Shown: in pieces, positions 1-64,000 of the stretch
Position numbering within the stretch: position 1 is the stretch's first letter
Layout of the letters: each line of letters begins with the position of its first letter
DNA from: Psychrobacter sp. I-STPA10
Lineage (GTDB): Bacteria > Pseudomonadota > Gammaproteobacteria > Pseudomonadales > Moraxellaceae
Assembly: GCF_021012795.1 (NCBI RefSeq)
Contig: NZ_VFYU01000018.1
Coordinates: forward strand, 124,001 to 188,000
Length of the DNA: 64,000 nucleotides
Direction: 5' to 3'
The notes under the pieces: model-generated
Seen by the model: the letters and a program-made list of their open reading frames with translations, nothing else
The model's database searches: none
Told to the model about the DNA's origin: nothing
Made by a program: the position numbers and the translations under genes

Positions 1-2636
1 TTGCCAGCCATACAACGAGCGGCCACCTGTGCCAATGAGGTACCAATACACTTAGACACATAAGGAATGGTGCGTGAGGCTCTCGGATTCACCTCTAAGA
101 TATAAACGGTGTTGTCTTTGACCGCAAATTGCACGTTCATTAAGCCAACCACCCCCAGCTCTTTTGCCATGGCGATGGTTTGCTCACGCATTACATCACA
201 AATCTCATCAGATAACGAGTAGGGGGGTAATGAACACGCTGAGTCACCAGAGTGAACCCCTGCTTGCTCAATGTGCTGCATGATACCGCCAATCACCACC
301 TCATTGCCATCACTAACACAATCCACATCGACCTCAATAGCATCATCTAAAAAGCGGTCAAGTAGCACTGGGGCTTCATTTGATGCTTGTACCGCGGTGC
401 GTAGGTAGTGTTTTAGCTCATCTTCGTTATAGACGATTTCCATCGCCCGACCGCCCAATACATAAGAGGGACGTACCACCAATGGATAGCCAACATCTTT
501 GGCTTTGACTAAGCCATCTTCCATACTGGTTGCCAGCTCATTGGGTGGCTGTTTTAGCTTAAGCTGATGAATCATGTGCTGAAAACGTTCACGGTCTTCG
601 GCACGGTCAATCGCATCTGGGCTTGTACCAATAATATTGACCCCTGCGGATTCTAATGCACGTGCCAGTTTCAGTGGCGTTTGTCCGCCATACTGCACAA
701 TCACCCCATCAGGCTGTTCGATACGTACAATCTCTAATACATCTTCTAAAGTGATTGGCTCAAAATACAAACGGTCTGAGGTGTCATAATCGGTAGAAAC
801 AGTTTCTGGGTTACAGTTAACCATGATGGTTTCATAGCCATCGGCACGCATGGCAAGGGCAGCGTGAACACAGCAATAATCAAACTCAATACCTTGTCCG
901 ATACGGTTAGGACCACCACCGATAACCATGATTTTCTTTTTATCGCTTGGGTTTGCCTCACACTCTTCGTCATAGCTTGAATACATATAAGCAGTCGAAG
1001 TGGCAAACTCAGCAGCACAGGTATCCACTCGTTTGTAAATTGGATAAACGCCTAAGTCCCAACGCTTTTTGCGTAATTGTTTTTGCGAAATGCCTAATAA
1101 GGTTGCCAAACGTAAATCAGATAAACCTTTGCGTTTAAATTTGCGTAGGTTTTCTGCGGTCAAGCCACCAAAGCCTAAAGATTTAACCTGAGCTTCGGTA
1201 TTGACAATGTCTTGAATCTGTACCAAAAACCATGGGTCAATTTTGGTAAACTCAAACACTTCCTCCATGCTCATACCCAAACGAAACGCATCAGCAAGGT
1301 AAAAAATACGCTCAGGCGTAGGGACGGTTAAGCGGTTTTTAATTTCGGCACGGGCTTTATCGCTAGAGAGTTTGCCTTCTTTAATGGCAGCAAAGTCGAT
1401 TTGCTCATCAAAGCCATTTGCTCCAGTTTCCATACCACGTAAGGCTTTTTGCATTGACTCTTGGAAGTTACGCCCAATTGCCATCACCTCACCGACCGAT
1501 TTCATCTGTGTGGATAAAATATTTTCGGCTTGTGGGAATTTTTCAAAGTTAAAGCGTGGGATTTTGGTGACCACATAATCAATGGAAGGCTCAAAGCTGG
1601 CAGGTGTTTTGCCACCCGTGATGTCATTTTGCAACTCATCTAAGGTATAGCCAACCGCCAATTTGGCAGCGATTTTAGCAATGGGGAAGCCAGTGGCTTT
1701 GGAGGCTAAGGCAGATGAACGGCTTACCCGTGGGTTCATCTCAATCACTACCATACGACCTGTTTCAGGATTAACCCCAAACTGCACGTTTGAACCACCT
1801 GTTTCAACGCCAATTTCACGCAGTACTGCCAATGAGGCGTTACGCATGATTTGGTATTCTTTATCGGTCAGCGTTTGAGCAGGGGCAACGGTAATAGAAT
1901 CACCTGTATGCACACCCATTGGGTCAACGTTTTCTATTGAGCAGATGATGATACAGTTATCATTTTTGTCCCGTACCACCTCCATTTCGTACTCTTTCCA
2001 GCCAATCAATGACTCATCAATCAATAGCTGATGGGTGGGTGATAAATCAAAACCACGCTCACAAATCTCGATAAATTCGTCACGATTATAAGCGATACCA
2101 CCGCCAGAGCCACCCATGGTAAATGACGGACGAATGATACAGGGGAAACCTAGCGTTTCTTGAATGGCAAAGGCTTCGTCCATCGTTTCGGCAACTTCAG
2201 CACGCGGACATTCTAGTCCGATGCGTTTCATCGCTTGGTCAAATAAATCACGGTCTTCTGCCATCTCGATGGCATCTTTGGTCGCACCGATTAGCTCACA
2301 GCCATATTTTTCTAAGATACCATGTTTATCCAAATCTAAGGCACAGTTAAGTGCGGTCTGTCCACCCATGGTTGGCAAAATAGCATCAGGTTTTTCTTTG
2401 GCGATGATTTGCTCGACGGTTTGCCAAGTGATTGGCTCAATATAAGTGGCGTCTGCCATCACAGGGTCGGTCATGATGGTGGCAGGGTTTGAGTTGACGA
2501 GGATAACTCGGTAGCCTTCTTCTTTTAGGGCTTTACAGGCTTGTGCACCTGAATAGTCAAACTCACAGGCTTGTCCGATAACGATAGGACCTGCACCAAT
2601 GATTAAAATACTTTGAATGTCGGTACGTTTTGGCAT
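1..2636 (-). CDS. carB: Carbamoyl-phosphate synthase large subunit CarB (C-terminus cut by the window edge)
   Basis: This is the large, ammonia-using subunit of carbamoyl-phosphate synthase, which makes carbamoyl phosphate for pyrimidines and arginine in the cytoplasm. The reverse-strand translation starts [20 protein letters not shown] and continues with the family's ATP-grasp motifs, including a [12 protein letters not shown] segment and an [10 protein letters not shown] loop. About 878 codons lie in the window of a family that is usually about 1070 residues. The carboxyphosphate half, the oligomerisation region and most of the carbamoyl-phosphate half are therefore present, while the C-terminal allosteric domain lies outside. 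The start is the ATG read from 2636. carA and one unknown gene lie upstream on the same strand, so the three are probably co-transcribed. Confidence 0.97.
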
Positions 2637-2738
2637 AATTAACTCTTAATTTTGGATTTCAATATTTAGCTAAAGTCTATTAGTTCATTTAGTAATTACA
2701 AGCTAGATTACTGTTATATACAAGTATGAATAAGTGCA

Positions 2739-3701
2739 TTATTGAGTTATATTTCTGCACTGCTTGATATTACGTTTGACAAAATCATTAAAGATTCCAT
2801 CTATAGAATACATCATCAAATAAGGCAGTTGGTTTGTATCATCATCAATAGTGATAGCAGTAAACCCCACCTTTAATTTGGGGTCTTGTAGCATGTGGAG
2901 CTTTAATACTAAATCAGTATCTTCTAGTCCTGCTAATAAGTCTGTTGTTAACTGATTAGATTCTTTGCTAAATCCAGAGTCGTTGATAAGTATTAAAGTT
3001 TGGTACATATCCTCATCACTATGCTGAGCGATATATTCTTTGGATTGTTGATAAACAAATCTTAAAAAATTTGGGTATAGAAGTTTTTTTTCTAAACAGT
3101 TAGTAATTTTAACAGGTGCGTTTTCTCTAAAAGACTCTAATGGAAGCTCAATCATTTTATTAATATTATCTTTACCACCATGAGCAAAAATAACTGCCTC
3201 AGTAAGTGCTTTGGCTTGCTCGTCTTTATTGAGCTCTGCAGAGGTTTGTATGATTTCGTCAGTAGAGATTTTACCTTTAGAAAGGAGTTGATAATTGATA
3301 CCTTTGACAATAGCTGCTGCTTTTTGTTGCTCTAAGCGAAGCTCTGCAGAAGCTGGTACAAACTGTGGTGATGATTGTAGTTTAGGTAAATTTGAAGCAC
3401 CAAGACTTTCTAGTTGAGTATATATATTTTCTTTATCTGCTAAGCGTTGTTGAACGTTCTCTTTTGCTTGTGTGCTACTTTGTGCTCGTCGTTGTGTTTC
3501 AGCTTGGACTCTTTCCCTTTCTGCTTGAGCCTGTGCTGCTTCATCACGTTCTGCAATCATTCTTGCTTGTATAGCAGCAGCCTCAGCCTCTTGCTGTGCA
3601 GACAATCTAGCAGAAGTGTTTTCTGTTGCCTGTACAGACGTTGCTAATAGCAACGCACTGATGGTAGATACTTGTAATATGGCTAATGTTAATTTCTTCA
3701 T
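2739..3701 (-). CDS. Unrecognised secreted coiled-coil protein between carA and carB
   Basis: This 320-residue protein is not one I recognise. Residues 1-25 form a clear signal peptide (MKK, a hydrophobic core, then an SVQA-like cleavage site), so it is probably periplasmic. Residues about 27-98 are rich in Ala, Gln, Glu and Arg and look like a continuous charged coiled coil. The remaining 220 residues look globular, with a few cysteines (NCLEKK near residue 202 and CRNITQ at the end). It starts only 3 bases after the carA stop and carB follows after about 100 bases, so it sits inside the carAB operon. Nothing in the sequence points to carbamoyl-phosphate synthesis. The function is unknown, but a real gene is likely given the signal peptide and spacing. 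Confidence 0.8.
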   Translation of the reverse strand: MKKLTLAILQVSTISALLLATSVQATENTSARLSAQQEAEAAAIQARMIAERDEAAQAQAERERVQAETQRRAQSSTQAKENVQQRLADKENIYTQLESLGASNLPKLQSSPQFVPASAELRLEQQKAAAIVKGINYQLLSKGKISTDEIIQTSAELNKDEQAKALTEAVIFAHGGKDNINKMIELPLESFRENAPVKITNCLEKKLLYPNFLRFVYQQSKEYIAQHSDEDMYQTLILINDSGFSKESNQLTTDLLAGLEDTDLVLKLHMLQDPKLKVGFTAITIDDDTNQLPYLMMYSIDGIFNDFVKRNIKQCRNITQ

Positions 3702-3704
3702 TGT

Positions 3705-4946
3705 TTAACCCTTAGCCTTTGCCATTAACGCCACAAACTTATCAAACAATGGTGCACAATCATGTGGACCGGGGCTTGCTTCTGGGTGTCCTTGAAAGCT
3801 AAATACTGGCTTATTGGTTAGCTCAATACCTTGATTTGAGCCATCAAACAATGAGCGATGAGTAACTTTGACATTCTCAGGCAGAGTGTCTTCATCAACA
3901 GCAAAGCCATGGTTTTGACTGGTAATCATCACTGTACCTGCGTCCACATCTTGTACAGGGTGGTTAGCTCCATGATGACCAAACTTCATTTTAATGGTGT
4001 TTGCACCACTGGCAAGTCCAACCAACTGATGTCCTAAACAGATACCAAAGGTTGGAATGTCGGTTTGCTCAATGATATGACGCACATTTTTAATGGCATA
4101 ATCACAGGCGGCTGGGTCACCGGGACCATTGGATAAGAAAATTCCGTCAGGATTCATCGCCAATACATCGGCAATCGGCGTTTGTGCAGGAACAACAGTC
4201 ACTTTACAGCCTCTATCAACGAGCATACGCAAGATATTGGTCTTTGTTCCAAAATCATAAGCGACGACATTGTATTTTTCTTCGATATGCTCACCTAACA
4301 CTTTAAAATAGCCACCCGTTTCGCTTTCGGTCACACCATGCACACCACGGTCGGCAAGCTCCCAAGTGCCTGCTGTCCACTCAAAGCCTTTAGTGTGGCA
4401 ACATTCTTTTGCTAAGTCCATGCCCGTAAGCCCTGCAAAACCTTGTGCTAACTCGATGGCTTTTTGCTCGTCTTCTGCTGTCAGGGTTTGCCCTTCTTTT
4501 GCAGTGTAGATACAGCCGTGTTGAGCCCCTTTTTCACGCAAGATTCGGGTCAATTTACGCGTATCAATGTCAGCAATGGCAACGGTATTATGATGTTTTA
4601 GATAGTCGGTGAGTGATTCGCTATGACGAAAATTTGAAGTGGCTAAGGTGGCATCACGTATAATCAGCCCCTCTGCCCAGACTTGATGTTTTTCGATGAT
4701 ATTGCCTGATTCGCTGTCTTCGGTATTTGTGCCTGTGTTGCCGATGTGTGGATAGGTAAGGGTAACAAGTTGCTTGGCGTAGCTTGGGTCAGTGAGGATT
4801 TCTTGATATCCAGTCATGGCAGTGTTAAACACCACTTCACCGACACGATGACCGCTTGCCCCAATACTGATACCTCGAAAAATAGTACCATCTGCCAATG
4901 CTAAAATTGCTGCTGTTTCTTCTGCCATTGATGCCACTGTATTCAA
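3705..4946 (-). CDS. carA: Carbamoyl-phosphate synthase small subunit CarA
   Basis: This glutamine amidotransferase subunit hydrolyses glutamine and channels ammonia to CarB. The 413-residue product has the CarA N-terminal domain ([12 protein letters not shown], then [15 protein letters not shown]) and a class I amidotransferase domain. The nucleophile is Cys303 in FGICLGHQL, and His387 and Glu389 in [10 protein letters not shown] complete the triad. The NGPGDP loop is near residue 273. The chosen start is TTG at 4946 because a GGAGG ribosome-binding site lies 6 bases upstream of it. The next in-frame ATG, six codons inside, is too far from that site. The length is slightly above the usual 375-400 residues. 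The gene is first in a carA-unknown-carB operon. Confidence 0.97.
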
Positions 4947-5275
4947 GGTTTGCCTCCGCTATTGTGAATGGTAATTTAGTGAGCTTAAATAATTTTTATA
5001 TTAGCCACTTACCAAAAATTTGCCATAAAAAAGCGAGAAGACATTCAATGATGGATTGCCCATGACTTGTCAATAAATAGTCAAAGAGGTAAATCGCATC
5101 ATGTCCACTCGCTTAGGTACAGATTTTGCGTATTGTACAAAAAATTGCTCAAGATAGCTAGGTAATTTTAATCAGGGTTTTGGTTGACGACTGGCGTTTG
5201 TGGCTGCAATATAATATGTCTGGACAGCCATTAACAAAATAGCCATTGTTTGTAAGAAGTTTATAAGGAACTCCC
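4947..5275 (+). other. Divergent intergenic region between carA and the carbonic anhydrase gene
   Basis: This 329-base stretch should carry the promoters of carA (leftward) and of the gene at 5276 (rightward). A TATAAT hexamer at 5210-5215 could be the rightward -10 box. A TTGACG at 5184-5189 is the best -35 candidate but is 20 bases away, longer than the usual 17. I see no convincing pyrimidine attenuator hairpin with a T run upstream of carA. Confidence 0.4.
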
Positions 5276-5809
5276 ATGCTCTACCAATATCTAAATAAAA
5301 TGCCGCAATTTGCCACACCATTTCAAGGTTGGGTCGCCGATTCTGCCCAAGTAATTGGTGATGTCTATTTGGGTCATCAAGCCAGCGTGTGGTTTGGGGC
5401 GGTGATTCGTGGTGATAATGACCACATTCATATTGGTGATTATAGCAATGTGCAGGAAAACACCGTCATTCATACCGATGCAGGTATTCAGGTACATATT
5501 GGTGATTATGTAACCATTGGGCATTTGGCCATGTTACATGGTTGTGATGTTGGTGATAATAGTTTGATTGGTATCGGCGCGGTGGTATTAAATCGGGCAA
5601 AGATTGGTAAAAACTGCTTAATTGGTGCTAAGTCTTTGGTGACAGAAGGCAAAGTAATTCCGGATAACTCATTGGTGATGGGGTCGCCTGCCAAAGTGGT
5701 CAAAACCTTAAGCGATGAGCAAATTGCCAAATTAAAGCTTTCTGCCATTCATTATGCCGAGCGTTGCCAGAAGTTTCGTAGTGGGTTGACTGAGATACCG
5801 ATGCCTTAA
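5276..5809 (+). CDS. Gamma carbonic anhydrase family protein (left-handed beta-helix, YrdA type)
   Basis: This 177-residue protein is built of hexapeptide repeats (runs such as VIGDVYLG, HIGDYSNV and LIGIGAVVLNRAKIG) that fold into a trimeric left-handed beta helix. His66, His83 and His88 (VIHTDAG and IGHLAMLHG) match the metal ligands of the gamma carbonic anhydrase/YrdA/PaaY group. Many members bind zinc, but carbonic anhydrase activity is not shown for all, so the reaction is uncertain. It is probably cytosolic, with no signal peptide. The ATG at 5276 has an AAGGA ribosome-binding site 6 bases upstream. A beta-class carbonic anhydrase is encoded at 18740, so this one may be accessory. Confidence 0.9.
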   Translation: MLYQYLNKMPQFATPFQGWVADSAQVIGDVYLGHQASVWFGAVIRGDNDHIHIGDYSNVQENTVIHTDAGIQVHIGDYVTIGHLAMLHGCDVGDNSLIGIGAVVLNRAKIGKNCLIGAKSLVTEGKVIPDNSLVMGSPAKVVKTLSDEQIAKLKLSAIHYAERCQKFRSGLTEIPMP

Positions 5810-5870
5810 AAGATATGTTGTATATTGATAGTAATTATGATTAGTGAAAGTTTTTTTAATAGGAGATTCT

Positions 5871-6251
5871 ATGAGCATAACCATTTATGGTATTAAATCG
5901 TGTAGTACGATAAAAAAAGCATTGACGAAACTTGATGAGTTAGACGTTGACTATGAGTTTTATGATTATAAAAAGCAGGCTATCACCATAGAAAAAGTAC
6001 GCCATTGGTGTGAGCAACTGGGCATTGATAAGGTATTAAACAAACGTGGTACAACATGGCGTAAACTGAGCGATGAACAAAAACAGCAAGCAGATGATGA
6101 TAAGGATTTTGCTATGCAACTTTTGGTAGAAAATAGCAGTATGATTAAGCGTCCGATTGTTGAGGGTGTTTTTCAGGGTAAAGAGTTATTGTTATGTGGC
6201 TATGATGAAGCAGAATGGACACAGATTTTTTCTAACCAGTCGAGCAGATAA
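5871..6251 (+). CDS. ArsC/Spx-like thioredoxin-fold protein (YffB family)
   Basis: The 126-residue product begins MSITIYGIKSCSTIKKAL. The GIKxC-TxKKA signature around Cys11 places it in the YffB branch of the arsenate reductase-like family, a thioredoxin fold with one N-terminal cysteine. The later segments LNKRGTTWRKL and MIKRPIVEG are also family hallmarks. The cellular role of YffB proteins is not established, and arsenate reduction should not be assumed. The start at 5871 is chosen over an in-frame ATG at 5844 because AGGAG lies 5 bases upstream and homologous proteins begin just before the GIKSC motif. Its stop overlaps the next start by one base (TAATG), indicating translational coupling with the TatD-like gene. 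Confidence 0.88.
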   Translation: MSITIYGIKSCSTIKKALTKLDELDVDYEFYDYKKQAITIEKVRHWCEQLGIDKVLNKRGTTWRKLSDEQKQQADDDKDFAMQLLVENSSMIKRPIVEGVFQGKELLLCGYDEAEWTQIFSNQSSR

Positions 6252-7183
6252 TGGTTGCTTCTACTAATTCAGCCTCTTCTTCAAGCCCTACTTTTATAGA
6301 TTCATCTTCACATCTTCCTATAATAGATACGCATACCCATTTTGATATGCCTGTATTTGCCAACGATAGAGTGACTTTGGCAGCACAGGCATGGCAAAGT
6401 GGCGTACGACATCTTGTATTAGTAGGTTATGTGCAGCGTCATTTTATGCGTATGCAAAAGACAAAGGCAGCGTTATCCGTCGCTGCGGCAGATAATCTAA
6501 ACTTGCCTATTCCACATGTCTATGTGGCGGCTGGGTTACATCCTGCCTATATTCATGAACATCAACAGACAGATTTATCATTATTAGCAGAGTTTGTGAA
6601 AACGCATCAGCCTATTGCCATCGGTGAGATAGGAATGGATACATATCGAGATGATTTAAAAACCGATGCCGCCGTGAAAAAGCAGCGTCAATTTTTTATT
6701 GCACAGCTAGATTTGGCTGTGCAATATGAGTTGCCTGTACTGTTACATATCCGTAAGGCACATGCACAGTGCCTTAAAATACTCAAACAACATCGCTATG
6801 ATGCACATCAGCTTGGCGGAATTGCACACAGTTTTAGTGGTGGTGAACAAGAAGCAAAAGCATTTGTAGAGCTTGGCTTTAAGCTTGGCGTTACAGGACA
6901 AATTACCAATTCCAATGCCAAAAAACTGCATCGAGCCATCACCTGTGCCGTTGAGAAATATGGATTGGATTGTTTGGTGCTAGAAACTGATTGTCCAGAT
7001 ATGTTGCCATATCATTGTTATCAGTCAAATATGGATACACAGCCCCCAAATGTTCCTGCTAATTTGTGTTATGTTTTTGCGCAATTAAGTGAGATGTTTG
7101 CTGTGGATAGGCAAACTTTAGCACAGCAGCTATGGAAAAATAGCTGTGCAGCACTACAGGCACATTGGCAATATTCAAATTGA
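6251..7183 (+). CDS. TatD family hydrolase (metal-dependent DNase)
   Basis: This 310-residue TIM-barrel metallohydrolase belongs to the TatD/YjjV family of exonuclease-like DNases. The metal-binding HxH is IDTHTHFD (His28 and His30). Further family motifs follow: AIGEIGMDTY with a metal-bridging glutamate near residue 125, LHIRKAH with a histidine ligand, and LETDCPDMLP near residue 245. The first roughly 22 residues are a Ser-rich extension before the usual start. Translation is coupled to the upstream gene by a TAATG overlap. The protein appears cytosolic. The exact nucleic-acid substrate cannot be told from sequence. Confidence 0.93.
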   Translation: MVASTNSASSSSPTFIDSSSHLPIIDTHTHFDMPVFANDRVTLAAQAWQSGVRHLVLVGYVQRHFMRMQKTKAALSVAAADNLNLPIPHVYVAAGLHPAYIHEHQQTDLSLLAEFVKTHQPIAIGEIGMDTYRDDLKTDAAVKKQRQFFIAQLDLAVQYELPVLLHIRKAHAQCLKILKQHRYDAHQLGGIAHSFSGGEQEAKAFVELGFKLGVTGQITNSNAKKLHRAITCAVEKYGLDCLVLETDCPDMLPYHCYQSNMDTQPPNVPANLCYVFAQLSEMFAVDRQTLAQQLWKNSCAALQAHWQYSN

Positions 7184-7237
7184 AAACATGTAGTAATCCA
7201 AAGCAGCGTTACCTTTATGTCGCTATATCTCTATCTT

Positions 7238-7363
7238 ATACTCCACTCTCAACTTGTTTTTCTAATCTATTGATTTTACTAGCGTCAAATTTTATACCAA
7301 AATGCTTGAATAACTTTAACCCTAGAAAAATCGGTATAGTCACAGAAGTTGAGAGTGAGGTAT
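7238..7363. repeat. Imperfect inverted-repeat pair in a gene-free stretch
   Basis: The 582 bases between the TatD-like gene and tcdA (7184-7765) hold no convincing gene. Inside them, an 18-base arm at 7238-7255 (containing CACTCTCAACTT) is repeated in inverse orientation at 7346-7363 with 16 of 18 matches, about 90 bases apart. This looks like the ends of a short non-autonomous element or an insertion-sequence remnant. I see no transposase and no obvious target-site duplication. A 78-codon open frame crossing the area resembles no protein I know. Confidence 0.4.
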
Positions 7364-7765
7364 CTTATACAAAGACATGTAGGACTGACGTAAAAGTATG
7401 ATATTTATCTTAATAAAGCGGCTGGGAATTATATTGAGCCTTTGGACTTTGGAACGACATACAGCCAGACCAATTGATAAAAAACAATGATTACTAGCCG
7501 CTAATAATCTATGAAACGGTGTAAGTCTTAACATGATGAGGCTAGATTTATATACTGGTTTGTCTCATTATATTTTTGCCTTCCATAACAATTTTACCAA
7601 CCATATTACTTACTTAACTCATATATTAGTATAAAAAAAATACGATATCTATATGATATCATTGATAATTAAATTAGGTTTGGCATGTATTGTGCATGTT
7701 TATATCCATAAAGTTAATTATTAATGATGTAAGTTACTTCTATATATAAATCTTATGAATAAACC

Positions 7766-8662
7766 ATGACCATTATTAAACAATCCATCGCAAATATTCA
7801 TCAATCTCAATCAGCCTTACCATCTGAGAGTGCGTCTAACCCACCTGATTCTGCTTCACAGTACCAGCGACGTTTTGCAGGTACACAGCGGTTATATGGA
7901 CAAGTAGCATTTACTAAGTTTACGCAGGCACATGTTTATGTGATTGGTGTGGGTGGTGTGGGTACATGGGTTGCTGAAGGTCTGGCGCGTACAGGTGTGG
8001 GGCAAATTACCTTAATTGATTTGGATGTGTTGGTTGCCTCTAATGTCAATCGCCAACTGCCTGCTTTAGATAGCACATTTGGGCGTAGTAAGATTGAAGT
8101 GATGGCAGAGCGTATACAACAAATAAATCCTTGCGTTACTGTGCATTTGATCGATGATTTTCTAACCGAAAATAATGTGGATGTATTGTTGCCCAGTCGT
8201 GATCAAGCAAAGCAGGCAAAACAAACAAAGCAATCTATTGTCGTGCTTGATTGTACCGATGATATGGCTGCAAAACTGGCAATAGCAATGCATTGCCGCT
8301 TTAATAAGCTTAAACTCATCTGTGCTGGTGGGGCAGGGGGTAAAACAGATCCGCTGCAAGTGACGGTCAGTGATTTAAAGGACAGTTACCAAGACCCTTT
8401 ATTAGCAAGGTTACGTAGTAAATTACGCCATGAAAAAAATATAAATACCCAAATGAAAGAAAAATTTGGTATTAAGTGTGTGTATTCCACTCAGCCACCG
8501 ATTACGACTAAATCGGCAGCAATGGGAGCCACTTGTGAGCAGCCAAGTGGACAATCAAGTAAACAGCAAGGTGGACTTCATTGTGGTGGTTATGGGTCAG
8601 CCGTTGCTGTTACGGCAACTGTTGCTATGGTTATGGTGAGCGAAGCCTTAGCATTATTATAA
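7766..8662 (+). CDS. tcdA: tRNA threonylcarbamoyladenosine dehydratase TcdA (CsdL)
   Basis: TcdA is an E1-like ATP-dependent enzyme that cyclises t6A at position 37 of ANN-reading tRNAs to ct6A. The 298-residue protein has the family start RRFAGTQRLYG (residues 35-45), then the ThiF/MoeB nucleotide-binding loop GVGGVGTWVAEGLARTG from residue 61 and LIDLDVLVASNVNRQ. A later CVYSTQPP segment and a glycine-rich C-terminus complete the fold. The first 33 residues are a low-complexity, Ser/Gln-rich extension. No strong ribosome-binding site is visible at this ATG, so a slightly later start cannot be excluded, though none is obvious. It stands alone, followed directly by a MITE copy. Confidence 0.92.
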   Translation: MTIIKQSIANIHQSQSALPSESASNPPDSASQYQRRFAGTQRLYGQVAFTKFTQAHVYVIGVGGVGTWVAEGLARTGVGQITLIDLDVLVASNVNRQLPALDSTFGRSKIEVMAERIQQINPCVTVHLIDDFLTENNVDVLLPSRDQAKQAKQTKQSIVVLDCTDDMAAKLAIAMHCRFNKLKLICAGGAGGKTDPLQVTVSDLKDSYQDPLLARLRSKLRHEKNINTQMKEKFGIKCVYSTQPPITTKSAAMGATCEQPSGQSSKQQGGLHCGGYGSAVAVTATVAMVMVSEALALL

Positions 8663-8673
8663 ATATTTAACTA

Positions 8674-8873
8674 GGGTCTGTTGAACATTCATCTTCATAG
8701 GAAAAATTGAGATAAATTTTCCTTAGTCAAGGCAATGAACGCCGGTAATATCGGGATATTAACCAGTTCATTAACGCAGAGTAAGGCAAATTTAGCCAAT
8801 TTTTACATGAAAGTAAAAAATAGCTTTATTTCTTAAGGGTATTAGCCTGACGGGGTGAAAGTTCAACAGACCC
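8674..8873 (+). mobile_element. MITE-like element, copy 1 (200 bp)
   Basis: This is a non-coding 200-base element whose ends are inverted repeats (GGGTCTGTTGAACATTCA versus GGGTCTGTTGAACTTTCA). TA lies immediately outside both ends (8672-8673 and 8874-8875), as left by IS630/Tc1-mariner type transposition. Related copies lie at 22290-22532 (inverted) and 38492-38730, with shared interior blocks such as GGAAAAATTGAGATA, CAAGGCAATGAACGC and TTAGCCAATTTTTAC. This copy lacks about 40 internal bases found in the other two. It lies just after tcdA. No ORF is visible. The rest of the gap up to 9108 shows only the ribosome-binding site of the next gene. Confidence 0.85.
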
Positions 8874-9108
8874 TATAGTTAGTTATCTATGGTCGATTCA
8901 AAACCATACTGTTATCAGCAAGCCGAAGGCAGATATCACTGTTTTTATTATTAAAGTAAAAACAAGGACTGTAAAGGAAGGTTGCTTTGTGCCAGTTTTG
9001 TCTTGAATTGACTATGTCTATATGCAGTAAAAATCTTATGTTTGTTAGTAGTAGTCAAAAAAGGCTCAATTACCTGCATATTTATACTTCAGTCAAGGAG
9101 TCATCAGC

Positions 9109-11001
9109 GTGTCACAAGTGTCACAGGTTCTTACCTATCCAGTTGCAAAAGACGATGCCTATCGTATAAAAAAACTGCAAGAGTATCATGTGTTAAATCA
9201 TGAAAAAGAGCCTGCATTTCGGCGGATTAATGAGTTGGTACAATTCTTTTTTGAAGTACCTATTGTGACGATTAATTTTTTAGATGCGCATAAGCAGTTT
9301 TTGAAATCTCCTGTTGGTGTGGGAGATTTATGTTCAGTACCACGTAGTAGTGCCATTTGTAATTATACCATTCTCTCGGATGATATATTGGTGGTCAAAG
9401 ATTTGACTCAAGATGAGCGTTTTGCTGATTATCCGGTGGTTACTGAGCCACCTTATGTGCGCTTTTATGCCGGTGCACCGATTATTGTCAAAGAAAAAAA
9501 TGGGCAAAGTTATCGCTTGGGTACTTTATGTTTGCTGGATATCGTGCCACATGACACATTCAATAAAAAGCAGCAGCAACAGTTAGCTCAATTTGCGAGT
9601 ATGGCAGCAGATGCGCTGACGCTGAGAAAAAATCAGTTTATTGCACAGCGAGAGAATCACAAAAAATCAGAATTTCTTGCCAATATGAGTCATGAGATTC
9701 GTACACCGATGAATGGCATCATGGGTATGGTCGACTTGCTGCAAGAGACAAAACTAGATCATGAGCAAAAGCAGTATGTTGATAACATGCAGATAGCAAC
9801 ACAGCATCTTATGGCAATTGTGAATGATATTTTAGATTTGTCTAAGGTAGAGTCTGGACAAATTACCATGGATACCATCCCACTTAATTTGCATCAGTTA
9901 ATTCAAGAAGTGGGTATATTATTTCGCTCACGTGCGCAGCAAAAAAATATCTCATTAAATATCGCTTATGATGATGGCTTATCTGATTATGCCATTGGTG
10001 ATCCTGTTAGACTCAAGCAAATACTGTCTAACTTGGTGAGTAATGCAGTGAAATTTACTGCTGAAGGCGGTGAGGTAACATTACGTGTTTTGGCATGTAG
10101 CCATAAAAATTATAATTTGTTAGATAGCCATTATTATGGTGCGACTGATAAGTCAGGGATTAAAAATATCACTCATCTGGCAGACACCATCACAACCAAA
10201 TCTATCCCTCAAGATATGACAGTATGTATTCAGGTGATAGACAATGGTATTGGTATTGAAACAGACAGCTTAGAAGATATTTTTGATGCTTATAATCAAG
10301 CCAAAAAATCAACCTATCGTATTTATGGTGGTACAGGGTTGGGTCTATCAGTATGTAAGAAGTTTATTGATTGCATGCATGGCATAATTAGAGCAGATAG
10401 TAAGATAGGAGAAGGCACCGTATTTAGTATCTTTTTGCCACTATCGTTTATTCAAGAAGAGGATCATAAAAAGATATATTTTAATGATTATCATGAAGAT
10501 ATGAGAGATGCAGATACACTAGCAAGTATGGCTACTTTAGCTCAGTTTGAGGAGTCATTAAATGCATCCTTAACCCAACCACCTGCTGATAATGATGATA
10601 ATAAGGGCGTGCAATGTAGTGGTGAAGTATTGTTGGTTGAAGATGATACGGTCAGTGCTTTGGTGGCTAAAAAATCCTTAGAAAAAGGAGGCTACCATGT
10701 GACGTATGTTTCTAATGGACAAGATGCAGTCAATTTACTGAGTAATCCTGATTATGATTTTGATGTGGTGCTGATGGATCATCACATGCCGATTATGGAT
10801 GGTATAGAGGCAACCAAAAAACTACAAGCAATGTCTATCGATTTGCCACCTATTATTGCGCTGACAGCCAATGCGATGCAAGGTGAGCGTGATAAATATC
10901 TTGAAGCAGGTATGCAAGATTATTGCACCAAACCTTTTGTGCGTAACCAACTGAATCAATTGGTGAAATATTGGGTTAAAAATAAACGTGCCAATAGTTA
11001 A
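9109..11001 (+). CDS. Hybrid sensor histidine kinase (GAF - HisKA - HATPase - receiver)
   Basis: This 630-residue cytosolic signalling protein has no transmembrane segment. Residues about 20-175 form a GAF-type sensor domain. The phosphoacceptor His195 lies in [15 protein letters not shown]. The kinase core shows the N box (Asn308 and Asn312), DNGIGI at 378 and GGTGLGLS at 407. The C-terminal receiver has Glu511-Asp512-Asp513, phosphorylation site Asp557 (LMDHHMP), Thr586 and Lys608. Architecture and motifs fit the BarA/LuxQ-like hybrid kinases, but without an Hpt domain the phosphate must leave through another protein. The start is GTG, chosen for AAGGAG 8 bases upstream. No response regulator is adjacent, so it is an orphan and its signal is unknown. 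Confidence 0.93.
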
Positions 11002-11147
11002 GTTAACAGCTGTATCATAAAATACCTAGTCACATCCTGATACTGGCTGGATACGGGATATCTTATACATTCACTGTGAATTGAGCTTACAGGGTATGCT
11101 ATGATGGTTCACTATTCATACAATTTAAGTAAACATGGGACATAAAA

Positions 11148-11822
11148 ATGAGTAATGAGACAACAAGCAATCAATTAGATGATAATGTCATTATTAATAA
11201 AGACGTGGACAATGTGAGTGCGGCGGTAAAAAAAGATCAACTACATCAACCGTTGGTTGCTGTGTATTGTGGTTCAAGACTTGGTAAAGATGGCGTATAT
11301 GAGCAAGCAGCAAAAGAGTTGGGAAGTGCGCTGGCAAAAAATGGACTGGGTTTGGTTTATGGAGGTGCTAGTATTGGGTTGATGGGTGCGGTTGCAGACA
11401 GTGTGATTGCAGGGGGTGCACAAGCGGTGGGAGTTATCCCAACATTTATGCTCGATCATGAAATTGCGCATAGTAATCTGACATTTTTACATTTGACCGA
11501 TACCATGCATACACGCAAAGCCATTATGGCAGAATATGCCGATGCATTTATTACTTTGCCCGGTGGACTGGGTACATTAGAAGAGATTATGGAAATTGCC
11601 ACTTGGCGGCAGTTATATCAACATGAAAAGCCGATGATTATCTTAAATATTAATGGCTATTATGACCGCTTAATTGAACATTTGAAGTTTACTGCTGAGC
11701 AAGGATTTATGAGAGCTGAGGATTTGACTCGCTTAATTGTATGTAATGACATTCAAGCAGCCATTGATGTCTTATCTGCGGTGGTCACTATAGAGCAAAG
11801 CGTTGATACGGATAAAATATAA
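11148..11822 (+). CDS. LOG family protein (nucleotide 5'-monophosphate phosphoribohydrolase)
   Basis: This 224-residue Rossmann-like protein carries the LOG signature PGGLGTLEE at residues 138-146 and the preceding Arg123-Lys124. YGGASIGLMG at about 71-80 forms the nucleotide loop. LOG proteins cleave the N-glycosidic bond of nucleoside monophosphates (AMP or cytokinin ribotides in characterised members). The bacterial substrate here cannot be told. Residues 1-34 are an Asn/Asp-rich extension absent from most homologues, so a later start is possible, but no better in-frame ATG with a ribosome-binding site is obvious. It converges with the FAD oxidoreductase gene, with only 5 bases between the two stops. 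Confidence 0.9.
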   Translation: MSNETTSNQLDDNVIINKDVDNVSAAVKKDQLHQPLVAVYCGSRLGKDGVYEQAAKELGSALAKNGLGLVYGGASIGLMGAVADSVIAGGAQAVGVIPTFMLDHEIAHSNLTFLHLTDTMHTRKAIMAEYADAFITLPGGLGTLEEIMEIATWRQLYQHEKPMIILNINGYYDRLIEHLKFTAEQGFMRAEDLTRLIVCNDIQAAIDVLSAVVTIEQSVDTDKI

Positions 11823-11827
11823 ATTAA

Positions 11828-13372
11828 TTAAATTGTTTCATCAGTTAAGTGGACAGCATTATTGACTTTTGCCATGGCAGGTGGGAATTGCCGTTGTATA
11901 CTCAGTGTTGTGGCAAGTTGCTCAATGTCTTGTATGCTGGCTTGCTGTAAATATTGCCATTGATGATGTTGCCGTAAGGTATCATCAAAGGTATCAGCAC
12001 AAATGAATCCCATTGCCAATAGTTCCTGCACCACTTCATCAGCAGCAAACAGTGCTGATGAAGCTTTGACATTTTCAGCACGTGCATAGTGCTGCTCACG
12101 ATATAGGCTCACATCGGCAACTCTCAAACTATCATCTTGCCCTGGAATTTGTTGTGCGCCATAGAGCGCATTTCTAGTTGGTATGGCATTGGCAAAAGCA
12201 GGGACAAACTGACTGACATAGTCGATGGCTTTTTGACTGCGTTGCTGCAATATTTTTGTATGCCAGCCATCGTTAATATATTTTAGATAGACAGGGTTTA
12301 GTTGAGGCTGCGCGCTGCTACTTTCTGTTTTTACCAGTCCATCAGCAAATAAAGTAATGTCTTTGCTCATGGCATGTATTTGATAGTAGCCGTTAGGATA
12401 GGGTGTTAACTGCGCCATAGCTTGCGCTGTACCGCGAACGCCATGAATGATAATTTCTGGCAATACGCCATTGTATTCACTAGCATTTTGTTGCCAATGT
12501 GCCACATAAGAGGCTTTAAACTCTAGCATACGTTCAGCACTGATACCGACCATATCATCTATCTGTCCCGTACGAAAGCCACACGCATTAATCAGATAAT
12601 CGACCGTGATTGATTGTGTTTGTGGCTGCACTGCTGCTTGCTTAGTATTGGGCGGAGGAGAATCTATGTGCGTTGTAGTGGTTAGATACTCTAGTGTCCA
12701 TTGAAGCGTATCGCCATAGCATGGTGTGACCTGCGTTACCTGCGTATTGGTGAGTATCTGGGCATTTGGATACTGTGCCAATGCCAACTGCGTACAAGCC
12801 GCGAGTCGAAAAATATTCCAACCATATTCTTGTACAGCAATCACTGGATATTTGAGTTGGTCTAAATCAAGCAATTTGGCGGCTGCAATCATCCATTGTT
12901 GCGTACAGCAAGGTTTATCTACTTTTGGTAGGCGGGCAAGTGCTTCAAGTTCCGTGCGCTCAAAGGTCTGAAAATAATTGTCTACCTCGCCCAGTACTTT
13001 GTTATTGTTATCTTGCTTGATGAGCTGAGCATAGGTGGCCGTTAATAACTGCAACCTTGGCAGTAAATCAAGTGGGCTGCCATGATCATGTTTGGGTATG
13101 GCGATCAGTGTCGGGCGTACATCGATGCTGCTAGGATATAAACGTATCATCTCAATGGCTTGTTTGAGCAGTGACACACAATCGCTATCAGGAATTTCTC
13201 GGTATAAGTTACCACCTGCATGTAGATGGCACATAGGAGGGCCATTTACCAGTGACTCTGTACGTTCAAATACGGTAGTTTGAATGCCTAAAGCGGCTAA
13301 GCGTATGGCAATGGTAGCTCCAGCAATGCCGCCACCGATAATGCCAACATGAAGTTTTGTTTGCCTAGTCAT
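11828..13372 (-). CDS. FAD-dependent oxidoreductase (DAO-like), substrate unknown
   Basis: This 514-residue flavoprotein begins with a dinucleotide-binding motif, GIIGGGIAGATIA (GxGxxG at residues 13-18), followed by the acidic end of strand 2 in VFERTE. A second conserved stretch, DYLINACGFRTGQI near residue 265, resembles the FAD-contacting motif of the D-amino acid oxidase-like superfamily. No signal peptide or membrane segment is visible. The substrate cannot be inferred and no neighbouring pathway genes help. The ribosome-binding site is weak. It is transcribed towards the LOG gene and ends 5 bases from it. Confidence 0.85.
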   Translation of the reverse strand: MTRQTKLHVGIIGGGIAGATIAIRLAALGIQTTVFERTESLVNGPPMCHLHAGGNLYREIPDSDCVSLLKQAIEMIRLYPSSIDVRPTLIAIPKHDHGSPLDLLPRLQLLTATYAQLIKQDNNNKVLGEVDNYFQTFERTELEALARLPKVDKPCCTQQWMIAAAKLLDLDQLKYPVIAVQEYGWNIFRLAACTQLALAQYPNAQILTNTQVTQVTPCYGDTLQWTLEYLTTTTHIDSPPPNTKQAAVQPQTQSITVDYLINACGFRTGQIDDMVGISAERMLEFKASYVAHWQQNASEYNGVLPEIIIHGVRGTAQAMAQLTPYPNGYYQIHAMSKDITLFADGLVKTESSSAQPQLNPVYLKYINDGWHTKILQQRSQKAIDYVSQFVPAFANAIPTRNALYGAQQIPGQDDSLRVADVSLYREQHYARAENVKASSALFAADEVVQELLAMGFICADTFDDTLRQHHQWQYLQQASIQDIEQLATTLSIQRQFPPAMAKVNNAVHLTDETI

Positions 13373-13903
13373 TAATGCTTACTCAGGTGGATTAAGATGC
13401 TATAGACAAAGAGCTATCAAACAGCTACGATGTTGTCCTCGTTTACTGTACAACCATACTAACAGCACTATTTGTTGTTTAGATTGGGTCGCCTTAATAT
13501 CTGTTTTACTACTCTTTGACTATGGTGGGTATTATTATCGGATAGTTCACCGCTGATAGTCAGTAAAATTTGTAACCATTGCTTACCATTATTATCTATA
13601 TTCAATTATTAACTACAATGTTAATATTCATGTTGACTGTTAGCTATGCATCGAGCAGGATATTTATGGTGCTGTCTTAAATCTGGTGGTACTGGCAATG
13701 ACAAACTTGCATCTGGCATAAAAAGTCGTTAAAATCGCTGTTTAATTTTCCCGCTAGGGAAGGCTAAGCTCGCAGATTGTTGGTGTTATATGCTGGAATA
13801 AGCCAGTGATATGATGGCTGATGGTTGTCATGCCCTTAGTGCCCTAGTTACGTGCAATGGCTATCTAATAGTGGTTGCATATCGGACATAGAGAGTAGTA
13901 ATT
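13373..13903. other. Gene-free stretch upstream of rpmE2 and the FAD oxidoreductase gene
   Basis: These 531 bases separate two divergent genes and should hold both promoters. I find no ORF, no RNA gene and no clear repeat. I looked for a Zur-type palindrome upstream of rpmE2 and saw no convincing one. Confidence 0.4.
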
Positions 13904-14179
13904 ATGCGTAAAGATATCCACCCTGAGTACCAAGAAGTTTTATTCCATGACACCAATGCTGACGTGTATTTTTTGACTCGCTCGACTGTAGCGACCAAGG
14001 CCACTCGTGAGTATGAAGGTAAAGAATATCCTTACTATCCACTTGATATCTCAAGTGCTTCACATCCTTTTTATACTGGCGAGCAGCGTAAAACTTCTAA
14101 CGAAGGTCGTGTTGCTAGCTTCAACAAACGTTTTGGTGCGTTTGCTGGTCGCAATAAGAAAAAAGGTGCTGACGAGTAA
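13904..14179 (+). CDS. rpmE2: 50S ribosomal protein L31 type B
   Basis: This 91-residue protein begins [20 protein letters not shown] and contains [13 protein letters not shown] and NKRFGAF, typical of type B L31. It has no cysteines, so it is the zinc-free paralogue that can replace the zinc-binding L31 on the ribosome. In many bacteria this form is controlled by Zur under zinc limitation, but I see no clear Zur box here. A GAG-containing weak ribosome-binding site precedes the ATG. It is a single-gene unit closed by a strong terminator at 14272-14305. Confidence 0.97.
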
Positions 14180-14271
14180 GCTGGTTGATGGTGCTATTGC
14201 TACCAGAGGTGATCAGCACAATATCATACAATCAAACACAGTTATGATATGAGTGAGCAACCTGTAAAATT

Positions 14272-14305
14272 AAAATCGCTGCCATTAAATGACAGCGATT
14301 TTTTT
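14272..14305 (+). terminator. Rho-independent terminator of rpmE2
   Basis: The stem AAATCGCTG pairs with CAGCGATTT around an 11-base loop and is followed directly by a run of T. It lies about 90 bases after the rpmE2 stop, with no gene between. The A tract at the 5' side could let it act on the opposite strand too, for the wax synthase gene ending at 14357. Confidence 0.88.
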
Positions 14306-14356
14306 ATGCAACTTTTTATACTGATACAATTCTGTATACAATATTTTTTATATAAC

Positions 14357-15745
14357 TTATTGTTCTCGTGCCCCCATTTGTATTTCATCGGCAATTTTTT
14401 CTAAAATACTCAATTCATTTGCCAGTAGTTTGAGTATGTTTTGTACATCAGGCAACACTTTACTACAAGCTGTAATACCAAACTCGATTTTATTCAGATA
14501 GCTGGATAAAGTAATATTCATGGCTTGCCCGTTGAGGACGATAGAGGCTGGGTATAATGCTTTTAATGGTGCACCATTCCAGTACAATCGTTTTTTAGAG
14601 CCTGGAACATTAGAGATAATAAGGTTGAATGCTTGTTTTTTTGGTAGGGCTCGTGTGAGTAAATTAAGCCCTTCCCATGCGTAGACAATGCCACTGTAGT
14701 TAATTACCTGAGCTTGATTCATGCGACCAAAACGGCGTTTGCCATCATTCATACTACGATGAATGGTTTTTAGACGTGTGACAGGGTCACTCAGATGCGT
14801 TCCTAAGTTTGCTAAAATAAAAGAGACTTGGTTGCCATGAATGCTGTCATCTTGACGTAATGAGATGGGGACAAAAGCGATTAGGGGTTTTTTGGGTAGT
14901 GCATCTAAGGACAGCAGATATTGACGCAAAGCCCCTGCGCAAACGGCTAAAACAGCATCATTCATACTCACTTTAAGAATTTTGGCAATCCGAAAAAAGC
15001 GTTTTAACTCATAAGATTCAGCAGCGATACGTCTTGAGCTGGATATGCGCTGATTTAAAATACAACTGGGTGCTTGGGTGGTGGTAACAAAGTCTGGTTT
15101 ATGACGCTCCACAAAACTACGCTTTAACTCTCGTGAGACAGGCGCAATTGTTCCTAACTGCTCTTTGATGATTTGAGTAACGGGTTTATTAATGGGCAGT
15201 AGGGCATCGACTTGATTACGATGTCGTGTCATCAGTGACCAAACGGGCAAGCTCATGACTTCATTGGGAGATTGTGATAAAGATTTTTGAATTAAGCGCA
15301 TGGCAGCGATGCCATCTACCAAAGAGTGATGAATTTTAAAGTAGAGGGCAAATCGCTCAGGTTGTCCTTCAGCTTCAGGCTCGATGCCTTCAATAATATG
15401 ACATTCCCATAAGGGTTTGGCTCGATCTAGCAGGCGGCCATGCTCTTGAGATAGATATACCAGTAACTCACGAATACGGGCAGGTTTGGGTAGGGCTAAA
15501 TGGCGAAAATGATGATCCACATCAAAGTCACTGTCTGTTTTCCAAAAAGCTAACTTATCTAATACTTGATTAAAAGGAAAAGTGGGGTTGACCTGTGAGT
15601 GGCGCATTTGCTTGACCAGTTGATATACAAAGTCTTTGCTTGCATTTTCTGGCAGTTCAAATAAAAATAAGCCACCGACGTGCATTGGTTGGCTGCGAGT
15701 CTCTAAAATCAAAAATAACTGATCAACAGCACTAAGTAAGCGCAT
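14357..15745 (-). CDS. Wax ester synthase / diacylglycerol acyltransferase (WS/DGAT)
   Basis: This 462-residue acyltransferase makes storage wax esters or triacylglycerol from acyl-CoA and a fatty alcohol or diacylglycerol. The catalytic HHxxxDG is at residues 139-145 (KIHHSLVDGIAAM). PLWECHIIEG at 111-120 and the later SNVPGSKKRLYWNGA and NGQAMNITLSSY segments are hallmarks of the AtfA family. MNDAVLAVCAGALRQYL is the conserved ND region. It is probably peripheral on the membrane or lipid bodies. The ATG at 15745 has AAGGAT 7 bases upstream. The family is common in Acinetobacter and Psychrobacter. No reductase for fatty alcohol supply is in this window. Confidence 0.95.
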   Translation of the reverse strand: MRLLSAVDQLFLILETRSQPMHVGGLFLFELPENASKDFVYQLVKQMRHSQVNPTFPFNQVLDKLAFWKTDSDFDVDHHFRHLALPKPARIRELLVYLSQEHGRLLDRAKPLWECHIIEGIEPEAEGQPERFALYFKIHHSLVDGIAAMRLIQKSLSQSPNEVMSLPVWSLMTRHRNQVDALLPINKPVTQIIKEQLGTIAPVSRELKRSFVERHKPDFVTTTQAPSCILNQRISSSRRIAAESYELKRFFRIAKILKVSMNDAVLAVCAGALRQYLLSLDALPKKPLIAFVPISLRQDDSIHGNQVSFILANLGTHLSDPVTRLKTIHRSMNDGKRRFGRMNQAQVINYSGIVYAWEGLNLLTRALPKKQAFNLIISNVPGSKKRLYWNGAPLKALYPASIVLNGQAMNITLSSYLNKIEFGITACSKVLPDVQNILKLLANELSILEKIADEIQMGAREQ

Positions 15746-15888
15746 GGAGTATCCTTAAGATAAAACAGTACCTCCCTGTATCCCCTCAGTATGACATTGA
15801 GTCAAAATCTCAATCACAGCGTTTTGACTTGAAGCTTGAAGATAGTAACAAGGGCAGTAAAATAATGTTGATTAATAATAGCCCAGCG

Positions 15889-15918
15889 CTTTAGACAATA
15901 CTTAAGTATTGTCTAAAG
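15889..15918. repeat. Perfect 30-base palindrome between thiG and the wax synthase gene
   Basis: Bases 15889-15918 read identically on both strands: a 15-base arm beginning CTTTAGACAATACTT and its exact complement. It lies 20 bases after the thiG stop. A hairpin at the end of the thiG transcript is likely, but no T run follows on either strand, so it is not a classic rho-independent terminator. It could be a transcript-stabilising hairpin or a protein-binding site. Confidence 0.6.
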
Positions 15919-15937
15919 TGTTTAATGGACGCTAAAC

Positions 15938-16759
15938 TTATTGGAAAAAGTAACCCGTTTGTGGCGAGCTGGCCGTTGCCATTTTACGCATTGGCATGCG
16001 TCCTGCCAAATACGCTTCTCGTCCTGCCCAAATGGCATGTTTCATCGCTGTTGCCATCATCACAGGATCACGTGCATAGGCGATGGCAGAGTTCATAAGT
16101 ACACCGTCACAACCAAGCTCCATCGCAATCGCAGCATCTGAGGCAGTACCCACACCCGCATCGACCAATACAGGTACGTTGGCATTTTCAATAATTAAGC
16201 TTAGGGTATGGCGATTTAGTAACCCTAGTCCCGAGCCAATCAAACTACCGAGTGGCATAATGGCAACACAGCCCATGTCTTCTAGTTCTTTGGCAACAAT
16301 AGGATCATCTGAGGTATATACCATGACCTCAAAACCATCAGCAATGAGCGTTTGTGCCGCTTGTAGGGTGGCAGTGACATTGGGATAAAGATTGTCTTTA
16401 TTACCAAGCACTTCAAGTTTGACCAAGTTATGCCCATCTAACAGCTCACGTGCCAACTGACACGTACGTACAGCACTGTCAGCATCAAAGCAGCCAGCTG
16501 TATTGGGCAAAATGGTATAATGCTTGGGTGAGATGACATCTAATAGGTTAGGCTCATCCGCATTTTGACCGATATTAGTACGGCGAATGGCAACAGTGAC
16601 AATTTGTGCAGCAGAGGCAACAATGGCTTGCTTGGTTTGTTGCAAATCTTTATATTTACCCGTACCCACAAGCAAACGGGATTCAAACGTGCGACTGCCT
16701 ATGGTTAAACTGTCATTAAGACATAAATCAGGTGTGATGTTTTTATTTTCTTCTGGCAT
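15938..16759 (-). CDS. thiG: Thiazole synthase ThiG
   Basis: ThiG forms the thiazole phosphate of thiamine from deoxyxylulose 5-phosphate, dehydroglycine and ThiS thiocarboxylate. The 273-residue protein has the family start [11 protein letters not shown], the Schiff-base lysine Lys114 in LVKLEVLGN, and [20 protein letters not shown] near the phosphate-binding C-terminal end. No thiS gene is adjacent, although in many relatives thiS precedes thiG. I also find no TPP riboswitch signature upstream. The ribosome-binding site is weak (CGGATC). It stands alone, oriented away from gspE. dxs, which makes its substrate, is at 26197 in the same window. Confidence 0.96.
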
Positions 16760-17041
16760 AGGGTGTGATCCGATTAACTTTATTTAGTATTTAGTTAGGA
16801 GGACAAACGTAGATTATAGCAAATCTGTACCTGCCACGGCAGTAAGTATTATGAATTGAGCACAACTATTTCTGTCAGTTTCACTTTGGGCCTTTAGATT
16901 AAAAAAAGATGGAACAAATTATGCGAATAAACAGCACAACCAAGCAGGGAGTATAGTATATTAAACCCAGTTCTCACTCAGCAGGATTTTGCTGAATAAT
17001 TGATATCACTCACACTTAATACTTAATAATGCGTGCTCACC

Positions 17042-18562
17042 ATGTCTTTTTTACCTTATAGCTTTGCAAAACGTCATCAAATTTTATTATTGCCATCTGT
17101 TGATAGCAGTATGCCGCCTAGTCTTATTTTGACTGAACAAACCCCACCTAGCGCAATTAATGAGGCCATTCGCTATGCGATGACTCAAGGACAGACACAA
17201 ACCCCTGAGTATCAGCGTATTGATGCAGAGGAGTTTGAAAAACATCTGTCAGCCGCTTATGCAGGTAATACTGGAGAGTCGCAACACATTGCCGCAGGGC
17301 TTGAAGACCATCCTGACTTGGTGAGCTTAGCAGACAGTGTGCCCGAAACCGAAGACTTGATGGATCAACAAGATGATGCTCCGATTATTCGTCTTATCAA
17401 TGCACTATTATCCGAAGCGATTCGATTAAATGCGTCTGATATTCATATTGAGACCTTTGAAAAACGTTTAGTAGTACGCTTTCGGGTGGATGGTGAGCTC
17501 AAAGAGATCGTCAGTCCAAAACGCCAACTCTCTCCCTTACTGGTTTCACGTATTAAAGTTATGGCAAAACTAGACATTGCCGAAAAACGTGTGCCGCAAG
17601 ATGGTCGTATTAGCTTACGTTTGGCAGGGCGGGAAGTGGATGTGCGTGTTTCTACACTGCCATCAAACTTTGGTGAACGGGTGGTAATGCGTCTACTCGA
17701 TAAACAGGCAGGCAGACTGAATATGACCTATCTGGGTTTATCGGATAAGGATTACCAACAACTAAAACATCTGATTCATCGCCCCCATGGCATTATCTTA
17801 GTAACAGGGCCAACGGGATCGGGTAAAACCACCACCTTGTATGCCGCCCTGACTGACTTAAACGATCAAACTCGTAATATCCTGACCGCAGAAGATCCGA
17901 TTGAATTTCAGCTTGATGGTATTGGGCAAACTCAAGTCAATAATAAAGTTGATATGACCTTTGCACGTAGTTTACGTGCCATGCTACGTCAAGATCCAGA
18001 TGTGGTGATGGTGGGGGAGATTCGAGACTTGGAAACAGCAGAAATAGCAGTACAAGCCTCATTAACGGGGCATTTGGTGTTATCCACTTTGCACACCAAT
18101 ACCGCCATTGGTGCTGTCACTCGTCTGCAAGACATGGGGGTTGAGCCATTTTTGTTATCATCTTCATTGATTGGCGTGGTAGCACAGCGTTTGGTACGTA
18201 CTTTGTGTCCCCATTGCCATACTTGGCAAGGTGCAGATGCGGTGCAGGCGCAATTATTTTCTGAGGTGGGCATTGATGTCAATGCAACTGTTAAGCTGCC
18301 AAAACCTGTGGGCTGTGACAAATGTAATCAATCAGGATTTAAGGGCAGAACGGCAATCTATGAAGTCGTGCCTGTCGATGATCACCTGCGTCAGTTAATT
18401 CATGGTAATACTGCTGAGCATGAGATGGAAGCCTATGCAAGGCAAAAAACACCGTCAATCCGTGCTGATGGACTCAATAAAGTATTGGCAGGTAAGACCA
18501 CATTAGAAGAAGTATTACGAGTTACCAAAGAGACAGTGGTTGAAAATACAATAGAGGTATAA
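17042..18562 (+). CDS. gspE: Type II secretion system ATPase GspE
   Basis: GspE is the cytoplasmic hexameric ATPase that powers assembly of the type II secretion pseudopilus. The protein starts [17 protein letters not shown], the LPYxFAKRH signature of GspE rather than PilB. It has the Walker A loop [12 protein letters not shown] about 257 residues in, the Asp box [10 protein letters not shown], Walker [13 protein letters not shown], and the zinc-binding CPHC plus CDKC pair near the C-terminus. The ATG at 17042 is used; a GTG three codons earlier is equally possible because neither has a good ribosome-binding site. gspF and gspG lie 19-21 kb away, so the system is dispersed. Confidence 0.94.
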
Positions 18563-18739
18563 ATCGGCAAATCATAGTTTTGCCAGCATGCCATTTGTAT
18601 ATTTGATGATTACTAGTTGCTGGTTACTTTACAAAGCAAAGCTCTTTTGTTTTTAGCGACATATATTTATATTGCTATATTAATGTTATGACATATTTTG
18701 TTACAATATCTACAATGAAGATATAAAAAGGCAATTGGC

Positions 18740-19456
18740 ATGACATTGGAAAGTAGACACAACTCGACGCTAAAATCTCGCAGTGATAAAAGCAGTGACC
18801 ATATAAATACTTTGAGGATGACAGAGCGTCCTAAAACAGGGGCGCAAGCACTTGAATTATTAAAAGCAGGCAATGAGCGATACGTTAATAGTCTGGCAAA
18901 CGCTAATGCCAGCCCAATGATGCAAAAACGTCCTGAGCTGGTGCACGAGCAATATCCATTTGCCATCATACTGGGATGTTCAGATGCTCGAGTACCCGTT
19001 GAGATTGTGTTTGATCAAGGTTTGGGTGATTTGTTTGTCATTCGAGTGGCGGGCAATGTGGTTGCGCCTTCTCAGATAGGCTCGGTTGAATTTGCTGCTG
19101 AAAAATTTGGTACTCAGTTGGTGGTGGTGCTTGGTCACTCTCATTGTGGTGCAGTGACTGCTTGTGTTGAGACTTTGCTCAGCCCTGAGCAAAATTACTC
19201 ACCTAACTTACAGTCCATTGTTGATCGTATTAGACCCAGTGTGTATAACTTACATGAATTGGCTTCTGCCACCGGAGCAGAGGTAGATGAGGAGATTTTA
19301 ATTGACCGTTCTATACGTGCGAATGTGCGCATGTCAGTGAGTCAGTTAAAACATGGCTCACGTACACTAGAAGATATGGTTGATGCAGGTAGGTTATTGA
19401 TTGTTGGTGCAGAGTATGACTTAAAAACAGGAAAGGTATTATTTCTACCCACTTGA
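18740..19456 (+). CDS. Beta-class carbonic anhydrase
   Basis: This 238-residue zinc enzyme interconverts CO2 and bicarbonate in the cytosol. The zinc ligands are Cys80, His133 and Cys136, with the Asp82-Arg84 dyad (GCSDARVP and LGHSHCGAV). GDLFVIRVAGNVV is the conserved central strand. Residues 1-27 are a charged N-terminal extension. It supplies bicarbonate for carbamoyl phosphate, fatty acid and purine synthesis; CarAB, encoded in this window, is one user. It is a single-gene unit converging on the unknown gene at 19569. Confidence 0.95.
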   Translation: MTLESRHNSTLKSRSDKSSDHINTLRMTERPKTGAQALELLKAGNERYVNSLANANASPMMQKRPELVHEQYPFAIILGCSDARVPVEIVFDQGLGDLFVIRVAGNVVAPSQIGSVEFAAEKFGTQLVVVLGHSHCGAVTACVETLLSPEQNYSPNLQSIVDRIRPSVYNLHELASATGAEVDEEILIDRSIRANVRMSVSQLKHGSRTLEDMVDAGRLLIVGAEYDLKTGKVLFLPT

Positions 19457-19568
19457 TTGTTTTGTGGTAGTCCATCTTTTAAGGGTTTATAAATCAAATC
19501 CTGTTTTTATATTTTATAGATGACAACGTTGAAGAATAACAACGTTGAAATCGTTGATATTAATGAGA

Positions 19569-20066
19569 TTAATTGTCTTTATCAAATAGTCCCATGACAA
19601 CATGCAACATAGGATTATCAATAGTAGACTTAGACTTTTGAGTATCTAAGTCATTTGACTCATCAGCAAAGTTCATCGTTGACCCTGGAGCTGCCATTTC
19701 TAAACTGGCAGGAGAAGAGGTTATTTGAGCTGAGTTATTTGTTGTATTGCTGTCTACAGGATGATGACTTGGTATGTTAAATAATTCTAAATCATCTAAT
19801 AGTGGTAGTGGCTGTGTAGATTGCGATGTTGGTTTATCCACATGATATTTAAGTAGATTCAATGCCACTAACCGTGTGAGATTAACATTTCCAGATAATT
19901 CATCGAATATATTTTCAATCTCTGATTTGTATTCAAGATTACTATCCTCATAAAAAGCAATTAAGTCCAGTACTTCTTTTTCTTCACTGGTTAAATTTAA
20001 CTCTGCTGGCAATAGGTTTTGCTTTGCCAGAGGCGTACAAGTAAAGTGCTCAATGGTTATGATCAT
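19569..20066 (-). CDS. Unrecognised 165-residue protein
   Basis: I do not recognise this protein. Residues 1-80 look helical and acidic (LTSEEKEVLDLIAFYEDS, then NVNLTRLVALNLLKYHV). Residues 80-150 are rich in Ser, Thr, Asn, Pro and Asp and are probably disordered. The last 15 residues (MLHVVMGLFDKDN) are again hydrophobic, which suggests a short docking segment. There is no signal peptide or membrane span. A TAGAACTATG context with AGGAT upstream supports the start. It lies alone between convergent can-like and divergent gloA genes. Confidence 0.65.
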   Translation of the reverse strand: MIITIEHFTCTPLAKQNLLPAELNLTSEEKEVLDLIAFYEDSNLEYKSEIENIFDELSGNVNLTRLVALNLLKYHVDKPTSQSTQPLPLLDDLELFNIPSHHPVDSNTTNNSAQITSSPASLEMAAPGSTMNFADESNDLDTQKSKSTIDNPMLHVVMGLFDKDN

Positions 20067-20553
20067 AGTTCTATCCTCATTTGATATTGTGAGTTACTGT
20101 GACCAAAATTATCTTTTCATCTTCAGTAAGTAAGGATGACTGTAACACACTTTTGATCAAAGTATCATATGATAATAAAAATCATTTAATATCATTTTTA
20201 GCTATTTAGTAACGAATATGGCTTATCAATAGAATCATAACTATCAAGTGAATGATTAGTTGTATGTTCTAAAAAATATATTTTCATATTAGTACACTTA
20301 TATTACATGCAAAGAGTATTAGTTACAAACTAATACATTGTGTTACTTTTGTAAGAAAAGCCTATCTTTTATTCATTTGGGTATTGATGTAAAAGTAACA
20401 TAACACCAATTATTTAAGGTTTTGAAGGATAAAGATAATTAGGATAGATATGTAGTATGTAAAGTGACCAAATGATTTGTTGTATCTAGATTAATTTCAC
20501 TATTATTTATTTTATAACTAGGGTTTTATGTTTTATAACTAAGGAGTTTTTTT
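20067..20553. other. AT-rich gene-free stretch with a short tandem duplication upstream of gloA
   Basis: No gene is visible in these 487 bases. Near the right end the decamer TTTATAACTA occurs at 20511-20520 and again at 20532-20541, as part of a roughly 21-base tandem duplication. The second unit has become AAGGAG, the ribosome-binding site of gloA. The rest is simple AT-rich sequence that should contain two divergent promoters. Confidence 0.45.
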
Positions 20554-21111
20554 ATGAGTGACAGTCAAAACAATCATTCTATAGTGCAGCCAAGCTCAAG
20601 CCTAAATATAGAAGGCGTACAGCCCATTGCTGTGCAGACAACAGGCTTTACCTTTAATCACACCATGCTAAGAGTCAAAGACCCAGTCAAGTCATTGCAG
20701 TTTTATACGGGTGTTTTAGGTATGACGTTATTGTGTGTCAAAAAATTCCCTGAGATGGCATTTGATTTGTATTTTCTAGCAAAACTTTCTGAACAAGAGC
20801 GTCAAAATCTACCAGATAGCGAAGATTTAGCCATTTATACGTTCCGTCAGCGTGGAATATTAGAGCTGACCCATAACTATGGCAGTGAGGATAAGGAAGG
20901 CTTTAGCTATCACGATGGCAATGATGAGCCACAAGGATTTGGTCATATTTGCTTTAATGTGCCCGATTTGCAAGCAGCGGTAGAGTGGTTTGATGCCAAT
21001 GGTGTTACCTTTAAAAAACGTCCTGATGAAGGCAAAATGAAGGACATTGCCTTTATTAAAGATGTCGATGGATACTGGATTGAAATTGTACAAGCCGAAA
21101 AAATGGGCTGA
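20554..21111 (+). CDS. gloA: Lactoylglutathione lyase (glyoxalase I)
   Basis: Glyoxalase I converts the methylglyoxal-glutathione hemithioacetal to S-lactoylglutathione in the cytosol. The 185-residue protein is of the longer, eukaryote-like zinc type found in Pseudomonas GloA3 and yeast: FNHTMLRVKDPVKSLQFYTGVLGM (metal ligand His36) followed by an insertion through DLYFLAKLSEQERQNLPDS. The other metal ligands are expected in ILELTHNYG, GFGHICFNV and YWIEIVQA. The first 30 residues are a polar extension. AAGGAG lies 7 bases before the ATG. Glyoxalase II is not nearby. Confidence 0.95.
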   Translation: MSDSQNNHSIVQPSSSLNIEGVQPIAVQTTGFTFNHTMLRVKDPVKSLQFYTGVLGMTLLCVKKFPEMAFDLYFLAKLSEQERQNLPDSEDLAIYTFRQRGILELTHNYGSEDKEGFSYHDGNDEPQGFGHICFNVPDLQAAVEWFDANGVTFKKRPDEGKMKDIAFIKDVDGYWIEIVQAEKMG

Positions 21112-21229
21112 TTGCTGTGAATTTATGGCATCTATCTTGAACAGGTGCTATAAATTATTTATAGTTATATTTATTAATTTCCCCTATTCTCAAACAGCCT
21201 CATAATATAGATAAGGAATGCTTCATATT

Positions 21230-22234
21230 ATGCCGACTCAAAATGTTGCTTCAAATGTGACCAATGCCACCCAAAATGTAACGAGGAATGTAGCAGATAA
21301 AGTCAATGAATATCAAACCATTGCTTCTGCCGCTCAAGGTATGTTTACCGATTTTGTTGAGCGAGTGCCTTATTTTATTGTGGCATTTTCTGTATTTTTA
21401 ATATTTTGGGCAGCGTCCTATCTATTTAAGAAAGCCATCATTAAAATACTGAGTAAAAATCAGTCCTATCACAATCTGGTTAAGGTATTTCAACGGGTCG
21501 GTGGGGCATTGATTCTTTTTGTTGGCTTTATGGTTGCTATGGTAATTGCCATTCCAGGGTTTACCCCTGCAAAGTTAATTGGCGCTTTAGGGATTGGTTC
21601 GGTTGCCATTGGTTTTGCGTTTAAAGATATTTTTCAAAATCTTTTATCTGGGATTTTATTGTTGTTATCTGAGCCTTTTCGTATTGGCGATCAGATCATC
21701 TCAGGTGACTTTGAGGGCACAGTAGAAGATATTAAAGTACGTGCAACTACAATTAAAACCTATGATGGGCGTCAGGTGGTGATTCCTAATTCAGACTTAT
21801 ATACGTCTGCATTGACCGTCAATACTGCCTATCACCAGCGACGTTTACAGGTGGATGTTGGTATTGGTTATGATGATGATATTCGGCAGGCGAAAGCCGC
21901 TATTTTAGCGGCATTAGATAAAGCAGAAACGGTCTCACGTAAGGCTGAACCTTCGGTGATAGCAACTGGTTTTGGTGATTCAAGCATTGATTTGACTGTG
22001 CGTTGGTTTATTGATGAAGGGGTACAGGCAAATAAGGTAGCCTCTATCCATGAAGTGATTGTGATGATCAAAGATGCCCTTGATGAGGCGGATATTAATA
22101 TTCCATTTCCTATTCGCACTTTGGATATGGGTGATGCTTCTGTGGATGCTTTGGTCGATAAGATAAATCAGCAAGCAGCAAAACAATCCTTAAAACAAGT
22201 AACAAAGCAAACAACAAACCAAGTAACAGAATAA
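21230..22234 (+). CDS. Small-conductance mechanosensitive channel (MscS family)
   Basis: This inner-membrane channel releases solutes on hypo-osmotic shock. Three hydrophobic spans lie at about residues 38-60, 80-105 and 112-150. The pore-lining third span has the MscS pattern GALGIGSVAIGFAFKDIFQNLLSGILLLL. The beta domain follows with PFRIGDQI and VVIPNSDLYTSAL, and a Lys/Gln/Thr-rich tail ends the protein. I place the start at the ATG at 21230 because AAGGA abuts the in-frame ATG at 21218, leaving no spacer there. The 21218 start would add four residues. The gene is followed by MITE copy 2. Confidence 0.93.
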   Translation: MPTQNVASNVTNATQNVTRNVADKVNEYQTIASAAQGMFTDFVERVPYFIVAFSVFLIFWAASYLFKKAIIKILSKNQSYHNLVKVFQRVGGALILFVGFMVAMVIAIPGFTPAKLIGALGIGSVAIGFAFKDIFQNLLSGILLLLSEPFRIGDQIISGDFEGTVEDIKVRATTIKTYDGRQVVIPNSDLYTSALTVNTAYHQRRLQVDVGIGYDDDIRQAKAAILAALDKAETVSRKAEPSVIATGFGDSSIDLTVRWFIDEGVQANKVASIHEVIVMIKDALDEADINIPFPIRTLDMGDASVDALVDKINQQAAKQSLKQVTKQTTNQVTE

Positions 22235-22289
22235 ATACATCATGAGTCATCGTTACTGATTTACAGAAACGTAAAGCGAAGTAGTTATA

Positions 22290-22532
22290 GGGTCTGTTGA
22301 ACTTTCACCCCGTTAGGTTAATATTCATAAGGGATATCGCTATTTTTTACTTTCAGGTAAAAATTGGCTAAATTTGCATGATGAAGCGTTAATGAACTGG
22401 TTAATATCCTGCTGTTATTAACAAGAGCTACCTGCGTTCATTGCCTTGATTAAGTTACTGTTTATTAAAAGTCACTGTTTATTAAAATCAGTATCTCAAT
22501 TTTTCCTATAAAGATGAATGTTCAACAGTCCC
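22290..22532 (-). mobile_element. MITE-like element, copy 2 (243 bp, inverted)
   Basis: This second family member runs in the opposite orientation to copy 1. Its left end reads GGGTCTGTTGAACTTTCACC and its right end is the complement of GGGACTGTTGAACATTCATC. TA flanks both ends (22288-22289 and 22533-22534). It shares with copy 3 an internal block absent from copy 1, including TGATTTTAA and an AACAG stretch. It has no ORF and lies between mscS and the terminator at 22540. Confidence 0.85.
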
Positions 22533-22539
22533 TAAAAGA

Positions 22540-22617
22540 AACACCCTAATTAGCCTCTATTTTCTCAATTATTTGTAAGATTGTAAGAGAAGATGAGTGC
22601 TAAATTAGGGTGTTTTT
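22540..22617. terminator. Long-stem terminator between mscS and the cytochrome c' gene
   Basis: The arm AACACCCTAATTAGC pairs with GCTAAATTAGGGTGTT with one bulged base, and an inner TTCTC/GAGAA pair extends the structure. On the plus strand it ends in TTTTT. The two flanking genes converge, so it probably stops transcription from both sides. Confidence 0.7.
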
Positions 22618-22665
22618 ATTGATAAGTATGATGATATTTTTTAATTGACCAACAGTAGGTGTTGA

Positions 22666-23118
22666 TTAGTTTGGTTGTTTATAGGTGGTATGGCAAGATT
22701 TACAACTTGCGCTAACATTTTCAAAAGCAGCTTGTACATCAGCCGTACTGGTGGCATTTTGAGCAGCAGTATTTAGCTCAGCGGTGGCTTGTTGGAATTT
22801 ATCTGCTTCGGCTTTAAAACCTGCTGCATCAGTCCAAACTGCATCTGTTGCACCCCCTTTGCTATTTTCATCAGCAAAGTGTGTCCAAGGTTTAACAGCA
22901 TCAGTGGCTAAAAATGCTGCTTCTTCTTGAAATTTTGCCGCATCAAATGTATCAGGGTTTTTCATCATACCACCCATCACTTTCATGGCATCTCCCCAGT
23001 TTGCCATCATATCTTGACGTTCTTTAACACCAGTATTGTCACTGGTGCTACTACAAGCGGTTATCAGTAATCCTATTGGTAAAATAATGCTGGCAAATAG
23101 GGCTGATTTGATATTCAT
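22666..23118 (-). CDS. Cytochrome c' family lipoprotein
   Basis: This 150-residue exported c-type cytochrome has a lipoprotein signal peptide ending at the lipobox Cys22 (LLITAC). It should be anchored in a membrane facing the periplasm. The single haem site CKSCH is at residues 139-143, close to the C-terminus, as in the four-helix cytochrome c'/c-556 group. The RQDMM segment near residue 34 could supply the axial methionine. It may handle electrons or bind NO, but the sequence does not decide this. AAGGAG precedes the ATG. No partner dehydrogenase or NO-related gene is adjacent. Confidence 0.88.
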   Translation of the reverse strand: MNIKSALFASIILPIGLLITACSSTSDNTGVKERQDMMANWGDAMKVMGGMMKNPDTFDAAKFQEEAAFLATDAVKPWTHFADENSKGGATDAVWTDAAGFKAEADKFQQATAELNTAAQNATSTADVQAAFENVSASCKSCHTTYKQPN

Positions 23119-23709
23119 AAATTCTCCTTAGGTAGCGGCGGCTGCCTTGTTAATGTATTGCTTTCTATTTAAATTAAAAATTAACCAAACTAAAAATGAA
23201 TCAAACTACAAAATTTGCTTCTTATTTTTAGCTAGAGGTTATATCGGTCAGTATGGATAATATTTTACTGATAAACAGCATCTTATACTGCATCAACAAG
23301 TTAAATGTATGACAGCAATCTCAATATTGAGTTTATGACTTGTTACATGAATATTGTGGTTAAAGAGTGCGTATATATAAAGTACTCATTTGATGCTATA
23401 AACAAACTAAGCAGTTGGATTGTTTTATCTATACTCTATCATAACTATATGATATTGCTTGTTTTAATTTCAAGAATGTCATTATAAATTATGAAGGGGT
23501 TTGATGACAACTTCATGAAGTTTGTCTCAAGGAAAGCTATCTCAATGAAGGCGGTATGGCTAGATAGCGATGGTTTGATTTCTATAGTTTGCCTAACTCC
23601 CCTTGCCACAGCGAGGAACAAGGGAGGAGAGAAGAGGATAAGATAAGCATCACAATCTGCTTTAATATACTTTTTGTGATACTGTCTTTTTAAGAGGGTA
23701 TCTAGTCTG
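23119..23709. other. Gene-free AT-rich stretch between cytochrome c' and hemF
   Basis: No convincing gene or RNA is seen in these 591 bases. A 60-codon open frame at 23305-23487 lacks a ribosome-binding site and any protein-like pattern. The cytochrome gene promoter should lie at its left end. Confidence 0.4.
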
Positions 23710-24729
<1,020 letters not shown>

Positions 24730-24759
24730 TTAGGGGGTAAGGGAAATGTTGATAATCAC

Positions 24760-25404
24760 TTATGGCTTGAAATCAACTGTCAAATCAGAGTCAATAATAT
24801 GACCCATCTTGTCACGTTTGGTGCTCAGATACGCGCTATTTAGAGCATTGACACCAACGACTAACGGTACTCTATCGACCACTTCGATACCCAAGTTGGT
24901 CAAATAATCGACTTTAGCTGGGTTGTTGGTTAATAAGCGTACTTTATTGACACCGACATGTGCCAGCATCGGACGACACATATCATAAACACGTGCGTCA
25001 GCAGGCAGTCCCAGTAGTAAATTTGCTTCTAGGGTATCATGTCCTTGGTCTTGCAAGGCATAGGCACGTATTTTATTGGTAAGTCCAATACCCCGACCTT
25101 CTTGGCGTAGATATAACAATGCCCCACAGCCATATTCTTGGATACGTTGCATGGTAGTTTGTAGCTGCGGACCACAGTCACATTTAAGCGATGCAAAGGC
25201 ATCACCTGTTAGACATTCGGAGTGAATACGTACCAGTGGAATGGGTGGCAGTTCTGGGTTATTTTTTATGTCTTGATGTTCTACAAGCGGCAGCCCTACG
25301 GTTAACATGACATGCTCTTGCCCTTGCTCATTTTCAAAGACATGAATATCAAAGTCTCCATATTGAGTGGGAAGGTCAGCTCGGGTAATAAACTGATAGG
25401 ACAA
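24760..25404 (-). CDS. ribA: GTP cyclohydrolase II RibA
   Basis: RibA opens GTP to start riboflavin synthesis. The 214-residue protein is the stand-alone form without a fused RibB domain. Zinc ligands are Cys64, Cys75 and Cys77 ([19 protein letters not shown]), and the GTP-binding and catalytic stretch is [24 protein letters not shown] is the conserved C-terminal motif. The start is a TTG at 25404, chosen because AGGAG lies 6 bases upstream and the next residues ([13 protein letters not shown]) match the family start. I find no FMN riboswitch in its leader. Confidence 0.96.
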
Positions 25405-26196
25405 CTTTTGCTCCTAAATTATTTTGTGGTCTAAAATTATGTATATTATGTATATATAGAGGGAATGAACATTATCAATATGGTTGGCTGTATGATAAAT
25501 TTACTCATTACCATTGTATTTGTCATTTGCTAATTACCATTAAGTACCATTTTATTGGGTGTTGGCTACTGTAAAAATCGCTCTATTGTCATTGCTTTGT
25601 GATTGTTTTGATACAAAAGGTAAGGTGATAAAAATCAACCATTATTTGCTAGCGTGATAAAAAATGCCTATTAATAAATCATGCAATATATTGATTCATA
25701 ATACTGCCTGTTATAATCAGCAAGTTCTTAATTGGCATACACAGTCAAAATAATTTTACTTCTGTAAATGACAATAGATAGAAACCAATAAGGCGAGTGA
25801 TAAAAAAAGATGCTATTATGCCACACTATTTTGAATTAATGATGCTCTAGGCAGTCTTATGATTGGTTAAAGTCTATTTTTATATGATTGTATATAGCAA
25901 TTACTATGTATGGTTATGGTTAAATAAATATCAAAATGGGGTTTGAGTGTTATTGATTCATTATGATTCCTTGAATTTTCCATCATATTTTTTGTCATGC
26001 GAGTCATAATAGTGATATAGCAAACAGTCATATAGATTGGTTATGATGATAAACTTGGTTGTCATGACAATATTTTTTATGTTATCACTACATTGTTATT
26101 ATTGTTAATAAATTATTCATAGTTAGATAATACAAGTAGAGTTTTAATTAAGATTTGGTCTGGTTTCTTTTAGTTTGGTTAGGTACATAACGCTTT
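25405..26196. other. Long AT-rich gene-free region between ribA and dxs
   Basis: These 792 bases are the longest gap in the window and should contain divergent promoters for ribA and dxs. I find no ORF, tRNA or riboswitch. Short repeats of TACCATT and ATTACCATT occur around 25512-25550, too short to call a repeat element. Confidence 0.4.
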
Positions 26197-28308
26197 ATGC
26201 AGCAATCGCAACACGCTTCACAGTCATCACTCAAGAGTAGTGATTCTCAACAAGATAAAGCTGCTGCTTTGCCATCAGCTCAGGAAACTGGTGCATCATC
26301 GACAGCGGATATTCATTCTTTAAGTTTGCAAAAAGTATTTGATCAAATCCCCAGTCAGCGTCCGCAAACTCCTTTGCTTGATGCCATTAGTTCTCCAAAA
26401 GATCTGTCAGCATTGTCTACTGATAACCTTGTGGCATTAGTTGATGAGCTACGTGAGTATCTATTATATTGTGCAGGCGTTAGTGGTGGACATTTTGGTG
26501 CTAATCTGGGGGTGATTGAGTTAACCGTTGCATTGCATTATTTATTTGATACCCCACAAGATAAGTTGGTTTGGGATGTGGGTCATCAGGCTTATGCACA
26601 TAAAGTATTAACAGGGCGACGTGAGCAATTATTGACCATTCGTGCCAAAGATGGCTTGACTGCATTTCCTGAGCGGCAAGAGTCTGAGTATGATACTTTT
26701 GGTGTTGGGCATTCTTCCACTGCCATCTCAGCAGGACTGGGTATGAGCTTGGCACTACGTCATCAAAACAAGGCTGATAAAGTCGTTTGTGTGGTTGGTG
26801 ATGGTGCAATGACAGGTGGTATGTCATTTGAAGCGATGAATGATGCAGTACAGCAAAATGCCGACTTGTTGGTCATATTAAATGATAATGATATGTCTAT
26901 CTCATGTGCGATAGGCGGGTTTTCTCGTCATTTGGCGATGCTATGGCAGGCAGGTTATCAGGTAGACATCACCGTATCTGGCAAACCTAAATTGCGTTTA
27001 CGTCCTGACATGAACTTTGATGATCGTCGTCTAAGACATGATCAAAGCCGAAAAATTGCACAAGTAGCGGATAATCTGTTTCGTGCCATAGGCTTTCATT
27101 ACTTTGGCCCTTTTGATGGCCATAATTTGTCTGAGCTTTTGCGTGTCATTGAGCGTGCAAAGCAGTTATCAGGTCCTGTACTTGTGCATATTTATACTAC
27201 CAAAGGCAAAGGTTTTGCTCCTGCTGAGCAAGATCCCGTCGGCTATCATGCCATTGGTAAACAGCCTAATGTGGCAGCAGACACATCACTATCTGATATA
27301 AAGCAACAGCCTAAGTCTGTACCTCAAAAAAAATACTCCCAAGTATTTGGTGAATTTCTTTGTGATACAGCCCAAACAGACTCCAAGCTTATGGCAATCA
27401 CGCCTGCCATGGAAGAAGGTTCGGGTATGACGGAGTTTGCGCGTCAGTATCCACAGCAGTTTTTTGATGTTGCCATTGCTGAACAGCACGCAGTGACATT
27501 AGCAGGTGGCATGGCAACGCAAGGGGTAAAGCCAATTGTGGCAATATACTCTACCTTTTTGCAGCGTGGCTATGATCAACTGATTCATGATATTGCCCTG
27601 CAAAACTTAGATGTGACCTTTGCCATAGATAGAGCAGGGTTGGTTGGTGAAGATGGCGCAACCCATGCCGGTGTGTTTGATCTTGCTTATATGCGCTGTG
27701 TACCCAATATGGTGATTGCCACCCCAAAAGATGAAAATGAGTGTTATCAATTATTAACTACTTGTTATCAGCATTGTGCCCCTGCTGCCGTACGTTATCC
27801 TCGTGGTGTGGGTACAGGTGCAGTTATTGAAAAGCCAACACAAATATTGCCGATTGGGCGTGGACAGATAGAAGCGATATATGGCAATCATGATGGTTCT
27901 GATGTGGATATTCAAGTTGCCTTACTGGCATTTGGTTCGATGGTGGCAACGGCAAAGGATGTCGCTGCTGAATTGGTACAACAGCAGCCAGTACAAGTAA
28001 CTGTGGTAAATATGCGCTGGGTAAAACCATTGGATCAGGTATTGATAGAGACATTACTAGAGCAAGGTGTGACGCATATTGCAACGCTAGAAGAGCATGC
28101 AGTTATGGGGGGAGCGGGCAGTGCAGTAAATGAATATATCATTAATCACAACAGAGCCAGTTATGATAGTACAATGCCTCAGCTTATCAATATTGGAATT
28201 CCTGATCGCTTTATTGCGCATGGTAGCCATGAGCAGCAGCTTGCGGATTGCCAGTTAGATAAAGTGGGCGTGTTAGCGACTTTAAATAGTTGGCTAAAGA
28301 AAGAGTAA
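26197..28308 (+). CDS. dxs: 1-deoxy-D-xylulose-5-phosphate synthase
   Basis: Dxs joins pyruvate and glyceraldehyde 3-phosphate to make deoxyxylulose 5-phosphate for isoprenoids, thiamine and pyridoxal. The 703-residue protein has [19 protein letters not shown], the thiamine diphosphate motif [17 protein letters not shown] ending in ND, and [13 protein letters not shown] with its catalytic glutamate. The first roughly 50 residues are a Ser/Gln-rich extension, making it longer than the usual 620-640 residues. The isoprenoid product line also feeds the polyprenyl phosphate needed by the operon at 54820-61302. The ribosome-binding site is weak. Confidence 0.97.
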
Positions 28309-28452
28309 GCAAGCATTTGTTTTAGATTAATTGGGACAGTTAGGTTTGAGAACAGACTGATTTTTCTTTTAGTGCTCATTGTTGCTGATTTCTTTTTAAT
28401 TTTGTTTTAGTGTAGACACATAATATATTTTTAATAGAGTAGTGGATAATTT

Positions 28453-29286
28453 ATGGAACCTATGGTCGTGATTGCAGCCCGTGCTGCACAAAAAGTTGGT
28501 GCAGAAATTCTTAAAGCGCATCAAAACCGTCATAAAATCGAGCTTGATATTGAGTCGAAGGGTTTAGATGGCTTGGTTACCCGTATTGATCGTTTTAGTG
28601 AAGAGTTAACAATAGAGACACTAAAATTCAACTATCCCAATCACTCCTTTTTGGGTGAAGAGTTTGGCATGCAAGAGGGACAGGGAGAAGATGCAGACTG
28701 GTGCTGGGTAATTGATCCGTTAGATGGCACACATAACTTTGTTCATGGTGTGCCACACTTTTGTGTTTCGATTGCGGTGCAATATAAAGGAGTCACCGAA
28801 CATGGTGTCATTTATGATCCAGTACGTGATGAGACATTTACCGCCAGTCGAGGTAAAGGTGCTAGACTCAATCAGCGTCGTTTGAATGTGAGTGATCGCA
28901 AAACCATCAGTGGTGGTTTATTTTCTACAGGACACCCATTAGAGCGTAAGGTAGGTAATGAAGTGGTATCGTATGCCAAAGCCCATTTTGAGAGTTTACA
29001 GCACATCTGTGAAGCGGGTGGACAGGTACGTCGTTTGGGTTCGGCAGCATTAGACTTGGCTTATGTAGCAGCAGGTCGATTTGATGGCTATTTTGAGATG
29101 GCTTTAAAGCCTTGGGACATCGCTGCTGGTGAGCTACTGGTTAATGAAGCTCGTGGTATTGTGGTGGATCATAAGGGGGCTAATAATGCCATGCAAACAG
29201 GATCAATCTTTGCGTGTAATGTTAAATTACTCAAACCATTAATGCAGACCGTTGTTCCTATTTGGGGCGATGCCATGCGTGGCTAG
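28453..29286 (+). CDS. suhB: Inositol-1-monophosphatase family protein SuhB
   Basis: This 277-residue magnesium phosphatase carries the metal site WVIDPLDGTHNFVHG, an upstream GEEFG glutamate and the C-terminal motif WDIAAGELLVNEARG. In enterobacteria SuhB also acts as an antitermination factor for rRNA transcription; whether that holds here cannot be seen. The start MEPMVVIAARAAQKVG is typical of the family. A strong terminator follows at 29309-29346. Confidence 0.95.
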   Translation: MEPMVVIAARAAQKVGAEILKAHQNRHKIELDIESKGLDGLVTRIDRFSEELTIETLKFNYPNHSFLGEEFGMQEGQGEDADWCWVIDPLDGTHNFVHGVPHFCVSIAVQYKGVTEHGVIYDPVRDETFTASRGKGARLNQRRLNVSDRKTISGGLFSTGHPLERKVGNEVVSYAKAHFESLQHICEAGGQVRRLGSAALDLAYVAAGRFDGYFEMALKPWDIAAGELLVNEARGIVVDHKGANNAMQTGSIFACNVKLLKPLMQTVVPIWGDAMRG

Positions 29287-29308
29287 CTAGTAATAATTAA
29301 TAATTCCC

Positions 29309-29346
29309 AAAGCCCCTTTTTGTTCTTAATCCAAAAAGGGGCTTTT
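29309..29346 (+). terminator. Rho-independent terminator of suhB
   Basis: The arm AAAGCCCCTTTTTG pairs perfectly with CAAAAAGGGGCTTT around a 9-base loop and is followed by T. It lies about 20 bases after the suhB stop. The A run at its left side makes bidirectional use with the convergent gene at 29494 possible. Confidence 0.92.
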
Positions 29347-29493
29347 TCAATCAGTGCTGTTATTTAAGGAAAATAAGGCGGGTTGTATCAAAGAAATCTA
29401 AACGGATACAAGCAGATTTAAGTACAGTGAAGTGCTGTTAGTATGGTGGTGCAGCAATCAAAATACAGTAAATGAGGACTCTACCGTAGCCAG

Positions 29494-30321
29494 TTAGTCG
29501 TTATTTGGCTTATCCTTAACAGGGTTATCAATAGGATTCTTTGTTTTTGAGGTCTCTACTGTTGCTTCTGTCGTCTCTGAGTGTGTCGCTACTTCTGTTT
29601 CAGCTTCAGCCTCAAGATTGGTGATATCCGTTGTCTTATGTTCAGTGGAGGTTTGATCTGTTGCCTCCTGTGTTAATTTTTGTTGTCCTGATTGGCGTTT
29701 TTTAAGTTCATCTTTGGGTATCCATGCCCAAGTCATTTCAACTGTGATGGGCTCACGTTGCTGTCCTTGTTGCTGTGCATTGCGATCTTCGATATAGCAA
29801 GGGATCACCATCTCACCTTTGGTTGTATTTAGAATATGTAGACGTTGTTCATCACTTAGGGTCGCAACAGCAGCAACTTGTCCTTTTTTTAGTGGGCGAT
29901 AAAAATTTACATTATAAGATTTCACCAGTAGTACACGGTCAGAAGGTAAGTTTAACCCTAAAATAAAACCAGTCGCCGTTTCAGCCAATAAGGTTACCGC
30001 CACTGCATGTATAGAGCCGATATGATTTTGTACTTTTTTATCATTTTCTAAGCTCACCACAACCTTGTTTGGTGATACGATTTCGTAGTAGACCCCTGCT
30101 GTCCCTACAAAAGGGACAATTTTGCCAAACGCTGTACTAAGAATTTTTGCCCGTACATTGGCAGGCAAATATTTGGTTAGGGTAAGCAGTTTGCTAAATT
30201 GGTTATTGATAGGTCGTAAGCTGCTACTGGGTGTGGCAGAGCCATTAGATTCATCTGTACTCATGGGGGTATCATCTTGGTGATTGTTGGTTAATTTATC
30301 AAATAAAAAGCTCATGTTCAT
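29494..30321 (-). CDS. DUF4442 hotdog-fold protein with low-complexity tail
   Basis: This 275-residue protein has a central hotdog-fold region of about residues 40-195 resembling DUF4442/PaaI-like thioesterases: AVAVTLLAETATGFILGLNLP followed by LLVKSYNVNFYRPLKKG. Thioesterase activity is possible but not shown by a clear catalytic residue. Residues 1-35 and 210-275 are Ser/Thr/Glu-rich and probably disordered. No signal peptide is visible. It converges on suhB and diverges from the McrBC-like pair. Confidence 0.8.
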   Translation of the reverse strand: MNMSFLFDKLTNNHQDDTPMSTDESNGSATPSSSLRPINNQFSKLLTLTKYLPANVRAKILSTAFGKIVPFVGTAGVYYEIVSPNKVVVSLENDKKVQNHIGSIHAVAVTLLAETATGFILGLNLPSDRVLLVKSYNVNFYRPLKKGQVAAVATLSDEQRLHILNTTKGEMVIPCYIEDRNAQQQGQQREPITVEMTWAWIPKDELKKRQSGQQKLTQEATDQTSTEHKTTDITNLEAEAETEVATHSETTEATVETSKTKNPIDNPVKDKPNND

Positions 30322-30502
30322 CTTCCTTATGATTCATAAGATACATGCTATCATAAGTCTACCGCATGATAGAGTATAACTGTTCACTCTATACTTTACT
30401 ATCAGGTCAGCTTTTAATGATTTTTTAGGTGATTTGTATTGCATGATATCACTATCATCAATCTTATGATGATTTATTATATTTTTATTGTGGTTATTAG
30501 TT

Positions 30503-32023
30503 ATGTCATCCTTTATTGTGTCGCAATTACCCAGTAAACCCACCAACTTAATTTTGACTGGAGTAGCAGGAACAGGTAAAACGCATCATTTACTGCATAT
30601 CCAAAGATTATATGATGAAACAGTGACACTACCAACCCATAATGTTGCACAGCAGTTATTGGCAGATATTGGCTGGCGTGAGGTGGTGTGTGCGGTATTA
30701 TTGCTTGAAAATAGATCAATGCGAGTAGCAGAAATTGTGCAACATGCGTTGTTTCAAGCAAAAGCTGCTGCCAATGGACGCAGTGATAATTTGCTACAAA
30801 CAGCAAGTGCGATATTACAGCACCATACTGTGAATAATAACCAAGATAAGCAAAAAATATCCAATCTCCAAAAAAATAAACCGCAGTATGTAGCAGATGA
30901 TGCTGTGAGTACAAAAGCAAGTGCGTCTTATTTTGTCCAAAGCTCAGATAAGTCATGGTATTTGTTAGATGCAGTGAAGCCCAGTCTTACTCAGTCTTTG
31001 TCTGAGCTGACCACCTTAGCACAGATGTTAGGGGTTAAGCATCATAACAATGACCTCAGTAACCCTCATGGCAATATTAGCAAACCAGATACACAAGCTA
31101 CCAATTATCTACTTAAGTCGCATACCCTATCGAGAAGTACTCTGGTGAGTTTTCATCAAGCTTATGGCTATGATGAGTTTGTTGAAGGTATTCGCCCACA
31201 GCTTGATGAAAACAGTGGACAAATGCGCTATCGTATTGTTGCAGGGGCATTTTTAGAGCTGTGTCAACGGGCAAAAGCAGATCCCAACCATCGCTATGCC
31301 ATGTTGATTGATGAGTTGAATCGAGCCAATGTTGCGCAAGTATTTGGAGAGTTGATGAGTGTGATAGAGTCTGATAAGCGGGCAGGGCAGCGCAATGCGT
31401 TGACGGTACGATTGGCTTACTCAGGACAGATGTTTAGTGTGCCAAGTAATGTCGATATTTATGCCACCATGAACACCCAAGATCGCTCCTTGGTCGCGCT
31501 AGACATGGCATTTCGTCGTCGTTTTGAATTTATCGAGATGTTGCCTGATGCCTCTATACTGCCTGTGCTGCAAGATAAATCTCAAAATGAAGTAGACTTA
31601 GCACAACTATTACAGACATTAAATACTCGTATTATGCAGCAATTAGGGACAGAAGCAGTATTGGGACACGCCTTTTTATGTGATGTGACAACGATGCGTG
31701 ATTTGGCAAAAGTCATGGCAAGGCAAATCCTACCACAGCTTATAACCACAATTGAGGCTTTTGTAAGAATGGATCAGGTCGCTGGAGTGATGCAAAGTAT
31801 TTTGTATGGTCATGATGTCCTAACCCATATTGATAGTGTTGATTATCCATTAGTACACTCTGTGTTATCACAAAATAGTACTCATATTCAAATAGCACCC
31901 GCTCTCCTCATCGCAGCCCAATCGCCTGATTTATCACTCACCAACACACAGCCTAATCATCAAGATAATGTCTGTGTTTATCTGAGTGCAGCACCTTATC
32001 AGCAAATTTATAAGTATTTATAA
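30503..32023 (+). CDS. mcrB: McrB-like AAA+ GTPase of a type IV restriction system
   Basis: McrB forms the GTP-driven hexamer that translocates DNA and activates McrC to cut modified DNA. This protein has Walker A GVAGTGKTHH within about 30 residues of the start, FHQAYGYDEFVEGIRP, Walker B AMLIDELNRANVAQVFGEL, and the GTPase signature MNTQDRS, close to the classic MNTADRS. The arginine-rich AFRRRFEF segment follows. The N-terminal DNA-binding domain of E. coli McrB is missing, so target recognition must lie elsewhere. A Gln/Asn/Lys-rich insertion spans about residues 110-220. I use the ATG at 30503; a TTG five codons earlier is possible. mcrC follows after 36 bases. Confidence 0.88.
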   Translation: MSSFIVSQLPSKPTNLILTGVAGTGKTHHLLHIQRLYDETVTLPTHNVAQQLLADIGWREVVCAVLLLENRSMRVAEIVQHALFQAKAAANGRSDNLLQTASAILQHHTVNNNQDKQKISNLQKNKPQYVADDAVSTKASASYFVQSSDKSWYLLDAVKPSLTQSLSELTTLAQMLGVKHHNNDLSNPHGNISKPDTQATNYLLKSHTLSRSTLVSFHQAYGYDEFVEGIRPQLDENSGQMRYRIVAGAFLELCQRAKADPNHRYAMLIDELNRANVAQVFGELMSVIESDKRAGQRNALTVRLAYSGQMFSVPSNVDIYATMNTQDRSLVALDMAFRRRFEFIEMLPDASILPVLQDKSQNEVDLAQLLQTLNTRIMQQLGTEAVLGHAFLCDVTTMRDLAKVMARQILPQLITTIEAFVRMDQVAGVMQSILYGHDVLTHIDSVDYPLVHSVLSQNSTHIQIAPALLIAAQSPDLSLTNTQPNHQDNVCVYLSAAPYQQIYKYL

Positions 32024-32059
32024 ATGGAGTAGGGCAAATTTATACAAACAGGCTTTGTT

Positions 32060-33571
32060 ATGATACAATTTGTTATGATACAAGGTATTATAAAATCAAG
32101 CAGTCAGTTACAGACGTTTACTTGTTTTGAGCATCAGCGGCTTGGACGTGATAGCTTTGTAGATACGACAGATTTTGATTATTTATTAAAGCAGCAGTTA
32201 CCTTGCTTCGATATTCGTTTTTTTGCAGGTGAACCACAGTTAGTTGCCCGCCATTACTTAGCAACGATATGGCTGCCCAGTGGTCAGCGTTTAGAGATTC
32301 TACCTAAAATCACCCCTTATCATGCCATAGAAGCATCACCGCCAAATGATGTAACGATAGAGAAAATTGCCATCAATGAGACACGCCGCTGGGTGGCACA
32401 GATGTTAAGTCAGATTGCTGGTAAAGTGGCATTACAGCCATTAGTCGCCTCTGCTCAAGTGGGACACCCTCAAAATAAACCATGGCTTGATGTGCAGCAA
32501 CCATGGTATTTACAGTTATATCAGCGTTTGCTTGAACATATTGATGCAGTTGCTCAGTTTTTGCCGCATCATTATCAGCAGCAGACACAAAATAGCCCAC
32601 AAGCACGTGGTAAAATTAACTTTAAGCAGCAACTCAAACAAAACTTGCATCGTCCGCATTACTTTGTCACGCAAAAAGATCATTGGCAAACGCACACCTT
32701 GCTTTGGCAGTTTTTACTGACGGCAGAGCAGCAAGCGCAACAGATGCTTGGTTTATCCATCACTGATAAGCAGCAAATATACAGCCGAATGGGTGGAATG
32801 CGTCAGCCAAATAGTGGTGCTTATCATCAGCACATTCAGATGATAAGTCATCGGATAGACATATTGCCACAAACTCAGTGGCAGGCTACTTATGATAGTC
32901 TGTTACGCAATAAGCAGCACTGGTTAAGCCAATGTAGCCGCTATCAGCAACACCAGTTGCTTGAGGCGATTGAATGGGCATGGTGGTTTTTACAACCAAT
33001 CGCGGTGCAACCACAACCCTCATTCAAAGAAACAGTTTTACCTTGTCAGGCATTTATGCTCAATATGCAACATGCGTTTGAGCAGTGGGTCAGTGTATGT
33101 CTTGCAGAGCAAATACATGTAGCGTCAGTATTTGTAGACAAGGATAGCAAACCAGAGCTATGTATACAGCCAAGCTATGATTGGCTGAGCATCAAAGATC
33201 CACAGACAGCACCAATATCACAATTATTGAATCGACGTATTCAGCCAGATATTTGTTTATTACAGCATCAAGACAAGCAAACGAACAGAGCTACATGTAG
33301 TTACATTAGTCATGTGATGGATATAAAATACAAGTATTTGCCGCGAATTTCTGCAATTGCTTCTAGTGACTTATATCAATTGCAAGTTTATCAAAGCCAC
33401 CTACAGGCACGACATGCATGGTTAATATATCCTGCTCATAACCACTTTTATCAGCCAGTGACCTTAACCTCATCTGATAATCGTCATGCTGACATGCATA
33501 GTATGACTATAGTACCTTTTTGTACCACTAGTGCTCGTTTATTAATAGATGCTGCCACACTGTCATGTTGA
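32060..33571 (+). CDS. mcrC: McrC-like nuclease subunit
   Basis: This 503-residue partner of the upstream McrB carries a PD-(D/E)xK nuclease core at its C-terminus: RRIQPDICLL near residue 394, then HVMDIKYKYL near residue 415. SSDLYQLQVYQSHL follows as the usual helix. The N-terminal part (LPSGQRLEILPKI, then KPWLDVQQPWYLQLYQRLL) matches the McrC family, which bridges to the McrB ring. Many Gln and His residues sit in the middle. The start MIQFVMIQGIIK is uncertain by one Met. The pair should be a type IV, modification-dependent defence module. Substrate specificity cannot be predicted. Confidence 0.87.
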   Translation: MIQFVMIQGIIKSSSQLQTFTCFEHQRLGRDSFVDTTDFDYLLKQQLPCFDIRFFAGEPQLVARHYLATIWLPSGQRLEILPKITPYHAIEASPPNDVTIEKIAINETRRWVAQMLSQIAGKVALQPLVASAQVGHPQNKPWLDVQQPWYLQLYQRLLEHIDAVAQFLPHHYQQQTQNSPQARGKINFKQQLKQNLHRPHYFVTQKDHWQTHTLLWQFLLTAEQQAQQMLGLSITDKQQIYSRMGGMRQPNSGAYHQHIQMISHRIDILPQTQWQATYDSLLRNKQHWLSQCSRYQQHQLLEAIEWAWWFLQPIAVQPQPSFKETVLPCQAFMLNMQHAFEQWVSVCLAEQIHVASVFVDKDSKPELCIQPSYDWLSIKDPQTAPISQLLNRRIQPDICLLQHQDKQTNRATCSYISHVMDIKYKYLPRISAIASSDLYQLQVYQSHLQARHAWLIYPAHNHFYQPVTLTSSDNRHADMHSMTIVPFCTTSARLLIDAATLSC

Positions 33572-33755
33572 GTGGTAAGTAAAGCCATATTAATTGCAAA
33601 AAAATAAAAAAAGGTGTTGACAGAGTTTAAGAAAGTCATTAATATATGCACCTCGATAGCGATGAAGCAAAACAAATTACTCAGTATGAGTTTTGAATTT
33701 TTGTTATCAGTATTACTATTAAAATTTACTATTTTATAGTAGTATAAAATATCAT

Positions 33756-33832
<77 letters not shown>

Positions 33833-33843
33833 TTTTATTTAAG

Positions 33844-33863
33844 AGCCTTACAGGCTTTTTTTT
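33844..33863 (+). terminator. Possible terminator after tRNA-Pro
   Basis: A short stem AGCCT/AGGCT with a 3-base loop is followed by eight T. It lies 11 bases after tRNA-Pro and before tRNA-Arg, so the three tRNAs may not be one transcript, or this may act only as an attenuator. Confidence 0.6.
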
Positions 33864-33921
33864 ATGCTTTTTCTAGTAATTTGTATAACAGTTACTTAAT
33901 GATAAGCATTGTAAGTCATGA

Positions 33922-33998
33922 GCGCCTGTAGCTCAGTTGGATAGAGCATCTGCCTTCTAAGCAGGTGGTCGCAGGTTCGAATCCTGCCAGGCGCGCCA
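33922..33998 (+). tRNA. tRNA-Arg (anticodon TCT)
   Basis: The 77-base cloverleaf has acceptor arms GCGCCTG and CAGGCGC, D-arm sequence AGCTCAGTTGGATAGAGC, the anticodon loop CTTCTAA and T loop TTCGAAT, with an encoded CCA. It reads AGA and AGG codons, which are frequent in the AT-rich operon at 54820-61302. Confidence 0.96.
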
Positions 33999-34059
33999 TA
34001 TCAAGCCTGCAATATTAAGTTTTATATCTACTAAAAGTCAATAATGACTTTTGTCTATG

Positions 34060-34135
34060 GCGGCTGTAGCTCAGTTGGTAGAGCCCCGGGTTGTGATCTC
34101 GGTTGTCGTGGGTTCAAGTCCCATCAGTCGCCCCA
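34060..34135 (+). tRNA. tRNA-His (anticodon GTG)
   Basis: The 76-base cloverleaf has acceptor arms GCGGCTG and CAGTCGC (one G-T pair), anticodon loop TTGTGAT, T loop TTCAAGT and an encoded CCA. The base before it (34059) is G and faces discriminator C, as the extra 5' G of tRNA-His requires. An Arg-His pair next to Pro recalls the argX-hisR-leuT-proM cluster of enterobacteria, without the Leu gene and in another order. Confidence 0.96.
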
Positions 34136-34871
34136 ATTTTTATTTCTCCTCTCCTCTTTATTAAATTAATTATTCCTCTATAATTTTTCAATTTATATTA
34201 ATTGTTATTACTTCAATTTTAAATCTTTATCTTCAATTATTTTATCTCATTATTTTTCTGTAGTATTTACTCCAATTCAAATAAACAAATTGTTGAATCG
34301 AAAGATTGAATAAATGTGGATGTTTGTCTTTAAAATCTAGTGCATCACTTGAGGTTATATGATTTGGATAATAAATTTAGTGGATATAAATTTTTAATCA
34401 CTTTGGGTATAGCAATAATATAATATCGTAAGATATATAAAATAATGCTTATAAACTATCTATTGTAAATAGCTAAGCCCAAATTTTAGTAGCCATTCTT
34501 TTTCTTTATTTTTTAGTATCGATAGATTTTTTTGGCGTCTAAATAGATTGATATACATTATTATTGACAGTGTCTTGACATTGTTAGTTGTGATAACAAA
34601 TACAAAAATTATTTAGCATTATACGATATATTAGCTTAATTTCGTGTCCATCGTCTTTATCTTTTTATGGTTAGTCCATAACGTCAGGTTTAACTTGTGT
34701 TCGCAGCAATGGTTGGTTATTTTTCAATGTCTTAATACACTCTAAAGTATATTAAGAGCGACACTTTATACTCCTTAGCAATAATTCTCTCACAGAGTAT
34801 TGGGTAATCACTCTTAAATAATGTGATGGGTTTTATTAATAAGTATGCACACGTGATAGAGGAAGGTAATA
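34136..34871. other. Very AT-rich gene-free stretch after the tRNA array
   Basis: No gene is visible in these 736 bases. They consist of long T- and A-rich runs. Being 3' of tRNA genes it is a plausible insertion site, but I see no integrase, no duplicated tRNA 3' end and no other mobile element. The araC-type gene promoter should lie at the right end. Confidence 0.4.
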
Positions 34872-35849
34872 ATGGACGCATTAAGCATGCTATTAAAAAA
34901 TGTACATTTGTATGAGACAAAATATTATTGTCTACAATGCGATGGAGATTGGTCATATTCTATAACACGGCAAGATACCATAGTGTTTTATTTGGTGTTA
35001 CAGGGTAGCTTATGTATTGATATTGATGGTGTAATAAGAAATGCCCAAGCCGGCAATATCATTATGATACCCAATGCATCTAATCATACCATCTATGCGT
35101 CTAATTATAGCAGTAAGCAGGCAACACCCATTGAAATCCTACTCAATCAAAGTGATGGTAAACCAGTATTGCTTGGTGAGAGTAAAAAAAATGGCAGTAC
35201 TGTTTTTGCATTGATTGAGTGTTTTTATGACAAAGAAGTGACTCGTCCACTACTTTCTGCGCTGCCATCGATATTGCCAGAGCATGAGGTACATTCACGC
35301 TATGGTGATAAAGTTTTGGATATTGGTATGGATTTTTTGTCAATTGAATCTCGGGGAGATCGCTTAGGTAAAGCGGCGATGATTAATAGGCTGGCAAGTA
35401 TTATTATGATTGAGTGTGTGCGTGCATATATTGAAAGTCTACCTGAAGCTACGGATAGCTGGTTGCGCTCACTAAAAGACCCTTATCTTGCCAAAGCATT
35501 GGCAGTGATGCACAAGTCCCCTGAAAAAAACTGGACGATTGGACAGCTAGCAGAAGAGGTTGGCATGTCACGCTCTAGTTTTGCTGAGCGATTTAAACAA
35601 ATTGTTGGTGAGCCGCCATTAACTTATCTGATTGATTATCGTATGCGTTTGGCAGCACGGTATTTACGCTTGCAACAAAATAGTATTAGCCGTATTAGTG
35701 AGCTTGTTGGTTATGCTTCAGATTCAACTTTTAGTCAAGCATTTAAGCGAGTGTATGGGGTATCACCACGCACCTATCGTCAGCAAAGTATTGAACAAGA
35801 TAAAGTGTTAGAAAATACATTAAATTGTGATAAATCTAGATCTAAGTAA
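34872..35849 (+). CDS. AraC family transcriptional regulator with cupin sensor domain
   Basis: This 325-residue regulator has an N-terminal cupin domain of the AraC/Cupin_6 type (FYLVLQGSLCIDIDG, then AGNIIMIPNASNHTIY, residues about 20-190). A C-terminal double helix-turn-helix follows at about 216-315 (WTIGQLAEEVGMSRSSFAERF and ISRISELVGYASDSTFSQAF). The ligand is not evident. AGGAAGG precedes the ATG. No obvious target operon adjoins; the nearest downstream gene is unknown, and the upstream region is empty. Confidence 0.92.
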   Translation: MDALSMLLKNVHLYETKYYCLQCDGDWSYSITRQDTIVFYLVLQGSLCIDIDGVIRNAQAGNIIMIPNASNHTIYASNYSSKQATPIEILLNQSDGKPVLLGESKKNGSTVFALIECFYDKEVTRPLLSALPSILPEHEVHSRYGDKVLDIGMDFLSIESRGDRLGKAAMINRLASIIMIECVRAYIESLPEATDSWLRSLKDPYLAKALAVMHKSPEKNWTIGQLAEEVGMSRSSFAERFKQIVGEPPLTYLIDYRMRLAARYLRLQQNSISRISELVGYASDSTFSQAFKRVYGVSPRTYRQQSIEQDKVLENTLNCDKSRSK

Positions 35850-35873
35850 TTTAATCTCAGTAGTTATAGATAG

Positions 35874-35905
35874 AAAGTTTTATTAGTAAAAAGTTTTATT
35901 AGTAA
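35874..35905. repeat. Two exact 16-base tandem copies
   Basis: The unit AAAGTTTTATTAGTAA occurs twice without a gap, just after the AraC-type gene. It is probably a slippage duplication and has no visible function. Confidence 0.6.
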
Positions 35906-36098
35906 AATACATGGAGTGCTACTTTTGGGTAAGTATATTAAGCAAACAGAAGCGAAGGGGTGGTATTTATATTTGATTGACTATAGCAATCGCACCCATT
36001 AGCATTTATAGTAAGCTTGTATTAGTTTTGTTGGTTATAAGGTAAATACAATATTTTAGTTATTGTATGAATAAACAATAGCCTCTATAAGGATAAAT

Positions 36099-37025
36099 GT
36101 GGTTATGGTGAATCGTCCTAGTACAATTGAACCCATATTATCTGATGCTGTTGAGCAAAACACAGCACATAATTTAGTCATGGATAAATCTTCCCTTATT
36201 GCACTTTATTGTGTTCCTGCGCTACCAATTATCAATACAACTGATCAACAGAGTCTACAACAAGTCCATGAACAGCGAGTCACTTTATACCAAGCACAGC
36301 AGCAGCGTACAAAAAATTTATATTTGGTTTCTGAAAGTGTGCGTCCCACCTATTTAGTGCCTTTATTAAAATCTCAGTTTATAGAGTATCAACGGTATAA
36401 AATGTCGGTGAAACTAGATCAGCGTGGCATCATTGATACCAGTGAGATAGAAACATTATGGCAGCAGTTGCATATTGCTGATGACTTAATTACTCAAATT
36501 GTGCAAAATATGCCAGCTCAGCGTCCTGTTGGTTGGCAAGTCAGTGCTGGCGGCTATAATCATTTGCGCTTACCGACGGTAGGTCGGCAACGCAGCTCTC
36601 AGGTCATTGCCGACCAAGAAAGTATCAATAGCTATGTGTTAGGGCATTTTGGGGTGATGAGTTATACTTACGATCGTGCTTATTTTATTGGTCATGTGGT
36701 GGGTTACTTATTTTGCTGTTATTATTTGGCACACTTATCGATTCCTTATATGGTGACTACTTTACCCAAAGGTCAGGTTGCCCATTATGAGTATGCCAGT
36801 TTGGATACCGCTAAGATGGTGCGGCTATTACAAACTTTAGATGACCGCTGCAAAAAACGTACTTATCAGTTAGCGGTATTATGCGCACGTCTTAGTGATT
36901 ATCGTACAGATAAGCGCATCGAAAAGATGCTCATTGCTGAGGTTAACGAATTTGATAAACAGCAGCAGCAGCGTAGTTTAGATGCATTATTGCAGCATGG
37001 GTTGATGCCAGATGCATTGGACTAA
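36099..37025 (+). CDS. Unrecognised 308-residue protein upstream of gspF
   Basis: I do not recognise this protein. It is Gln- and Tyr-rich, with no signal peptide and one moderately hydrophobic stretch (YFIGHVVGYLFCCYYLAHLSIPY, about residues 205-230) that could be a buried helix or a single membrane span. The C-terminal 80 residues are charged and helical. The start is GTG with AAGG 6 bases upstream; an ATG two codons later is possible. gspF begins about 80 bases downstream on the same strand, so co-transcription is likely, but nothing in its sequence ties it to type II secretion. Confidence 0.72.
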   Translation: MVMVNRPSTIEPILSDAVEQNTAHNLVMDKSSLIALYCVPALPIINTTDQQSLQQVHEQRVTLYQAQQQRTKNLYLVSESVRPTYLVPLLKSQFIEYQRYKMSVKLDQRGIIDTSEIETLWQQLHIADDLITQIVQNMPAQRPVGWQVSAGGYNHLRLPTVGRQRSSQVIADQESINSYVLGHFGVMSYTYDRAYFIGHVVGYLFCCYYLAHLSIPYMVTTLPKGQVAHYEYASLDTAKMVRLLQTLDDRCKKRTYQLAVLCARLSDYRTDKRIEKMLIAEVNEFDKQQQQRSLDALLQHGLMPDALD

Positions 37026-37106
37026 ATGAGAAAAATAACTAAAATTAATGATGAATTTATAAGCACTCTTTCACCCAACTGATTGTATTATATGTGGAAA
37101 AAGTAA

Positions 37107-38318
37107 ATGCCTGCCTATAATTATAAAGCGTTAGACCCCTCTGGCAGCATGCAAAAAGGGGTATTACAGGGAGATTCTGCACGCCAGATTCGCCAACAAT
37201 TGCGTGATAAATCTTTGTTGCCCGTTGAAGTACAGATAGTACAAGATAAATCAGCAAGCAAACACAAAGGACATTTTGGACAAAAAGGTATTTCTGCTTA
37301 TGATTTAGCGTTATTAACGCGCCAATTATCAGTATTGTTAGCAGCCTCCATTCCTCTTGAAGAAGCCTTAGCATCAGTTGCCAAGCAATCGCAAAAACCC
37401 CATGTCAAATCGACTATGCAGTCGGTACGCTCCTTAGTATTAGAAGGCTATAGCTTTGCCAATGCGCTCAAAAAAGCCACCAATTTTCCGACACTTTATA
37501 TAGCTACTATTGCAGCAGGTGAAAAATCAGGACATCTAGATTTAATTTTAAATCAGTTAGCTGATTACACCGAAAATCGTTTTGCTTTACAAAAGAAAAT
37601 ACAAGGGGCAATGATTTATCCCATTGTATTGATGGTCATGGCAGTGGCAGTAGTCATTGGTTTGATGAGTTTTGTTGTACCCAAAATTGTAAAAGTATTT
37701 GAGCAATCAGACCAAGCATTACCGTGGATTACGCAAGTTGTTTTGGGTCTATCGAATATCATTACCCAGTGGTGGTGGCTATTGCTTCTAATTATATTTA
37801 CAGTTAGCTTTTTGCTGTATCGCTTTGCCAAAACAGACATCGGTACAAGTCGCATTGATGCGCTGGTGTTGCGTTTGCCTATTTTGGCACGATTATCCAA
37901 AAGCTTAAATGCCGCTCGTTTTGCCAGCACCTTATCTATTTTGGTACGTAGTGGTGTGCCATTAATTGAAGCATTACAAATTGGCGCAGCGGTGACCACC
38001 AATGTGCATATCAAACAAACGGTAATGAAAGCCGCCGATAAAGTTACTGAAGGTGCTAGTCTATCTAGTCAACTTGAGCAATCTACTTATTTCCCACCGA
38101 TGATGGTACAAATGATTAAAAGTGGTGAAAATTCAGGCGAGTTAGATAACATGCTTAGCCGAGCTGCTGACATGCAAGAGGCAGAAGCGACCAACTTTAT
38201 CAGTACCTTATTGGCCTTGCTTGAGCCATTGATGTTGGTACTTATGGGGGTGGTGGTGATGATAATCGTTATGGCAGTGATGTTACCGATTGTTAACATG
38301 AATGATTTGGCAGCATAA
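37107..38318 (+). CDS. gspF: Type II secretion inner-membrane platform protein GspF
   Basis: GspF is the inner-membrane platform protein that couples the GspE ATPase to pseudopilus assembly. The 403-residue protein begins MPAYNYKALDPSGSMQKGVL, as GspF does. It has two GspF repeats, each with a conserved FARQL-like or FASTL-like segment (LLTRQLSVLLAASIPLEEAL and RFASTLSILVRSGVPLIEAL). Three membrane spans lie near residues 170-190, 215-235 and 370-395. It is separated from gspG by about 500 bases that hold MITE copy 3. Confidence 0.95.
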   Translation: MPAYNYKALDPSGSMQKGVLQGDSARQIRQQLRDKSLLPVEVQIVQDKSASKHKGHFGQKGISAYDLALLTRQLSVLLAASIPLEEALASVAKQSQKPHVKSTMQSVRSLVLEGYSFANALKKATNFPTLYIATIAAGEKSGHLDLILNQLADYTENRFALQKKIQGAMIYPIVLMVMAVAVVIGLMSFVVPKIVKVFEQSDQALPWITQVVLGLSNIITQWWWLLLLIIFTVSFLLYRFAKTDIGTSRIDALVLRLPILARLSKSLNAARFASTLSILVRSGVPLIEALQIGAAVTTNVHIKQTVMKAADKVTEGASLSSQLEQSTYFPPMMVQMIKSGENSGELDNMLSRAADMQEAEATNFISTLLALLEPLMLVLMGVVVMIIVMAVMLPIVNMNDLAA

Positions 38319-38491
38319 TTGGCAAACGTAAGCATCAGTCTGGCAAACTTAGTTACACTCACTTTTCATCATCGTTGGCTTTTGTTGTTTCATTCTTGTT
38401 ACCCATATCTTCACTCCCTCTATCTTAAAAACTATGATAAGATTTTGTCGCCAACTTCATTAACATAATTAATTAACATGATTAATTATTA

Positions 38492-38730
38492 GGGTTTATT
38501 GAATATTTATCTTCATAGGAAAAATTGAGATACTGATTTTAACAAACAGTGACTTAGTCCAGTGACTTAGTCAAGGCAATGAACGCAGCTAGCTGTTGTT
38601 AATAACAGTGAGATATTAATAAGTTTATTAATGCTTTCTTATGCAAAGTTAGCCAATTTTTACATCAAAGTAGAAAGTAGCTGTATCCCTTGAAGATATT
38701 AGTCTAACGAGGTAAAAGTTCAACAAATCC
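38492..38730 (+). mobile_element. MITE-like element, copy 3 (239 bp), between gspF and gspG
   Basis: This third, more diverged family member has ends GGGTTTATTGAATATTTATC and the complement of GGATTTGTTGAACTTTTACC. TA flanks both sides (38490-38491 and 38731-38732). It has the same orientation as copy 1 and carries the internal block shared with copy 2, including CTGTTGTTAATAACAG. It has no ORF. The remaining bases of the 506-base gspF-gspG gap show no gene. Confidence 0.82.
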
Positions 38731-38824
38731 TAAGGTAATGAATATAAAACGGTTACTATTTTGTAGAAGCACCATCATTAATGTTAATTTGTACTTTCCT
38801 TTTTACCTGATAAATAGATGATAT

Positions 38825-39295
38825 ATGATGAATAAAAATAACAAGACTATGGATATGATGTCCTTACGCTCACATACCTCTTTGACTCAAAAAGGGTTTA
38901 CCTTAATTGAGATTATGGTAGTTATTGTTATCCTTGCGATTTTAGCAGGATTGGTCGTGCCCCGAGTGGTGGGACAAAGTGACAAAGCTCGGGTCAAAAC
39001 CACAGAAACTATTTTAGCAACTGTTTCCAATTCACTAGATGCTTATCGAGTCGATAATTCGCGTTATCCCACCACAGCTCAAGGTTTAGATGCTTTGGTT
39101 ACCCCACCAGCAGATGCAAAAAATTATCCTGAAGGTGGTTATATTAAGGGTGGCTATCCAAAAGATGGTTGGGAGAATGAATTACAGTATGTCTCTCCAG
39201 GGACAGAAGGGCGACCATACGATTTGTTTTCTTTAGGAGCAGATGGCAAACAAGGTGGTGAAGGTTTGGATGCAGATTTATATGCCACCCCTTAA
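38825..39295 (+). CDS. gspG: Type II secretion major pseudopilin GspG
   Basis: GspG is the main subunit of the secretion pseudopilus. The 156-residue prepilin has a prepilin peptidase site [12 protein letters not shown] (cleavage after Gly24) with Glu at mature position 5, followed by one hydrophobic helix. The C-terminal domain shows the GspG pattern RYPTTAQGLDALV, GYPKDGWENELQY and SLGADGKQGGEG, which includes the calcium-binding loop. It ends with a strong terminator. It may have its own promoter, because a MITE separates it from gspF. Confidence 0.96.
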   Translation: MMNKNNKTMDMMSLRSHTSLTQKGFTLIEIMVVIVILAILAGLVVPRVVGQSDKARVKTTETILATVSNSLDAYRVDNSRYPTTAQGLDALVTPPADAKNYPEGGYIKGGYPKDGWENELQYVSPGTEGRPYDLFSLGADGKQGGEGLDADLYATP

Positions 39296-39370
39296 CTCCT
39301 TAGTGAGCATTGGAGATGACAGGTAAAAATCACATAGCCATTGTTGTTATTATAGATAATAGATAAGTAT

Positions 39371-39405
39371 AAAAAAGGTCTTCATTGGGTGATAGGCCTT
39401 TTTTT
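39371..39405 (+). terminator. Rho-independent terminator of gspG
   Basis: The arm AAAAAAGGTC pairs with GGCCTTTTTT (one G-T pair) around a 14-base loop and runs into seven T. It lies about 75 bases after the gspG stop. Confidence 0.82.
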
Positions 39406-39591
39406 AATATTTAATGACAGTCATGATACTGTCCATTAAATGTATTATATTGATAATGTTTAAAATTGATTTTACTCAATATAACAATTGGTTATTTTTT
39501 AAGCTTATGTTTTATTTAGCATTATAATAGATAAAATGGCAACCCATTTGTTTATTAAAAACCTGTATTCATAAACGTTGAGTCCAATTAT

Positions 39592-41955
39592 ATGTGCAAC
39601 ATGCCTCTATTCTTTACAATCAAAAGATTACCTGCCTTTATATTATCAGCATTATTGGTGATAAGTTTGGCAGTATTACCATTTGCACATGCTGCAGGGC
39701 TGAGTGATTTATTTGATAGTCCTGCTGCTAGTAGCAGTAATCAAGGTAAAATCTTGCCAGTAGAGCAGGCATTTAATGTCACTACCAGTACCAAAGCAAA
39801 TCAATTGACCATACAGATGGATATCACACCTGGGCACTATCTATATAAAGATAAGTTAAATTTGGTGTTGCCTAAAGGCGTGTCTGCCTCTGAATTGAAT
39901 TTTAATAAAACTGCACATTTTGTTGATGACCCTGATTTTGGTAGAGTGGCAGTGTTTGACCAGCCACAAGTATTGGCGACTACTACCCTAACAAATAGCC
40001 AGCCACAAGCCATATCTAATGAAAGCATGACTCTTAAATGGCAAGGCTGTGCAAAGGCAGGACTGTGTTATCCACCACAAACGCAACAAGTTGCTTTGTC
40101 ATTACCTGCTGCAACTCAAGCAAAGCCCAATACTGAAACAGCAAAAAGTAAAAGTGCTGCCAAAAATACAGTAACGCCCCCCAATAATACAAATGCGCCT
40201 GCATCATCAGCACCACAGCTACCCAGTAGCCGTTATGCCGTATCGCCACCAAATCTACCCAATGTGTCTCCTGCTATTCCGGCGATTAAGCCAGTATCAC
40301 CACCAGATAGCCCATCATTGACTGTTGCTGAAGCCAATGATTCTCAAGCCAATCAAAATCATAGCATTGCTTTAACTGGAAATGAGGCATCTAGCATCAC
40401 TGGCATTACAGGCATTAATCCACCTGCTGGAGAATTTAGTGAGTCTATTAGTGATGCGCAGATGGCAGCCATGGCAGATGGTGTTGAGTCAGGTAGTACA
40501 TTTGATGATACCATGTTAAATAGCGATGCTTTGAATCAGCCTGATTTTGCCAGTACTCAAAACGATGCTTTGCCTGCCGATCAGCAAGTGAGCATACCAG
40601 CAGTTGTAGATGAGACGCAGACAGCAATATCATTAGAGACTACCCCTAGTGGCACACTGAATAATACAGATCCTTTTGGTTTGGCAGCACATCCATGGGC
40701 AGGATTGGGGCTATTATTTTTGGCAGGATTGGGGTTGGCTTTTACCGCTTGTGTCTATCCAATGATACCCATCGTTGCTAACATCGTTGCACATCAACAT
40801 AATCCCACTGCACTAAAAGGCATATTGTTAACCGCAGGCTATGCTTTAGGAGTTGCTGTTGCTTATGGGATATTAGGTGCTGTTATTGGCTTTTTTGGAG
40901 AAGCATTAGGAATTACAGGATGGTTGCAAAATCCAGTGATATTATTGTCTTTTGCTGCCATATTTATTTTACTGGGACTCTATATGCTCGAAGCCTATAA
41001 TGTCCGACTGCCCAGTAAAATCAGTCATAAATTACAAAACATCAGTCAATCTGCAGATAGTAAGCTAGGTAGTTTTGGTGGAAGTTTTATTGCAGGTTTG
41101 CTATCTGCATTGGTTGTTTCTCCCTGTGTTTCTGGTCCTTTAGTGGGTGCATTAACCGCTGTGGCAACCATAGGTAGTCCTGCTTATGGTTTTATAGCCT
41201 TATTTGTTATGGGGCTTGGATTGACCACACCCTTACTTATATTGGGTGCCACTCAAGGTAATTTTATGCCCAAAGCAGGTGCTTGGATGGTGTGGGTAAA
41301 ACAAGGCTTTGCGCTACTCTTATTTGCCGTTGCCTTATTATTGATTGAGCGGGTCTTTGTGTCTGCCTTGATGTTGGTTGCATGGGGGACATGGCTTATG
41401 GTCGTAGCGATGTGGTTGTGGTCATGGCAGGGAAGAGCACAAATGTTTAGTCGAGCATTTAGTATTGTGGCTGCCACATGGGCGATTGCCTTAATAGCAG
41501 GTGCAGCGATGGGTAATCATGATAATTTACGTCCATTGTCATCACTCAATCAAACTGCAAACACAACGGGATTAAACAGCCCAGCCACAAATGATGGTGG
41601 CAATTTAGCAGCAACAAATCAAAAACTACAAGCAATCAAAGTCACTAACTTAGCAGCACTGAGTCCAATTATCAGTAGCCATAATAAAGTATTGGTTGAT
41701 GTCACAGCAGATTGGTGTATTGAGTGTCGAATTATGGATCGTACCTTATTTACTAACCCACCCTCTGAACTAACGGATTGGCAAGTAGTCAAACTTGATA
41801 TCACTGAGACCAATGCAAGCTCAAAAGAGATTTTGGCGTATTACCAATTATTTGGGCCCCCTGCATTATTATATTATATTAATGGTGAGCTAAAAGTGCA
41901 GCAAGTTGGCGAAACCAAGCGGGATATATTTGAACAAACGCTACAAACCCTATAG
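39592..41955 (+). CDS. dsbD: Thiol:disulfide interchange protein DsbD
   Basis: DsbD passes electrons from cytoplasmic thioredoxin across the inner membrane to periplasmic DsbC/DsbG and cytochrome c maturation. The 787-residue protein has a signal peptide (residues 1-31) and an alpha domain with redox Cys153 and Cys159 (GCAKAGLCYPP). A long Ser/Pro/Asn-rich linker covers about residues 180-355. Eight membrane spans with FTACVYP and VSPCVSGP follow, then a thioredoxin-like gamma domain with Cys709-Cys712 (WCIEC). The linker is much longer than in E. coli DsbD, which totals about 565 residues. A terminator follows at 41991. Confidence 0.96.
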   Translation: MCNMPLFFTIKRLPAFILSALLVISLAVLPFAHAAGLSDLFDSPAASSSNQGKILPVEQAFNVTTSTKANQLTIQMDITPGHYLYKDKLNLVLPKGVSASELNFNKTAHFVDDPDFGRVAVFDQPQVLATTTLTNSQPQAISNESMTLKWQGCAKAGLCYPPQTQQVALSLPAATQAKPNTETAKSKSAAKNTVTPPNNTNAPASSAPQLPSSRYAVSPPNLPNVSPAIPAIKPVSPPDSPSLTVAEANDSQANQNHSIALTGNEASSITGITGINPPAGEFSESISDAQMAAMADGVESGSTFDDTMLNSDALNQPDFASTQNDALPADQQVSIPAVVDETQTAISLETTPSGTLNNTDPFGLAAHPWAGLGLLFLAGLGLAFTACVYPMIPIVANIVAHQHNPTALKGILLTAGYALGVAVAYGILGAVIGFFGEALGITGWLQNPVILLSFAAIFILLGLYMLEAYNVRLPSKISHKLQNISQSADSKLGSFGGSFIAGLLSALVVSPCVSGPLVGALTAVATIGSPAYGFIALFVMGLGLTTPLLILGATQGNFMPKAGAWMVWVKQGFALLLFAVALLLIERVFVSALMLVAWGTWLMVVAMWLWSWQGRAQMFSRAFSIVAATWAIALIAGAAMGNHDNLRPLSSLNQTANTTGLNSPATNDGGNLAATNQKLQAIKVTNLAALSPIISSHNKVLVDVTADWCIECRIMDRTLFTNPPSELTDWQVVKLDITETNASSKEILAYYQLFGPPALLYYINGELKVQQVGETKRDIFEQTLQTL

Positions 41956-41990
41956 TATGATATAGAAAGTATAACAAACATTCATCACTG

Positions 41991-42019
41991 TGCTATTGCA
42001 ATAGTCAATAGCATTTTTT
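41991..42019 (+). terminator. Rho-independent terminator of dsbD
   Basis: A perfect 8-base stem TGCTATTG/CAATAGCA with a 7-base loop is followed by six T. It lies about 35 bases after the dsbD stop. Confidence 0.87.
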
Positions 42020-42183
42020 ATTTTTACAGTTAATAAAATAGTTGATGGGTTTGAGGTGATTTATAGATAGTTTATTGATAAATTAGTAAGTAGGTTACGT
42101 TAGGTGTATTTTTGGGGTTATGGGATGTAATCAATACAAAAATGACATAAGATTAGCTTGCTGTATGCACAGAGACAAATACT

Positions 42184-42759
42184 ATGACAAATAGCAGCAT
42201 CAACTTCCTTATTACATTATGTTCGCTTTTGTGCGGAATAACCGGATGTGATGAGCAGACTATGGCAAAAAAGTCTCTTGGTATGTCGATGGATAGCTTT
42301 ACTGCTACCTCCATACAGACTGCAGAACCTCTAACCATACCTTCTTTGGTTAATGAACATAATATTCAATATGCAGCACAACATCGTTATCAAATTGAAC
42401 CTGTCTCATGTCACAACGCTAATGTGTCCTCATTATTTGCACAAAAAATATCAAGTAGGCAGGTCAAAGTGTGTGGACGAGTTACTCAGTTATTAGCAGA
42501 TCAGCATGATACACAAGGTTTTACTTATCAAACATTTATTATCCAACTAGATGGAGAGCGTCCGCAGCTTGATGTGATGGTTAAGCACAATATTGATATA
42601 TCAGAGAAAATCAAAACGCTACAGCCACAAGATGCTGTTATGTTATATGGTGTATATGAATATGACCCTAATGGTGGTTATATTCATACAACCCACCATG
42701 ATTTGACAGAACGCTATCACTGCGGATGGATAGAGCATAATAGCAGACGTTATTGGTAA
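42184..42759 (+). CDS. DUF3465 lipoprotein
   Basis: This 191-residue protein has a lipoprotein signal ending ITGC (Cys22). Its C-terminal half matches the DUF3465 pattern: MVKHNIDISEKIKTLQPQDAV, VMLYGVYEYDPNGGYIH, then TTHHDLTERYHCGWIEH. The fold is probably a small beta barrel. The function of DUF3465 is not known. Residues 23-60 are a flexible Ser/Thr linker as expected after a lipid anchor. It stands alone, 220 bases before pldA on the same strand. Confidence 0.85.
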   Translation: MTNSSINFLITLCSLLCGITGCDEQTMAKKSLGMSMDSFTATSIQTAEPLTIPSLVNEHNIQYAAQHRYQIEPVSCHNANVSSLFAQKISSRQVKVCGRVTQLLADQHDTQGFTYQTFIIQLDGERPQLDVMVKHNIDISEKIKTLQPQDAVMLYGVYEYDPNGGYIHTTHHDLTERYHCGWIEHNSRRYW

Positions 42760-42984
42760 CAGTAATCATCTGACAATGCAAATATATTGTTTTTCTGACT
42801 TTATATTTTAAAGTATCTTTTAACACTCATAATTTATAGCTATCCTGCTGATTTATATTAATAATTTATTTTATTTTATAAATACTTAATTAAGATTTAT
42901 TTTTTATAATTTAACTCAATTTGTATTACTATAATGGTTTAATAATGCCTAAACTGAAGGCATTTACTTATTTTGGAATAAGGT

Positions 42985-44349
42985 ATGATTCTATTTCGTT
43001 TATACTCATTCACTGCTTTTCCGCTTAGTGTCACTGCCTATGCAGTGCTATTGAGCATCAGCAGTAGCTACGTTCATGCTGCCGAGATAACAACAGATCA
43101 TAAGCGTACTGAGGCTGTAAATGCTGGTATCGAGGCAGAAAATACCAAACTACATCCACAAGCTACCAATGTTCAGTTGTCTACAAAATCTTTAGATAAG
43201 TTTGCTCAATGTGCTACCGTTCAGACAGATGCCGCAAGATTGGCATGCTATGATAAAGTCATACATACAGACACAGCAGCAGTCGTAGAGGTCAAAAAGC
43301 CACTAGACATTGCCAAGACATTACAAGTGAGTATTCAGACATTAAAACCACAAGTAGTTTTGGCTACAACAGATGAAACATTATCAGATGCTAACGACTC
43401 AATAGCAACCGTAGCATTACAAGATAATGCTAACTATGATACAACATTGACCAATACACAATTATTATCAAAAGAGGACATGCAAGTACTGACAAACGTA
43501 GGTGTCACAACAGATGAGATAGGGCGTTATACGCCACTTAGTTTGGCTTTTGATTTGGATAAAAACAGTGAGCTTGGCGTCTGGTCAGCCAGGCCTTATA
43601 ATCCTGTGTATGTGTTGCCTGCTTATTATACTCTTAACCCCAATCGTCATCCAAGCACACCTACCCAAGAACAAGTGGATTACAATGATGATGAGCAGCG
43701 TAATCTAGAGCTCAAAGCACAAATATCATTAAAAAGTAAAGTAATGGAAGATTTATTTAATACCAATGCTGATTTATGGTTTGGGTATACACAGCAGATG
43801 CACTGGCAGGTCTATAACGAAAACAATTCACGTCCTTTTCGAGCGACAGACTATGAGCCAGAGATATTCTTAACCCAGCCAGTAAAAGCAGAACTACCAT
43901 ATAATGGACGTTTGCGTATGCTTGGTGTTGGTGCGATTCACCATTCTAATGGTCAGTCTGACCCTTTATCCCGCTCATGGAATCGTCTCTATCTGATGGG
44001 TGGCATGGAGTGGGGTAATATTTCTGTTATCCCACGTATTTGGGCTCATATTAAAGGCAGTGATAGTAATAAACCGAGCGATAACCCAGATATTACCGAC
44101 TATTATGGACATGGTGATATCAAAGTGCTTTATGATTTTGGACAAGGACGGGCACTTAGTGGGACTGGACGCTATAATTTTGAACATAATAATGGTGCAT
44201 TACAGCTTGATTATACCCATCCCTTATCTAAAGATGTGCAAGGGTTTGTACAGTTATTTCATGGGTATGGTGAGTCCATTATTGATTATAATCAATCCAC
44301 AACTGCCATTGGACTGGGTATTAGTCTGAATGGTTGGAAAGGACTGTAA
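42985..44349 (+). CDS. pldA: Outer membrane phospholipase A (PldA/OMPLA)
   Basis: OMPLA is an outer-membrane beta-barrel phospholipase that removes mislocalised phospholipid. The catalytic set is His319 and Ser321 in HHSNGQSDP with Asn333 in SRSWNR, matching His142, Ser144 and Asn156 of E. coli. The 454-residue protein is longer than E. coli OMPLA (289). A signal peptide (1-33) is followed by about 150 extra residues, including a CATVQTDAARLACYDKVI cysteine motif also found in other envelope proteins. The barrel occupies about 170-454. The ComF-like gene begins in the same reading frame 33 bases after the stop. Confidence 0.95.
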   Translation: MILFRLYSFTAFPLSVTAYAVLLSISSSYVHAAEITTDHKRTEAVNAGIEAENTKLHPQATNVQLSTKSLDKFAQCATVQTDAARLACYDKVIHTDTAAVVEVKKPLDIAKTLQVSIQTLKPQVVLATTDETLSDANDSIATVALQDNANYDTTLTNTQLLSKEDMQVLTNVGVTTDEIGRYTPLSLAFDLDKNSELGVWSARPYNPVYVLPAYYTLNPNRHPSTPTQEQVDYNDDEQRNLELKAQISLKSKVMEDLFNTNADLWFGYTQQMHWQVYNENNSRPFRATDYEPEIFLTQPVKAELPYNGRLRMLGVGAIHHSNGQSDPLSRSWNRLYLMGGMEWGNISVIPRIWAHIKGSDSNKPSDNPDITDYYGHGDIKVLYDFGQGRALSGTGRYNFEHNNGALQLDYTHPLSKDVQGFVQLFHGYGESIIDYNQSTTAIGLGISLNGWKGL

Positions 44350-44382
44350 GCCATTAACATTGATAATAAACGACATTTTTTA

Positions 44383-45099
44383 TTGCCACCCTATCAATTA
44401 GGACTTTGGTTCAATCAATATGTTAGGCAAACTTGTATTTTATGTCAAACACCGTATGGCTATGCCAACCTAGAAGTCGCCAGCAAGCAAAATTTTGTTC
44501 GTGTGTGGATAAAACAACGACAGATGTTAATTTGTATGCACTGTCATCAGGACATTCATTGGCGACCCCAACCATTTACTATTAATATCACCCCACACCT
44601 ACAATTAGACATCATTTCAGCCGCTGCTTATAAAAATTGTATACGCAGAGCAATCATCGCTTTTAAGTATCGTGAAGATTTATCTTCATTACCACTATTG
44701 ATACATGCCATTCGGCAACTTCCAAGACCTCATGGTTGTCACACCCAAAATAGTTGCATATTACCTATGCCAACCACAACTGCTCGTCTAAGATACCGGG
44801 GTTTTGATCCAGTATTCATACTCGCCAAATATTTAGCACAGCACTGGCAAATTCCATTGTGGCAAGGTGCAGTACGTATTCATGATACAGGTCGGCAGCA
44901 AGGATTGAGTAAAGAAGCACGTTTGCTAAATGTGCAAGGTGCATTTGCTTTAACTCAGTCTCCAAAAGTCAGACATATTATCTTATTTGATGATGTAGCA
45001 ACAACAGGTGCAAGCTTAAAAGCATTGGCACAACCTTTTGAGGGGCTAAATCGGCAGGTTAAGCTATTAGCATATACATTGGCACATGGAAGCAGTTAA
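44383..45099 (+). CDS. ComF family phosphoribosyltransferase-like protein
   Basis: This 238-residue protein of the ComF/GntX family is associated with DNA uptake in naturally competent bacteria. It has a zinc finger (Cys18, Cys21, Cys51, Cys54), AFKYREDLSSLPLL, CILPMPTTTARLRYRGFDP and the phosphoribosyl-binding loop ILFDDVATTGASLK. The start is uncertain. The first usual start codon is TTG at 44383 with no clear ribosome-binding site, and only ATT codons lie between it and the in-frame pldA stop. Coupling to pldA translation is possible. Type IV pilus genes follow directly, which fits a role in transformation. Confidence 0.88.
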   Translation: MPPYQLGLWFNQYVRQTCILCQTPYGYANLEVASKQNFVRVWIKQRQMLICMHCHQDIHWRPQPFTINITPHLQLDIISAAAYKNCIRRAIIAFKYREDLSSLPLLIHAIRQLPRPHGCHTQNSCILPMPTTTARLRYRGFDPVFILAKYLAQHWQIPLWQGAVRIHDTGRQQGLSKEARLLNVQGAFALTQSPKVRHIILFDDVATTGASLKALAQPFEGLNRQVKLLAYTLAHGSS

Positions 45100-45253
45100 T
45101 ATAAGCTGTACTATAATTTTTTTGTAATTGATATAGAATATCTATTAAGATAATTACTAAATTATTGTTATTCGTGTTTACTAAAAATCTAGAGTATAAT
45201 TATAGTAAGTTTAATGTTGTTTTTTATAAAAAATAGTTGAAAAAATTCAATAT

Positions 45254-45269
45254 TGGAATATTTATTGCA
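45254..45269 (+). promoter_or_regulatory. Candidate sigma-54 promoter of the minor pilin operon
   Basis: TGGAATATTTATTGCA has GG at -24 and GC at -12 with the exact spacing of the sigma-54 consensus (TGGCAC-N5-TTGCA). The -12 half is perfect and the -24 half keeps only TGG. It lies 90 bases before fimT. The surrounding DNA is very AT-rich, so a chance match is possible. Confidence 0.45.
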
Positions 45270-45358
45270 TAATTTATCCTATATATTCTTAAAAATAACA
45301 AAAAAATTAACAGTTTTATCTTAATCCAGTTAATTTAATTGATAGGATTTTAGCTCCC

Positions 45359-45835
45359 ATGCCAAATCGACCTTTAACAGTCTTAAAGAAAAATAATGTG
45401 AAACAACAAGGATTCACATTAGTAGAGATGTTGGTAACCATTGCTGTGATGGCGATTATTGTTGCTATAGCTGCACCGAGTATGAGTAGACAGTTGGCAG
45501 ATCAAAGAATACGAACTACAGCAGCAACATTGGATAATGCTTTAAGTACTGCAAAAGCTGAAAGTCTAATACGTAAACAAAAAGTCAAAGTAAGTATTAC
45601 AGGAACTACGATACAAGTTGTACCACTAAAAGCGGATGGTAGTGATGACACAGCTAATAAAATTGCTGAATACAAAGTGAATAGTCAAATTTCACCAACT
45701 ACAACAATAACTTTTAACCCATACCGCCAAGTTACAGCTACTTGTTATAATATTACTGATGATAATGGCTCAGCAAGACAAGTACAAGTAGATGCGACAG
45801 TAAATATTAGTATCAAATCTGCGGGGTCATGCTAA
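45359..45835 (+). CDS. fimT: Minor type IV pseudopilin, FimT/FimU (GspH) type
   Basis: This 158-residue prepilin has the peptidase site QQG/FTLVEMLV (after Gly18, Glu at mature position 5), a hydrophobic helix ending in a proline (AIAAPSMSRQL), and a GspH/FimT-like small beta domain with two cysteines near the C-terminus. In Pseudomonas FimU is part of the initiating complex at the pilus tip. It is first in a seven-gene operon of pilus biogenesis genes. Its stop overlaps the pilV start by TAATG. Confidence 0.9.
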   Translation: MPNRPLTVLKKNNVKQQGFTLVEMLVTIAVMAIIVAIAAPSMSRQLADQRIRTTAATLDNALSTAKAESLIRKQKVKVSITGTTIQVVPLKADGSDDTANKIAEYKVNSQISPTTTITFNPYRQVTATCYNITDDNGSARQVQVDATVNISIKSAGSC

Positions 45836-46341
45836 TGAATAATAGATATCAACAAGGACTCGGCTTAGTTGAAGTTATGGTATCTTTGCTTTTGCTGGCT
45901 ATTGCGGTATTAGGGTTTGCTGCATTGCAGATGCGGGCAGTGAGTGCTACCGATGAAGGTTTAGTTCGTTCAAGGGCAGCTTCTATCGTTGCTAGCTTAT
46001 CAGAAGCGATGCGAGATAATATGGATCATTTAGATGAGATGAAAAGTGTCTTTGATAGCTCTTCTGCTTCTGTAGTTAACTGTCTGGATAATGATACTGT
46101 GTGTAATCCAGAAACGATGGCGAAATATGCGGCAAAAGAAGTGAAAAATAGAGCAACAGCAGAAGACTTTAAAGTTAATATGGTGATATGCCCAGGTACA
46201 GCAAGTGCACAAAAACTTTATTGTGCGGTAGTTGCATGGGGAGATACAGAAGCAGCTTTGGGTTCAAGCAGTAGTGCTTGCGCGGATAGCCATGGTATTT
46301 ACAATAAAGGTTCTTCTTGTTTAATTATGGAGACATACTAA
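45835..46341 (+). CDS. pilV: Type IV pilus minor pilin PilV
   Basis: This 168-residue minor pilin has a very short leader and a peptidase site QQG/LGLVEVMVSLLLLAIAVLG, a pattern characteristic of PilV. The following FAALQMRAVSATDEGLVRSRA helix is also typical. Four cysteines in the C-terminal domain could form two disulfides. The start at 45835 (overlapping the fimT stop) is favoured over an in-frame ATG two codons earlier because the next junction uses the same TAATG overlap. It acts with FimU, PilW and PilX to prime pilus assembly. Confidence 0.9.
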   Translation: MNNRYQQGLGLVEVMVSLLLLAIAVLGFAALQMRAVSATDEGLVRSRAASIVASLSEAMRDNMDHLDEMKSVFDSSSASVVNCLDNDTVCNPETMAKYAAKEVKNRATAEDFKVNMVICPGTASAQKLYCAVVAWGDTEAALGSSSSACADSHGIYNKGSSCLIMETY

Positions 46342-47240
46342 TGCGGATATCTTACCAAACAGTAAAAGCGCACCATGCTTCAGAAGTCTCTAGATATATG
46401 CAGCAACAGCAAGGATTTACTTTAATTGAGTTAATGATATCTTTAATTTTAGGGTTATTAATAGCTGCTGCTGCCTTTCAGGTATTTTATATTAGTCAAC
46501 GTACTTCTACTACACAAAGTAGTGCTTCTGAAGTTCAGGATAGTGCCGTATTTGGAATACAAGCTGTAGAGTATGATATTAGATTAGCTAATCTAAAAGC
46601 AGCCAGTCATGAGTTAAATAAGAAAACTGGAAATGGTGGTATTATTTTAACAGTAGATAATGCTCCAACAGCACTACAAGCAGCCAGTTATGCTAGCTCA
46701 TATACCAAACAAGGTGTTGATGAAGGTTATTATTCTACTAATGCAGATCAATTAACTATCCAGTTCGTTGCTCCACAAAATATGTCAGATTGTGAAGGTG
46801 CAAATGTTACAGCAGGAGATCGAATAGTACAACGTTATTTTTTAAAAAGCACGGGAACAACGGAAAAGCCTAGTTATGCGTTAGCTTGCGATGCATATCA
46901 CCCGAATGACCTTGCTTTTGGTACTGGTACATCTACACCAGATAGTGGTGAGGTGATTGTTCCAAATGTTGAGCAGTTTCGTGTGATGTTATTAACAGAA
47001 AATGGTTATAGAACTATTAATGGCTACAATGCATTGCCTGGGGATGGAGAGTTGATATACGGTGTTAAATTAGGCTTGGTATTGGCAGGTGATACACCGA
47101 CAATACAGGCACAAAATAATACGCCTACATTATTTGGAGAAAATTTAGCTAAACGGAATGGTTTAACTAAAGTTAATACAGTTCGGCGTATATATGAGCC
47201 GACTATATTATTACGTAATGCCAGATATGAAAGCTTATAA
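46341..47240 (+). CDS. pilW: Type IV pilus minor pilin PilW
   Basis: This 299-residue minor pilin has an unusually long leader of 25 residues before the site [19 protein letters not shown]. The helix continues through AAAFQVFYISQRT, the PilW pattern, and a large C-terminal domain follows with NVEQFRVMLL and a conserved VRRIYEPTILLRN end. The start ATG at 46341 overlaps the pilV stop; an in-frame ATG at 46317 would lie within pilV. It is a tip-complex component together with PilV, PilX and PilY1. Confidence 0.92.
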   Translation: MRISYQTVKAHHASEVSRYMQQQQGFTLIELMISLILGLLIAAAAFQVFYISQRTSTTQSSASEVQDSAVFGIQAVEYDIRLANLKAASHELNKKTGNGGIILTVDNAPTALQAASYASSYTKQGVDEGYYSTNADQLTIQFVAPQNMSDCEGANVTAGDRIVQRYFLKSTGTTEKPSYALACDAYHPNDLAFGTGTSTPDSGEVIVPNVEQFRVMLLTENGYRTINGYNALPGDGELIYGVKLGLVLAGDTPTIQAQNNTPTLFGENLAKRNGLTKVNTVRRIYEPTILLRNARYESL

Positions 47241-47301
47241 ATTTTGGGTAGTAAAGCAAGTTTTAGAAAAGAAATACCATCCACACCGTTAGGAGCACCA
47301 T

Positions 47302-48141
47302 ATGTATATACATAAAGATTTAGAAAAAATGGCAACTTATCGTAATCAGCAAGGTGCAACTTTAATTGTAGTATTATTAGTATTAATTCTAGTAATGCTT
47401 GTTGGTGTGGCAGTAGTACGTAATAGTAGTACAGATTTAAGATTAGCAACAGCCAGCCAAATAGATACAGTATTATTCATTTCGGCAGAACAGCCCAATG
47501 CAAAACTTGAACAAGGTGCTAGTAATCCTACATATGATTTATTTTCAGAAACAAAGGGTATGATTGGCTATTTCATGAATGATATTAATGAAGGAAATGC
47601 TAATCATAAGCTTATTACTTGTTTTCGTCCACAGCTTGCTAATCCATTTGACTATAACAAAATGGCAGTATTTGATAATAAAGATACTTTAAGCACTTCT
47701 ACAGGACGAAGAGATAAGAATCAGAAGGCACCATTTTGTAATGTGTTAGAAGATGGTGATTATACTAGTGAGCGCGGTACTACTATGGCTCAAATGCAAG
47801 TTACACGTGGTGGATCGAGTGCAGCGGGTGGTGGTAGAAGGTTTGCAAATAAAGCAACAGGCACAGACCAAGGTAAGGGAGATACAAAAAACTATAGTAT
47901 CAATGTTGAAGTTGTTTCCACCTTGCCTGTCTACAGTAATGCAAGTAATAGTAATATTAATGAATGCTTTGAACTTGACTCAGGGAAGGCTCCTGTCGCA
48001 TGTTTAGAAGGTCTAGGAGTTCCAAGTAAAGATATATTTCAAAACTATATTGCAAAATTTCAAGATAACATTGAAGAAGCATCTGCATCTAGTGCGACTT
48101 CAAGTACAACAACAACGGGTGGTGCTAGCAGTACTAATTAA
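47302..48141 (+). CDS. pilX: Type IV pilus minor pilin PilX
   Basis: This 279-residue protein has the PilX N-terminal pattern QQG/ATLIVVLLVLILVMLVGVAVVRNSSTDLR. Mature position 5 is Val, not Glu, as expected for pilins that cap the tip. The C-terminal end is a Ser/Thr-rich tail from about residue 262 (ending GGASSTN) that is probably flexible and could carry sugar. AGGAG lies 6 bases before the ATG. It is located between pilW and pilY1 as in Pseudomonas and Acinetobacter. Confidence 0.88.
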   Translation: MYIHKDLEKMATYRNQQGATLIVVLLVLILVMLVGVAVVRNSSTDLRLATASQIDTVLFISAEQPNAKLEQGASNPTYDLFSETKGMIGYFMNDINEGNANHKLITCFRPQLANPFDYNKMAVFDNKDTLSTSTGRRDKNQKAPFCNVLEDGDYTSERGTTMAQMQVTRGGSSAAGGGRRFANKATGTDQGKGDTKNYSINVEVVSTLPVYSNASNSNINECFELDSGKAPVACLEGLGVPSKDIFQNYIAKFQDNIEEASASSATSSTTTTGGASSTN

Positions 48142-48270
48142 CTAAAGTTCTTATGATTTAATTTTTGAATGGTTTAATAAATATCTGCTGATTGGAGTAT
48201 AGTGATTTAATTAGCAGAGCCATATCTCCGTAATATAATATACAGTGTACAACACAATAGGACAGCTCTT

Positions 48271-51200
48271 ATGAAACGTCAACAGAAAACCAAAGTAGAA
48301 CCGGCAGCTACTCGCCAATATTCTGCCAACGTTGCAACGCCTAAGCGTCTTGTAAGTAGCTTACGACAGGTGTTGTGTCAAACCATAAACATACCACGAC
48401 AATCATTTGCTCAAGCAATGTTTTATGGTACGTTGGGAATATTGCCATTATCTTTATTAAGTTTGGCAGCTCAGGCTTCTGAGTTGGATATTTATGAACA
48501 GTCTAGTCCCACCATTCAAGGTAAAGGTCCAATCATTACTATGATGCTTGATACTTCAGGTAGTATGGGTGGGCCTTTGACTTTTCAGTCTGGAGCTAGT
48601 TTATTACCACCACACCATACTGAAGATTCCCAAATCGCAGCAAATAAGCAAGGAACTAATATAGTTCCACCAGCAAGACCAGTTAATAAAATAAAAATGA
48701 ATACATGGGATCAATTAGGTCTAAATAGTATTACAAGAGATTACCCTAGTTCTAATTGTGATTTACCTAATGCATTAGATGTAAATGGTGGTACTTTCAC
48801 TGGACTTTCTGCAGCATCAGGTTATATTCAGTTATTTGATTTTACTGCTAAGATTGATGGTAAATCTGACATTAAATTTCAAATAGAGGGGTGTAAGGTA
48901 GGAAGCAATTACTATTATACTCGGTTAGGTCGATTGCAACTTGCGATGATTAGTTTATTAGCTGATAAAATAGAGTCTACCGATAACATTGAAGTGAAAG
49001 TGCTTGAGGCTATTAAGAATGGTGGGTTCCAAGTTGCAATGGGGCATTATCCATCATATAACAGTAATGGTAGTATAGGCAATATATTAGTACCAGCTGG
49101 TCCTGTAAATGATACAGTTGCTGGTAAAAATCATCGAAGCTTATTAATTACAGAAATAGCAAAACTTCGTACATCTGGACTTACACCCATAGCTCATTCA
49201 TATGCAGAAGCTGGAGCTTACATGTTGGGTACTAAGACAACTGATATTATTAAAGAAGAGCGTTACCAAATTTTAGGAATTCGACGCTATCCAGCAGATA
49301 GACCTTATTTAAAGTGTGTAAATAATGTGAATGATATTAGTAGCATTACTAATACAAATACTGGTAAAACATATAAAATATATGGTTGTCAAGGTTGGGA
49401 GGCTGTTAATAATGAAGCTGACTTGAGTAGTATCCCAGGTGCCATTAAGCTGACAGATGTTAATTATGATACTAAATGGTCTGGAGCTTCCCAAGGGACA
49501 TATGCTACTGAAAATACAAAGGATATTTGGGTACGTAGAGGTGATGAATGGCCTGAGAGTCCATATAGTGGATTTGCCTATTCATCAGCTGATACTAAAG
49601 ATTCAGCCTTTGATAATACAAGATATAAATCTCCTATCCCATCAGGTCCTCAGTGTGGTGCAAATGGTATTTATTACTTGACAGATGGTATTCCAGATAA
49701 TGCATATAGTAAAAAGGGAGTGCCAGAGCCTACCTTTGGTAAATCTCCTATATCCTTAATGAATACAAGTCTAATGAATGATTCAAGTATCAAAGTTAGC
49801 AATTCGTGTGGAGGAGGCTTTACAGATAATATAATAACTAAAGGTGGTAGTACAACAAAGTCAATAGAATTTAATGGCTGGACTTGTATAGGAGCTTACG
49901 CTAAAGCATTAAATAACTCTACTTTATCAAAAGGTAAAATCTTAACAGCACTAGTAGGGTTTGGTACAGACTTTAAGGGAGCGAATAGTACCAATTGTGC
50001 CATTAAAAAGGATGAAAATGGTAATCCAATAGAACTTTCTGGTAAATGTAAAGCGTTTCATTGGGGGAATGAAGGTAGTGGTTATGGAGAAGGAGGTTTT
50101 ACTGCTGTTGAAACGTCTGAACAAATTGCAGATAGCTTTGTTGCTTTTGCTAATAAACTAAAAGGTCAATATAATCCTCAAGCAGGAGAGGGGCCTAGTA
50201 TTGCCATTGATCCGACCAATAGTACAGATAACCGAAGCTTTGCTTATTTACCAATGATGCTACCTCGTCCAGGTAGTTCTAACTTACTTTGGTCAGGAAA
50301 CCTAAAAAAATATAATATTAAAAATGGTACTCTCTTTGATGCTAAGGATAAACCACTTTATAGTGGATTGAATGGCCAAGTAAATACTAATAGTTTTGGT
50401 TTATGGAATAAGACAGCCACAGCAGATGGGGGTAATATTAGATCTGGTGGTATGTATGCGAAACTTGTTGGTCCAGATGCAACTAATTTATCTTCTTTAC
50501 GTACAGTTTATGTAGAGAAGTCAACAAACGGAAATATAGCCAAAATTGCAGTGAATGTTACCTCTCCAACAGGTATTCAGGATTTAGGTTATAATCTGCA
50601 GCGTCAACACTATCTATTGAATTTTTTAGGCTATGATAAAGTACCTGTATTTTCTCCAGATAGAACTGTTGCCATTAGCGGAAATAATGTATCTGCCCCG
50701 ATCGCTGCGTCAGATTATGCAAGTGGTGGTGGTTATGATGGTGTTGTTAAGCCAATGGATAATATTACTGACTATGCACCAAGCAGTTCTGTAAAAATAC
50801 TTGGTGGTACAAATAATAGCAAACCTCAAGAAATATTGTATCAGTATACTTCTACGCCTTCTTCTACAGCAGGGGCAGCACCTATAGTTACAGACAGTTA
50901 TAAAATATTATACGGCTCTATGGATGGGGCATTGCATTTAGTGGATGCAAGCACAGGCCAAGAAAACTGGGCATTTATTCCTAATGTTGTTATGAAAGAT
51001 GACCATCAGATAGCTGCACTTAAAGAAGGTAGTGTACATTCAGCAAGTGGTGAGCCAAATAATGTTGGTAATGTTGCTTTTGGTGTGGATGCACCATGGT
51101 ACATAACTACTGCATATACTCGAAGCTATGATAACACTAGTGGAAAAACTACAGTTACTCCCTCTGCTATCAAAGCATATGGTGGACTAGGACGTGGTGG

Positions 51201-52755
51201 TGAAGGACTGTATGGGCTTAATATTACTAATACTTCTAGTCCGTCTATTCTATTCCATATTGACTCGCATACATCAGGTTTTTCAGATTTAGGTAGAACT
51301 TGGTCAAAACCTGTCGCTGCAAAAGTGCAAGTAAAAGAAAGTGATGGCAAAATGAAGCCAAAAGAGGTGTTATTTGTCTCTGGTGGTTATGATAAGTGTT
51401 ATGACATTCCTTCATTTATGTTAGATAGCACTGATGCGGCCTTAATTAAGGAAATTAAAGATAAAGGATTAGGAGCTCAGTGCTTAGATAGTACGCAAGG
51501 CAAAACGAAAGCAAAAGCGAAAGGTAGCGCTGTATATATGTTAGATCCTGACAATGGAGATTTACTATGGACAGCCACTAACACCAATATGAAGCATAGT
51601 GTCGTTGGTGAAGTTAGTGTCGTTTATGCTGATGATGATGATTATGCAGATATTATCTATTTTGCAGACTTAGGTGGACAGGTATTCCGTATTGATCTTG
51701 ATGGAACAAAAGGCTATAACGAAAAAACGAGTGGTGGTAGTGAAAGCCTGTGGGCAAAACGAGTCGTCAGAATTTTAGATACTTCTGAAGCAGGAAAACC
51801 TGCTCTACGCTTCTTCCAACGCCCAGTACCTAGTTCTTATAATGTAGATGCAAACAATAATTCGGTAGGACGTGGTGGTCAGTTATTTGAAGTTGTTACT
51901 GTGGTATCAGGAGATAGAAACAATCCATTGTCTAAATTGTCTGATCGTCAAGCGACAGAAACACCAAATAAAGTAATTGCTATTTGGGATGTTGATGTTA
52001 CAAAAGATAATATCTTAACAATAGCAGATACAGATTTGACTTTAAGAAATAGTAATAAAGAAGGTGTTACCTTATCGCAGTTAGAGAAAATGGACTGGTC
52101 AGACTCAAAAACGGGATTAACTAATGATCAAAAAAATAATATCCGAACAGGTAGTAAATATGGTTGGTATGATGATTTAACTTACTTTAGTGGAGCAAGT
52201 TCAGCAGGGACATCTATTATTAAATCTGTCACATCACCTACAGATAATAAAGATGCTATTGGCGATAATATTAACTATCTTAAAGTCATTAGCCAACCAA
52301 CATTAAGAGCAGGTAGATTATATGTTCCTGTTTATAATCGTATGGCATATATTCCTTCATCAAATGCATGTTCACCAGTACCAACAGGAGTAACAGAAGC
52401 TCATGAGTATTGCTTACCATTTGGTGTTTGTAGTAGTACTACAAAAAATGCGGCTGGAGAGAGTGTAGTACAGTATAAACGTGGTCAAACATATATTTTG
52501 GGTAGTGGTATTAGTGCAATAAACATAGCATCTGGTGAGGGTACAAATAGAGCACATCTTATTACTCCAGAGCAAGTTCAATCCTCTACTGGTGGTGCTA
52601 CAGGTGTTCTAGCAGCTGTGAAAGATGCTTTTTATAGTTTGTATAATCTAATACCAAATGAATGGTTTGAGCGTAGACCAATAGAAGAAAGCAGCTCTAG
52701 TAGTAGTTCTTCAGGTTCAGGCACCTCAGGTGGTAGTAGTAGTGGAGGATCATAG
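48271..52755 (+). CDS. pilY1: Type IV pilus tip adhesin PilY1
   Basis: PilY1 sits at the pilus tip, where it supports assembly, adhesion and surface sensing. The 1494-residue protein has an N-terminal export segment (hydrophobic core near residues 52-70) and a von Willebrand A-like domain with the MIDAS loop LDTSGSMGG at about 92-100. A C-terminal beta-propeller begins near residue 880 (LYGSMDGALHLVDASTGQE). An Asp-rich calcium loop is at about 1117-1126 (YADDDDYAD). The last 30 residues are a Ser/Gly tail (SSSSGSGTSGG). AGGACAG precedes the ATG. It is the largest gene of the operon. Confidence 0.95.
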   Translation: MKRQQKTKVEPAATRQYSANVATPKRLVSSLRQVLCQTINIPRQSFAQAMFYGTLGILPLSLLSLAAQASELDIYEQSSPTIQGKGPIITMMLDTSGSMGGPLTFQSGASLLPPHHTEDSQIAANKQGTNIVPPARPVNKIKMNTWDQLGLNSITRDYPSSNCDLPNALDVNGGTFTGLSAASGYIQLFDFTAKIDGKSDIKFQIEGCKVGSNYYYTRLGRLQLAMISLLADKIESTDNIEVKVLEAIKNGGFQVAMGHYPSYNSNGSIGNILVPAGPVNDTVAGKNHRSLLITEIAKLRTSGLTPIAHSYAEAGAYMLGTKTTDIIKEERYQILGIRRYPADRPYLKCVNNVNDISSITNTNTGKTYKIYGCQGWEAVNNEADLSSIPGAIKLTDVNYDTKWSGASQGTYATENTKDIWVRRGDEWPESPYSGFAYSSADTKDSAFDNTRYKSPIPSGPQCGANGIYYLTDGIPDNAYSKKGVPEPTFGKSPISLMNTSLMNDSSIKVSNSCGGGFTDNIITKGGSTTKSIEFNGWTCIGAYAKALNNSTLSKGKILTALVGFGTDFKGANSTNCAIKKDENGNPIELSGKCKAFHWGNEGSGYGEGGFTAVETSEQIADSFVAFANKLKGQYNPQAGEGPSIAIDPTNSTDNRSFAYLPMMLPRPGSSNLLWSGNLKKYNIKNGTLFDAKDKPLYSGLNGQVNTNSFGLWNKTATADGGNIRSGGMYAKLVGPDATNLSSLRTVYVEKSTNGNIAKIAVNVTSPTGIQDLGYNLQRQHYLLNFLGYDKVPVFSPDRTVAISGNNVSAPIAASDYASGGGYDGVVKPMDNITDYAPSSSVKILGGTNNSKPQEILYQYTSTPSSTAGAAPIVTDSYKILYGSMDGALHLVDASTGQENWAFIPNVVMKDDHQIAALKEGSVHSASGEPNNVGNVAFGVDAPWYITTAYTRSYDNTSGKTTVTPSAIKAYGGLGRGGEGLYGLNITNTSSPSILFHIDSHTSGFSDLGRTWSKPVAAKVQVKESDGKMKPKEVLFVSGGYDKCYDIPSFMLDSTDAALIKEIKDKGLGAQCLDSTQGKTKAKAKGSAVYMLDPDNGDLLWTATNTNMKHSVVGEVSVVYADDDDYADIIYFADLGGQVFRIDLDGTKGYNEKTSGGSESLWAKRVVRILDTSEAGKPALRFFQRPVPSSYNVDANNNSVGRGGQLFEVVTVVSGDRNNPLSKLSDRQATETPNKVIAIWDVDVTKDNILTIADTDLTLRNSNKEGVTLSQLEKMDWSDSKTGLTNDQKNNIRTGSKYGWYDDLTYFSGASSAGTSIIKSVTSPTDNKDAIGDNINYLKVISQPTLRAGRLYVPVYNRMAYIPSSNACSPVPTGVTEAHEYCLPFGVCSSTTKNAAGESVVQYKRGQTYILGSGISAINIASGEGTNRAHLITPEQVQSSTGGATGVLAAVKDAFYSLYNLIPNEWFERRPIEESSSSSSSSGSGTSGGSSSGGS

Positions 52756-52757
52756 AC

Positions 52758-53339
52758 ATGAACCTTAATCTGAATTCCACCATATATAAATACTATAAAC
52801 ATAGGCAATTACATGCTAAATACCATAAACAATTTGGGTTTACTTTAATTGAGTTGATGGTAGTGATAGTTATCATTGCTATCCTTGCTGCTATTGCTAT
52901 ACCAAGCTATCGTCGCTATGTGATAAAAAATACAGAGGATGAAACCAAGGCGCAGATGCAGCAGTTAGAAATACAGCTAGAGCGTTGGCGGTCTTCTGCG
53001 CTCAGCTATAAAGGTTTCTATCCTCAAAATGGCGTAGATACAAATGGTGAACCAAAGTTTGGTTATAGCGATGCAGCTAAAAAGACTGTGTATGTGCCAT
53101 TGGGCAGTGATGCTAATAATCATCGCTATAAGATAATCCTAGTTGATAGTAGTGGTAAAAGTTTGACAGACACGACAGCAGTAGGGCGATCTTGGAAAAT
53201 GTTGGCTGAACCTAGAGCTGATGGTCCAGCGAGTAGTGGATATAAAATAAGAATGGATAGTACAGGAGTACGTTGTCAAAGTAAGGCGAGTGGAATTGAT
53301 ATTTCTAGCTGTGGAACAACTGCTGTGGAGTCATGGTAA
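52758..53339 (+). CDS. pilE: PilE-like minor type IV pilin
   Basis: This 193-residue prepilin has a long 27-residue leader, then the site [31 protein letters not shown] with Glu5. In the C-terminal domain the patterns AQMQQLEIQLERWRSS and KMLAEPRADGPASSGY resemble PilE proteins encoded after pilY1. Cysteines near residues 174 and 184 may form the D-region disulfide. It starts 2 bases after the pilY1 stop. The long leader is unusual, but no internal ATG gives a shorter one with good spacing. Confidence 0.88.
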   Translation: MNLNLNSTIYKYYKHRQLHAKYHKQFGFTLIELMVVIVIIAILAAIAIPSYRRYVIKNTEDETKAQMQQLEIQLERWRSSALSYKGFYPQNGVDTNGEPKFGYSDAAKKTVYVPLGSDANNHRYKIILVDSSGKSLTDTTAVGRSWKMLAEPRADGPASSGYKIRMDSTGVRCQSKASGIDISSCGTTAVESW

Positions 53340-53770
53340 TGAAAAAACTTATTTCACAAAAAGGTTTTACTTTAATTGAAGTTATGGTTGTCGTTGCAAT
53401 TATTGCCATACTAGCTGCTATTGCCTATCCTAGTTATCAACATTATGTCATCAAAACAAAGCGTGGTGATATGATGAGTGAAATGCAAAATATTGCCAGT
53501 CAAATAGAGAGTGGAAAGCTAGCACAAGGACAATATAGCGCTGTTAGTGTGAGTGGATTAACTGGTGACTATCCCAAACAAGGAACAGCTTTATATACTG
53601 TCACAATAACGCCCTCTCCTTTGACTGCAAAATGGACAATCACTGCTACTACTAAATCAGGACAAATGCAAGGTGATGGTAACTTAACCTTAAATTATGC
53701 TGGCACAAAATGTCGAATTATTGATTCTAGTCACAAGAAATGTGGTACAGGTAATGAATGGCGTGATTAA
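53339..53770 (+). CDS. Second PilE-like minor type IV pilin
   Basis: This 143-residue prepilin has the leader MKKLISQKG and site G/FTLIEVMVVVAIIAILAAIAYPSYQHYV. The mid section (EMQNIASQIESGKLAQGQY, then TITPSPLTAKWTITAT) resembles PilE/FimA-like minor pilins of Acinetobacter and relatives. Two C-terminal cysteines (TKCRII and KKCGTG) define a short D-loop. The start at 53339 overlaps the previous stop (TAATG); an ATG two codons earlier is in frame but less likely. It is the last gene before a strong terminator. Confidence 0.87.
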   Translation: MKKLISQKGFTLIEVMVVVAIIAILAAIAYPSYQHYVIKTKRGDMMSEMQNIASQIESGKLAQGQYSAVSVSGLTGDYPKQGTALYTVTITPSPLTAKWTITATTKSGQMQGDGNLTLNYAGTKCRIIDSSHKKCGTGNEWRD

Positions 53771-53794
53771 AGTTTTTTTCTATTAATATTATTC

Positions 53795-53832
53795 ACAATA
53801 AAAAACCAATCATTTGATTGGTTTTTTATTGT
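53795..53832 (+). terminator. Rho-independent terminator of the minor pilin operon
   Basis: A perfect 17-base stem (ACAATAAAAAACCAATC and its complement) with a 4-base ATTT loop lies 25 bases after the last minor pilin stop. The second arm contains six T. It separates the operon from the pilA control region. Confidence 0.88.
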
Positions 53833-53949
53833 CAGCCATTTAGTGCCAAAAATTGTCAGTAACGTATTATATCTACATTGAAGACAAAAATGGGTAACAA
53901 TAAGTGACAATGATATAATGTTGACAAATAATGTCAGCAAAAATTGTCA
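53830..53949 (+). promoter_or_regulatory. Cluster of six TGTCA/TGACA sites upstream of pilA
   Basis: TGTCA occurs at 53830, 53854, 53932 and 53945, and TGACA at 53905 and 53922, all within 120 bases. The cluster lies about 160-280 bases before the sigma-54 promoter, the usual distance for an enhancer. PilR of Pseudomonas aeruginosa is known to bind repeated TGTC-containing sites upstream of pilA, so these are candidate PilR sites. The assignment is an inference. Confidence 0.55.
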
Positions 53950-54107
53950 ACAAAATAAAATAGAGATTGGACTATTGGGATAATAAAGCAATGGATTTTG
54001 ACTGAGTTTCCATTAATTACTCATAAAATACCGCTTATCTGTCATTTATCAATAAATAGTACTTTTATAGCCTATTGCCACAATAAATCGGAAATTATAT
54101 AAAAAGT

Positions 54108-54123
54108 TGGCACAGCATCTGCA
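54108..54123 (+). promoter_or_regulatory. Sigma-54 promoter of pilA
   Basis: TGGCACAGCATCTGCA matches the sigma-54 consensus (TGGCAC-N5-TTGCA) with a perfect -24 element and correct spacing to the -12 GC. It lies 90 bases before the pilA ATG. Sigma-54 with the PilS/PilR two-component system drives pilA in Pseudomonas and Moraxella relatives. Confidence 0.85.
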
Positions 54124-54212
54124 TCAATACTATTGAAGCCAAACAAAAGGCTTACTCAAAACATAACATATAAAGCCATAATATAATGGCTTTAACAAAA
54201 AAGGAGTTCATT

Positions 54213-54656
54213 ATGAACACTCAAGCGCAAAAAGGTTTTACCCTAATCGAATTAATGATTGTTATCGCTATTATCGGTATCTTAGCTGCAATCGCTATTC
54301 CAGCTTACCAAGATTATATTACTCGTTCACAAGTTTCTGAAGCTGTAACTTTAGGTGGTGGACTGAAGTCTCCATTAGCTGACTATGGTTCTGATAAGAA
54401 TGGATGGCCTACTAAATTAGTTTCTCCTACTGCAACACCAACTGCAACACAGTTGAATGCAACTATTACAGGTAAATATTCTACAGTAACTGACACTATA
54501 AGTGGAGCATATCCTGCTGGTACAGTCACTGTTAATATGACTTCTGGTCGCGCAAGTGGTTCTACATTAACATTTGCTACAGCAGATGGTGGTGCAACTT
54601 GGAGCTGTACTGGCGGTACTGTTGATATGAAATATCGTCCAAATGCATGTCGCTAA
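54213..54656 (+). CDS. pilA: Major type IV pilin PilA
   Basis: This is the pilus fibre subunit of 147 residues. The leader MNTQAQKG is cut before [28 protein letters not shown], with Glu5. The C-terminal disulfide loop lies between the two cysteines of WSCTGG and NACR. The chain is rich in Thr and Ser, especially at about residues 70-95 ([10 protein letters not shown]). The start at 54213 is preferred to an ATG nine codons earlier because AAGGAG lies 6 bases upstream and the leader then has normal length. It is controlled by a sigma-54 promoter, ends at a strong terminator, and is followed by the putative arabinosylation operon. Confidence 0.96.
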
Positions 54657-54690
54657 TGATTGCGATTTTATGTTAACAATATGATTTTTT

Positions 54691-54724
54691 AAAATAAGAC
54701 CCTAGAAATAGGGTCTTATTTTTT
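54691..54724 (+). terminator. Rho-independent terminator of pilA
   Basis: A 14-base arm AAAATAAGACCCTA pairs with TAGGGTCTTATTTT around a GAAA tetraloop and is followed by T. It lies 35 bases after the pilA stop and isolates pilA from the downstream operon. Confidence 0.93.
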
Positions 54725-54819
54725 ATCTAGCCTATATATAATATTTAGTGTAATCTATGGAGACGTTTAGATATATACTTTAATGGGATGCTTAGGTGTG
54801 TAATATAGGAGTGAATAAA

Positions 54820-56709
54820 TTGAAACAATTTATATTAGATAAAAATAAATATTTTTTTACATGTACATTTTTAGTTTTTTTCTTTGCTTTTATTTTATAT
54901 TTACCATTATTAAAAGCTGAGTATTTATGGGATGATACTCTAATTTTTGTTACCAATGGAAACCTGGTGGGTGATAAGTTAACTTGGGAGATATTAAGCG
55001 AACCAATATTGCCTGGTACCACTTATTTACGTCCTTTAGTGACTTTATCTTGGTTTGTTGAGTTTCATATATTTGGTCAAAATACGGTTATCTCTCACTC
55101 TATAAATTTAATTATATTCTTTTTAAATAGTTTATTAGTTGGAATAATCGCAACAAAACTTGCTAAGCTAAATGCTTATCATAGAGCAAATTGGATAGGA
55201 TTATTTGCAAGCGCATTATATTTATTTCATCCAGCCACATTAGAGACTACGGCATGGGTATCAGGTCGGTTTGACCAAATGGTAACTTTATTTTGCCTAC
55301 TTGCAATAAGTTTATTTCTTAGCAAAAAAAGTACTTTTAAAGTTTTTTTGATTGGCGTTTGTTATTTGCTCGCACTGTTTTCGAAAGAGTTAGGTATTAT
55401 TCTACCAGTATTACTATTGCTATTTTCTATTATAAAGCCACTTAACCCTGAATCATCTTTTGTTAAAAGTATCAAAGCTAGTATTGTAAGTAATAAGTTG
55501 TTATGGTTGTTATTAGTAGTTATTACCGGATTTTACTTTATTATTAGAATATACTCTATGGATTCACTATATCATAGTAAGTTTACCTCCTATTATGTTA
55601 ATGAAATTATTATTAATCAACTAAAACCATTTCAAACACTTAAATATTATATACTTGAGACAGTCTATCCTTTCCGAATTTTAAACCCAATTCATCCAAT
55701 TAATAGTTTAGATTTAACATCATTAGTATCAAAAGTATCATCTATCATTATTTTTTTTATAGTTGCTTTTTTAAGTGTTGTAGGATTATTAAAAAGAAAT
55801 GTAGTTGGTATTTTGTTTGTTTGCTCTTTATTATCAATTAGTTTGGTTCTTCATTTCATACCATTATCAATCATGGATAACTTATTTCATGAAAGATTTA
55901 TGACATTACAGTTAGCATTTAGCTGTATGATGTTCTCATTAATCCCGTACTCTAAAATATTTAATAAATTAAATCTAAAACAAAACTTAAAAAAATATCT
56001 GTCTATAATAGCGATTTGTTCTTGGTTTTTCTATTGTATCGTAACCCTATATTCAGTTATTCCATTTTGGATGAATGAGTTAAGCTTGTGGTATTGGACA
56101 TATCAGTCTTATCCAGATAATGAAGTAATGAGATATAATTATTTGTTATCAGCATCTCAATATGATAGAGATGATATATTGACTGAAGAGTTTGAAAAAA
56201 TTAAAAAATCTGATGAAGGCTTCTCACCTGGAACACAAATACTATATGCTAATTATTTATTAAAAGATAAAGATCCAGAGAGCTTAAACTACCTTGAAGG
56301 CTTAATTCAAGTTTTACCAAAATTTCATAATATGGCAGATGGAAAATTAAAAATGAATAGTTTTCAATTATCTGCTAGAATGATTTCTGGTATATATTCT
56401 GACTATAGTGGTGCGATGTTAATATTTAAGGATAATCCTCAAGAGGCTTTAAAGCAAAACCAAATTGCAGAGTTCTACTTACGAGAAGGAGAAAAATACC
56501 CACTATTACAATATAGAGTGGCTACTTTATTGATACTTAATAGGCAGGAAGAAGCTAAAGAAATTTCAGATGAATTGAAATTACAAAATTTCCCTAAAGG
56601 TGATAAGTATAAACAACAATCAATAAATGTAGTTAATTTATATTGTTCTAAAGATAATTTTGAAATTGAAGTATGTAAGAATAATAAATATTTAGATTAT
56701 TTTAAATAA
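54820..56709 (+). CDS. TfpW-like GT-C pilin glycosyltransferase (predicted)
   Basis: This is an inner-membrane protein of 629 residues with about ten to twelve hydrophobic spans in the first 420 residues. The first periplasmic loop holds an acidic pair (Asp38-Asp39 in YLWDDTLIF), and TYLRPLVTLSWF and SHSINLIIFFLNSLL follow, a pattern of GT-C enzymes that use polyprenyl-phosphate sugars. Residues about 425-629 are helical and TPR-like. Position after pilA and beside a D-arabinofuranose donor operon suggests the role of TfpW, which arabinosylates pilin in some Pseudomonas aeruginosa strains. The start TTG at 54820 is chosen for AGGAG 8 bases upstream; GTG at 54796 or 54811 is possible. Exact sugar and target are inferred. 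Confidence 0.78.
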   Translation: MKQFILDKNKYFFTCTFLVFFFAFILYLPLLKAEYLWDDTLIFVTNGNLVGDKLTWEILSEPILPGTTYLRPLVTLSWFVEFHIFGQNTVISHSINLIIFFLNSLLVGIIATKLAKLNAYHRANWIGLFASALYLFHPATLETTAWVSGRFDQMVTLFCLLAISLFLSKKSTFKVFLIGVCYLLALFSKELGIILPVLLLLFSIIKPLNPESSFVKSIKASIVSNKLLWLLLVVITGFYFIIRIYSMDSLYHSKFTSYYVNEIIINQLKPFQTLKYYILETVYPFRILNPIHPINSLDLTSLVSKVSSIIIFFIVAFLSVVGLLKRNVVGILFVCSLLSISLVLHFIPLSIMDNLFHERFMTLQLAFSCMMFSLIPYSKIFNKLNLKQNLKKYLSIIAICSWFFYCIVTLYSVIPFWMNELSLWYWTYQSYPDNEVMRYNYLLSASQYDRDDILTEEFEKIKKSDEGFSPGTQILYANYLLKDKDPESLNYLEGLIQVLPKFHNMADGKLKMNSFQLSARMISGIYSDYSGAMLIFKDNPQEALKQNQIAEFYLREGEKYPLLQYRVATLLILNRQEEAKEISDELKLQNFPKGDKYKQQSINVVNLYCSKDNFEIEVCKNNKYLDYFK

Positions 56710-56758
56710 TATAATAATATTTAGATTTAAGTATGAACTTTTATGTATTGGTGTATAT

Positions 56759-57649
56759 ATGAAAACCATATTCAGCTTGATCCGTTTGCTAAGACCTCAT
56801 CAATATATCAAAAATACATTTGTTTTTATAGGTGTTATATTTTCTCATTTATGGAGTTATGATTTTATTATAGACTCCATTTTCTTGTTTTTAAGTTTTT
56901 GTTGTATGGCAAGTACAGTTTATATTCTTAATGATATTGGTGATATTGAGTCTGATAGGAAGCATAAAACAAAAAAAAATAGACCACTTGCAAGTGGTGC
57001 CATATCTAAGAAAACAGCTTATGTAGTAGCTATTATATTAGTTGTATTATCTATACTCTTATCAAGTATCGTCAGTATTTTATCTTTAGTGTTAGTTATA
57101 AGTTATCTTATCATTAATATTTTTTATACTTTATATCTAAAGAGAGTAGTAATTATTGATGTATTTATCATATCTTTTGGTTTTATGCTTAGAATCCTAG
57201 CTGGCACTGTAGGTTTGGGAATTGAACCTTCTGAATGGTTATTACTATGTGGTTTAATGTTAACTTTATTTCTTGGATTTTGTAAGAGATGGTCAGAGCT
57301 TAATACCATGTCACCTATGATTATTCAAGATGGTTCCTCTATAACTAGAGCTGTACTGAAAGATTATAAGCTTGAAACTTTAGATCAATTTATTAGTATT
57401 ACTGCTGCTGCTGTTATCATTAGTTATGGACTTTATACAGTATCTGATAAGACAATAGAGATACATAATACTGGATATCTGATATATACTTTGCCTTTTG
57501 TAATTTATGGTATTTTTAGATATATTTATTTATTACATAAAGAAAATTCTGGCAATGATACAGCAAAAGATATTTTAAAAGATTGGCACTTGTTAATAAA
57601 CTCTTTTTTATGGTTGGTTTTAACTTTTTGGATTTTATATCATGGTTAA
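56759..57649 (+). CDS. UbiA-family polyprenyl-phosphate phosphoribosyltransferase (DPPR synthase-like)
   Basis: This 296-residue inner-membrane protein has eight or nine spans and the UbiA signature NDIGDIESDRKHKTKKNRPLASG at residues 58-80, preceded by LLRPHQYIKNTFVF. The NDxxDxxxD and HxxKxxRP form is that of decaprenyl-phosphate phosphoribose synthase, which joins PRPP to polyprenyl phosphate, the first step of D-arabinofuranose donor synthesis. It overlaps the next gene by 8 bases. Quinone or haem biosynthesis is less likely because all the following genes fit the arabinose pathway. The DNA is markedly AT-rich compared with nearby housekeeping genes. Confidence 0.88.
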   Translation: MKTIFSLIRLLRPHQYIKNTFVFIGVIFSHLWSYDFIIDSIFLFLSFCCMASTVYILNDIGDIESDRKHKTKKNRPLASGAISKKTAYVVAIILVVLSILLSSIVSILSLVLVISYLIINIFYTLYLKRVVIIDVFIISFGFMLRILAGTVGLGIEPSEWLLLCGLMLTLFLGFCKRWSELNTMSPMIIQDGSSITRAVLKDYKLETLDQFISITAAAVIISYGLYTVSDKTIEIHNTGYLIYTLPFVIYGIFRYIYLLHKENSGNDTAKDILKDWHLLINSFLWLVLTFWILYHG

Positions 57650-58631
57650 TAATATCAAACCTAACTATAGAAAATATATAAGTTTTTTAATTTATTCAAT
57701 AGTTATTGCGTTTATTGGATATATGTTATTAGCATTTTGGAGTGGTTGGCATGATTTTATAAAAGTTATAGAAGATATTGGTTTTGTAGGTCTTATCGTA
57801 GCACTTTTATTATCTTTATTTAACTATATTTTACGTTTTATCAGATGGCAAATTTGTCTTGGAGTGCAAGGATATAAAGTTCCTTTAATAAATAGTCTGG
57901 GTATATATTTAAGTGGTTTTGCATTAACCACTACACCTGGAAAATCTGGAGAAGCTATTAGAAGTTATTTTTTAAAAAAGCAGTATGATGTTTCATATAC
58001 TAATTCCTTAGCTCTTTTGATTAATGAAAGGTTTTATGATTTTTTAGCAATTTTTTTATTAGCTATAGTTGGTATTAACTTATTTGTAACATATAAATAT
58101 TTTATTATTTTTTCTTTTTTCTTTATTGTTATTTTTGCATTATTTATTTTAAAAAAAGGAGTGTTAGAGTTTTTTTTAGAATTTGTATGTACTTATGATA
58201 ATAAGGTGGCTTTTTTTCTACGGAGGGTTTTAGAAATAGGTATTAGTGTTAGACGTATTAATACAGTGGGGGTTTTTTCACTTAATTTAGTATTAAGTGT
58301 TTTAGCTTGGGGATCTGAAGCATATGCATTGTATTTCGTTTTAGATTTGTTGTCTTTATCTGTTAAAATAGATTATGCAATATTCACTTATGCTATCTCT
58401 ATGTTAATTGGCGCATTAAGTTTTTTACCTGGAGGATTAGGTAGTACAGAAGCAACAATGGTCACTATTTTAACATTAAATAATATAAATCAACCAATAG
58501 CCATCGCGGTGACTTTGTTTATTAGAGTTGTAACGTTATGGTTTGCTGTTTTGATTGGTATTCTTTCTTTGTTGATTGTTTTCTTTAAACTATCTATAAA
58601 TAAAAATGAATCAAATATATTCTTGGAATAG
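57642..58631 (+). CDS. Flippase-like membrane protein (LPG synthase TM / UPF0104 family)
   Basis: This 329-residue inner-membrane protein has about eight spans and the UPF0104/AglD2-like motifs LRFIRWQICLG, TTTPGKSGEAIRSYFL, NERFYDFLA and FLPGGLGSTEATM. Relatives include the transmembrane part of lysylphosphatidylglycerol synthase and membrane proteins beside glycan genes, which are thought to translocate lipid-linked sugars. In this operon it is the best candidate to flip polyprenyl-phosphate arabinose to the periplasm. That role is an inference from family and context. It overlaps both neighbours (8 and 26 bases). Confidence 0.82.
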   Translation: MVNNIKPNYRKYISFLIYSIVIAFIGYMLLAFWSGWHDFIKVIEDIGFVGLIVALLLSLFNYILRFIRWQICLGVQGYKVPLINSLGIYLSGFALTTTPGKSGEAIRSYFLKKQYDVSYTNSLALLINERFYDFLAIFLLAIVGINLFVTYKYFIIFSFFFIVIFALFILKKGVLEFFLEFVCTYDNKVAFFLRRVLEIGISVRRINTVGVFSLNLVLSVLAWGSEAYALYFVLDLLSLSVKIDYAIFTYAISMLIGALSFLPGGLGSTEATMVTILTLNNINQPIAIAVTLFIRVVTLWFAVLIGILSLLIVFFKLSINKNESNIFLE

Positions 58632-59919
58632 GATTCCAAATTTAAACATTGAAAGTAGTATTAAAGTTAATGATATTACTTCAGAAGTTTTTAAAAAAAA
58701 TATTGCCCCTTATACCATTTATGGAAATGGTAGAAGTTATGGTGATGTATGTCTGAATAATGTTGGTACTATTATCCAAGCAAGAGGTCTAAATAAGTTT
58801 ATAGATTTTAATGATAAGGAAGGGATTTTTACAGCAGAAGCTGGAGTTACATTAGAAGAAATTCTAAGTGTTATTGTTCCCAAAGGATGGTTTTTAACAG
58901 TAACACCTGGTACTAAATTTGTTACTCTAGGTGGAGCAGTAGCGAATGATGTGCATGGTAAAAATCACCATAAAGTTGGAAGTTTTGGGCATCATGTTAT
59001 TGCTTTTGAATTACTAAAATCCGATGGCACAAGAATAATTTGTACTCCACATGATAATAGTGAATATTTCAACGCTACAATAGGTGGATTAGGTTTAACA
59101 GGATTAATTACATGGGTATCTATTAAGTTAACTCGTATTAATAATCCATTAATATGGACTAGTAGTTATCGATTTCAAAATTTAGATGAGTTTTGGTACT
59201 TAAATAAAGCTATGGAGGATATTTGGGAGTATTCAGTTGCTTGGATTGATTTTTCTGCAAATAAGAGATCTTTAGGTAGGGGTATCTTATATGTAGGTCA
59301 ACATGCAGCTACTCAAAGCTTCCCGTATAAAAATATCAAAAATTCTAGAAAAATTAGCTTTCCTGTTACTCCCCCTTTCTCTCTTATAAACCAGTTATCT
59401 CTTTTTGCTTTTAATAAGCTTTACTATAATAAACCTACAGCTACCTTTGGTAAGCTTGTATATTATGATCAATTTTTTTATCCTTTAGATAATATTTTAA
59501 ATTGGAATCGTATTTACGGAAAAAAGGGTTTTTTCCAATACCAATGTGTAATACCTATGCATTCTGCTCAATATGCTATATATGAAATAATGAAAAAAAT
59601 AAGAAATAGTAATCAAGGGTCTTTTTTATCAGTACTAAAAGTTTTCGGTGAAAAAGAGTCAATAGGCTTATTGTCATTTCCTAAACATGGAGCAACATTA
59701 GCATTAGATTTTCCAAACTTAGGAGAAAAAACATTAAAGCTATTTCAGGAATTGGATAGTATTGTATTAGAAGCTTCTGGCAGAGTTTATCCTGCTAAGG
59801 ATTGTAGAATGTCAGTAGAGACCTTTAGAGCAGGGTATCCATTGTGGAGAAGTTTTGAAAAATTTGTAGATCCACAATTTTCTTCTTATTTTTGGAGGCG
59901 AGTTAATGGTAATTTATAA
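58606..59919 (+). CDS. DprE1-like polyprenylphosphoryl-ribose 2-oxidase subunit
   Basis: This 437-residue FAD-binding oxidoreductase contains YGNGRSYGD (residues 39-47) and TPGTKFVTLGGAVANDVHGK from residue 100, then NHHKVGSFG. These closely match the FAD domain of mycobacterial DprE1, including the HGKNHH segment. The C-terminal YPAKDCRMSVETFRAGYP matches its substrate domain, with the expected lysine. DprE1 oxidises the 2-hydroxyl of polyprenyl-phosphoryl ribose. No membrane span or signal is visible, so it is probably a cytosolic or peripheral membrane protein. The ATG at 58606 lies within the previous gene, and its end overlaps the SDR gene by 14 bases. Confidence 0.9.
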   Translation: MNQIYSWNRIPNLNIESSIKVNDITSEVFKKNIAPYTIYGNGRSYGDVCLNNVGTIIQARGLNKFIDFNDKEGIFTAEAGVTLEEILSVIVPKGWFLTVTPGTKFVTLGGAVANDVHGKNHHKVGSFGHHVIAFELLKSDGTRIICTPHDNSEYFNATIGGLGLTGLITWVSIKLTRINNPLIWTSSYRFQNLDEFWYLNKAMEDIWEYSVAWIDFSANKRSLGRGILYVGQHAATQSFPYKNIKNSRKISFPVTPPFSLINQLSLFAFNKLYYNKPTATFGKLVYYDQFFYPLDNILNWNRIYGKKGFFQYQCVIPMHSAQYAIYEIMKKIRNSNQGSFLSVLKVFGEKESIGLLSFPKHGATLALDFPNLGEKTLKLFQELDSIVLEASGRVYPAKDCRMSVETFRAGYPLWRSFEKFVDPQFSSYFWRRVNGNL

Positions 59920-60661
59920 GAGAGCATTAGTGTTTGGTGCAACTTCAGGAATTGCTCAGGAAATTATTAAAATACTAATTACAGAAGGTTGCTCTGTATA
60001 TTGCGTAAGTAGAAATATTAATAAACATGAAGCTCTTATTAAAGATTTGAACGTAAGAAAGGATATTAGTCAGAATATAGGGGGGGAAGTTATTGATTTA
60101 AATAGAATAGAAGAACATGAAAATATTATATATAGAGCTTTAGATTTTTTAGGAGAGATAGATGTAGTATTTATGGCTCAAGGAGTCTTACCTGAACATG
60201 ATAAAGTTATTAAAGAACCAGCATATGTTATAGATTGTATAAACACAAATGCTACTAATGTGATTCATTTAATCACCATAGTAACAAATGTTTTATTAGA
60301 ACAAGAAAGAGGAAGTATAGTTGTATTGAGTTCTGTAGCAGGTGATAGGGGACGACAAAGTAATTATGTGTATGGATGTTCGAAAGGAATGTTAAGTATA
60401 TTTTTACAAGGATTAAGAAATAGACTTGTCAATCAAAATATTCATGTTATGACAGTGAAGCCAGGGTTTGTTGATACAGAGATGACAAAAGATATACAGA
60501 ATAAAGGTATCTTATGGGCCCAACCAGATAGTGTGGCAAGAAGTATTATCAAAGCCTTAAAAAAGAAAAAAGATATCGTATATATACCTTGGTTTTGGCA
60601 ATGGATTATGTTAATAATCAAAGTTATACCAGAAAAAATATTTAAGAGATTAAGTTTATGA
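59906..60661 (+). CDS. DprE2-like short-chain dehydrogenase (keto-sugar reductase)
   Basis: This 251-residue SDR has the NAD(P)-binding loop GATSGIAQEI at residues 11-20, the SSVAGDRGRQS segment with the catalytic serine, and the YxxxK pair Tyr156-Lys160 (YGCSKGML). Together with DprE1 it would reduce the 2-keto intermediate to polyprenyl-phosphoryl D-arabinose. The TVKPGFVDTEMT motif is typical of this SDR branch. The C-terminal hydrophobic segment (WFWQWIMLIIKVIPEKIF) could attach it to the membrane. It overlaps DprE1 and shares ATGA with the HAD gene. Confidence 0.87.
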   Translation: MVIYKRALVFGATSGIAQEIIKILITEGCSVYCVSRNINKHEALIKDLNVRKDISQNIGGEVIDLNRIEEHENIIYRALDFLGEIDVVFMAQGVLPEHDKVIKEPAYVIDCINTNATNVIHLITIVTNVLLEQERGSIVVLSSVAGDRGRQSNYVYGCSKGMLSIFLQGLRNRLVNQNIHVMTVKPGFVDTEMTKDIQNKGILWAQPDSVARSIIKALKKKKDIVYIPWFWQWIMLIIKVIPEKIFKRLSL

Positions 60662-61302
60662 GTGATAAATATGCTTTTTTTGATTTCGATGGTACATTAA
60701 CTAAAAAAGATAGTTTATTATTTTTTTTAAGATATTTAATTAATAATGATATATTGTTTTTAATTAAGATATTTTTATTATCTCCAATATTAATAGGATA
60801 TTTTCTTAAGATTATTCCAAACTATACTGCAAAAGAGAAATTAATAAGTTCTTTCGTTAAGGATAAGAAAATCAATTGGTTATATGATAAAAGTATTTTT
60901 TTTTCAGAAAAATTGGTTGTGAAAATTTTAAGAAAAGAAGGTATTGAAAAATTAAGGTACCATCAAAAAAAAGGGTATATTTGTGTTTTAGTTAGTGCTT
61001 CTTTAGAGGTTTATTTACAACCATGGGCTGAGAAACAAGGCTTTGATTATGTGATTGGAACTAAATTGCAAACAAAAGATGGTTTGTTAACTGGAAATTT
61101 TGTGGGTAATAATTGTTTTGGGGATGAAAAAGTTTATCGTATTGAGAATAGATTTGGAAGAGATTGTTGGATTGATAGTTTTGTGTATACAGACTCTTTA
61201 GCAGACCTTCCGATCCTGAAGAAATCTAGTTATCCTTTTATATTACATAAAGGATTTTTTATAAAATTTAATGATACACATACTAAAGTTTCTGATAGAT
61301 GA
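60658..61302 (+). CDS. HAD-IB family phosphatase (predicted polyprenyl-phosphoryl 5-phosphoribose phosphatase)
   Basis: This 214-residue HAD hydrolase has catalytic Asp9 and Asp11 in FFDFDGTLTKKDS, the motif II serine in VLVSASLEVYLQ, a lysine in GDEKVYRI, and the motif III acids in YTDSLADLPIL. One hydrophobic segment (ILFLIKIFLLSPILIGYFL) near residues 32-52 may embed in the membrane, which suits a lipid-linked substrate. In this context it would remove the 5-phosphate from polyprenyl-phosphoryl phosphoribose, between the UbiA and DprE1 steps. Mycobacteria use a PAP2-type phosphatase for this, so the HAD assignment is an inference. It is the last gene of the operon. Confidence 0.85.
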   Translation: MSDKYAFFDFDGTLTKKDSLLFFLRYLINNDILFLIKIFLLSPILIGYFLKIIPNYTAKEKLISSFVKDKKINWLYDKSIFFSEKLVVKILRKEGIEKLRYHQKKGYICVLVSASLEVYLQPWAEKQGFDYVIGTKLQTKDGLLTGNFVGNNCFGDEKVYRIENRFGRDCWIDSFVYTDSLADLPILKKSSYPFILHKGFFIKFNDTHTKVSDR

Positions 61303-61537
61303 GGTTTTTTTATTATTTGAGTCTAATATGTTAAGAATAGAAGCTAAGTGTGGTATAGTTAATTAAGGGAAACTGTGTATGTAGGGAATCTAAACTAATT
61401 ACTAACAAGGCTCTCAAAAACAAGTAACTAAAAACTATATTAGAAGATATGGTGATATTTGTAGATAATGGACAAAACTTGGATGTAGTTAGTTTACGTC
61501 CTTGATAAGGTTTAATAGTAAGTTGGAAGTTAAAGTT

Positions 61538-61978
61538 ATGAAGATATTGCAAAAAGGTTTTACATTAATAGAATTGATGATGGTAATTTTTATTATTGGT
61601 ATTTTAGCCGCCATTGCAATACCTGCTTATATGGATTATATCACAAGAGCACATGTATCAGAAGCAATAAATCTTGGCGCAGGTATGAAAGCAATCTTGG
61701 GTGAATATGGATGGAATCATGCAGCATGGCCAACAGCCTTAGTAGATAATAGTACACCTGCTGGTATAGGAGAGATTAATGTCACTTTAGTCGGCAAATA
61801 TTCTACTATGAGCCCCGTAGTTGTAGGTACCTATCCTCAAGCAAGTTTAACTATGACCATGACAACAGGTAGGGCGTCAGGACAAACTATTGTGTTTAAT
61901 ACAAATGATGGTGCTGCAACTTGGAGTTGTAATAGTGGTACGATAGATGATCGGTATCTTCCTAAAGCCTGCTATTAA
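61538..61978 (+). CDS. Second PilA-like type IV pilin
   Basis: This 146-residue prepilin has leader MKILQKG and site [25 protein letters not shown]. It aligns with pilA along its whole length, sharing ITRxxVSEA, GKYST, TSGRASG-like and DGAATWSC segments and the two C-terminal cysteines (WSCNSG and KACY). The sequence between is diverged. The start at 61538 is preferred to an ATG 12 codons earlier because it gives a normal leader; the ribosome-binding site is a weak GGAAG. No sigma-54 promoter is seen upstream, unlike pilA. It may be an alternative or silent pilin. Confidence 0.92.
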
Positions 61979-61994
61979 TTAAAAACTGTCTAAC

Positions 61995-62022
61995 CCACCA
62001 TAACTGAGTATTAGCATGGTGG
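61995..62022 (+). terminator. Possible terminator hairpin of the second pilin
   Basis: A perfect 7-base stem CCACCAT/ATGGTGG with a 14-base loop lies 17 bases after the stop. The T run starts 14 bases after the stem, so it is not a standard terminator. Confidence 0.4.
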
Positions 62023-62171
62023 AGTCAGAATAAGTTTGTTTTTTTTAAGAGTAACTAAAAATAAATTAACAAATAACTATCATACCTGATGAAAGCAAAG
62101 TTTAGTAATAAAAGACATGCATTATGTCAATATACTCATAAAATGTTCATACTCTAAATTATAAAAAATCT

Positions 62172-62495
62172 CTACTTCTCCAAATACTGCAATTTACCTT
62201 CAACGCCGTCCCATTCTTTGTGGTCAGGTAGGGGTTCTCTCATTTCGGTAATGTTATCCCACTGTTCAGCAAGCTCAGCGTTGAGCTCGATAAACACCTC
62301 TTGGCCAGCAGGCACTTCGTCTTCAGAGAAAATTGCATTGGCGGGACATTCTGGCTCACATAAAGCACAGTCGATACACTCATCAGGATGGATGACCAAA
62401 AAGTTAGGTCCTTCATAAAAACAGTCTACAGGGCAGACTTCCACACAGTCGGTGTATTTGCAGCGGATGCAATTATCAGTAACAACAAAGGCCAT
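62172..62495 (-). CDS. fdxA: Seven-iron ferredoxin FdxA
   Basis: This 107-residue ferredoxin begins [20 protein letters not shown], almost identical to Azotobacter ferredoxin I. The cysteines in [14 protein letters not shown] and [12 protein letters not shown] bind one 3Fe-4S and one 4Fe-4S cluster. The C-terminal extension ([24 protein letters not shown]) is also that of the family. It is a cytosolic electron carrier. It is encoded downstream of mutS on the same strand with a 126-base gap, an arrangement also seen in related gammaproteobacteria. Confidence 0.97.
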
Positions 62496-62621
62496 AGCGA
62501 CGGCTACCTTCTATATTAGTGTTAAAATCTAGGGATTGGGGGACTGTTGAACAGCCCATAGTGTTTGTCAATCAATAGTACTGGTTAATCAAAGGCGTAT
62601 TTTACTCTCTTCTATCCTATT

Positions 62622-64000
62622 TCACAAATCATCACAGTCACCATTTTTTAGAGCATATATGAGCTGTAAAGCTTGCATTGGGGTGAGTTCATCAGGGTTG
62701 ATATTCTTTAATCGCTCAATCAGTGTTAGGGCTTGCTGCATATGCGCTGGCGGTGTTTGATTAATGGGTGTATTTACAAATAAATCAAGGTTTTGGTCGT
62801 CTATATTGGTGTTGTGATTATGGCTATGGTCGTCTTGTCGATAAGCTTTGTCACAATTGGCATAGCTGTCATTATCATTATGGCTATTGCTTGATAAGTT
62901 TGGTGCTGTTGCCCTTGGTTGTAATTTTAAATCAGTGATAGGTTCTGCGACTTGACGACTGTTTTGCTGTAAATAGGCAGTAGAGGGGGGTATGTTTTGA
63001 TTTTGATGCAAATATGCTTGTGCTTGTATGAGTACTTGTTCAGGAATCCCCGCCATTTTGGCAACATGTAGCCCAAAGCTGGAGTTGGCAGCACCTGATT
63101 GGATTTTGTGCAGTAACAATAACTGTCCGTCAATTTCGCTGGCAGCAACATGAACATTGCGGATTTTGCCTTGCAGACGTTTTTGTTTGGCAAGTTCGGT
63201 TAGTTCAAAATAATGGGTTGCAAATAAGGTTAGGCTACCCATATCGCTGAGACGTTCGACACAAGCATGAGCAATGGCAAGTCCATCGCTGGTTGATGTA
63301 CCACGTCCTACTTCATCCATCAATACCAATGATTTGTCACTAGCAAGGTTTAAGATTTGTGCTGTTTCGATCATCTCTACCATAAAGGTAGATTTGCCAC
63401 CTGCTAAGTCATCGGCTGAACCAATACGGGTAAAGATACGATCAATGTCACTGATGGTAGCAGAGGCGGCAGGCACAAAACTGCCACAGCAAGCAAGCAG
63501 CACAATCAACGCGGTTTGGCGCATAAAGGTGGATTTGCCACCCATATTTGGTCCTGTAATTAATAGCAAACGCTGAGGATGACTGTCTATACCAAGATGG
63601 CAATCGTTGGCAATAAATGGACTTAATGAACGACTGTTTGTTGTTAAGTTTTTATTGGGTGTATGAAGGCGTGACTCAACGACCAAATGGCGACCTGCTT
63701 CGATGGCAATCCCTGAGCTGTTAGGGTCAAGCTGAGGACGTGTCCAGTGGTTGTTTTTGGCAAGTATTGCCCAGTTAATCATTACATCTAGCTGAGCGAT
63801 GGCATGAGCCAATCTTTGCATACTATTGAGTGAGTCGCTAAGTGTGTGTAGTAGTGTTTGATACAGTGCTTTTTCTCGTACTAATGCTTCAGTTTGTGCA
63901 CTCAGATACTCTGTCTCTAATATTTTTAAGGACTCAGTGATAAAGCGTTCGCTATTTTTTAACGTTTGTCGACGGATAAAATGTGACGGTGCTTGTTTGG
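62622..64000 (-). CDS. mutS: DNA mismatch repair protein MutS (N-terminus cut by the window edge)
   Basis: Only the C-terminal 459 codons lie in the window; the reading frame continues beyond 64000 through a [14 protein letters not shown] segment, so an internal ATG at 63821 is not the start. The ATPase domain shows Walker [17 protein letters not shown], the [17 protein letters not shown] signature, Walker [14 protein letters not shown], and the [10 protein letters not shown] motif. MutS recognises mismatches with MutL. Two features are odd: an Asn/His/Asp-rich insert of about 40 residues ([12 protein letters not shown], then [11 protein letters not shown]) before the C-terminal dimer helix, and a Thr/Asn-rich insert before the ATPase. 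Confidence 0.97.

Follow-up and report, generated by a model that had tools for sequence, protein, structure and literature searches.

What do six tightly packed genes do between two pilin genes? Psychrobacter sp. I-STPA10 carries such a set on the forward strand (54820-61302) of the 64,000-nucleotide stretch analysed here, hereafter the window, and an earlier note, made from the letters alone, had read it as an operon for polyprenyl-phosphate D-arabinofuranose synthesis and pilin modification. The six genes do follow pilA directly and closely, as that note had claimed: all six open frames are intact, with no internal stops and with their active-site motifs present, a gap of 49 nt follows the GT-C gene, and the subsequent genes overlap by 8, 26, 14 and 4 nt (Table 1). 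A full-length gene for a second pilin, absent from the earlier note, lies directly after the operon, and 3' of it fdxA and mutS, named from sequence and not by family search, are encoded on the opposite strand. The GT-C gene also has an in-frame GTG at 54796.

Table 1. Features of the pilin locus, in window coordinates.
Feature	Position	Strand	Basis or remark
pilA (PilA1), type IVa major pilin, probable acceptor	54213-54656	+	Pfam Pilin 63.8 bits, N_methyl
Hairpin plus T-run, resembling an intrinsic terminator	54691-54722	+	Between pilA and the operon
GT-C (TfpW-like)	54820-56709	+	TTG start, AGGAG 8 nt upstream
UbiA-type synthase	56759-57649	+	Polyprenyl-phosphate phosphoribosyltransferase, Rv3806c-like
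Flippase-like LPG_synthase_TM (MprF-type) membrane protein	57642-58631	+	PF03706, TIGR00374
DprE1-like FAD oxidase	58606-59919	+	PF01565, NF053785 below cut-off
DprE2-like SDR reductase	59906-60661	+	PF00106, NF053786 below cut-off
HAD-IB phosphatase	60658-61302	+	PF12710, TIGR01490
Second pilin (PilA2), possible second acceptor	61538-61978	+	Pfam Pilin 56.8 bits

The gene families proposed in the earlier note were confirmed by Pfam or NCBIfam for five of the six genes, two of which score below the equivalog cut-off of the enzyme that they were named after. The sixth, the GT-C protein, matches nothing in Pfam or NCBIfam and was assigned through comparison with PA7 and its predicted fold. Its gene starts at 54820, after the end of pilA at 54656, and the comparison with TfpW that had been proposed as a check identifies the 629-a.a. 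product, by sequence, as a TfpW homologue: it is 35.7% identical over 95% coverage (E 3e-136) to the pilA-linked GT-C of the genome taken as PA7 (G680), with a profile E-value of 9.6e-182 against the same protein. The pilA-linked locus of PA7 has been published as pilin-modifying (PMC12369383, PMC2809737). GT-C matches under 1e-40 were also found in other genomes of the order (G325, G315 and G505). The PA7 TfpX query gave no match in the window's genome, in a search run without a positive control, and TfpX is reported to be dispensable for pilin modification (PMC11841053).

The AF2 model of the GT-C protein (pLDDT 85.8, pTM 0.85) has a predicted N-terminal GT-C fold, with a WDD motif at residues 37-39, and a helical, TPR-protein-like C-terminal part from around residue 416. 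Its VIA Z-score was 20.0 against a yeast OST chain (rmsd 5.0 over 343 residues), 17.8 against ArnT and 15.4 against AftB; the Z-scores of 12-13 against TPR proteins are in a range that may reflect a common arrangement only. Foldseek of the model against the PDB gave nothing under E 0.001 (best E 0.051), and the fold assignment is based on these second-look Z-scores. Among PDB sequences, the sole match of an eight-sequence GT-C profile was a designed helical-repeat protein at E 0.99, and the fold is therefore not placed by sequence alone. In the model, the protein has the GT-C fold expected of a TfpW-like transferase.

PilA1 is approximately 70% identical to the PA7 pilin (69% in the alignment; 71% when only the aligned pairs of the mature proteins are counted), and both have PTxT at mature residues 64-67; we take Thr64 and Thr66 to be the pilin glycosylation sites in Pa5196. 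PilA2 is 56% identical to PilA1 in the alignment and 68% identical to the second pilin of the A. venetianus locus. At the closest TfpW loci compared (PA7, A. venetianus, P. maritimus, an Acidovorax record, G282 and, twice, G007), the best pilin is 63-77% identical to PilA1, and none of 20 Psychrobacter loci without TfpW has a pilin more than 48% identical to it. These 20 loci, chosen for their long contigs, come from the 62 places at which fdxA was located in 59 of 60 Psychrobacter genomes. For two pilins from such TfpW-less loci, local BLAST gives 67-68% identity to PilA1, but across the full mature sequence the value is 44-45%. Identity to PilA1 is only 36-41% for the pilins of the more distant TfpW-type loci (G461, G689, G030 and G002), and thus the pilin type does not track the whole TfpW family.

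The five donor genes might instead serve a surface polysaccharide and adjoin the pilin genes by chance, since the same donor kit is found without a pilin match elsewhere, accompanied by other glycosyltransferases (PMT_2 proteins) in G705 and G029 and adjoining an ABC transporter gene in G751. We give this explanation very little credence, because the operon opens with a TfpW homologue and has a pilin gene on either side, and the window's genome has a single DprE1 (E <= 1e-20) and a single synthase of the NF008977 type (E <= 1e-30). In addition, a DprE1 homologue, present in 31 of 299 genomes of the family, occurs in all seven whose TfpW relative is close (E <= 1e-45), as opposed to one of the 13 with only a distant GT-C relative. 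The pilin linkage is also repeated in a genome of another family (G461, f16), where the six genes recur in unchanged order after a pilin gene. The earlier note's view of such a set as unusual calls for some qualification: within Psychrobacter it is rare, the synthase having been found in 3 of 105 genomes (in two of them alongside the PA7-type kit), but besides G461, A. venetianus, of the window's own family, carries all the genes at pilA in a different arrangement.

The synthase passes its NF008977 model (260.2 bits, cut-off 234) and matches PDB 8j8j at E 1.1e-31. The seven PRPP/Mg-site residues of Rv3806c are kept: in a hand-counted alignment, R12, K18, N58, D62, K72, R75 and K128 stand at the places of R22, K28, N73, D77, K87, R90 and K143. 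The two proteins differ at Gln135 of Rv3806c, which is Asn120 here, and at Lys208, which has no clear counterpart. Quinone synthesis, which the earlier note had named as a finding that would count against its reading, was rejected: against the proteobacterial UbiA model the protein scores 43 bits, and it falls in the phosphoribosyl-lipid family instead.

The oxidase is, judging from its matches, closest to DprE1 and a member of a wider DprE1-like family: it matches a solved DprE1 in the PDB at E 1.2e-68, and lactone and glycolate oxidases, considered for the FAD gene, were rejected at no more than 33 bits. Its kinship with DprE1 does not reach equivalog level, with 350.4 bits against the NF053785 cut-off of 500. 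H117, K345 and K398 lie, by hand-counted alignment, at the places of H132, K367 and K418 of M. tuberculosis DprE1, which we take to be active-site residues, and A366 replaces Cys387, presumably the inhibitor-reactive cysteine; alanine occupies this place in all 11 aligned sequences, the window's included. Likewise, the SDR is a DprE2 homologue by family, with GATSGIA and YGCSK motifs, but scores 157.9 bits against the NF053786 cut-off of 250; its best model is PRK07102 (264.5 bits, cut-off 267).

With both proteins under the equivalog cut-offs, the pair may have drifted from the DprE1/DprE2 reaction and the pilin may carry a different pentofuranose, either ribose or a pentose that has been processed further. 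In Citrobacter, a different SDR epimerase converts Ribf to Xylf, and the GT-C there is reportedly not strict about its donor (PMC11127046). We regard another sugar as unlikely, since the oxidase and SDR genes are both present, adjacent and intact, with H117 and K398 kept, and since the DprE1 and DprE2 homologues of PA7, a reported D-Araf maker, share no more than 39% and 40% identity with those of the window. Moreover, the authors of the Citrobacter study tie the DprE1/E2 homologues to Araf, the Araf-containing systems being those that carry them (PMC11127046). D-Arabinofuranose is the sugar that we favor.

The remaining two proteins depart from the expected pathway. The HAD protein (PF12710 109.9 bits; TIGR01490 127.8 bits, cut-off 98.3) has DFDGT, VSAS and DSLAD, which we take to be HAD motifs I, II and IV, and we propose it as the candidate 5'-phosphoribosyl-lipid phosphatase. 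The LPG_synthase_TM protein (PF03706 167.9 bits; TIGR00374 101.9 bits, cut-off 43.2) is proposed, on its family, as the candidate flippase of the lipid-linked pentose. In PA7, P. maritimus and A. venetianus, TfpW is paired with another kit, a DUF212/PAP2-like phosphatase and a GtrA flippase; the A. venetianus GtrA and DUF212 proteins were both found by tblastn at the loci of these three genomes, and neither in the window at 53001-64000. The window's kit, HAD plus LPG_synthase_TM (kit B), is present at 7 of the 39 loci read, and none of the seven has a PAP2-like gene. By family assignment, the operon thus has two parts replaced by unrelated ones relative to the Pseudomonas system. The pathway set out in the earlier note, mycobacterial and TfpW-type, was accordingly recovered for the synthase, the DprE1 and DprE2 homologues and TfpW, but the phosphatase and flippase are of neither the mycobacterial nor the PA7 type.

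In trees of UbiA, DprE1 and DprE2, the seven kit-B rows never form one clade (2, 4 and 2 changes), so kit B as one lineage is unsupported, and the one group to appear in all three is that of the window, G461, G751 and G913, which is a starred set for UbiA and DprE1 but lacks the star for DprE2. No starred set of the GT-C tree includes the window, and repeated assembly is therefore only suggested. We consider it an evenly balanced proposition that arabinosylation of pilin works as a plug-and-play trait. On this view, two or more non-homologous sets for finishing the lipid donor (PAP2-like plus GtrA; HAD plus LPG_synthase_TM) would serve TfpW-type transferases and would be exchanged whole at one and the same pilin locus inside a genus; the MprF-type protein would add another class of flippase for pentofuranosyl lipids, and pilA, TfpW and kit would have come together at one locus more than once.

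The GC content is 27-30% across 54-62 kb, which suggests acquisition as one unit. The hairpin behind pilA (-18.3 kcal/mol, z -5.2 in strand folding) was equalled in stability by none of 200 shuffles, and a simple terminator scan did not list it; transcription starting at pilA must read through it to reach the operon. The low GC and this hairpin could mark a silent or decaying foreign island, as could a related kit that lies, as judged by eye, among transposase-like ORFs in a genome without a TfpW match (G208). Such silence or decay is highly improbable here, with all six frames and their active-site motifs intact, and a post-pilin terminator that controls accessory-gene expression has been described in other species (PMC11841053).

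Taken together, the gene families, the TfpW homology, the active-site residues, the pilin linkage and the co-occurrence of TfpW with DprE1 are the basis for reading the operon as what is quite probably a self-contained pilin-arabinosylation cassette; the overall interpretation of the earlier note is supported, and from this basis we infer the sugar, the acceptor, the substrate of each enzyme, the order of flipping and epimerisation, and a masking from phages. The UbiA-type synthase would transfer ribose-5-phosphate from PRPP to a polyprenyl phosphate, probably undecaprenyl phosphate. The HAD enzyme would strip the 5'-phosphate from the phosphoribosyl lipid, and the DprE1/DprE2 pair would oxidise and then re-reduce C2 to give polyprenyl-phosphoryl-D-arabinofuranose. 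The LPG_synthase_TM protein would flip the lipid-linked sugar to the periplasm, where the TfpW-type GT-C would transfer D-Araf to Ser/Thr of PilA1, the major pilin encoded beside it, and perhaps also of PilA2. By analogy with P. paraeruginosa, arabinosylation would mask the pili from some pilus-binding phages.

The cassette would take both a sugar pathway known chiefly as a tuberculosis drug target and the phage-shielding pilin modification of Pseudomonas into Psychrobacter and its family. Compact and apparently self-sufficient, it would be handy for reconstituting, in a laboratory host, both the synthesis of lipid-linked D-arabinofuranose and the arabinosylation of proteins. It also makes pentose-lipid flipping by an MprF-type protein testable; for other flippase candidates, direct evidence of flipping is reported to be lacking (PMC11127046).

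Pilin arabinosylation is known in Pseudomonas; new here are the presence of all the genes at one place and the swap of two parts. As in the D-Araf system of P. paraeruginosa PA7/Pa5196, a TfpW homologue directly follows pilA, and the two systems share homologous UbiA synthase, DprE1 and DprE2 in addition to the similar pilins. In PA7, however, the donor genes (6.46 Mb) sit 1.15 Mb from tfpW (5.31 Mb), tfpW is followed by tfpX, which has no match at the window's locus, and the DUF212/PAP2 phosphatase and GtrA flippase stand in place of the HAD and LPG_synthase_TM proteins of the window's single locus. The mycobacterial DPA pathway (Rv3806c, Rv3807c, DprE1/DprE2 and Rv3789) likewise has a homologous synthase and DprE1/DprE2-type epimerisation, whereas its phosphatase and flippase belong to other families, its DprE1 has Cys387 where the window's oxidase has Ala, and its acceptor is the cell-wall galactan and not, as presumably here, pilin; Rv3807c is described as unrelated to HAD phosphatases (PMC11127046). 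The three-component pentofuranose systems of Citrobacter youngae also combine a UbiA-type synthase, a HAD-type phosphatase, a flippase and a GT-C, but there the HAD and synthase are fused, the flippase is of the MATE family and the acceptor is the O antigen (PMC11127046). G461 has its donor genes, 41-56% identical to those of the window, in the same order, with a pilin that is approximately 40% and a GT-C that is 29% identical, and its locus adjoins homologues of genes taken for PA7 pilB and pilC, whereas that of the window adjoins fdxA-mutS.

The six genes that follow pilA are intact, with no stops inside any of the six frames, and begin 163 nt beyond its end. A 49-nt gap follows the GT-C gene and the remaining junctions are overlaps of 8, 26, 14 and 4 nt, in agreement with the earlier note's description of overlapping or closely spaced genes. 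A hairpin with a T-run separates pilA from the operon (-18.3 kcal/mol, z -5.2, 0/200 shuffles as stable); control of accessory-gene expression by a terminator 3' of a pilin gene has been described in other species (excerpt of PMC11841053). The genes taken as fdxA and mutS lie beyond the second pilin gene on the opposite strand. The GC content is 27-30% in the four 2-kb windows covering 54001-62000 and 34-46% in the other 28.

Pilin genes and operon in the window
Feature	Coordinates	Strand	Description
pilA	54213-54656	+	Major pilin gene (PilA1), 5' of the operon
Operon	54820-61302	+	Six genes: GT-C protein, UbiA-type synthase, flippase candidate, DprE1-like, DprE2-like SDR, HAD phosphatase
Second pilin gene	61538-61978	+	PilA2, 3' of the operon

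Pfam gave no match to the GT-C protein at E-values up to 1, nor did NCBIfam up to 0.01; searched against PDB sequences, its profile returned a single match (E 0.99). We then used profile A1, comprising this protein and seven Moraxellaceae relatives, on 11 DprE1-carrying Pseudomonas genomes. Two matched, the best (E 9.6e-182) in the genome taken as P. paraeruginosa PA7, where the gene lies directly 3' of a pilin gene, 5' of a 245-aa gene and near genes taken as pilB and pilC, the arrangement described for tfpW and tfpX of PA7 (passages of PMC12369383). The PA7 protein is 36% identical to the window's over 95% (E 3e-136), about as similar as those of Psychrobacter maritimus (38%) and Acinetobacter venetianus (37%). 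Judged by sequence, the window's GT-C protein is a TfpW, the family with which the earlier note had proposed to compare it. An AlphaFold model built from 13 sequences (pLDDT 85.8, pTM 0.85) aligned over ~340 residues, in a second-look alignment, to GT-C enzymes, including a yeast OST chain (Z 20.0) and ArnT (Z 17.8); the arabinosyltransferases AftB and AftA gave Z 15.4 and 12.4, and Foldseek E-values were not significant (best 0.051). Neither the WDD motif that follows the first helix (37-39) nor cysteines 609 and 619 vary among the 13 sequences. Residues ~416-629 are helical and TPR-like in the model; TPR-like proteins align from ~416 on at Z 12-13, a resemblance that may reflect a common arrangement only.

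Among the donor-synthesis enzymes, the UbiA-type protein scored above the cut-off of the decaprenyl-phosphate phosphoribosyltransferase model (260.2 bits vs 234) and matched the solved Rv3806c (E 1.1e-31). Residue places were counted on the pairwise alignment and then checked: R22, K28, N73, D77, K87, R90 and K143 of Rv3806c, which contact PRPP or its Mg according to a portion of PMC10994848, are all retained; Q135 is replaced by Asn, and no residue clearly corresponds to K208. The FAD oxidase, called DprE1-like in the earlier note, matched solved DprE1 (E 1.2e-68) and retains the active-site His and Lys, but its score of 350 is below the equivalog cut-off of 500. The SDR was likewise below the DprE2 equivalog cut-off (158 vs 250). 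The phosphatase is of the HAD-IB type (TIGR01490, 127.8 vs cut-off 98.3), and the flippase candidate belongs to PF03706/TIGR00374, which also includes the MprF flippase domain.

We next compared the distributions of GT-C and DprE1 in 299 Moraxellaceae genomes, of which 31 carried a DprE1 homologue (E <= 1e-20) and 20 a GT-C match (E <= 1e-5). DprE1 was present in each of the 7 genomes that had a close GT-C relative (E <= 1e-45; hypergeometric 6.7e-8, or 6.4e-7 without the window's genome; the genomes are not independent), whereas only 1 of the 13 with distant matches alone carried it (0.77), indicating that close relatives, not distant ones, travel with D-arabinofuranose (D-Araf) synthesis in this family. 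The distant relatives, ~640 aa long, adjoin pilin genes (L088 and some family genomes), with a tandem pair in G026; DprE1 is missing from 12 of those 13 genomes, and the proteins beside pilin genes may add other sugars to pilins.

Two donor kits emerged from tblastn of their parts against 39 loci (the window and 38 from DprE1, synthase or GT-C searches, some ending at contig ends). The PA7-type kit (synthase, DUF212 divergent-PAP2 phosphatase, GtrA, DprE1 and DprE2) occurred in 13 loci, including PA7, A. venetianus, P. maritimus and an Acidovorax record, with DUF212 confirmed by Pfam in the first three. The window-type kit (synthase, LPG_synthase_TM, DprE1, DprE2 and HAD) occurred in 7 (window, G461, G751, G913, G705, G816 and G029). 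Neither was complete in 19, and HAD and DUF212 matches never occurred together (0/39). Two other loci tested by Pfam encode a ~490-aa synthase with an N-terminal HAD match, one below Pfam's cut-off, resembling the fused type of Citrobacter (as described in an extract of PMC11127046). In the PA7 island, a PMT_2-type membrane protein after DprE2 (L155:9879-11555), with no counterpart in the window operon, could use the D-Araf lipid differently.

In trees, the window's UbiA, DprE1 and DprE2 grouped with G461, G751 and G913 (support 100/99, 97/93 and 93/88, respectively) and were separate from those of the two remaining Psychrobacter species. The GT-C tree placed the window's protein beside those of P. 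maritimus, A. venetianus and G282 (92/93) and that of G461 beside Pseudomonas G689 (86/87), neither strongly. Comparing these trees, the donor kit and the transferase seem to have different histories. The kit also looks foreign to Psychrobacter, because of the donor-gene trees and because a synthase (E <= 1e-30) was found in only 3 of 105 genomes of the genus, the other two being 37-40% identical to the window's and part of PA7-type kits.

Pilin identities to PilA1 were computed over the aligned mature protein. They were 71% for PA7, 71% and 60% for A. venetianus, 72% (beside TfpW) and 58% (beside fdxA) for P. maritimus, 77% and 60% for G282, 74% and 63% at two G007 loci, and, for the Acidovorax record (flagged as contaminated), 68% and 61%. 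More distant GT-C loci gave 54% (G026), 41% (G030 and G689), 40% (G461) and 36% (G002). The Pelomonas locus had no recognised pilin, and 20 Psychrobacter loci lacking a TfpW match had none above 48%. Therefore, pilin type tracks the TfpW subgroup that includes the window and PA7. Two different pilin genes flank the TfpW gene in the window and likewise in A. venetianus and G282 (L066, L075); PilA2 is 68% and 58% identical to the second pilins of the latter two, respectively. Such flanking pilins may be modified together or assemble into mixed pili.

Pilin-type genes adjoin fdxA and mutS genes in all 20 Psychrobacter loci read, with a pilE-like gene visible in 19 (the L201 stretch ends before its place). 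When ORFs of at least 90 aa are counted from pilE to fdxA, 12 loci also hold non-pilin genes, 6 only pilins and 2 neither. Among the extra genes tested by Pfam, some encode O-antigen-ligase/PglL-type proteins (L188, L195, L200), a sulfatase-domain protein (L202) and beta-lactamase-fold proteins (L195, L202); BLAST showed TfpX-like proteins (L187, L189). This varied content indicates that the window operon represents one allele of a variable locus for pilin accessory genes. In P. maritimus, TfpW follows pilA near one contig end, and on a second contig the donor kit stands before a pilin gene, fdxA and mutS, an arrangement compatible with the same site. The sulfatase-domain and beta-lactamase-fold proteins between two pilin genes (L202:11102-13686), and the beta-lactamase-fold protein after the second pilin (L195:7559-8821), may be pilin-modifying or processing enzymes. 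A conserved membrane-like ~495-aa protein lies after the pilins and before fdxA in L187, L188, L189 and L192, with same-length ORFs in L193 and L194; in L192, where it was tested, it weakly matched spermine synthase/methyltransferase.

In the pathway that best explains these findings, the synthase, HAD phosphatase, DprE1/DprE2 and flippase would make and export polyprenyl-phosphoryl-D-Araf, from which TfpW would place D-Araf on PilA1 and perhaps PilA2; for the window's strain, the substrate of each enzyme, the sugar, its acceptor and any masking from phages are inferred. An open-licence literature search, with the primary Pseudomonas papers outside its scope, returned no report of D-Araf pilin glycosylation in Psychrobacter or A. 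venetianus, nor, using queries that did not name the family, an LPG_synthase_TM flippase in a D-Araf role. Earlier work already covers D-Araf pilin glycosylation, TfpW and three-component pentofuranose systems, and in P. paraeruginosa pilin glycosylation is reported to confer resistance to certain phages (section of PMC12369383).
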